From Actinomycetota bacterium (GTDB taxonomy: Bacteria; Actinomycetota; Actinomycetes; Nanopelagicales; Nanopelagicaceae): a DNA stretch of 32,737 bases. The notes under the pieces were generated by a model. The model was not told the origin of the DNA and did no database searches. It worked only from the letters and a program-made list of their open reading frames with translations. A program made the translations under genes and the position numbers. Below, piece by piece: positions 1 through 32,737 of this stretch (positions are counted from its first letter, which is position 1; every line of letters begins with the position of its first letter). The stretch lies in the NCBI GenBank assembly GCA_016870835.1, contig VGAG01000012.1, positions 1-32,737 of the forward strand. Direction: 5' to 3'.

Positions 1-547
1 CGAAACCAGCAAATCCTGATTGCCAGGTAAGTGAGTAGTTACGGCCTGGATCAAATCCAACGTTTGCGAGAACTTCGCGGATGTTCGCTTTATTTGGGAT
101 GTTCTCAGCGTTTAGTTCTTGGGCGTAACCCTGTTCAATCCAGCGCGCTGCCATCCAATCTGTTGGAGTGACAATGTCGTAACCAATATCAGAACCAATT
201 GCGAGTTGGCCTTGGACTTTGCCATAGAAAGAATTGTTATCGTCGATATCTTCGGTATAAGTCGCGGTAATACCAGTTGCAGCCTCGAACTTCTTAAGTG
301 TTGGGTATTCCTTCTTGTCCTCATCAAAATCTAGATAGAGCGGCCAATTTGCCCAACGAACAATTTTCTCGTCATCGCTTACATCAACGACGCCTTCGCC
401 CTGCGAACTAGTCCCACCAGTTCCGCATGCAGCTAGCGTTCCTGCTCCGACAACTGCGCCGGCGCCAATTAGAAGTGAACGACGAGTCATCTGGGCGCGA
501 ATAAGAGCGCGCGTTTCTGGAGCTATAGATCCAAAGTCTTTGTTCAT
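1..547 (-). CDS. potD: PotD-like spermidine/putrescine ABC transporter substrate-binding lipoprotein (3' part missing)
   Basis: Reading leftward from an ATG at 547 gives about 182 residues before the window ends, so the C-terminal part is missing. The N-terminus has a twin-arginine stretch (TRRSLLIG, residues 21-28), a small-residue hydrophobic segment, and a lipobox LAAC with Cys41. This suggests Tat-type export and lipid anchoring on the outer face of the membrane. The mature part carries the PotD/PotF signature region (IVRWANWPLYLD, then a periplasmic-binding fold with YDIVTPTDWMAA). The family binds putrescine or spermidine for an ABC importer. It follows a putative aminobutyraldehyde dehydrogenase by 61 bp in the same direction, so uptake and breakdown of polyamines are probably linked. 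ATG 547 is preferred over the internal Met20 because a purine-rich stretch precedes it and none precedes Met20. The exact ligand cannot be told from the sequence. Confidence 0.88.
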   Translation of the reverse strand, partial: MNKDFGSIAPETRALIRAQMTRRSLLIGAGAVVGAGTLAACGTGGTSSQGEGVVDVSDDEKIVRWANWPLYLDFDEDKKEYPTLKKFEAATGITATYTEDIDDNNSFYGKVQGQLAIGSDIGYDIVTPTDWMAARWIEQGYAQELNAENIPNKANIREVLANVGFDPGRNYSLTWQSGFAGF

Positions 548-608
548 TGATTTTCTTTCTTTTCTAGTAGGGACAGACCAGAGGGAAGTGCGGGAAATCT
601 ACCAACCA

Positions 609-2036
609 TCAAGCGTTGAGATTTGTCATGACATGCTTGATGCGGGTGTACTCCTCAAAGCCATAGCCAGATAGATCCTTGCCATAACCTGAGTGCTTAA
701 AACCACCGTGAGGCATCTCAGCCACCATCGGGATATGGGTATTTATCCAGACACAGCCAAAGTCAAAAGCCTTTGCCATGCGCATCGCTCGACCATGATC
801 TTTAGTCCAGACGCTTGAGGCGAGTCCGTACTTCACGCCATTTGCATAGCGGACGGCTTCCGCTTCATCGGTGAATTTTTGGATTGTGATGACTGGAGCG
901 AAGATTTCATTTTGAATCATTTCATCATCTTGCTTTAGGTCAGCTACAACAGTTGGGGTCCAGAAATACCCGGGGCGATTTACTTTGCTGCCACCTGCTG
1001 TAACGCGGGCATGAGATGGGACTCGACTTAGGAATCCTTCTACGCGAGCAAGCTGATTGGCGTTATTTACTGGTCCAACCAAAACATCCTCATCTGGCAT
1101 ACCGACTTTGATGTTGTTCTTTGCCTGTTCAGTAAGCAGCGCAACTACATCTTCATAAGCGCTGGCCTCAACAATGACGCGTGTGGCAGCGGTGCAATCT
1201 TGGCCGGCATTGAAGTAGCCAGCGACTGCTATCCATTCACATGCTGCTTGAAGATTTGCATCATCAAAGATTACGACTGGGGCTTTGCCGCCTAACTCAA
1301 GGTGAACTTTCTTTAGATCCTTCGAAGCTTCCTTTGCAACTTCCATACCAGCGCGGACAGAACCAGTGATAGATACAAATTGTGGAATCTCGTGATCAAC
1401 TAACAATCTTCCAGTTTCACGATCTCCAGTTACAACATTTATTACACCTTCAGGTAGAAACTCTTGCATCAACTCTGCCATCCAAATTGTTGAGACTGGG
1501 GTCGTGTCACTCGGCTTAAGGACGACGGTATTTCCAGCAGCAATTGCCGGAGCCCATTTCCATACCGCCATCATCATTGGATAGTTCCAAGGAGTTACTT
1601 GCGCGCAAACTCCGATTGGTTCGCGACGAATAAAAGATGTATGGCCTTTGAAATATTCGGCAGCAGAACGACCCTCAAGATGACGGGCAGCGCCAGCGAA
1701 GAAACGAATCTGGTCGAGCATCGGGCCAATCTCTTCGGCGCGAGTTACAGCGATTGGTTTACCTGTGTTCTCTGATTCAATCTTTATCAACTCTTCCGCG
1801 CGAGCTTCGATTGCATCGGCAATCTTGTTTATTGCTTTCTGGCGCTCACCGGGAGTCGAATCGCGCCAACTTTCAAAGGCGCTCTGGGCGGCGTTCATTG
1901 CCTTATCGATATCGGAAGCGTTAGAGACTGGCGCTTTTGCAAATACCTCACCAGTTGCAGGATTAATTAGATCCTGAGTCTTATCTGATGAAGAAGGAAC
2001 GCTCTTGCCATTGATGAAATTCTGTAGCGTCTTCAC
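609..2036 (-). CDS. patD: gamma-aminobutyraldehyde dehydrogenase (aldehyde dehydrogenase family)
   Basis: A 475-residue NAD(P)-dependent aldehyde dehydrogenase of full family length. The oxyanion Asn is at 151 (TPWNYP), the general base Glu at 247 (LELGGK), the nucleophile Cys at 281 (NAGQDCTAATR), and the cofactor Glu near 377 (NEIFAP). The wording around the active Cys and the overall length resemble the PatD/YdcW/Prr group, which oxidises 4-aminobutyraldehyde to GABA in putrescine degradation. The start is a GTG with GGAGG five bases upstream. The PotD-like binding protein next door supports polyamine catabolism. A betaine-aldehyde or other omega-aminoaldehyde dehydrogenase is the main alternative, since these subfamilies are hard to separate by eye. 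It begins 36 bp after rlmN and may be read with that operon. Confidence 0.88.
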   Translation of the reverse strand: MKTLQNFINGKSVPSSSDKTQDLINPATGEVFAKAPVSNASDIDKAMNAAQSAFESWRDSTPGERQKAINKIADAIEARAEELIKIESENTGKPIAVTRAEEIGPMLDQIRFFAGAARHLEGRSAAEYFKGHTSFIRREPIGVCAQVTPWNYPMMMAVWKWAPAIAAGNTVVLKPSDTTPVSTIWMAELMQEFLPEGVINVVTGDRETGRLLVDHEIPQFVSITGSVRAGMEVAKEASKDLKKVHLELGGKAPVVIFDDANLQAACEWIAVAGYFNAGQDCTAATRVIVEASAYEDVVALLTEQAKNNIKVGMPDEDVLVGPVNNANQLARVEGFLSRVPSHARVTAGGSKVNRPGYFWTPTVVADLKQDDEMIQNEIFAPVITIQKFTDEAEAVRYANGVKYGLASSVWTKDHGRAMRMAKAFDFGCVWINTHIPMVAEMPHGGFKHSGYGKDLSGYGFEEYTRIKHVMTNLNA

Positions 2037-2072
2037 GCAAACCTCCGCTGCCTTGGATTTAAGGTTTGGAGT

Positions 2073-3182
2073 CTAGTTATTTGGGCTAGTGATCATCAAG
2101 GTGTCATCCTTAATTTTCTCAGCAGCCGCTAGTTGGCCACATGCCCCATCAATCTCGCGCCCTCTCGTATCACGAACCGTTACCGGAACCCCGTAGTTCT
2201 CTAAGGTTCGAACAAAAGCGCGTTCATCCTCTTTGCGAGAGGCGGTCCATTTCGAACCTGGAGTTGGGTTAAGTGGAATCAGGTTTACATGGGCGTTACG
2301 GTTTTTTAACAATCTACCGAGAAGATCGGCTCGCCACGCCTGGTCGTTTACATCCTTTATCAGTGCATATTCAATTGAGTAGCGCCTTCCGGTCATATCT
2401 GAGTATTTATCGGCGGCGGCTAAAACTTCCTTCACTTTCCATCTTGTATTTATTGGAACCAAGGTGTCGCGCAGTTCATCATCCGGAGTATGAAGTGAGA
2501 CAGCGAGCGTGACTGGAATTTGCTCTTCAATTAACTTCTCAATTCCAGTAACTAAACCAACGGTTGAAAGAGTTACCGAGCGCGCTCCGATTCCAAGCCC
2601 ATCTGGTTGGGGCGAAGTTATATTTCTTAGGCTCTGTATGACAGCGTTGTAATTAGCAAGCGGCTCTCCCATTCCCATAAAGACAATATTGGAAAGTCGA
2701 ATCGGACCACCGGGCATCTCACCTCTTGCACATGCACCAGATGCAGCAACGACTTGTGCCGTAATTTCAGCAGCGCTTAAATTTCTAGTTAGCCCTGCTT
2801 GACCTGTTGCACAGAAAGGACAGTTCATTCCGCAACCGGCTTGGGAAGAAATACAAACTGTTGCTCGGTCGGGATACTTCATGAGGACTGACTCAACTAA
2901 AACGCCATCATGAAGACGCCATAAATCTTTGCGAGTAGTGCCGCCATCACAGGAAATTGAGCGCACCAAAGTTATTAACTTAGCAAGAATCTTCGATTTA
3001 ACTAGTTCTCTTGCGCTTGCCGGGAAATCACTCCATGAGTCCGGATCATCGTTGTAATGCGTGAAGTAGTGGGTTGCAATCTGGTTGGCACGAAATGCCG
3101 GAAGGTCAAAGCCTTGAACCCATTCACGCCGTTGCTCGGCTGGGATATCAGAGAAGTGTTCGGGCGCCTTTCCTTTACTCAT
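2073..3182 (-). CDS. rlmN: 23S rRNA (A2503)/tRNA (A37) C2-methyltransferase RlmN
   Basis: A 369-residue radical-SAM enzyme that methylates C2 of A2503 in 23S rRNA and, in many bacteria, A37 of some tRNAs. The [4Fe-4S] motif CxxxCxxC is at Cys117, Cys121 and Cys124. Cys110 lies seven residues upstream and Cys348 lies in DGACGQLA near the C-terminus; these match the two additional mechanistic cysteines of E. coli RlmN. The [21 protein letters not shown] region is the usual SAM-binding GEP segment. The ATG overlaps the cdsA stop in an ATGA arrangement, so the two are probably translationally coupled. The rpsB-tsf-pyrH-frr-cdsA-rlmN order is common in actinobacteria. All expected catalytic cysteines are present. 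Cfr-type C8 methylation is unlikely given this housekeeping setting. Confidence 0.96.
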
Positions 3183-4024
3183 CCGAACCGCTTAAGAACT
3201 TCGATGATGCCCCAGAAAACTGGCGCTGTAATTAGCGCCGAATCGATTCGATCCAACATTCCGCCATGTCCGGGAAGAACTGTGCCCATATCTTTAAGAG
3301 CAAGGTCACGCTTTATTGCGCTCTCAATCAAATCACCAACAGTTGCCGCTAGCACGCCAGCGACTCCGGCAAGGGCTCCAATCCAATAATCACGCTCAAG
3401 CCAATAATCAAAGGTGAGCGCCGTTCCGAGCGCGGTAAATAAGAGCCCGCCGATAAAACCTTCCCAAGTCTTCTTAGGAGAAATCTTTGGGGCCATCGGA
3501 TGCTTTCCAATTAGTACCCCGGTTAAGTAAGCAAAGGTGTCATTAAGACCGACAATGAAGACCAAGACACATATGTAGGCAAACCCATCTCCAGATCTTG
3601 CAAGTAAGAATATGAAGCCAGAGATAAAACCTGGGTACATAAGTGCAAAAGCGGTACCAGTTGCTTGCTTAACAAACCCTTCAGTTCCTCGAAGTAATTG
3701 GAGGAAAAACAGAACAATTACTGAGGCAACAAAGGAGATAGTGAGCCCGGGAAGGCCAGCGAACCAAGCACTCGTAATCATCGCCGTTGTGGCTATAAGT
3801 AGTTGTGGGAAATTAACTTTTATCTCGCGAGCGTTAAATGCCGTGCTCAATTCGTGGAGCGCAAGTAATACGGCAGTAAGAACAAAGGCCGCGAAAAGAA
3901 TTGGTACGAAGGCGATTGAGGTAAAAATAATTGCAAGTAGAGCTAGGCCAACAATTATCGACGGAATTAACTTGCGACCGGCCTTCTTATTTATCGCCTC
4001 GTTAATAGAGTGTAGATCGCTCAT
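3179..4024 (-). CDS. cdsA: phosphatidate cytidylyltransferase (CDP-diacylglycerol synthase)
   Basis: A 281-residue polytopic membrane protein, about the usual CdsA length. It makes CDP-diacylglycerol from phosphatidate and CTP, the branch-point precursor for phospholipids including phosphatidylinositol and cardiolipin. Hydrophobic segments cover most of residues 20-225. The C-terminal family signature is clear: [18 protein letters not shown] followed by [13 protein letters not shown], which holds the Asp residues that bind metal and substrate. Charged, Lys-rich residues at the N-terminus precede the first membrane segment. It lies 15 bp after frr and its TGA overlaps the rlmN ATG. No missing motif was seen. 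Confidence 0.95.
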
Positions 4025-4039
4025 AGCGGAAGCGAGGCT

Positions 4040-4600
4040 TTAGACCTCGAGTAGCTCTGCCTCTTTATGCTTTAGTAGATCATCGATTTTTGCGACGTGA
4101 TCCGAGGTAAGTTTCTCTAGTTCCTTCTCGCCACGAGTTAAATCATCTTTTCCGATCTTGCCATCCTTCTCAAGCTTCTCCATCGCATCTTTTGCATTAC
4201 GGCGGATAGCGCGGATTGCGACCCGTGAATCTTCCGCTTTTCCTTTTGCAATCTTGATAAATTCCTTACGGCGCTCCTCGGTTAATTGTGGGAAATTAAC
4301 TCGGATAACATTTCCATCTCCCCCAGGATTTACCCCGAGATCGGATTCGCGAATAGCTTTCTCAATCGAAGCGGTTGCGCCCTTGTCATAAGGGGTAATG
4401 AGAGCAAGGCGAGCCTCAGGGACTTGGACGGTTGCAAGTTGTGAGAGCGGCGTTGCGGTTCCGTAATACTCGACCATAATTTTTGCGAACATCGAAGGAT
4501 GTGCGCGTCCGGTTCTAATAGCGGCGAAATCTTCCTTTGCGACATCGACAGCTTTATTCATCTTGGTATTCGCATCTGCGAGTACTGGTTGAGTTGTCAT
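4040..4600 (-). CDS. frr: ribosome recycling factor
   Basis: A 186-residue protein, the standard RRF length. With EF-G it splits the post-termination ribosome in the cytosol. The three-helix coiled core can be read as an N-terminal helix (NTKMNKAVDVAKEDFAAIRTGRAHP), a beta-rich head with YYGTATPLSQLATV and VPEARLALITPYD, and a long Lys/Glu-rich C-terminal helix pair containing LTEERRKEFIKIAK. The conserved RTGRA...P motif near residues 29-36 is intact. The ATG has GGGAG four bases upstream. It follows pyrH by 38 bp in the conserved pyrH-frr pair. Confidence 0.97.
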   Translation of the reverse strand: MTTQPVLADANTKMNKAVDVAKEDFAAIRTGRAHPSMFAKIMVEYYGTATPLSQLATVQVPEARLALITPYDKGATASIEKAIRESDLGVNPGGDGNVIRVNFPQLTEERRKEFIKIAKGKAEDSRVAIRAIRRNAKDAMEKLEKDGKIGKDDLTRGEKELEKLTSDHVAKIDDLLKHKEAELLEV

Positions 4601-4638
4601 GTCGCTCCCTTTATCTACCGAGTTATCTCAATCAACAA

Positions 4639-5361
4639 TTAGTTGACCAAGGTCCCTATCTTCTCACCGCGAACGGCTCTTGCAATATTGCCCTTCTCAA
4701 GCAAATTAAAGACCACAATCGGCAACTTATTCTCACGGCAGAGCGAGAAGGCGGCTGCATCGGCAACTGCTAGCGACTTACTTAAGACCTCGTCGTAAGA
4801 GATGTAATCAAACTTTTTGGCGCTTTTATCTCTTCTTGGATCTGCGTTATAAACACCATCAACGCCACTCTTTGCAAGAAGCAGCGCATCAACGCCAATT
4901 TCAAGTGCGCGCTGGGCGGCAACGGTATCGGTTGTGAAAAATGGCATTCCTGCTCCAGCGCCGAAGATCACAACTCGACCTTTTTCAAGATGGCGGATTG
5001 AGCGGCGTGGGATGTAAGGCTCTGCAACTTGACCCATTGTGATTGCAGTTTGAACTCGGGTATCGATTCCCTCTTTCTCAAGGAAATCTTGAAGCGCAAG
5101 GCAGTTCATTACTGTGCCGAGCATGCCCATATAGTCAGCGCGAGCGCGATCCATTCCGCGCTGTTGCAACTCTGCGCCACGGAAGTAATTACCGCCACCG
5201 ACGACGATTGCGACTTCTACCCCGGAGCGGACAACATCTGCGATCTGTTTTGCGACATCATTTACAACATCGGGATCAACACCGAGGCCTTTCTCGCCAC
5301 CGAATACTTCGCCAGAAAGTTTAAGGAGCACTCGTTTATAGCTCTTACGTTCATTAGCCAT
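4639..5361 (-). CDS. pyrH: uridylate kinase (UMP kinase)
   Basis: A 240-residue hexameric-type bacterial UMP kinase of the amino acid kinase fold, converting UMP to UDP in pyrimidine nucleotide synthesis. Visible motifs are KLSGE at 14-18 (phosphate binding), [10 protein letters not shown] at 53-62, the UMP-binding segment [13 protein letters not shown] at 71-83, and a C-terminal [13 protein letters not shown] typical of PyrH. The start ATG has AAGGAG about eight bases upstream. It sits between tsf and frr in the conserved order, 48 bp after tsf. Length and motifs are normal. Confidence 0.97.
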
Positions 5362-5409
5362 CCGAGTGCTCCTTCCAGACCTAATTCTACTTCTTTGGTT
5401 GCGTTTACC

Positions 5410-6237
5410 TTACTGTCCTACGCGGAAGCGATAGAACTTTGTTATTGCAACGCCACCTTCGGTTGCTACCTGTTGGACGCTCTTCTTCTGGTCTTTAGCG
5501 AAGGCCTGCTCAAGTAGAGCAACTTCCTTCACAAAGCCAGTCACGCGACCATCCACGATCTTTGCAATCGCGGCATCAGGCTTACCTTCATTACGAGCAG
5601 TCTCCTCAGCCAGGCGACGCTCATTTGCAATTACATCAGCAGGTATCTCATCGCGTTGTAGGTACGTTGGCGCAAAGGCGGCAATATGTTGGGCCACATC
5701 TTTTCCAACTTCGCTATTTGCTTTGTTCATACCAACAATAACGCCAACTTGTGGTGGTAGGTCGGGGCTAGTGCGATGTAGATAAAGTGCATTTGCGCTT
5801 GAATCAATCACAGCAATCCGGCGAAGTTCAATCTTCTCACCGAGGGTTGCATTCGCTTCATCAATCGCGGCCTGGACGGATTTCCCATTAGGCAGATTTG
5901 AGGCAACAAATGCCGCTAAATCAGATTGCTTTGAAGCGAAAAGATGTGAGACCAACTCTTCTGCCACAGCTTGGAAGCGCTCGCCCTTAGCAACGAAATC
6001 TGTTTCGCAATTCAACTCAAGCAAGACCGCAGCCCCGTCATCGGACTTTGCAGTAACTAGCCCGTTTGAAGTTGCTCGCCCTTCGCGTTTTGTGACGCCC
6101 TTTAAGCCCTTTACACGGATAACTTCGATTGCCTTATCAAAGTCGCCACCAGTCTCATCGAGTGCTTTCTTGCAATCGAGCATTCCGGCAGCAGTTACCT
6201 CGCGAAGACGCTTTACATCATCTGCTGTGTAAGCCAC
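5410..6237 (-). CDS. tsf: elongation factor Ts
   Basis: A 275-residue guanine nucleotide exchange factor for EF-Tu. The N-terminal UBA-like domain is recognisable (VKRLREVTAAGMLDCKKAL, about residues 9-26) and the TDFV motif that contacts EF-Tu is at 79-82. The core is followed by a C-terminal part ending in VGQ. The start codon is GTG at 6237-6235, and the rpsB stop TAA occupies the three bases immediately before it, leaving no gap. The upstream Shine-Dalgarno is poor, so translation is probably coupled to rpsB. This placement right after rpsB is nearly universal in bacteria. Confidence 0.97.
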   Translation of the reverse strand: MAYTADDVKRLREVTAAGMLDCKKALDETGGDFDKAIEVIRVKGLKGVTKREGRATSNGLVTAKSDDGAAVLLELNCETDFVAKGERFQAVAEELVSHLFASKQSDLAAFVASNLPNGKSVQAAIDEANATLGEKIELRRIAVIDSSANALYLHRTSPDLPPQVGVIVGMNKANSEVGKDVAQHIAAFAPTYLQRDEIPADVIANERRLAEETARNEGKPDAAIAKIVDGRVTGFVKEVALLEQAFAKDQKKSVQQVATEGGVAITKFYRFRVGQ

Positions 6238-7062
6238 TTAGGAACCTGCACTTTCAGTTGCGCCTTCAGTTGCTGGCGCTCCAAGTAGATCCTTCTCCCA
6301 ATCTGCAAGAGGTTCACCAGCTGCAACAGTTTCCGCTCCAGCCTTTGCGGCTTCGGCCGCTTCCTTTGCGATGTTGGCAGAGCGCGCCTGTAGTCCAGCG
6401 GCTATCGCATCAGCAATAACGCGAGTTAAAAGTTGGATTGAACGGATTGCATCATCATTTCCAGGAATCTTGAAATCAACTTCATCTGGGTCGCAATTAG
6501 TATCAAGGATTGCGATGACTGGGATTCCGAGTTTCTTCGCCTCAGCAACAGCGAGGTGCTCAAGCTTTGTATCTACAACCCAGACAGCCGCAGGCAACTT
6601 TGTCATATTGCGAATACCGTCGAGGTTCTTATTTAGCTTCTCGCGCTCACGACGGAGCAAGAGCAATTCCTTCTTAGTTAATACTTGATCATTTGAAGCT
6701 TCTAGCGCTTCTAATTCTTTTAGACGCTGAACGCGCTTATAAACAGTCGGGAAATTTGTGAGCATTCCACCGAGCCAACGCTCAGTCACGTATGGCATAC
6801 CAACGCGCTTTGCCTGGGTCTGGATTGGTTCGTGTGCTTGTTTCTTAGTGCCGACAAAGAGGATGTTTCCACCCTTTGCGACTGTATCTTTAACAAAGTC
6901 ATATGCCTTATCAATAAGTGCAAGTGACTGTTGGATATCGATTATGTAGATACCGTTGCGCTCGGTGAAAATAAAGCGCTTCATCTTTGGATTCCAGCGA
7001 CGAGTCTGGTGTCCGAAATGAACACCGCTGTCGAGGAGTTCTCGCATTGTTACAACCGCCAT
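6238..7062 (-). CDS. rpsB: 30S ribosomal protein S2
   Basis: A 274-residue S2 protein starting [19 protein letters not shown], the standard opening, with the conserved [11 protein letters not shown] region next. It binds the 30S head/body junction and is needed for mRNA docking. An in-frame ATG 18 nt upstream (7080) would lengthen it, but AAGGAG lies inside that extension, eight bases ahead of the ATG at 7062. The shorter start is therefore chosen. The Ala/Glu-rich C-terminal extension (about residues 230-274) is common in actinobacterial S2. The long upstream leader contains several hairpins and may mediate feedback control. Confidence 0.97.
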
Positions 7063-7242
7063 GGCGGCACGCTCCTTCATGCGAACTTTTTTCGTTCGCC
7101 TCGGTTGGTGAGCTAGCGCTTTGCTAACTCTCTAGCGTCTTGGCACCGACTGGCTCATTAGAGCCGGACCGAAATGGCTTCCTCTTTATCTCGCGAGCAG
7201 CGAGGAGAGGTAGACGCGTGAAGTCACAGATTGCTCTGTGCG
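7063..7242 (-). ncRNA. structured 5' leader of rpsB (candidate cis-regulatory RNA)
   Basis: From the predicted transcription start near 7242 to the rpsB ATG there are about 180 nt able to form several local hairpins. They are: a 6-bp stem closed by a GCAA tetraloop at 7225-7240; a two-part stem at 7181-7210 (AGAGG/CCTCT outer, CTCGC/GCGAG inner); a 5-bp GGCTC/GAGCC stem at 7152-7165; GCTAG/CTAGC at 7112-7136; and GCGAAC/GTTCGC with an A-rich loop at 7081-7099, one base before the Shine-Dalgarno region. Autoregulation by S2 through the rpsB leader is known in E. coli. Whether this RNA does the same is inference. No large ORF of its own is credible here. Confidence 0.45.
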
Positions 7243-7248
7243 GAGCGC

Positions 7249-7279
7249 ATACTACCTGGGTAGATTGAAGGCATGGCAA
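7249..7279 (-). promoter_or_regulatory. predicted rpsB promoter
   Basis: On the minus strand TTGCCA (7279-7274) and TAGTAT (7254-7249) are separated by 19 bp, matching -35 and -10 consensus with a slightly long spacer. The -35 overlaps the glpX start codon on the other strand, so the two divergent genes share very little control DNA. The predicted start of transcription is near 7242. Confidence 0.4.
7261..7266 (+). promoter_or_regulatory. possible -10 box of glpX
   Basis: TAGATT fits the TANNNT pattern and ends six bases before the glpX ATG, the spacing expected when transcription starts at the start codon. No good -35 is visible at 16-19 bp, so the call is weak. Confidence 0.25.
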
Positions 7280-8229
7280 ATGCAGTTCCCTCGCGAAACC
7301 TCGCCTTGGAACTTGTCCGGGTAACTGAAACTGCCGCAATCGCAGCCTCAAGATGGGTCGGCCGGGGCGATAAAAATGAAGCTGATCAATCCGCCGTCGA
7401 TGGCATGCGCAAGATGATCAACACCGTCGCTATGGATGGAATCATCGTGATTGGTGAGGGAGAGAAGGACCAAGCCCCGATGCTTTATAACGGTGAGCGC
7501 GTTGGCGATGGAACCGGACCCAAAGTAGATGTTGCTGTAGATCCCATAGATGGAACCACACTCACATCAAAGGGAATGGCAAATGCAATTAGCGTCATCG
7601 CACTTGCCGAACGCGGCACCATGTTTGATCCCACTGCAATTTTCTATATGCGAAAGATCGCCGTAGGTCCGGAGGCTGCTGGGGTAATAGATATAACTGC
7701 GCCGACAGATGTAAACCTAAAGAAGATTGCTAAGGCCAAGGGTTTAGATGTCGAATCGCTAACTGTCGTATTGCTTGACCGGCCACGTCATGATGAATTA
7801 GTAAAAGAAATCCGCGCCGTTGGATCCCGAATTAAATTTATAACCGATGGTGATGTTGCCGGTGCGGTAGAGGCGGCCAGGCCAGGAACTGGTATTGATG
7901 TTCTGATGGGAATTGGAGGCACACCCGAAGGAATTATCGCGGCCTGTGCCATGAAATGCCTTGGGGGCGAGATCCAAGGAATCCTGCATCCTCGAAGTGA
8001 TGAAGAGCGGACAAATGCAACGAATAAGGGGTTTGACCTGACAAAGGTTTTACAAACGAATGACTTAGTGAAAGGTGAAGATGTCTTCTTCGCTGCAACC
8101 GGAATTACGGATGGCGAATTACTTTCGGGAATCCGTTACACAAGTACTCATATCGAATCAAATTCTTTAGTGATGCGTTCAAGATCGAAGACAATTAGAA
8201 CGATATATAGCGAGCACCCGCTCGTTTAG
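7273..8229 (+). CDS. glpX: fructose-1,6-bisphosphatase class II
   Basis: A 318-residue GlpX-type phosphatase that removes the 1-phosphate from fructose 1,6-bisphosphate in gluconeogenesis. In actinobacteria this class is usually the main FBPase. Metal and substrate motifs are visible: GRGDKNEAD at 30-38, IGEGE at 60-64, and the DPIDGT signature at 90-95. The [18 protein letters not shown] region lies near the middle. The start is an ATG with GAAGG only one base upstream, unusually close. A TAGATT hexamer six bases before the ATG could instead be a -10 giving a nearly leaderless mRNA. It is divergent from rpsB and convergent with xerC, with 15 bp between the two stop codons. Confidence 0.95.
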
Positions 8230-8244
8230 TTAAACTCTTTTGGT

Positions 8245-9156
8245 TCAAGCTCTTGGATGGGCTTGTTCGTAAGCTTTCTTCAATCTCTCTTCGGTCACAT
8301 GAGTGTAAATCTGGGTAGTTGAAAGAGAGGAGTGGCCGAGAATCTCCTGTACGGTTCTTAAATCAGCACCCCCTTCAAGTAAATGGGTAGCGGCTGAATG
8401 GCGAAGTGCATGTGGCCCAAGTCTTAGATCACGTCCAATCGCTTCAGTTGCCTCATAGACAACATCTCGCACTACGCGTTGATCAATTCGCTTTCCTCTC
8501 GAGCCAAGAAAAAGTGCAGCCCCACTTGAATAATTTGCCAACTTAGCTCTTGCCTCATTTAGCCATCTATCGATTGCGCGTAAAGCGGGAAGCCCGAGAG
8601 GAACAATGCGCTCTCGATTACCTTTTCCGATTACGCGAAGAGTGCACCGCTCGCGATCAACATCGCCAAGGTCAAGTCCAACTAGCTCTGAGACACGGAT
8701 TCCGCTTCCATACAAGACTTCTACTATCGCAAGATCTCTAATTGAATTTGGAGACTCATCTTCCGATGCTCGCTGCTCAAGATATGCGATTACTTCGGAT
8801 GCGCTATCGATATCCAAGATTTCTGGAAGAGCGCGTTCAGGTCTTGGCGCAACTAAATCTCGCCCGATGTCTTTCGCAAGCCACCCATGTTTTGCGCCCC
8901 AATATGTAAAGGCCCTTATTGAAACAACGCGACGAGTAATTGAGGCTCTCGCTGCTCCACGAACTTGAAGATTAGCTAGCCAGGAGCGGAGATGATTGAG
9001 TTCTAATTGTGAGAATTCCGTGATGCCCAACTCATTTATATGGGTAAGCATGGACTCTAAATCAGCCAAATATGCACGGACCGAATTTTCCGAGAGATTT
9101 CGCTCGGTTCGAAGGTGCTCTCCGTACGCGCGCTCGAGATCTTGGTCAAGCGACAT
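8245..9156 (-). CDS. xerC: site-specific tyrosine recombinase XerC
   Basis: A 303-residue tyrosine recombinase with an N-terminal core-binding domain (about 1-100) and a C-terminal catalytic domain. The catalytic set is complete: Arg154 (GSGIRVSEL), Lys178 (VIGKGN), His249 and Arg252 (GPHALRHS), His275 (LGHSS) and Tyr284 (TQIYTHV). Such proteins resolve chromosome dimers at dif. The length, absence of neighbouring mobile genes, and position close to rpsB (as in other actinobacteria) favour the housekeeping XerC over a phage integrase. XerD is not in this window. The start ATG lacks a strong Shine-Dalgarno. Confidence 0.9.
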   Translation of the reverse strand: MSLDQDLERAYGEHLRTERNLSENSVRAYLADLESMLTHINELGITEFSQLELNHLRSWLANLQVRGAARASITRRVVSIRAFTYWGAKHGWLAKDIGRDLVAPRPERALPEILDIDSASEVIAYLEQRASEDESPNSIRDLAIVEVLYGSGIRVSELVGLDLGDVDRERCTLRVIGKGNRERIVPLGLPALRAIDRWLNEARAKLANYSSGAALFLGSRGKRIDQRVVRDVVYEATEAIGRDLRLGPHALRHSAATHLLEGGADLRTVQEILGHSSLSTTQIYTHVTEERLKKAYEQAHPRA

Positions 9157-9188
9157 AGCAAAAGGTTACTCGTCTTTATGGCTGGGGG

Positions 9189-9217
9189 TTAATAGACACA
9201 GCGTTGCTAATAAGCAA
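9189..9217 (-). promoter_or_regulatory. predicted xerC promoter overlapping an inverted repeat
   Basis: Minus-strand TTGCTT (9217-9212) and TATTAA (9194-9189) lie 17 bp apart, a good sigma-A-like arrangement about 33 bp ahead of the xerC ATG. A perfect 6-bp inverted repeat, GTTGCT/AGCAAC with a 4-base centre, spans 9203-9218 and covers the -35. It could be an operator. It has no T-run and is unlikely to be a terminator. Confidence 0.4.
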
Positions 9218-9311
9218 CACTAGAGCCAAGCTGATTTCAGAGACTGTGGATTGAATCCCGCTCTTTGTCAGAAGTGAGTGCGGTAATGCGCACACATTGA
9301 ATGGAGCAAAG

Positions 9312-9551
9312 TTGAAGATTGAGTTAGTCGTGAGTGACGATTGCCTTATCCCCCAATTAACAAAAGTTGAAGGACTTGTTAGGGTCTTAATAGGTATTCA
9401 GAATGACTTTGATGACATCCTCGATCTCTGCGCCGGTAACTTAAGTAATGATGAGATTGCTCATGTTCATAAACTCTGGTCTGATGATGAGTTTCCGCGA
9501 AATTTTCGGCGCGAAGGCCCAAATTTAATTATTACTTCCCGCGACGACTAA
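9312..9551 (+). CDS. small hypothetical protein
   Basis: A 79-residue acidic, probably cytosolic protein of unknown function, with no membrane segment, signal peptide or motif I recognise. The start chosen is TTG at 9312 because GGAG lies five bases upstream. An in-frame TTG at 9297 would add five residues, and the nearby ATG at 9300 is in another frame and stops after four codons. The C-terminal half is rich in Asp, Asn and aromatic residues (HKLWSDDEFPRNFRREG). Its 3' end overlaps the convergent XRE regulator by 20 bp. It uses AGG and ATA codons, which are rare in the neighbours, so it may be recently acquired or not a real gene. The reading frame is open and not the mirror of a gene over most of its length, which is the main support. 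Confidence 0.42.
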   Translation: MKIELVVSDDCLIPQLTKVEGLVRVLIGIQNDFDDILDLCAGNLSNDEIAHVHKLWSDDEFPRNFRREGPNLIITSRDD

Positions 9552-9795
9552 GGGCGCCGAGGGCTATCAAAAGAGTTTCGGGAGAAACTTCTAACGCCTC
9601 ACAAAGAGGTGCAATCACATCAATCCCAGGGGTCCGCTCTTGTCTGAAGTACCGCGAGAGCGAGCCCCTGTCTATCCCGGTCTTCTCTTGTAACTCTCCC
9701 AAGCCGGAGAATCCCAACTCACGCATCCGTTTTTGTAACCACTCTGCGCTCTCTTGCGCTGAAACTCGCGAACCTCTTTTGTACGCGTTCGCCAT
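9532..9795 (-). CDS. small XRE-family helix-turn-helix DNA-binding protein
   Basis: An 87-residue protein with a Cro/C1-type HTH at about residues 32-75 (LGELQEKTGIDRGSLSRYFRQ as the recognition unit, then CEALEVSPETLL). There is no extra effector domain, so any ligand response would need a partner. The start ATG has AGGAG five bases upstream, and this Shine-Dalgarno is formed by the cimA stop codon itself (TAGGAG). The gene is therefore the last, translationally coupled member of the ilvB-cimA operon. The function is unknown. Regulation of the operon or of the convergent small ORF is possible but unproven. Repressors of this size also occur as antitoxins, but no toxin partner is visible. Confidence 0.8.
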   Translation of the reverse strand: MANAYKRGSRVSAQESAEWLQKRMRELGFSGLGELQEKTGIDRGSLSRYFRQERTPGIDVIAPLCEALEVSPETLLIALGALSRRGK

Positions 9796-9803
9796 CTCAT
9801 CTC

Positions 9804-11393
9804 CTACTCGGGTTGTGCGCCTTTCCTAAGCAAACCATAAGTTAGGGCATCTTCAAGTGCCATCGCGGAGGCGGCGATTACATTCTCGTGGACTCCGACT
9901 GTGCTCCACTCGCCTTGGCCATCTGAGGTCTCAACAAGAACTCGCGTAACAGCTCCGGTGCCGAGTCTTCCCTCCAGGATGCGAACCTTGTAATCGGTTA
10001 GTTCAAGTCCCTTTATCTCAGGGAAGATACTTTCTAAACCATTACGAAGCGCATTATCGATTGCGTTAACTGGACCATTCCCGGAGCCAGAAGACTCAAT
10101 TCTCTTACCCCTAGCGATTACAACAACGCTTGCTCTTGAGGTGACGCTTTGATCTGGATTTTGATCGACAGTGGTCTCCCACTTCTCAATGGTGAAGTAC
10201 TTAGGACGCTTACCCTCGACTTCTTCGCGCAGTAAGAGTTCAAAGGAGGCATCTGCGGCTTCAAAGGTAAAACCTTTTGACTCTAACTCCTTTACTCGCT
10301 CAACAATTCTTGTTGGAATCGCTTTATCGTCGCCAAGTTTTATTCCTAGCTCCTGTGATTTCAATTCAATAGAAGCCCTTCCAGCCATATCTGAAACGAG
10401 CATTCGCATATCGTTTCCAACGCTTTCTGGGTCTTCATGTTGATACATAGCTGGATTGACCTTTATTGCAGAGGCATGTAGTCCGGCTTTATGGGCAAAG
10501 GCAGAGACACCTACATAAGGTTGGCGCGCGCTCGGAGAAACATTCGTAACTTCAGCAACGGCATGTGAGATTCTAAAAGCTTCTTCTAACTTACCTTCAG
10601 GGAGAACTTGCTTATTCTTCTTTAGCTGCAAATTTGCAACTATTGAGACGAGATCAGCATTACCGGTCCGCTCACCGTAACCATTTATCGTTCCTTGGAC
10701 ATGAGTCACACCGGCAGCAACAGCTGCAAGTGAGTTGGCGATGGCACAGCCGGTGTCGTTATGGCAATGAATTCCGAGGCGAGCCGAGCTCTTTCCGAGC
10801 ACTTCATGTACAACTTGGGAGAGTTCATCAGGCAGCATTCCGCCGTTGGTATCACAGAGCGCAATTACATCAGCTCCGGATTCTGCTGCGACTCGGACAA
10901 CTTCAAGAGCGTAATTTGCATTTGAAGAATAGCCATCAAAGAAATGTTCGGCATCTAGAAATACGCGCTGACCGTTCCTGCGTAAGAATGTAATTGAGTC
11001 GCGAATCATGGCGAGGTTCTCATCGAGTGAGGTACGAAGTGCGAGTTCGACATGGCGATCGTGAGATTTAGCAACAAGAGTTACAACTGGGGCGCCCGAG
11101 TCGGCGAGTGCTCGAAGTAGCGCATCATCTTCGGCTTTTACATTTGGGCGACGGGTTGCACCGAAGGCAACAAAGGTTGCGTTCTTTAATTTCAATTCGC
11201 GCTTAGCTAATTGGAAGAATTCAGTATCTTTTGGATTAGCCCCAGGCCACCCACCTTCAATAAAACCCACCCCCAGGTCATCTAGGTGGCGGGCGATAGT
11301 TAATTTGTCGTGAACTGAGAGATTTAAGCCTTCTTGCTGGGCTCCATCTCTAAGTGTGGTGTCATAAACGTGGAATGAATCAGAAAGTGCCAT
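9804..11393 (-). CDS. cimA: (R)-citramalate synthase
   Basis: A 529-residue enzyme of the LeuA/HMG-lyase-like family. The opening VYDTTLRDGAQQEGLNLS contains the catalytic Arg15-Asp16, and HCHNDTG gives the metal-binding His pair. The C-terminal LeuA-type regulatory domain follows (about residues 390-525). The start and the EGGWPGANPKD segment fit the CimA group rather than 2-isopropylmalate or homocitrate synthases. It condenses pyruvate and acetyl-CoA to citramalate, a threonine-independent entry to 2-oxobutyrate and isoleucine. The next steps would use LeuCD (not in this window) and LeuB (present). Its ATG overlaps the ilvE TGA by one base. Allosteric inhibition by isoleucine is expected from the family. 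Confidence 0.92.
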   Translation of the reverse strand: MALSDSFHVYDTTLRDGAQQEGLNLSVHDKLTIARHLDDLGVGFIEGGWPGANPKDTEFFQLAKRELKLKNATFVAFGATRRPNVKAEDDALLRALADSGAPVVTLVAKSHDRHVELALRTSLDENLAMIRDSITFLRRNGQRVFLDAEHFFDGYSSNANYALEVVRVAAESGADVIALCDTNGGMLPDELSQVVHEVLGKSSARLGIHCHNDTGCAIANSLAAVAAGVTHVQGTINGYGERTGNADLVSIVANLQLKKNKQVLPEGKLEEAFRISHAVAEVTNVSPSARQPYVGVSAFAHKAGLHASAIKVNPAMYQHEDPESVGNDMRMLVSDMAGRASIELKSQELGIKLGDDKAIPTRIVERVKELESKGFTFEAADASFELLLREEVEGKRPKYFTIEKWETTVDQNPDQSVTSRASVVVIARGKRIESSGSGNGPVNAIDNALRNGLESIFPEIKGLELTDYKVRILEGRLGTGAVTRVLVETSDGQGEWSTVGVHENVIAASAMALEDALTYGLLRKGAQPE

Positions 11394-12478
11394 CAGCAGA
11401 CTTTCTTCATCCAGCCATGTTTATCTTCGATTGTTCCGTGTTGAATTCCAAGTAAGTGATTACGGATCTCCATGGTGATAGTGCCCGGAGTTCCATCGCC
11501 GGTAATCCATGTTCCGGCTGCGCTCTTTGCGGTTCCAACTGGAGCGATTACAGCTGCGGTTCCACAGGCAAAGATTTCAGAGATCTCACCGCTGGCAACG
11601 CCATCGCGCCACTCATCGATATTGATCATTCCCTCTTCGGTCTTATAGCCAAGATCTCGTGCAACGGTTAGAACAGAGTCGCGCGTTATTCCGGGGAGAA
11701 GAGTTCCGGTTAATTTAGGAGTAAAGATAGTTGCGTCTCTGCCTTTTCCTTTTACAAAGTAAAGGTTCATTCCGCCCATCTCTTCAACCCAGCGACGCTC
11801 GATTGCATCTAACCAAACAACTTGATCACAACCTTTAGTCGCTGCTTGCTGTTGGGCAAGAAGAGAAGCGGCGTAGTTACCACCACACTTTGCCTCGCCT
11901 GTTCCACCGAGTGCAGCGCGGACATATTCAGTTGAGATCCAAACCGTTACCGCTTTAGCGGCATTGAAATAAGCAGCAGCTGGTGTTGCAATCACGGAGA
12001 AGAGAGCTTTATTTGAAGGGCGTACTCCAAGTCCAACTTCAGTTGCAATCATGAAGGGGCGGATATAAAGAGATTCACCGATTTTCTTGGGAACCCACGG
12101 CGCATCTTCGCGAACTAGCGCTTCAACACACGAAACAAAGTCGGCGACTGGTAATTCAGGAAGAGTTATTCGCGCGGCGCTCTTGGCAAAGCGAAGTCCA
12201 TTTGCATCTGGGCGAAATAGCGCAATTGAGCCATCTGGTTGTGAGTAGGCCTTCATCCCCTCGAAAATCTCTTGACCATAGTGAAAAACCATGGTTGCCG
12301 GGTCTAAAGAGAGCGGTCCATAAGGACATACCTTCGCATCTTGCCAACCGTTAGCGGCGCTCCATTCGGCAAGAACCATATGGTCGGTGAAGTACTTTCC
12401 AAAACCAGGTTCAGCAACATAGCCATCTCTAGTTGCATCTGGGACCGGATTTGGAGAGCGCTTTATTTCAATTTTCAT
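11393..12478 (-). CDS. ilvE: branched-chain amino acid aminotransferase
   Basis: A 361-residue fold-type IV PLP enzyme performing the last step of valine, leucine and isoleucine synthesis. The PLP lysine is Lys197 in [26 protein letters not shown] (about 65-78) and [10 protein letters not shown] (about 138-147) are hallmark segments of the long BCAT group typical of actinobacteria. The start overlaps the leuB stop as ATGA, with GGAG seven bases upstream. A D-amino acid transaminase or ADC lyase is excluded by length and context. Confidence 0.96.
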
Positions 12479-13508
12479 TTGATTGCTCCGGCGAGCGCTG
12501 CGCCAATCTCACTTGTGGAACGTTTCTTATCGCCCCTTGTTGCTAAATCGCTTTCAACCGCACGCTCAACATCAAGGGCAGCATCTTCATGGCCAAGATG
12601 ACGGAGCATCAAGGCAACTGACATTACAGTTGCTGTTGGATCAGCAATTCCTTTACCAGCGATATCGGGGGCTGAGCCATGGACTGGTTCAAACATTGAT
12701 GGGAATTTTCGCTCTGGATTTATATTTCCAGATGCAGCAAGTCCAATTCCGCCGCATATTGCAGCTGCGATATCGGTCAAGATATCTCCGAATAAATTAT
12801 CTGTTACTACAACATCAAAGCGTTCTGGGTTAGTAACAAAGAACATCGAGGCCGCATCGACATGGAGATAATCTGTACTTACTTCTGGAAACTCTTCTGC
12901 AACTTCGTTGAAGGTACGGGTCCATAAACTTCCAGCTCGCACGAGAACATTATTTTTGTGAACAAGCGTCAATTTCTTTCGTGGTCGCTTCATCGCACGG
13001 GCGAAGGCATCGCGAATTACGCGCTCAGCGCCTCGGCGAGTGTTAAGGCTCTCCTCCGTTGCAATTTCAGCGCTAGTTCCTTCGGCAAGGACGCCACCTG
13101 CGCCAACATAAGGACCTTCGGTTCCTTCTCGTACAACTATGAAATCTATTTGGGATTCGGTGCGAAGTGGGCTCTTAACGCTTGGATATAACTTTGCTGG
13201 ACGAAGATTTACATAGTGATCAAAAGTGAAGCGAAGTTTTAGCAGAAGTCCGCGCTCTAGTACCCCGCTTGGAACACTTGGATCACCTACTGCGCCAAGG
13301 AGAATCACATCAAAAGCCTTTAATTCCTCAAGAATTGGGGCGGGAAGGGTCTCACCACTCTTATGCCAGAGCCGTGCGCCTAGTTCAAATTCTTTCTTAT
13401 TAAACGAAAGTCCGTATTTCTTCTCTACCGCGGCAAGTACGCGCAAACCCTCAGCGACGACTTCGGGTCCGATGCCATCGCCTGGGATTACTGCAAGTTT
13501 GAAGGAAC

Positions 13509-13512
<4 letters not shown>
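12475..13512 (-). CDS. leuB: 3-isopropylmalate dehydrogenase
   Basis: A 345-residue NAD-dependent beta-decarboxylating dehydrogenase. It oxidises 3-isopropylmalate in leucine synthesis and, with CimA present, probably also 3-methylmalate in the citramalate route to isoleucine. Motifs are [10 protein letters not shown] near the N-terminus, [20 protein letters not shown] for substrate binding, [20 protein letters not shown] with catalytic Asp residues, and [13 protein letters not shown] for NAD binding. The actinobacterial short insert pattern is present. Both ends overlap neighbours by 4 nt (serA stop and ilvE start). Confidence 0.95.
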
Positions 13513-16718
<3,206 letters not shown>

Positions 16719-16720
16719 GG

Positions 16721-18460
16721 TTATAGTTCCTGTGAATCCCAATCCGGCGCCATCTCTTTGGCAATCATGATGTCATCGTTAGAAGTTCCAGCTGCAACCA
16801 TCGGCCAGACCATCGCATCGCGGTGAACGCTAAAGTCAACAACGACTGGTGCATCATTTATTGAATTAGCTTCTTTGATGATGCGATCAACATCGCCCTT
16901 GGATTCGCACCTTAATCCCACGCAACCCATCGCTTCGGCAAGTTTTGCAAAATCTGGGATCCGCTTTGAATGAAGATCGGTATTTGAGTAACGCTCTTTA
17001 TAGAACAAGGTCTGCCATTGACGCACCATGCCGAGGCTCTCGTTATTAATGATTGCAACTTTGACCGGAATATCATTTAGCGCGCAGGTAACTAATTCTT
17101 GATTGGTCATTTGGAAGCAACCATCGCCATCAATCGCCCATACCGGGGTATCTGGGGCGCCAACTTTTGCACCCATCGCAGCAGGAACTGCGTAACCCAT
17201 AGTTCCAAGTCCGCCAGAGTTCAACCAACTTCTTGGATTTTCATACTTGATAAATTGCGAAGCCCACATCTGGTGCTGTCCGACCCCCGCAACATAAATT
17301 GCATCCGGGCCAGTTAATTGACCAATTCTTTCGATTACATATTGGGGCGAGACCGATCCATCACTTGGTTCGTTATAGCCGAGTGGATAGGTAGAACGAA
17401 GTGAGTTCATCTGGCGCCACCAAGTTGTTAGATCTGGTTTGCGCTTTTTAAATTCTTGCTCAACGGCCGGGGCAAGTTCACGCATGATGGGAGCGAGATC
17501 TCCAATTATCGGGACATCGGCATAGCGGTTCTTACCGATTTCAGCTGGGTCGATATCGGCATGAATGATCTTTGCATTTACAGCGAAAGTACTTAGCTTT
17601 CCGGTAACTCGATCATCAAAACGAGCGCCCAGGGTTATCAAGAGATCCGCCTTTTGTAAGGCAGTAACAGCAGCAACTGTTCCATGCATGCCCGGCATAC
17701 CAAGATGTTGCGGGTGCGAATCTGGGAATGCACCGCGCGCCATCAAAGTTGTTACGACTGGTGCGCCAACAACTTCAGCTAATTTAAGTAGTTCCTTTGC
17801 GGCATTTGCCTTAATGACTCCACCGCCGACATAAAAGACTGGCTTAGTTGATTCAGCAATTAGAGCTGCCGCATCGCGAATCGACTTTGAATCTGGTTCT
17901 AGTTGCGGGCGATAACCACGAAGTTCAGCGCGCTTTGGGTAAGTGAAGGTTGTCATCTTCTGTAGGGCATCTTTTGCAATATCAACAAGAACTGGACCGG
18001 GGCGACCAGAGCCGGCGATGTAAAAGGCCTCAGCAATCGCTTTAGGAATATCGAGTGGATCTGTAATTAAATAATTGTGTTTTGTTATTGGCATTGTGAT
18101 GCCACGGATATCTGCCTCTTGAAACGCATCGGTTCCAATCGCAGGACCTGGGACTTGGCCGGTTATTGCAACCATGGGAACTGAGTCCATATGTGCATCA
18201 GCAAGTGGCGTTACAAGATTTGTAGCTCCCGGTCCCGAAGTTGCGATACAGACGCCAACTTTTCCAGTGACTTGCGCATAACCAGTAGCTGCGTGGCCGG
18301 CGCCTTGTTCATGGCGAACCAATATGTGGCGAATCTTTGAATCATAAATTGGGTCGTATGCCGGAAGGATGGCTCCGCCTGGGATGCCGAACATGACATC
18401 AACGCCTGCACGCTCAAGTGATTTCACTAGGGCCTGGGCCCCAGTTATTTCATTGCTCAT
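16721..18460 (-). CDS. ilvB: acetolactate synthase large (catalytic) subunit
   Basis: A 579-residue thiamine-diphosphate enzyme that makes acetolactate and acetohydroxybutyrate, the first common step to valine, leucine and isoleucine. The catalytic Glu51 is in [11 protein letters not shown]. The FAD-associated central domain and the ThDP motif [12 protein letters not shown]...INN in the C-terminal third are intact. The ATG has a strong AAGGAAAGGAG leader. It is the first structural gene after the attenuator and is followed two bases later by ilvN, so the holoenzyme is made stoichiometrically. Confidence 0.97.
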
Positions 18461-18501
18461 GTTTGACTCCTTTCCTTAAATATTTCGCGCCCTATTAATG
18501 C

Positions 18502-18525
18502 AAAAACCCTCAGTTTCCTGAGGGT
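18502..18525 (-). terminator. ilvB attenuator terminator
   Basis: On the minus strand ACCCTCAG, a GAAA tetraloop and CTGAGGGT form an 8-bp stem followed by a run of T (18506-18502). It lies about 40 bp ahead of the ilvB start and after the leader peptide, the expected place for an attenuator. Confidence 0.9.
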
Positions 18526-18554
18526 GCGCGTGATCTTCTATTTAGATCACGCGC
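18526..18554 (-). promoter_or_regulatory. attenuator hairpin upstream of the terminator
   Basis: A perfect 10-bp stem (GCGCGTGATC and GATCACGCGC with a 9-nt loop) abuts the terminator with no spacer. Its 5' arm contains the leader peptide's TGA stop codon, so a ribosome on the leader will decide whether it can fold. I could not see by eye a convincing competing pairing between its 3' arm and the terminator. Confidence 0.75.
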
Positions 18555-18597
18555 AACGAATCACCACCACTGAAGAGAGAACGGTGTTCGTTGACAT
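18547..18597 (-). CDS. ilv leader peptide (attenuation sensor)
   Basis: A 16-codon ORF encoding MSTNTVLSSVVVIRCA. Six of the 16 residues are branched-chain amino acids, including a Val-Val-Val-Ile run at 10-13. The ATG lies about eight bases after the predicted -10, so the mRNA would begin at or within a base or two of the start codon and no Shine-Dalgarno is possible. The ilvBNC leader of Corynebacterium glutamicum is likewise known to be translated without a ribosome binding site. When charged Val/Leu/Ile tRNAs are short the ribosome should stall at the run and allow transcription to reach ilvB. Too short for gene finders, it is supported by composition, position and the terminator that follows. 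Confidence 0.85.
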   Translation of the reverse strand: MSTNTVLSSVVVIRCA

Positions 18598-18604
18598 GGG
18601 CAGA

Positions 18605-18634
18605 ATTATTCCGTCACGAAATGGGTGTAGTCAA
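18605..18634 (-). promoter_or_regulatory. promoter of the ilvB leader/operon
   Basis: TTGACT (18634-18629) and AATAAT (18610-18605) are 18 bp apart, each one base off consensus. The predicted start of transcription falls at 18597-18599, on the ATG of the leader peptide. Confidence 0.7.
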
Positions 18635-18636
18635 CC

Positions 18637-18656
18637 CCTGAGATGCTCATCTCAGG
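18637..18656 (-). repeat. perfect palindromic hairpin after ilvD, next to the ilv promoter
   Basis: CCTGAGATG and its exact complement CATCTCAGG are separated by two bases. It lies 8 bp after the ilvD stop and two bases before the -35 of the ilv promoter. It could end or protect the ilvD transcript (no T-run follows) or be an operator for a dimeric regulator. Confidence 0.6.
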
Positions 18657-18664
18657 ATTTGGAA

Positions 18665-20341
18665 CTAGTCGCAGACCGCTCCCCGCGAGGCTGAACCCAC
18701 TAACTTCACATATTTACCGAGAACGCCGGATGTGTATCGCGGAGGAAGTGGCTTAAACGATTTACGGCGCTCAACCAATTCCTTCTCATCAACTAGCAAA
18801 TCAAGAGTGCGCGCTTTGATATCGATACGGATGCGATCGCCATTTTTAACAAGTGCAATTGGACCGCCATCAACAGCTTCTGGTGAGACATGGCCAACAC
18901 ATAGACCAGTTGTGCCACCTGAGAATCTGCCATCAGTAATTAGCAATACTGATTTACCAAGTCCAGCGCCTTTGATTGCGCCCGTAATCATCAACATCTC
19001 GCGCATTCCAGGTCCACCTTTCGGACCTTCATATCTAATTACAACTACATCGCCAGCTTGGATTGTTCCATTTTCAAGCGCTTCCATCGCGCTCTGCTCT
19101 CGTTCGAATACTCGAGCAGGACCTTCAAATGAATCAACGCCAACTCCAGCAACTTTTGTTACTGCACCTTCTGGAATAAGTGAGCCAGAGAGGATTGTGA
19201 TTCCACCACTTGCGGCAAGAGGTGAAGAGGTTGCTTTCAAAATCTGGCCATCTGGATCAGGGGGTGAAAGCTCGGCAAGATTCTCTTTCATAGTCTTGCC
19301 AGTAACTGTTAAGCAATCACCATGAATTAGTCCTGCATCAAGGAGCGCGCGTAGAACTACAGGAACGCCGCCAACCTTGTCGACATCGCTCATCACATAT
19401 TTTCCGAATGGCTTTAAATCACCAAGGAGTGGCACCTTTGAACCAACGCGATGGAAATCATTCATCTCTAGCTCAACTTTTGCTTCATGGGCGAGTGCAA
19501 GTAAGTGGAGAACGGCGTTTGTGGAACCGCCGAGTGCCATGAGGATTGTGATCGCATTTTCAAATGCTTGCTTAGTCAAAATGTCGCGGGTGCGAATTCC
19601 CTGGCGAATTAATTCAACGACTGCGGCTCCGGATTTAACAGCGTAAGCATCGCGTCGTCTATCAACCGAAGGTGGCGCAGCCGAGCCAGGAAGTGAGAGG
19701 CCAAGCGCTTCGCCAATCGATGCCATCGTATTTGCGGTGTACATACCGCCGCATGCACCTTCACCGGGGCAAATCGCGCGCTCAATCTTGTCTACTTCTT
19801 CTTGCGAGATAAGTCCTCGGGCACAAGCTCCTACTGCTTCAAAAGCATCAATCAGCGTTACATCGCGGCCATCTACTTTTCCGGGAAGTATCGAACCGGC
19901 ATATACGAGAACGCTTGCAACATTAAGCCTCGCTGCCGCCATCATCATTCCTGGAAGTGACTTATCGCAACCTGCAAAGGTAACTAAGCCATCAAGGCGT
20001 TCTGCTTCCATCACAGTTTCAACTGAGTCAGCAATTACCTCTCGTGAAACGAGTGAGAAATGCATTCCTTCATGTCCCATAGAAATTCCATCTGAGACGG
20101 AGATAGTTCCGAATTGCATCGGGAAACCACCGGCATCAATCACACCTTGCTTTGATGCTTTAGCGAGGCGATCGAGTGACAAATTACATGGGGTGATTTC
20201 ATTCCAAGATGAAGCAATTCCAATTTGAGGCTTGACCCAATCAGCATCAGTCATGCCAACCGCGCGAAGCATTCCGCGAGCGGGCGCACGCTCTAAGCCA
20301 TCAGTTACAAGATAGGAACGGGGCTTCATTGGATTTTTCAT
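18665..20341 (-). CDS. ilvD: dihydroxyacid dehydratase
   Basis: A 558-residue iron-sulfur dehydratase making 2-oxoisovalerate and 3-methyl-2-oxovalerate. Likely cluster cysteines are Cys52 (ITPCNLSL), Cys125 ([10 protein letters not shown]) and Cys197 ([14 protein letters not shown]), the pattern of the IlvD/Edd family. The substrate context favours IlvD over phosphogluconate dehydratase. The ATG overlaps the gatB stop as ATGA, with AGGACA upstream. Although ilvB follows downstream, the attenuator and a palindrome lie between them. ilvD is thus read with gatCAB and is not itself under the attenuator. Confidence 0.95.
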
Positions 20342-21840
20342 GCTTGTCCTAAATGTTTTAGTAGTAGTTCCCTTACTTTAGCGGCATCGGCTTGACCTTT
20401 GGTCTCTTTCATAACTGCGCCGATTAGCGCCCCAGCGGCTGGGATATGTCCGCCCCTAACTTTCTCAGCAACTTCAGGCTGGGCTTTAATTGAATTCACA
20501 ATCGCAGCCATAAGAGCAGAGTCATCTGATACAACTTTGATGCCACGCTTTTCAATAATCTCACGTGGCCGACCTTCGCCATTTATTACACCTTCTACAA
20601 CTTGGCGGGCCAACTTATCGGTTAGCTCACCCTTACCAATTAGCGCAACAACTTCTGCGACATCATTTGGGGTAATCGGAAGTGATGAAGCAGGAAGTTC
20701 TCTCTCATTTGCAATTCGCGCTATCTCACCTAGCCACCAACTTCGGGCTCGGGTCGGATCAGCGCCTAAGTTCACAGTCTGCTCAACTTGATCTAACACA
20801 TCGGCGTTAATCATCGCCGCCATCTCTTTATCCGGGACCTGCCAACTCTCCTGCAATCGAGTACGTCTTGCTGAAGGCTTCTCTGGAAGGGTTGCTCGAA
20901 TCTTCTCTATCCAATCTTTAGCGGGCGCGACTGGAACTAGATCTGGCTCTGGAAAATAACGGTAATCCTCAGCCTGCTCTTTTGAGCGACCTGGGGTCGT
21001 ATCGCCGGTGTCTTCATGGAAGTGACGTGTCTCTTGAATTACCCGCTCGCCTTTTTCAAGTAGAGCAGCATGACGGAGCATCTCACTTCTTACTGCCCGC
21101 TCAACGCTTCGAAGTGAGTTCACATTTTTCGTCTCACTTCTAGTTCCTAATTTTTCAGCGCCAATAAGACGTAGCGAGACGTTGGCGTCACAACGCAGCG
21201 AGCCTTGTTCCATCTTTACATCGCTAACTCCAAGTGAGCGCAAGATGTCGCGAAGTTCTGAGACATATGCGCGAGCAACTTCAGGTGCGTACTTGCCGGT
21301 TCCGGCTACAGGTTTGGTAACAATCTCTACAAGCGGAATTCCAGCTCGGTTGTAATCAAGTAGCGAGTAATCAGCGCCATGAATTCGCCCGGTTGCGCCA
21401 CCCATATGGAGTGACTTTCCGGTGTCCTCTTCCATATGTACTCGCTCGATTTCAATTCGAAATTCCTTTACACCTTCATCGGTATCAACTTTCACATCAA
21501 GATAGCCACCAAAACAGATCGGCTCGTCATATTGCGAGGTCTGGAAATTCTTGGGCATATCAGGATAGAAATAGTTTTTCCGAGCAAATCTAGAGAATGG
21601 AGCTATCGAACAGTTGAGCGCAAGTCCGATCGCAATCGTGTATTCAATCGCTTTGGCATTAACAACCGGGAGAGCGCCCGGAAGACCTAGGCAGACGGGA
21701 CACGTTTGGGTGTTTGGTTCTGCGCCGAAAACTGTCGAGCAGCCACAGAACATCTTTGATTTCGTGCCTAATTCAACATGTACTTCAAGACCTAAAACTG
21801 GTTCGTATTTATCAATTAACTTCTCATAGGTAAGCGACAT
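20338..21840 (-). CDS. gatB: aspartyl/glutamyl-tRNA amidotransferase subunit B
   Basis: A 500-residue tRNA-binding kinase subunit of GatCAB, which converts Glu-tRNAGln (and Asp-tRNAAsn where needed) to Gln- or Asn-tRNA. The opening [13 protein letters not shown] is the family signature. The zinc-site cysteines appear as CGC...CPVC at about residues 32-50. The C-terminal GatB/YqeY tail domain ends LLLKHLGQ. The ATG at 21840 shares its A with the gatA TAA and has GGAG upstream. A frame extending to 21888 lies inside gatA and is rejected. Confidence 0.97.
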
Positions 21841-23324
21841 TACTTCGCTCCTAGCTTTGGAGCGCCAGAGAGAATCGGAGCGCCCCACTTTGAAAGCAAG
21901 GCCGCTTCAAGGGCAGCGCCGACTTGATAGAGGAGATCATCTTTCATAGCACCAGCCATGATTTGAAAACCAGCAGGAAGTCCATCTTCTTCGGCAAGAC
22001 CGGATGGGATTGAGATACCGCATACCCCAGCAAGGTTTGTTGGAATAGTTGCAATGTCATTTAAATACATAGCGATTGGATCATTTGATTTCTCGCCGAT
22101 CTTGAAGGCAGTTGTGGGCGCAGTCGGCGACACGAGGACATCTGCTTTAGTAAATGCTTGCTCAAAGTCGCGCGAGATTAGGGTCCGTACTTTCTGGGCG
22201 CTGCCATAGTAAGCATCGTAATAACCACTTGAGAGGGCATAGGTACCAAGAATGATTCTTCGCTTAACTTCCTTACCAAATCCAAGTTCCCGGGTTGCGT
22301 TCATTACCTCTTCCGCAGAACCTTCACCGGTGCGGATTCCATAACGCATCGCATCAAAGCGAGCGAGATTTGAAGAGCATTCACTTGGCGCAATTAAGTA
22401 ATAAGCGGCAAGGGCATACTCAAAGTTTGGACATGAGACTTCGACGATCTCTGCACCAAGTTTTGCTAACTCCTCTAGCCCTTCATTAAATCGCTTTAAT
22501 ACTCCGGCTTGATATCCCTCGCCCTGTAATTCTTTGATTACACCAATCTTCATTCCTGTTACGGAAGCGTTCTTCGCGGCTTGAACAAGAGGTGGAAGTG
22601 GCGCGTTAATTGAAGTTGAGTCAAGTGGGTCATATCCCCCGATAACTTCATGAAGATATGCAGCATCTAAAACATTTCGCGCACAAGGTCCGGCTTGATC
22701 AAGCGAGGAAGAGAAAGCGACTAATCCATAGCGCGATACCCCGCCATAAGTAGGTTTAACGCCAACGGTTCCAGTTACTGCGGCAGGTTGGCGAATTGAA
22801 CCACCGGTATCTGTTCCAATCGCAAGCGGCGCTTCAAATGCAGCAAGAGCTGCTGATGAACCACCACCTGAGCCTCCGGGGATACGCGTTAAATCCCAAG
22901 GATTATGCGTTGGGAAACATGCCGAGTTCTCTGTGGAAGATCCCATTGCGAACTCATCCATATTTGTCTTACCCAAAATAATTATGCCGGCGCTCTTTAG
23001 TCGCGCAACAACGGTTGAGTCATATGGTGGACGCCACCCTTCAAGCATCTTTGAGCCACATGTAGTTGGAATTCCTTTTTGGACCATTACATCTTTAAGT
23101 GCGAGAGGCACACCCGCAAGTGGTGAGAGTTTTTCTCCTGCTTTTCTCCGCGCATCAACGTTCTCTGCCTGCTTTAGCGCGCCCTCTTTATCGACATGAA
23201 GAAAGGCTTTTACCTTATCGTCGACCTCATCAATTCGAGCCAGGTGCGCTTTAGTTAATTCGACTGAAGTTAACTCACCGCTTTGCAGCGCGGCTGCCAT
23301 CTGGGTAGCACTTTTTTCAATCAT
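21840..23324 (-). CDS. gatA: aspartyl/glutamyl-tRNA amidotransferase subunit A
   Basis: A 494-residue amidase-signature enzyme that hydrolyses glutamine to deliver ammonia to GatB. The Ser-cisSer-Lys triad is present as Lys77 (LALKDV), Ser152 (GGSGGGSS) and Ser176 (TGGSIRQP), with the 24-residue spacing between the serines expected for GatA. Length and C-terminus are typical. The ATG overlaps the gatC TAA by one base, and the stop overlaps gatB likewise, consistent with equal production of the complex. Confidence 0.97.
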
Positions 23325-23620
23325 TACTCTTCACCCAAAATCTTCGGCACCTTAAAGCGTTGCTCTTCTTTAGCGGGTGCTCCTGATAGCGCTTCATCCG
23401 GGGTAAGACTGGGTCGATTTTCATCTTCGCGAAATACATTTGTCATAGGTAGTGGATGTGAAGTTGGTGGAACATCTTTTCCGGCAACTTCTTGAACGCG
23501 TGCGACAGCATCAAGGATTACTGAGAGCTCGCTAGATAGATGATCAAGTTCATCTTCAGTCATTTCAATTCGCGCTAACCGAGCGAGATTAGCAACATCT
23601 GCGCGCGTAATCTTTGACAT
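23324..23620 (-). CDS. gatC: aspartyl/glutamyl-tRNA amidotransferase subunit C
   Basis: A 98-residue GatC that wraps around GatA and stabilises the complex. The N-terminal helix ([22 protein letters not shown]) and the [16 protein letters not shown] segment are typical. A GTG nine bases upstream would give three more residues, but AAGGTGA that includes this GTG is the Shine-Dalgarno for the ATG at 23620, so the shorter start is used. It follows proA by 25 bp. Confidence 0.94.
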
Positions 23621-23645
23621 GTAGGTCACCTTAGCCGAAAGTTAA

Positions 23646-24914
23646 TCACTTTCGAATTTGGCCATCTCCCTTCACAATCCAAGTGGTCGTAGTCATTTGT
23701 TCGAGACCCATCGGACCTCGTGCATGTAACTTCTGATTTGAAATTCCAATCTCAGCGCCAAAGCCCATCTCTTCGCCATCGGTAAAGCGAGTAGAAGCAT
23801 TTACCATTACGGCGGCACAATCTGAAAGTGCTATGAAGTGATTAGCTGTATCGGTGTTCTCAGTAACAATGGATTCGGTGTGCTGGGTGCCGTATTTAGC
23901 TATGTGATCTATAGCCGAATCCACATCTTTAACGACTGCGACATTCATCTCTAGTACTCCGTACTCGGTTGAGAAATTCGCTTCACTAGCAAGTTCGGCT
24001 TCGACTCCTAAACCGGAGGCAACTTTGAGGGAATTTGAATCACAATGCAGTTTCACATTCGCATCTTTAAGTGCATTGAGCGCTATAGGAAGAAACTTGG
24101 TTGCGATTTCTTCATGAACAAGGAGGGTTTCGGCAGCATTGCAAACTGATGGGCGATGAGTCTTGGAGTTAATGAGGATTGGAAGCGCCTTCGCTAAATC
24201 GGCATCTTTATCTACATAAACGTGACAGACACCAGCTCCAGTCTCAATCGTTGGAACAAGAGCTTCATCGACCACCATTCGAATCAATGCAGCTGAGCCT
24301 CTTGGAATTACAAGATCGACTTTGCCACGCGCATGCAGAAGCGCGCGCACAGTATCTCGATCATCGGAAGGAATTAATTGGATTACATCTTTCGAGATGG
24401 AAGTTTTTGAAAGTGCACGCTTAATAACTTCAACAAGAACCTCGTTGCTCTTTTTTGCAGTCGACGATCCTCTTAGGAGTGCAGCATTTCCAGAGATGAG
24501 AAGAATGACCGCTGCATCGACAGTCACATTTGGGCGCGCCTCATAGATCATGCCAACGACTCCGAATGGGACGCTAATTTGGGTTAGCTCTAATCCATTC
24601 TCTAGTTTTCTAGAGTTGATGACTCTTCCGAGTGGATCAGCTAGCGCAGCAACTTTCTTCGCTCCCCCGATGATTCCGCTAATACGAGAATCGGTTAGAA
24701 GTAAGCGATCAAGTAGCGATTCATTTAGACCGGCTGCTCGCTCACGCTCAACATCTTCCTTATTTGCCGCAAGGATTTCTACTCTTGATCTCTCAATCTC
24801 ATCAGCAATTGCAAGGAGGGCTGATTTTCGGGTGATGTAATCGCTAGCCCGAAGGGAGCGCGCAGCAAGGCGAGCTTGATCGGCTAGTTTTGCAATGAGT
24901 TGATCGTTATTCAC
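23646..24914 (-). CDS. proA: glutamate-5-semialdehyde dehydrogenase (gamma-glutamyl phosphate reductase)
   Basis: A 422-residue aldehyde-dehydrogenase-fold enzyme reducing glutamyl-5-phosphate with NADPH in proline synthesis. The catalytic Cys is in KTHRPSVCNAAETLL, and the C-terminal FGAEIGISNQKLHARGPMGLEQ segment is characteristic of ProA. The start is GTG, overlapping the proB TGA by 4 nt. No good Shine-Dalgarno is visible, so coupling to proB is likely. There is no sign of the fused P5CS form. Confidence 0.96.
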   Translation of the reverse strand: MNNDQLIAKLADQARLAARSLRASDYITRKSALLAIADEIERSRVEILAANKEDVERERAAGLNESLLDRLLLTDSRISGIIGGAKKVAALADPLGRVINSRKLENGLELTQISVPFGVVGMIYEARPNVTVDAAVILLISGNAALLRGSSTAKKSNEVLVEVIKRALSKTSISKDVIQLIPSDDRDTVRALLHARGKVDLVIPRGSAALIRMVVDEALVPTIETGAGVCHVYVDKDADLAKALPILINSKTHRPSVCNAAETLLVHEEIATKFLPIALNALKDANVKLHCDSNSLKVASGLGVEAELASEANFSTEYGVLEMNVAVVKDVDSAIDHIAKYGTQHTESIVTENTDTANHFIALSDCAAVMVNASTRFTDGEEMGFGAEIGISNQKLHARGPMGLEQMTTTTWIVKGDGQIRK

Positions 24915-26002
24915 AGGAGGACCAAATCATCGCGATGAACTAGCTCGCGTTCAAACTCTGGACCGAGTTCGCGTGCTATATCTTTAGTAGAGCGGCCCAA
25001 CATCATCGGAATTTCATTTGAATCAAAGCCAACCAGGCCACGTGCAATGACTTTGCCGTTTGGCGCAAGAATTTCCACGGTATCTCCGGCGCTAAATTCA
25101 CCCTCAACTTTTGTAACGCCAACGGGAAGTAATGAAACCCCGCGTTCCAAGAGCGCTTTCGCGGCACCTTCATCAACCTGCAAAACCCCATGTGGAGTTG
25201 AAGCGTGAGCTAACCAGAGTAAACGAGATGGTTTCTTCTCACTTACCGCTTTAAAGAGCGTTCCAACTTTCTCGCCCGCAATTGCAGCTTGAACTTTGGC
25301 AAGGGAGGTAAGCAACATTGGAATTCCGGCGCCAGTTGCAATTCGAGCGGCCTCAATCTTTGTGAGCATGCCACCGCTTCCAACTTTCGATCCGGCGCCA
25401 CCAATTTCTAGCGATGAGAGTGAATCTAAATCACTTACCTCAGCGATTACTTTTGCTCCTGGTTGCGAAGGAGGCGCGTCGTATAACCCGTCGACATCGG
25501 TTACAAGAATAAGTAAATCGGCGCCGATTAGATGTGAGACAAGAGCGGCAATTCGATCGTTATCGCCAAATCGAATTTCTTGGGTTCCTACCGAATCGTT
25601 TTCATTAATGATAGGTACGACTCCGAGTTGTAATAACTTTGTAAGGGTGCGCTGCACATTTTGGTAGTGGGAGCGGCGAACAACATCATCGATAGTAAGT
25701 AGAACCTGTGAGCCCACTATCGAATAGCGCGCAAGTGATTCGGTATAACGATGCACCAATAAGCCTTGGCCAACCGAAGCTGCTGCCTGTTGTGTGGCAA
25801 GATCCTTTGGGCGGGAGTTAAGTCCTAATGGCGAAAGACCGGCAGCAATTGCTCCGGAGGAAACAATGACAACTTCCGCGCCAGATTTCTTAAGCGCAGC
25901 AACCGCATCAACGAGTTGGTCTACGGCACTTGCATCTAAACCTTGTGCATCAGCCCCAGTTAGCGATGATGAGCCAATCTTTATTACTACTCGCCTACTC
26001 AT
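24911..26002 (-). CDS. proB: glutamate 5-kinase with PUA domain
   Basis: A 363-residue kinase, first step of proline synthesis and the usual site of proline feedback. The amino acid kinase domain (about 1-255) shows KIGSSSLTG near the start, VSSGAIAAG, and a [21 protein letters not shown] segment for glutamate and nucleotide binding. A C-terminal PUA domain (about 275-355) carries the [20 protein letters not shown] pattern. The ATG overlaps the obgE stop by 4 nt, and AAGGTGA lies at good spacing upstream. Confidence 0.96.
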
Positions 26003-27474
26003 CTCGCATCACCTTCAATCCTTGGGCTAGTTGGATCTTTGACTTGGTACTCCCATTGTTGGGCTAGTTCCTCATCATCTAATTGATCAACTGCTTCCTC
26101 ATCAAACTTCTCCCAACCGCGAGGAATGCGCATGTCATCTCCACGTGGCCCTGATAACAATTCAGCGCCGGCCTCAATCGTTGGCTCCCAATCAAACACA
26201 ACCGAATCTTCATCACTTCCAATTCTCACTTCATCGCCAGCCTTCGCGCCTAATTTAAATAACTCACGTTCAACGCCGAGACTCGCTAGGCGATCGGCGA
26301 GATAACCAATTGCCTCTGCATTCGCAAAATTAGTCTGGTGAACCCAGCGCTCTGGTTTCGCTCCAATTACAGTGAATGAACCATCTTCATTTGCAAGAAC
26401 TTTAAAGCCGCGATCATCGACGGGGGTTGGGCGAAGAACAATCCGGGTCTTCTCTTCGAGACTCTGATTAGTTCGATATTCCTTTACCGTGCGAGCCATC
26501 GCATAAAGAAGTTCTTGTAATCCAATGCGTGCAGCAGCTGAGATTTGATAGACCTCATAACCACGTTCTCTAAATTGCGGTTCGACCATGTCTGCGATTG
26601 CTTTTCCATCTGGTAGGTCAACCTTATTTAAAGCGATGATTCTGGGGCGATCACTTAAGTCAGCCGAGTAATTCTTAAGTTCACGTTCGATAATTTCAAA
26701 ATCATTAAGTGGATCGCGATCTGTTTCTAAAGTTCCACAATCTAGAACGTGAACGAGTGCTGCACATCGCTCAACATGTCTTAGGAATTCGAGGCCAAGA
26801 CCTTTACCTTCGGATGCACCAGGGATTAGTCCAGGAACATCTGCAACGGTAAAGCGCGAATCACCTGCTTGCACAACTCCGAGATTTGGAGCGAGCGTTG
26901 TAAATGGATAATCCGCAATCTTTGGGCGTGCTGCCGAGATTGATGCGATAAGCGAGGACTTTCCAGCGCTAGGAAAACCAATCAGACCAATATCTGCAAC
27001 TGATTTAAGTTCAAGAACAAGGGTTCGTTTTTCACCAGGTTCGCCAAGTAGCGCAAATCCTGGTGCGCGCCTTCTTGATGATGAGAGCGCTGCATTTCCA
27101 AGTCCACCTTGGCCACCCTTTGCGGCAACAAAACGAGTACCGATTCCGATTAGATCAGCTAGAACTTTTCCATCTTTTGAAAGGACAACGGTTCCATTTG
27201 GAACACCAAGGATTAGATCTTCACCATCCGCACCGTTTTTTAGCGCGCCATGTCCTTGTCGACCTGAGGTTGCGCTGCGATGAGGAGAGTGATGAAAGTC
27301 GAGCAGAGTTGTTACATCTGAATCAACAACAAGAATTACATCTCCGCCCCGACCACCGCTTCCACCATCTGGGCCGCCAAGTGGAACGAATTTCTCTCGG
27401 TGTACCGAGACACATCCAGCGCCGCCTTTACCAGCGGCAGCATGAAGCGTCACGCGATCTACGAATGTAGCCAT
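25999..27474 (-). CDS. obgE: Obg family GTPase (ObgE/CgtA)
   Basis: A 491-residue essential GTPase involved in 50S maturation and stress responses. The domains are a Gly-rich Obg domain (1-158), a G domain with GFPSAGKS at 166-173, DVPG at 212-215 and NKVD at 283-286, and a C-terminal OCT domain (about 345-430) with an acidic tail. The OCT domain is typical of Gram-positive and actinobacterial Obg. GAGGAG lies just upstream of the ATG. A strong terminator ends only 16 bp before the start, so expression probably depends on read-through from rplU-rpmA or on an unseen promoter inside rpmA. Confidence 0.96.
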
Positions 27475-27490
27475 AACGCTCCTCTCCTAG

Positions 27491-27524
27491 AAAACGAAAA
27501 ACGGGCCCGTCGCAACGGACCCGT
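27491..27524 (-). terminator. intrinsic terminator after rpmA
   Basis: Minus-strand ACGGGTCCGT and ACGGGCCCGT form a 10-bp stem (one G-T pair) around a TGCG loop, followed by two T-runs broken by CG (27500-27491). It sits 18 bp after the rpmA stop and 16 bp before the obgE start. Confidence 0.88.
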
Positions 27525-27542
27525 CCCTCTAAAGTCCGTCTG

Positions 27543-27797
27543 TTACGAAACCGGAACGATATTTACGACGCGACGACCGCGTGCGCTTGAAAATTCAACT
27601 GCGCCAGAGGCGAGTGCAAAGAGCGTGTCATCTTTGCCGATTCCGACATTCTTACCTGGGTGAAACTTTGTGCCACGTTGACGAACAAGAATTTCGCCGC
27701 TGTTGACTACTTGACCACCGAAGCGCTTGATTCCGAGAAATTGTGGATTCGAATCGCGACCATTTCGTGTCGAGGAGACGCCTTTTTTGGATGCCAT
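27543..27797 (-). CDS. rpmA: 50S ribosomal protein L27
   Basis: An 84-residue L27 of normal length with the family opening [19 protein letters not shown] and the [14 protein letters not shown] core. Its N-terminal tail reaches the peptidyl-transferase centre. The second to fourth residues are ASK where AHK is commoner, a minor change. There is no Firmicutes-type N-terminal cleavage extension. It follows rplU by 14 bp in the invariant L21-L27 pair. Confidence 0.97.
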
Positions 27798-27811
27798 TTC
27801 TTTTTATCTCC

Positions 27812-28126
27812 TTACTTCACACCGTTAATTGCGGTGATCTTCACACGAGTATTTTTTGAACGGAAACCTTGACGACGGCGATAGCCCGTCTTTGCTTTGT
27901 AACGAAGGATACGAATCTTTGGTCCCTTAACTTCAGAGACAACTTCGCCAGTAACTTTTACTCCAGAGAGAACCTTTGGATCAGAAGTAACCGCATCGCC
28001 ATCAACAACTAGAACGGCAGGGAAAGTAACGGTCGAACCAGGCGCAGCCTCAATCCGATCGACAAATACCGTGTCACCAACGGCCACCTTTTCCTGGCGC
28101 CCGCCAGCCTTAACAATTGCGTACAC
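27812..28126 (-). CDS. rplU: 50S ribosomal protein L21
   Basis: A 104-residue L21 that binds 23S rRNA. The [13 protein letters not shown] start and the C-terminal [17 protein letters not shown] motif are diagnostic. The start is GTG with AGGAAGG six bases upstream. Only about 40 nt separate it from the predicted transcription start, so there is no room for a large leader element. Confidence 0.97.
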
Positions 28127-28171
28127 GATTAACCTTCCTCAGATTCCTTCGAGAGTTCTTAGCAGGGACAT

Positions 28172-28201
28172 AGGTTACGGATTGAGCGTAGTGGGGGTCA
28201 A
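28172..28201 (-). promoter_or_regulatory. predicted rplU-rpmA promoter
   Basis: TTGACC (28201-28196) and TAACCT (28177-28172) with an 18-bp spacer, just after the rne stop codon. They give a 5' UTR of about 40 nt before the rplU GTG. Confidence 0.55.
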
Positions 28202-28208
28202 ACCGGGC

Positions 28209-30341
28209 TTAGGAGTTTGGGGTCAGCACGCCTGAGGATGAGGCCCGGCGGCGCCGGCGACCAAACTTTGGCTTCTCTGAGTCACCCTGTTGATCAGACT
28301 CCGCTTTCAGTTCTTCCGCTTTCTCCTCAACCACAGATGCTGCGGCTTCGGATTCCTGGCTTTCAACCGCTCCACTCGGCTTGATTTCACGATCAAGTTT
28401 GCGCTTATCAACTGGCTCCATATGAACATGAATTCCGCGACCCGCGCAGCTCTCGCAAGTTGTTGAGAAAGCTTCAATCAAACCTTGGCCGACCCGCTTT
28501 CTAGTCATTTGAACTAACCCAAGTGAAGTTACTTCAGCGACTTGATGCTTGGTGCGGTCGCGTCCTAGACATTCAACTAACCTTCTAAGAACTTGCTCAC
28601 GGTTTGATTCAAGAACCATATCGATAAAGTCGATAACAATAATTCCACCTAAGTCGCGCAATCTAAGTTGCCTTGCAATTTCTTCGGCCGCTTCTAGGTT
28701 GTTCTTCGTAACCGTCTCTTCAAGGTTTCCACCTTTGCCAATGAACTTACCGGTGTTGACATCGATAACGATCATCGCCTCGGTTCTATCAATAACTAGT
28801 GATCCACCCGAAGGTAGATAGACCTTGCGATCAAGAGCCTTTGCTAGTTGTTCATCAACTCGGTTTTCGGTGAAGAGATCTCGACTACCGCTCCACTTTT
28901 CAACCTTTGTCATCAACTCAGGTGCGATGTGGCCAAGATAGTTATTGATGTCATCCCAAGCTTCGCCGCCTTGAACAGTCAGCTTTCTAAAGTCCTCATT
29001 AAAGATGTCGCGGATAACGCGGATAGTCATATCGGGCTCGCCATAAAGAAGTGTTGGAGCTGTGGTCGAAGAGGTTTCTGACTTCTTCTTAATGTCATCC
29101 CATTGCGCTTTTAGGCGGACAACATCTCTTGTTAACTCATCATCAGATGCACCTTCAGCAGCGGTGCGGACGATTACGCCCTCTTCATCAGTTATTAGAC
29201 CCTTCAAGATCTCTTTCAAACGCGATCTCTCAGTATCTGGCAGACGTCTTGAGATTCCACTCATTCCGCCACCAGGCACATAAACAAGGTAGCGACCAGG
29301 AAGTGAGATCTGGCTTGTTAGGCGAGCGCCTTTTTGGCCGATTGGATCTTTAGTAACTTGTACTAATACTGATTGCCCAGTCTTTAGTACTCGCTCAATC
29401 TTCCGTTCTTTATTATCGGCAAGACCTGATTCATCCCAATTAACTTCACCAGCATAAAGAACTGCGTTTCGTCCTTTACCAATATCAACGAAGGCCGCCT
29501 CCATCGAGGGAAGTACGTTCTGTACCTTTCCAAGATAGACATTTCCAACATAAGAAATATTGCTGTTCTTGTTTACATAGTGCTCAACAAGAATATTGTC
29601 TTCCAAGATTGCGATTTGAGTGCGATCACCTTGTTGGCGCACTAGCATCTTGCGATCTACGGATTCGCGCCGTGCTAAAAATTCAGCATCAGTAAGGATC
29701 GTGCCGCGGCGGCGGTTCTCGCGATAATCACCGAAGCGACCTCTATCCCGCCCGCGATCTCTATCCCGATCACGGTTTCGATCTCTATCTCGGTCGCGGA
29801 AACGATCGCGACGATCTTTTCGTTCAAAATTCCTTGGCTCTCTTGGCCGTTCAGTTACAGGTTTCTTATCGCGAACCTTTACAACTGTTACTACGCCATC
29901 TTCTTCAACAGTCTCACCGGGTACTACCCCATCTGAACCAGATCGGCGGCGGCGGCGACGCTTCTTAAATACTGGATCGCCAGCAACAACAAATTCTTTC
30001 TTCTTTGAATTCTCATCACTTGATTCGGTTGAGCTCTCATTAACTTCATCGCGCTCTGAGCGGCGACGACCTCTTCCACCCCTTCGGCGGCGGCGGCGAC
30101 CGCGTTCGCCATCTCCTCCATCTTCATCTTTATCTTTATCTGGAGTCGGTCTTGCCGATGCTTTAGCTTTCGTAGGCGCAACTGGTGCGGCCTGAAATAT
30201 TGGCGTTGGAATTACAGCTGCCGACTTAGCTTTCTTATCCGGCTTGCTCTCTTCTTTCGGTGTTGCTTCCTTCGCTTTGTTCTCTGTGTTGGAAGCTTTT
30301 CTGACAACGCGCTTACGCGTCTTTTTTGGCTCATAAGCCAT
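28209..30341 (-). CDS. rne: ribonuclease E/G
   Basis: A 710-residue RNase E with the actinobacterial layout. A long, charged, probably disordered N-terminal region (about 1-225) is rich in Lys, Arg and Asp and includes an Arg-Asp repeat. The S1 and catalytic core follow (about 230-640), with VDIGKGRNAVLYAGE in S1 and AMIVIDVNTGKF and GGIIVIDFIDM carrying the metal-binding Asp residues. The zinc-link cysteines are CESC at 629-632. A disordered C-terminus ends in an Arg run. It starts mRNA decay and processes rRNA and tRNA precursors. The ATG at 30341 has AAGGA eight bases upstream and is preferred to one 27 nt earlier. The leader is hairpin-rich, suggesting autoregulation. Confidence 0.95.
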   Translation of the reverse strand: MAYEPKKTRKRVVRKASNTENKAKEATPKEESKPDKKAKSAAVIPTPIFQAAPVAPTKAKASARPTPDKDKDEDGGDGERGRRRRRRGGRGRRRSERDEVNESSTESSDENSKKKEFVVAGDPVFKKRRRRRRSGSDGVVPGETVEEDGVVTVVKVRDKKPVTERPREPRNFERKDRRDRFRDRDRDRNRDRDRDRGRDRGRFGDYRENRRRGTILTDAEFLARRESVDRKMLVRQQGDRTQIAILEDNILVEHYVNKNSNISYVGNVYLGKVQNVLPSMEAAFVDIGKGRNAVLYAGEVNWDESGLADNKERKIERVLKTGQSVLVQVTKDPIGQKGARLTSQISLPGRYLVYVPGGGMSGISRRLPDTERSRLKEILKGLITDEEGVIVRTAAEGASDDELTRDVVRLKAQWDDIKKKSETSSTTAPTLLYGEPDMTIRVIRDIFNEDFRKLTVQGGEAWDDINNYLGHIAPELMTKVEKWSGSRDLFTENRVDEQLAKALDRKVYLPSGGSLVIDRTEAMIVIDVNTGKFIGKGGNLEETVTKNNLEAAEEIARQLRLRDLGGIIVIDFIDMVLESNREQVLRRLVECLGRDRTKHQVAEVTSLGLVQMTRKRVGQGLIEAFSTTCESCAGRGIHVHMEPVDKRKLDREIKPSGAVESQESEAAASVVEEKAEELKAESDQQGDSEKPKFGRRRRRASSSGVLTPNS
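29735..29815 (-). repeat. Arg-Asp repeat in the RNase E N-terminal region
   Basis: Imperfect tandem copies of a CGxGAxCG-type hexamer encode alternating Arg-Asp with interspersed Asn and Gly. It is a low-complexity, disordered charged tract inside rne and a likely site of length variation between strains. Confidence 0.7.
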
Positions 30342-30522
30342 AACAAAAATCCTTAATCTCCGCCCCAAAGGGCGGTTTCCTAAAAAAACTTCGGTGGCGC
30401 CTCATTCTTTTCGGATCAGCCGACCGCACCTAAAGAGCGGTCTGGCGACCTCGTATTTCCGAGGCGATTGCAGGGAAAGTATGTCATAGAGAAAGGCATG
30501 CGCCTAATTACGCGTAAAAAAG
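30342..30522 (-). ncRNA. structured 5' leader of rne (candidate cis-regulatory RNA)
   Basis: The 181 nt between rodA and rne contain three perfect hairpins on the minus strand: CCTCG/CGAGG at 30449-30464, GACCGC/GCGGTC at 30422-30442, and CCGCCC/GGGCGG with a 4-nt loop at 30360-30375, placed just before the Shine-Dalgarno. A run of seven T lies between the last two. No protein-coding frame here looks real, and no clear promoter was found. Feedback of RNase E on its own leader is established in E. coli; extension to this RNA is inference. Confidence 0.45.
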
Positions 30523-31668
30523 CTATCTGGAGCGTTGATAGACGTTCTGGAGTAAACCAATCGCAATCATGTTTGCGAACATACTCGATCCACCGTAAGA
30601 GAGGAATGGGAGTGGAACTCCCGTCATCGGCATCAATCCCATGGTCATTCCTATATTTTGAAAGATTTGAAATGCAAACCATGCGACAACTCCAGCTGTA
30701 ACGAGTCGGCCAAAGAGATCGTTGGTGCGCTTTGCAATTGAGAATCCGCGCATCAAAATAAATCCATACAACAACAAAATTATTGATGAACCAAGAAATC
30801 CAAGTTCTTCCCCAGAGACTGTGAAAATGAAGTCGGTCTGTTGTTCTGGGACAAATCTTCCATTTGTCTGCGGGCCATCAAAGAGGCCTTTACCAAAAAA
30901 TCCACCAGACCCAATTGTGATTCTTGCTTGTCGTAATTGGTAACCAGTTGCTTGTGGATCAGCATAAGGATCAATAAAGGATCGAAGTCGATTTAGTTGA
31001 TAGTCATTTACAGCGCCGCTTGCAACCGCTAAGTAAGCAGCAGTTACTCCTGTTACTAAAAGACCAATCACCCAAAGAAGCCTGGCGCCTGATATTGCGA
31101 CAATTGAAACTACTGCAGCCGAAATTATTAGAACAGTTCCAAGATCTGGTTGGAGCACAATAAGAAGAATTGGTAACGCGGCAACGCCAAGCGCATAAAT
31201 AACTTGGCGATCACTCGGCCCACGATCTCCGGCCTCTCGCTCGGCCAAGATGAGAGCCATACCAACGATAATCGTTAACTTCGCCAACTCAGCCGGCTGG
31301 ATTTGAAAACCGCCAGGTAGTGAAATCCAAGAACGAGCGCCATTCACAACGCTTCCTAGGCCAGGAATCAAAACTGCCACTAATCCCAGCACTCCAATTC
31401 CCCAGAGAACTGGGGTGTAGGCGCGCAGCAGGCGATAATCAACAAGAGTTGTGCCATAAGCAAGAGCTAAACCAATAATTACATTAACTATCTGGCGCTT
31501 TAAGTAGTACTCGGGATCTTGGTTATTTACAGCGAACCAATCGCGCGTAGCGGCATAGACAAGCACCACTCCCATAGCAGAGAGAAGAAGGACTGAGATG
31601 GTGATGGTTGGATCGCTATTTACGAGGAAGCGTCTCCGCTCGCTCCGAGTCTTAGCTGCGCTTCTCAT
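30523..31668 (-). CDS. rodA: peptidoglycan glycosyltransferase RodA (SEDS family)
   Basis: A 381-residue polytopic membrane protein with about ten hydrophobic segments. The SEDS signatures are PAELAKL (125-131), QPDLGT (173-178), and PEQQTDFIF (274-282), whose Asp279 matches the catalytic Asp of RodA. The C-terminal MPMTGVPLPFLSYGGSSM is the family hallmark. It polymerises glycan strands from lipid II together with the class B PBP encoded just upstream. The ATG overlaps the PBP2 TGA by 4 nt. Pairing with a PBP2-type partner favours RodA over FtsW. Confidence 0.94.
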   Translation of the reverse strand: MRSAAKTRSERRRFLVNSDPTITISVLLLSAMGVVLVYAATRDWFAVNNQDPEYYLKRQIVNVIIGLALAYGTTLVDYRLLRAYTPVLWGIGVLGLVAVLIPGLGSVVNGARSWISLPGGFQIQPAELAKLTIIVGMALILAEREAGDRGPSDRQVIYALGVAALPILLIVLQPDLGTVLIISAAVVSIVAISGARLLWVIGLLVTGVTAAYLAVASGAVNDYQLNRLRSFIDPYADPQATGYQLRQARITIGSGGFFGKGLFDGPQTNGRFVPEQQTDFIFTVSGEELGFLGSSIILLLYGFILMRGFSIAKRTNDLFGRLVTAGVVAWFAFQIFQNIGMTMGLMPMTGVPLPFLSYGGSSMFANMIAIGLLQNVYQRSR

Positions 31669-32737
31669 GGTTTTTTACCGATGCTGCTTTTTATTGTGGG
31701 AATTGTTGTGGCTGGACCACTTGGGAAAATTGCCTCTTTCCCATTTTCGCCAAAAATGTCTTCGTAAATTCTTCTAACACCAAGTCCGCTTGTAGTAGCG
31801 CCAAATCCACCTTGACTCACCATCATCACAACAACATATTTTGGTTTCTTGCTGGGCGCATATGATGCGAACCAAGATGTGTCATCTTTCGCAGATCCAT
31901 CTAAGTTCAAACCAAAGACTTGGCCAGTTCCAGTTTTACCACTCACCTCAGTCTTCAAGCCGGCAAATGCTCCCCACGCAGTTCCTGATGTAACAACGGC
32001 GCGAAGTGAGTTCTTAAGAAACTTGAGAGTTGGTTTTGAAACTGGAAGTTGGCCATTAACTTTTGGTTCAAATTTTTCAACAATCTTATTTGTGGGAGTA
32101 ACAATCGCGCGCGCGACTTTAGGTTCCATTAACTTTCCGCCATTTGCAATTGCTCCATACATAACTGCCATCTGAATCGGAGTCATGAGAACATCACCCT
32201 GTCCGATCGAGAAATTAACCATGTCACCGGCGCGGACCTTGTCGCCATCAAGGCAATTTTCGCGTGCGATTTCAATCAAGTAGGCGGTTCGTTGGGACTT
32301 CTTGGCGCGTTCCTCATAATTACAGTAGAAATCTCGGTAGTTCTCATACCAATTAATTTTCCAGGCCCGATTTGGTAGCCGTCCCTTCTGCTCTGAAGGA
32401 AGGTCGATTCCAGTCTTCTTTCCCACTCCGAAACCTTCTGCAGCCTTAAAAAAGTGGTCGTTTGGGGAACTCTTGGGCTTAAGACCGCCATCGCGAACCC
32501 ATTCATCATAAGCAATTTGATACCAAATCGAGTCACAGGAAATAGCCATCGCTGTCGTCATTGAGATTTTTCCGGCAGGCTTGCTATCGAAATTCTTGAA
32601 AACACGGTCACCAATTTGGACTGTGGCCGGACAGTCATATCTCTTCTGCATGCTGTAATTCGCACTCACCGCAGCAGAAAGTGAGATCACTTTGAAAGTT
32701 GAAGCTGGCGCAAATGAACCTTGAATGGCGCGCGATA
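31665..32737 (-). CDS. mrdA: penicillin-binding protein 2 (class B transpeptidase), 5' part cut by the window edge
   Basis: About 357 residues of the transpeptidase domain are visible; the frame runs off the right edge, so the N-terminal membrane anchor and pedestal are missing. The three active-site motifs are present: STFK with the nucleophilic Ser (32702-32691), SCD as the SxN/SxD element (32540-32532), and KTGTGQ (31937-31920). The FAPASTFKV context and the SCDSIWYQIAYD segment resemble PBP2 rather than FtsI. It cross-links peptidoglycan with RodA outside the membrane. The apparent start at 32690 is an internal Val codon. Confidence 0.94.
   Translation of the reverse strand, partial: SRAIQGSFAPASTFKVISLSAAVSANYSMQKRYDCPATVQIGDRVFKNFDSKPAGKISMTTAMAISCDSIWYQIAYDEWVRDGGLKPKSSPNDHFFKAAEGFGVGKKTGIDLPSEQKGRLPNRAWKINWYENYRDFYCNYEERAKKSQRTAYLIEIARENCLDGDKVRAGDMVNFSIGQGDVLMTPIQMAVMYGAIANGGKLMEPKVARAIVTPTNKIVEKFEPKVNGQLPVSKPTLKFLKNSLRAVVTSGTAWGAFAGLKTEVSGKTGTGQVFGLNLDGSAKDDTSWFASYAPSKKPKYVVVMMVSQGGFGATTSGLGVRRIYEDIFGENGKEAIFPSGPATTIPTIKSSIGKKP

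Follow-up and report, generated by a model that had tools for sequence, protein, structure and literature searches.

A conserved RNA leader with a pseudoknot precedes rpsB in Actinomycetes and looks like a variant of the rpsB motif

As judged from alignments of related loci, the region directly upstream of rpsB in the DNA analyzed here (a 32,737-nt stretch, termed the window) is a conserved RNA leader, with helices and a pseudoknot maintained by compensatory change and with the topology of a published motif. The leader looks like an actinobacterial variant of the rpsB motif with an extra hairpin, and we propose that it very probably acts as a translational operator of rpsB-tsf that is repressed by ribosomal protein S2.

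We looked into the genetic organization of the locus (Table 1). The genes rpsB and tsf are probably part of one operon, and they are followed by a gene of the amino-acid-kinase family, which from its position we take to be pyrH, and then by frr. On the other side of the leader, the divergent gene glpX starts at 7273 and shares the intergenic gap with rpsB. A preliminary description of this stretch had noted that most gaps between genes were under 40 bp, which agrees with the surrounding open reading frames except for one other long gap near rpsB (375 nt, 9157 to 9531). This gap contains no tRNA and is flanked by a tyrosine-recombinase gene (8245 to 9156, minus strand) and a small HTH gene (9532 to 9795, minus strand).

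The same description had placed a leader with five local stem-loops at 7063 to 7242. These coordinates were correct, with the element on the minus strand, where we recovered all five hairpins between the -10-like box (7254 to 7249) and the rpsB start (7062), including the one reported directly against the Shine-Dalgarno sequence (P5). Beyond these local hairpins, and not noted in the preliminary description, an enclosing helix, P1, contains P2 and P3, and UCGGU from the P2-P3 junction (7172 to 7168) pairs with ACCGA (7105 to 7101) beyond P1, which makes a pseudoknot. The minus-strand leader folded at -68.1 kcal/mol versus -53.7 kcal/mol for shuffled sequences (z, -3.35; 0 of 200 shuffles as low). 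Since the plus strand of the region also gave a z of -2.54, folding energy alone was not decisive.

Table 1 Genes and leader features at the rpsB locus of the window
Feature	Coordinates	Strand	Evidence
tsf, elongation factor Ts, adjoins rpsB	5410..6237	-	Pfam EF_TS
rpsB, ribosomal protein S2, 274 aa	6238..7062	-	Pfam Ribosomal_S2, E 2.1e-96
Shine-Dalgarno AAGGAG of rpsB	7072..7077	-	sequence read
P5 hairpin GCGAAC ... GUUCGC, ends 3 nt before Shine-Dalgarno	7081..7099	-	hairpin score
Pseudoknot 3' strand ACCGA	7101..7105	-	family-invariant, class covariation
P4, linker hairpin between P1 and pseudoknot 3' strand, GAGUUAGC AAAGC GCUAGCUC	7110..7130	-	covariation, linker lengths
P1 3' strand AGACGC	7135..7140	-	family covariation
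P3 overall	7144..7176	-	upper hairpin and lower part
P3 upper hairpin GGCUC UAAU GAGCC	7152..7165	-	family covariation
P3 lower part, CAUU with GGUG	7176-7173 with 7147-7144	-	weak evidence
Pseudoknot 5' strand UCGGU, P2-P3 junction	7168..7172	-	family-invariant, class covariation
P2, variable hairpin	7181..7211	-	centroid fold; variable in alignment A2, pairs left uncounted
P1 5' strand GCGUCU	7212..7217	-	98.9% of cells paired, 5/6 pairs with two-sided change
Near-invariant GACUUCAC, precedes P1	7218..7225	-	alignments of leaders
P0, 5' hairpin CACAGA GCAA UCUGUG	7225..7240	-	fixed-position pairing test
-10-like box TAGTAT, predicted transcription start ~7242	7249..7254	-	TA...T box across family leaders

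We then collected rpsB leaders from relatives of the same genus, where 22 of 24 genomes gave an S2 match, from the same family (145 of 151 genomes), and from 80 loci of named relatives. The nearest named relatives were freshwater actinobacterial MAGs, and one more distant locus carries the title Candidatus Nanopelagicales; we take the family of the window to be Nanopelagicaceae. Conserved blocks and variable stems followed one common order across the family leaders inspected. The 102 family leaders were reduced to 55 without near-duplicates, 47 of which entered alignment A1 and 30 alignment A2; the 25 omitted from A2 were divergent or one column off in MAFFT. A covariance model of the family (R1) recovered all 25 at the leader site, one of them (L027) in a shifted register. 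One subtype among the family leaders opens with GACWUCUCAGYAC; its P1 (GCACUC with GAGUGC) is displaced by one, and after it GACGG replaces CUAGR (L027, L028, L056, L058, L061, L063, L069, L071, L074, L075, L095, L103, and L104). Two further leaders call for comment. L108 comes from a record titled as a Bifidobacterium breve MAG, which is probably mislabeled or contaminated, as its S2 is 80% identical to that of the window; L087 carries an internal direct duplication from the pseudoknot 5' strand through P4, possibly an assembly artifact.

Compensatory changes, whose absence the preliminary description had named as an argument against a function, were plentiful. In the alignment of 30 family leaders, which was made from sequence alone, standard pairs filled 94.8% of 888 cells versus 82.3% after shuffling, and two-sided changes numbered 141 versus 41.7 in shuffles. 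Sliding the partners by 1 to 3 columns lowered pairing from 94.8% to 27 to 38%. P1 was paired in 98.9% of the family cells, in 97.4% in A3, and in 95.4% in A4, where the alignment is fitted by a model (see below for A3 and A4), and five of its six pairs showed two-sided change within the family. The upper part of P3 (91.4% paired) had two-sided changes at all 7 pairs and P4 (96.7% paired) at 6 of 8, versus none for the lower part of P3 (84.2% paired). P2 varied in A2 and was nearly absent from some relatives, with a few nucleotides left in L034 and L043.

The 5' end of the leader is conserved as well. As the longest-helix version of our test for P0 was too loose, we used a fixed-position test, in which at least 4 pairs closed at the same two positions in all 100 family leaders with a box, versus 2.1 expected; the 100 leaders held 50 distinct arm pairs. 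The GCAA tetraloop reported for this hairpin is present in the window, but the identity of the loop is not conserved, as GAAA, GCAA, and UUCG are found along with longer loops. A TA...T box was located 6 to 8 nt before the GCR of P0 in 99 of 101 family leaders, for a median leader length of 185 nt. From this conserved -10-like box, we predict that transcription starts near 7242. A start near 7080, raised in the preliminary description as the other argument against a function, is disfavored because the box is conserved before P0. A sigma-70 scan requiring a -35 element found no box at the leader; our prediction uses a -10-only pattern across relatives.

Within the family, the two strands of the pseudoknot never varied (30 leaders), so support for this element comes from the class. 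Alignment A3 took 33 of 42 class leaders, all from outside the family, along with 6 family leaders and omitted L110, L118, L130, L147, L148, L154, L173, L177, and L189, mostly for their length. The junction and the 3' strand paired in 93.6% of the A3 cells, with 21 two-sided changes versus 4.9 in shuffles, where the ends had been set by eye at AACNN motifs, a choice that favors the pseudoknot. Because of this bias, we made alignment A4 from 40 further loci of many families, which were taken from model matches and aligned by a model without the pseudoknot. In these 40 members, none of them used for the model, the four core columns showed 5 two-sided changes and 1 one-sided change, and 2 of 160 cells were unpaired; the two outer columns were unpaired in 31 of 80 cells. 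Exchanges observed in the class include CUAGU with ACUAG, GCAGU with ACUGC, and UUGGU with ACCAA.

We evaluated how far the leader extends beyond the family. R1 gave 15 correctly placed matches in 53 sources outside the window and the family, and one misplaced match (L144, E 0.75). Under strict filters, R1 matched 29 of 296 class genomes and a class model (R2) matched 242 of 394. The genomes missed by R2 include family genomes in which we had read the leader directly, so the misses partly reflect low sensitivity.

The main variation concerns the region between P1 and the Shine-Dalgarno sequence. The linker from P1 to the pseudoknot 3' strand measures 7 to 9 nt in 21 short leaders from other actinobacterial classes. 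It spans 26 to 31 nt across 30 family leaders and reaches up to 35 nt within the class, where the additional nucleotides form P4 (family mean, -10.5 kcal/mol versus -2.8 kcal/mol shuffled). P4 is absent from 6 of 39 leaders in A3 and from 1 of 40 in A4. Within the single genus Streptomyces, leader L117 lacks P4 while L112 has it, which makes them a natural pair for comparison, and P4 was therefore probably lost on several occasions. The hairpin P5 is a feature of the family (hairpin score, 9.6 versus 5.9 shuffled, in 101 leaders with 61 distinct arm pairs), and some other class members have hairpins at this place. If P5 is looped out, 5.6 ± 3.7 nt separate the pseudoknot from the Shine-Dalgarno sequence, versus 10.9 nt in shuffles. 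Outside the family, class members show a wide scatter of this looped spacing (10.3 ± 10.6 nt); the spacer is too short for a hairpin (4 to 13 nt) in 15 of 40 class leaders, and the pseudoknot directly lies a few nucleotides from the Shine-Dalgarno sequence in most of the Streptomyces and mycobacterial leaders examined.

We then asked how this leader relates to the rpsB motif, in which P1 holds P2 and P3, both of varying length, and J2-3 forms a pseudoknot with a 3' extension after P1 (Meyer 2009, PMC2704228). If S2 leaders had arisen a second time, within Actinomycetes, they would resemble the motif in topology alone, and two profile searches could be read this way: the Rfam t44 model (RF00127) gave no match up to E 10 in 6900 to 7400, with the E. 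coli leader as a positive control scoring 83.5 bits, and a model of short leaders (R3, see below) did not match the window. The whole window held nothing at the Rfam gathering threshold, so that the Rfam check proposed in the preliminary description came back empty. However, intermediates link the two forms. Leaders of other actinobacterial classes have a short form, (G)CACACG...GGUGC...GGCGGAGG-AACC, and all 126 P1 cells of their alignment (A5, 21 of 22 short leaders) are paired. A model of this form (R3) matched the rpsB leader of E. coli where t44 lies (E 2.7e-6) and aligned five of seven P4-less Actinomycetes leaders end to end and correctly placed, each of them individually weak (E 0.86 to 4.2); it did not match the leader of the window. 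Conversely, R2 matched 6 of the 22 short leaders at the correct place (E 4.5e-4 to 0.43), along with 4 misplaced matches up to E 5, and did not match the E. coli leader. One leader from another class that was matched by the Actinomycetes model (L193) has UCGGU and ACCGAG strands as in the window and no P4. Both forms also have in common a (G)CACG before P1, an AGG after P1, and an AACC opening the 3' strand. An independent origin is thus unlikely. Membership in the rpsB motif is judged from architecture and intermediates, and not from a single profile that matches the window significantly.

In E. coli, where S2 autoregulation has been described experimentally, an excess of S2 represses rpsB-tsf via the 5' UTR with the assistance of S1, by a mechanism described as unclear in a review (PMC10931766), which calls the S2 operator conserved "at least" in Gammaproteobacteria. 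A function such as S2 feedback, already suggested in the preliminary description, is supported here by the compensatory changes, the promoter-like box, and the architecture of a published S2 leader. We propose that the rpsB-tsf mRNA would start near 7242 and open with the ~180-nt leader, in which the P2-P3 junction pairs across P1 with the 3' strand just before the ribosome-binding site and forms a compact pseudoknot. S2 in excess over 16S rRNA would bind this pseudoknot and hinder entry of the 30S subunit at the nearby Shine-Dalgarno sequence, which would lower the synthesis of S2 and EF-Ts. By looping out the spacer, P5 would hold the knot a few nucleotides from the Shine-Dalgarno sequence.

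Another ligand, whether EF-Ts, S1, some other factor, or a small molecule, could read a conserved regulatory leader that merely lies upstream of rpsB. EF-Ts is encoded by the adjoining gene, and S1 assists S2 in E. coli (PMC10931766). Against such a ligand, the model matches sit at rpsB, with a single site in the genome of origin for the family model up to E 10 and an S2 start in 70 of 70 loci fetched around model matches, and the fold agrees with that of the leader tied to S2 repression in E. coli. We therefore consider a ligand other than S2 to be quite improbable.

We also considered whether the leader could act as a masking switch, in which the 5' strand of P1 (CACGC) pairs with the Shine-Dalgarno region (GCGUG). 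This pairing belongs to the minimum-energy fold (-73.7 kcal/mol; the nested consensus, with the pseudoknot left out, has -56.1 kcal/mol), but its conservation is close to chance: five pairs are possible in 70 of 102 family leaders versus 55.0 from shuffled strands, and in 14 of 42 class leaders versus 18.0, barely above shuffles in the family and below them in the class. We rejected this masking, which we regard as very improbable. In a longer centroid fold, GCGCUCC (about 7248 to 7242) pairs with the Shine-Dalgarno sequence; we set this pairing aside because GCGCUCC is located at the predicted start or upstream of it. Premature termination was rejected as well, as a scan of the minus strand found no terminator-like site within the leader and one upstream of it (7346 to 7333). 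Finally, the region could be a long 5' UTR of the ordinary kind, or promoter DNA of glpX that overlaps it, as the two genes share the gap, with hairpins that arose by chance; this reading is hardly credible given the compensatory changes in P1, P3, P4, and the pseudoknot and the fixed 5' hairpin.

Returning to the S2 operator, we put forward, more tentatively, that it may extend across Actinomycetes, including Streptomyces and mycobacteria, in a widened form. P4 would be an optional helix inserted after P1, ahead of the 3' strand, that some lineages have lost again, and P5 an optional hairpin that fixes the distance from the knot to the Shine-Dalgarno sequence; repression would then follow a spacing rule, with the S2-bound knot abutting the Shine-Dalgarno sequence, and not masking. 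The Actinomycetes leader would provide a second, distant system in which to test the unclear S2 mechanism, offering natural variants with and without P4 and P5. It is also a case of a streamlined actinobacterium that has retained a 180-nt leader, one that the Rfam t44 model misses.

Among known systems, L17 and L31 leaders have been reported for Actinobacteria (Eckert and Weinberg 2020, PMC7247131). They are a like kind of element, and none of the rows listed from the Table 1 of that article is an S2 leader. No account of an S2 leader in Actinobacteria turned up in our literature search; an earlier one may exist. The t44 RNA is likewise an rpsB leader, and by eye it has the same layout of P1 and pseudoknot, with GGGGU and ACCCC as the pseudoknot strands in E. 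coli. The description of the rpsB motif in Meyer 2009 (PMC2704228) lists Alpha-, Gamma-, some Beta-, Delta-, and Epsilonproteobacteria, Cyanobacteria, and Firmicutes, and Actinobacteria are not in that list. Compared with the motif as given there, the leader of the window is alike in lying directly upstream of rpsB, its start being predicted, in its long enclosing P1, which is paired across family and class, and in P2 and P3, a pair of variable stems that P1 encloses and of which either can be short or absent. J2-3 likewise pairs with a 3' extension, which in the window is reached across the inserted P4. The leader differs from the motif in having P4 in the linker and, in the family, P5 before the Shine-Dalgarno sequence.

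Follow-up and report, generated by a model that had tools for sequence, protein, structure and literature searches.

The ilvB upstream region of this contig likely carries a ribosome-mediated transcription attenuator with an apparently leaderless start, which would sense valine ahead of the ilvB operon. The window, i.e., the whole 32,737-nt stretch of DNA analysed, is contig 12 of a 1.0-Mb, 49-contig MAG with an estimated completeness of 76%. Compared by IlvB, it stands closest, among named relatives, to Candidatus Nanopelagicales and to freshwater actinobacteria of the acI type. A promoter, a leader ORF, a hairpin (B) and a terminator (C) occupy the minus strand from the ilvD stop (18665) to the ilvB ATG (18460), arranged as follows:

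18639..18654, minus strand: palindrome TGAGATGAGCATCTCA, a candidate operator (perfect 6-4-6, TGAGAT-N4-ATCTCA), directly 5' of the -35
18629..18634, minus strand: -35 hexamer TTGACT (promoter scan; TTGAC kept in relatives)
18605..18610, minus strand: -10 hexamer AATAAT (promoter scan), 7 nt 5' of the ATG
18547..18597, minus strand: leader peptide ORF MSTNTVLSSVVVIRCA, 16 codons, no Shine-Dalgarno sequence
18559..18570, minus strand: control codons GTG GTG GTG ATT (Val10-Ile13), a conserved, GTG-rich V(V)VI run
18525..18555, minus strand: hairpin B (TGCGCGTGATCT / AGATCACGCGCA, arms 18555-18544 / 18536-18525), predicted to be ribosome-sensed, holding the leader stop; proposed antiterminator
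18502..18525, minus strand: intrinsic terminator C, called by sequence (ACCCTCAG-GAAA-CTGAGGGT plus T-run; stem 18525-18506, T-run to 18502)
18467..18473, minus strand: Shine-Dalgarno sequence AAAGGAG of ilvB, called by sequence

The promoter, the 16-codon peptide and the terminator of the original prediction were each found at the minus-strand place given there. Its 10-bp hairpin is also present, with a stem of 11-12 bp rather than 10.

Positions 18300-18900 were scanned for promoters and for terminators. TTGACT-18-AATAAT was the sole promoter and C the sole terminator; since each scan is expected to return ∼0.5 hits by chance, it is conservation that carries the weight for both. The -10 hexamer, separated from the -35 by an 18-nt spacer, is followed after 7 nt (TCTGCCC) by the leader ATG (18597-18595) without a Shine-Dalgarno sequence, as had been read earlier (about seven bases). 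Of the 120 positive Nanopelagicales regions described below, 101 have a gap of 6 nt and 19 one of 7 nt. Judged from the -10 spacing, the transcript appears to start at or next to the ATG at 18597, i.e., to be leaderless.

Upstream regions of ilvB were drawn from named genome contigs, 24 genus genomes and 201 family genomes, giving 129 Nanopelagicales regions that include some genomes twice (present in two collections). To count as positive, a region had to show a promoter, a terminator and a leader containing three or more branched-chain amino acid (BCAA) codons in a row; 120 of the 129 regions did. Among the other nine, L006 and L096 are cut or masked, and L210 and L239 narrowly missed the pattern with the unit plainly there. 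Four regions (L014, L218, L236, and L237; one lineage or several) keep the promoter, hairpins and terminator with a leader, MLSRISVRLERAS, from which the Val/Ile run is absent; they offer a natural test case for the unit without Val sensing. In L189 the promoter and leader are missing, and the end of ilvD passes straight into a remnant ahead of the terminator.

The leader peptides of the genus (MSTNT(V/F/L)xSSVVVIRCA, MSANTSSVSIIVSVVVIRCA, MSAKSTSVIALVSVVIRCA, MTTKTSSLSVVVIRCA) have a variable N-terminus, change in length by whole codons and are constant at the end. Loss of the Val/Ile codons in close relatives, proposed earlier as a test, was not observed: all genus members that could be read retain V(V)VI. 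The VL pair (codons 6-7), which had been put forward as control codons together with VVVI, is replaced by F-S, L-S and other pairs within the genus. GTG makes up 240 of the 293 run Val codons (82%) in the family leaders vs. 9% of Val codons in the window genes and 10-22% in the operons of relatives; the control positions are thus largely taken by a minor Val codon. Leader Val codons outside the run are GTG in 22 of 60 cases. The leader stop (TGA, 18549-18547) lies inside hairpin B in the window, as predicted, but this is not a conserved feature: some relatives have the stop ahead of B (e.g., MSTTFVVVI*) and others within it, and its position is therefore not a fixed quantity.

Two spacings are kept closely. 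For 89% of distinct leaders, B starts 2-5 nt after the last BCAA codon, against 5% of shuffles, and B and C adjoin or overlap by up to 2 nt (-2 to +1 nt) in 93% (shuffled 16%); in the window the two have one base in common, A18525. Other Actinobacteria (Streptomyces, Actinomadura, and Kribbella among them) contributed 24 distinct leaders, of which 79% have the run-to-B spacing and 83% the B-to-C spacing, and hairpin B was likewise flush with C in the Streptomyces loci examined. The leader RNA (∼96-97 nt) folds at -45.5 kcal/mol compared to -23.2 ± 3.1 kcal/mol for dinucleotide shuffles (z = -7.3). When RNAalifold was applied to a MAFFT alignment, unequal loop lengths left just short stems for B and C, and the stems were therefore compared one by one. 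Hairpin B was paired in 41 distinct stems despite many sequence changes, with the arms chosen by complementarity. The minimum-free-energy 5' fold over the peptide start sits in the variable N-terminus and was not counted as a conserved part. Searching the window against Rfam (T-box and riboswitch families included) gave no match at gathering score; allowing E up to 10 added only a chance hit on the opposite strand.

To model the ribosome, we constrained the folding with an assumed footprint whose leading edge lies 12 nt from the first A-site base, all RNA 5' of that edge being occupied. Mean pairing of B in the window was 0.94 with Val1 or Val2 in the A site, 0.75 with Val3, 0.48 with Ile and at most 0.03 beyond. 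The dependence on ribosome position was similar in relatives and in Streptomyces-type leaders. With simulated ribosomes, B is therefore kept at the first Val codons and melted beyond Ile, i.e., in this model it is so placed as to read stalling on the Val run. The terminator behaved differently from a classical partner: equilibrium folding of the window gave a pairing of 0.95-0.99 for C at every ribosome position, with no exclusion by B, and no classical 2:3 antiterminator helix incompatible with the terminator stem was found. B is thus no equilibrium excluder of C in the model, and the antitermination step would rest on a presumed steric or kinetic effect. Either B would hinder C in one of these ways at the polymerase, or the model omits a further interaction. 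We also considered whether the terminator 3' arm (ACUGAGGG) could pair with UCUUCAGU of the peptide-coding part, much as proposed for ilvB-II. This was rejected since UCAGU is missing in several relatives (e.g., MSTTFVVVI and MATAVVI leaders), and since a ribosome stalled on Val would cover the site.

The proposed switch would work as follows, the direction of the response being taken by analogy with C. glutamicum and M. tuberculosis, for which mutants of codons or of the terminator have been examined experimentally. Transcription would begin at or adjacent to the ATG at 18597, and a ribosome would load on the leaderless 5' end and translate MSTNTVLSSVVVIRCA as RNA polymerase produces the hairpins. 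With ample Val-tRNA (probably Ile-tRNA too), the ribosome would pass GTG-GTG-GTG-ATT to the stop and cover the left arm of B, leaving terminator C free to halt transcription near 18502. Under Val shortage, it would stall on the GTG codons with its leading edge just short of B; B could then form flush on the base of C and hinder it, and the polymerase would continue into ilvBNC-serA-leuB-ilvE-cimA. One consequence speaks against this reading. If B alone antiterminates, a ribosome-free transcript should read through, but loss of the leader start codon in C. glutamicum cut expression by 80% (PMC11857589).

The palindrome next to the promoter was missed in the original prediction, although it touches the promoter. 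Most Nanopelagicales ilvB promoters retain it, generally together with an extra TCTCA or TCCA half upstream; it is also seen at L112:653-668. We rejected it as a terminator of ilvD: it has no T-run and its spacing to the -35 is fixed. A genome-wide TGAGAT-N4-ATCTCA regulon was also rejected, as the other two exact matches in the genome lie inside ORFs. The conserved palindrome at the promoter hints at a further level of control, exerted by a protein. In the same genome, an IclR regulator of 246 aa (G000:C43:662-1402) lies divergent to a gene of the aconitase family, which we read as leuC; this is the arrangement of ltbR/ndgR-leuCD. The related sequence TCTCA-N5-TGAGAT has a single mismatch-free site in this genome, at the divergent ltbR-leuC promoter, and a near form occurs in the ltbR upstream spacer of other genus members. 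An inverted repeat TCTCA-N5-TGAGA is also present in two relatives, 5' of a gene called by eye as DnaB-like (L245:1248 and L246:1248). Of the proteins that might act at the palindrome, an IclR regulator of the LtbR/NdgR type is the strongest candidate. This is a lead only, because the published motif of S. coelicolor NdgR, which binds 5' of ilvB in that species, differs from the palindrome (PMC4340878).

These observations also lend some support to an alternative in which a repressor bound at the palindrome accounts for most of the Val response, and the translated leader and terminator set a fixed readthrough only. Mutation of the candidate control codons in the S. coelicolor ilvB leader was reportedly without effect (PMC1262725), which agrees with such a repressor and counts against attenuation. 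Yet a fixed terminator needs no run of minor GTG codons held 2-5 nt from B across genera, and in M. tuberculosis the change of LVVI to AAAA abolishes induction (PMC13236596). We regard the repressor explanation as unlikely.

Two other explanations are much less probable still. In a pyrBI-like scheme, a terminating ribosome would suppress termination by its proximity, so that fast translation gives readthrough and stalling gives termination. The geometry would allow it, as an E. coli ribosome at the stop represses a terminator less than ∼27 nt away (PMC4824070) and the distance here is 21 nt. Such a scheme would turn a biosynthetic operon on when Val is plentiful, contrary to the response measured in M. 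tuberculosis (PMC13236596), and it is the stop-to-terminator distance that varies (18-32 nt in intact relatives) while the run-to-B distance is constant. Equally improbable is the reading that C merely serves the ilvD transcript from upstream, the small ORF being there by accident. In its favor, ilvD stops at 18665, and the scan placed no T-tracted terminator in the stretch from there to the ilvB promoter. Against it stand this conserved promoter, which sits between ilvD and C, the codon-bounded length changes and the GTG-rich run.

Downstream of the attenuator is an apparent operon of contiguous genes, in which neighbors overlap or stand no more than 39 nt apart:

16721..18460, minus strand: ilvB, acetolactate synthase large subunit (NF005860, 1078 bits)
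16167..16742, minus strand: ilvN, acetolactate synthase small subunit (NF008864, 160 bits)
15094..16128, minus strand: ilvC, ketol-acid reductoisomerase (NF004017)
13509..15128, minus strand: serA, phosphoglycerate dehydrogenase (TIGR01327)
12475..13512, minus strand: leuB, 3-isopropylmalate dehydrogenase (NF002898)
11393..12478, minus strand: ilvE, branched-chain aminotransferase (NF009897)
9804..11393, minus strand: cimA, citramalate synthase (TIGR00977)
9532..9795, minus strand: XRE/HTH_3 protein of 87 aa (PF01381, 34.3 bits), last gene of the row

No convincing internal terminator was detected between ilvB and the XRE gene, the scan results being at chance level. Eight genes had been placed under one switch, and they are indeed contiguous on this contig; the conserved set is seven. 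The order ilvBNC-serA-leuB-ilvE-cimA is kept in the five relatives whose operons were examined, among which the XRE gene is confined to the genus of the window (L240 and L244 carry it, L241-L243 lack it). The XRE protein gave a weak PADLOC match to RmrA (19.6 bits), which probably reflects the HTH alone.

Leader peptides and terminators ahead of ilvB have been described in Corynebacterium, Mycobacterium, and Streptomyces (PMC1262725), and the features of this family are found here by sequence and folding: a BCAA-run ORF 5' of ilvB, an intervening terminator and, between the control codons and this terminator, a predicted ribosome-sensitive hairpin. The closest likeness is to the C. glutamicum ilvBNC/ilvB-II motif (PMC11857589, PMC10272879), which also has an RBS-free BCAA peptide at the 5' end with a Val run, then a hairpin and a terminator with touching stems, ahead of ilvBNC. 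The leader in C. glutamicum is leaderless and attenuation was established by mutation (PMC11857589). The original prediction assigned the present region to this kind of attenuator, and the comparative evidence supports the assignment (120 of 129 regions, with V(V)VI kept). The two differ in detail: H2 and the terminator H3 of C. glutamicum have a GCC trinucleotide in common, whereas B and C here have one base; an H1 anti-antiterminator was proposed there, whereas the 5' fold here lies in the variable part of the peptide; and leader to ilvB measures ∼137 nt here vs. 292 bp. For C. glutamicum a "fast" boundary exchange was proposed (PMC11857589), which would likewise imply steric or kinetic hindrance of C by B.

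The experimentally tested M. tuberculosis ilvB1NC system (PMC13236596) is similar in having a BCAA uORF (LVVI), a ribosome at the stop that masks the antiterminator, and a terminator before ilvB1; it differs in its longer leader (∼168 nt), for which two mutually exclusive structures were proposed. In S. lividans a leaderless 13-aa leader, ilvL (MRTRILVLGKRVG), precedes ilvBHC (PMC8079986). The Streptomyces run is ILVL rather than the VVVI found here (PMC8079986, PMC1262725). As in enterobacterial trp/his-type attenuators, stalling on control codons would decide termination; unlike in those, no terminator-excluding 2:3 pairing was found and the leader has no Shine-Dalgarno sequence. We raise, tentatively, the possibility that the actinobacterial ilvB attenuator is a distinct variant, in which a ribosome-gated hairpin placed flush (-2 to +1 nt) at the terminator base would act not by base competition but by sterically or kinetically hindering terminator closure in the polymerase exit channel.

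The type of switch is already known in Actinobacteria. What the sequences point to here is a compact, streamlined and well-conserved form in a lineage for which our literature search found no report of an ilvB attenuator. Well over a hundred aligned examples of this very compact form are now available, and the alignment fixes its spacing rules: the fixed quantities are codon to hairpin (2-5 nt) and hairpin to terminator (∼0 nt), rather than the position of the stop codon. The alignment also suggests that control of the terminator is not by base-pair exclusion, at least at equilibrium, and this mechanistic point becomes testable. Leaderless BCAA attenuation would thereby be extended, as a prediction, to abundant and streamlined freshwater Actinobacteria.
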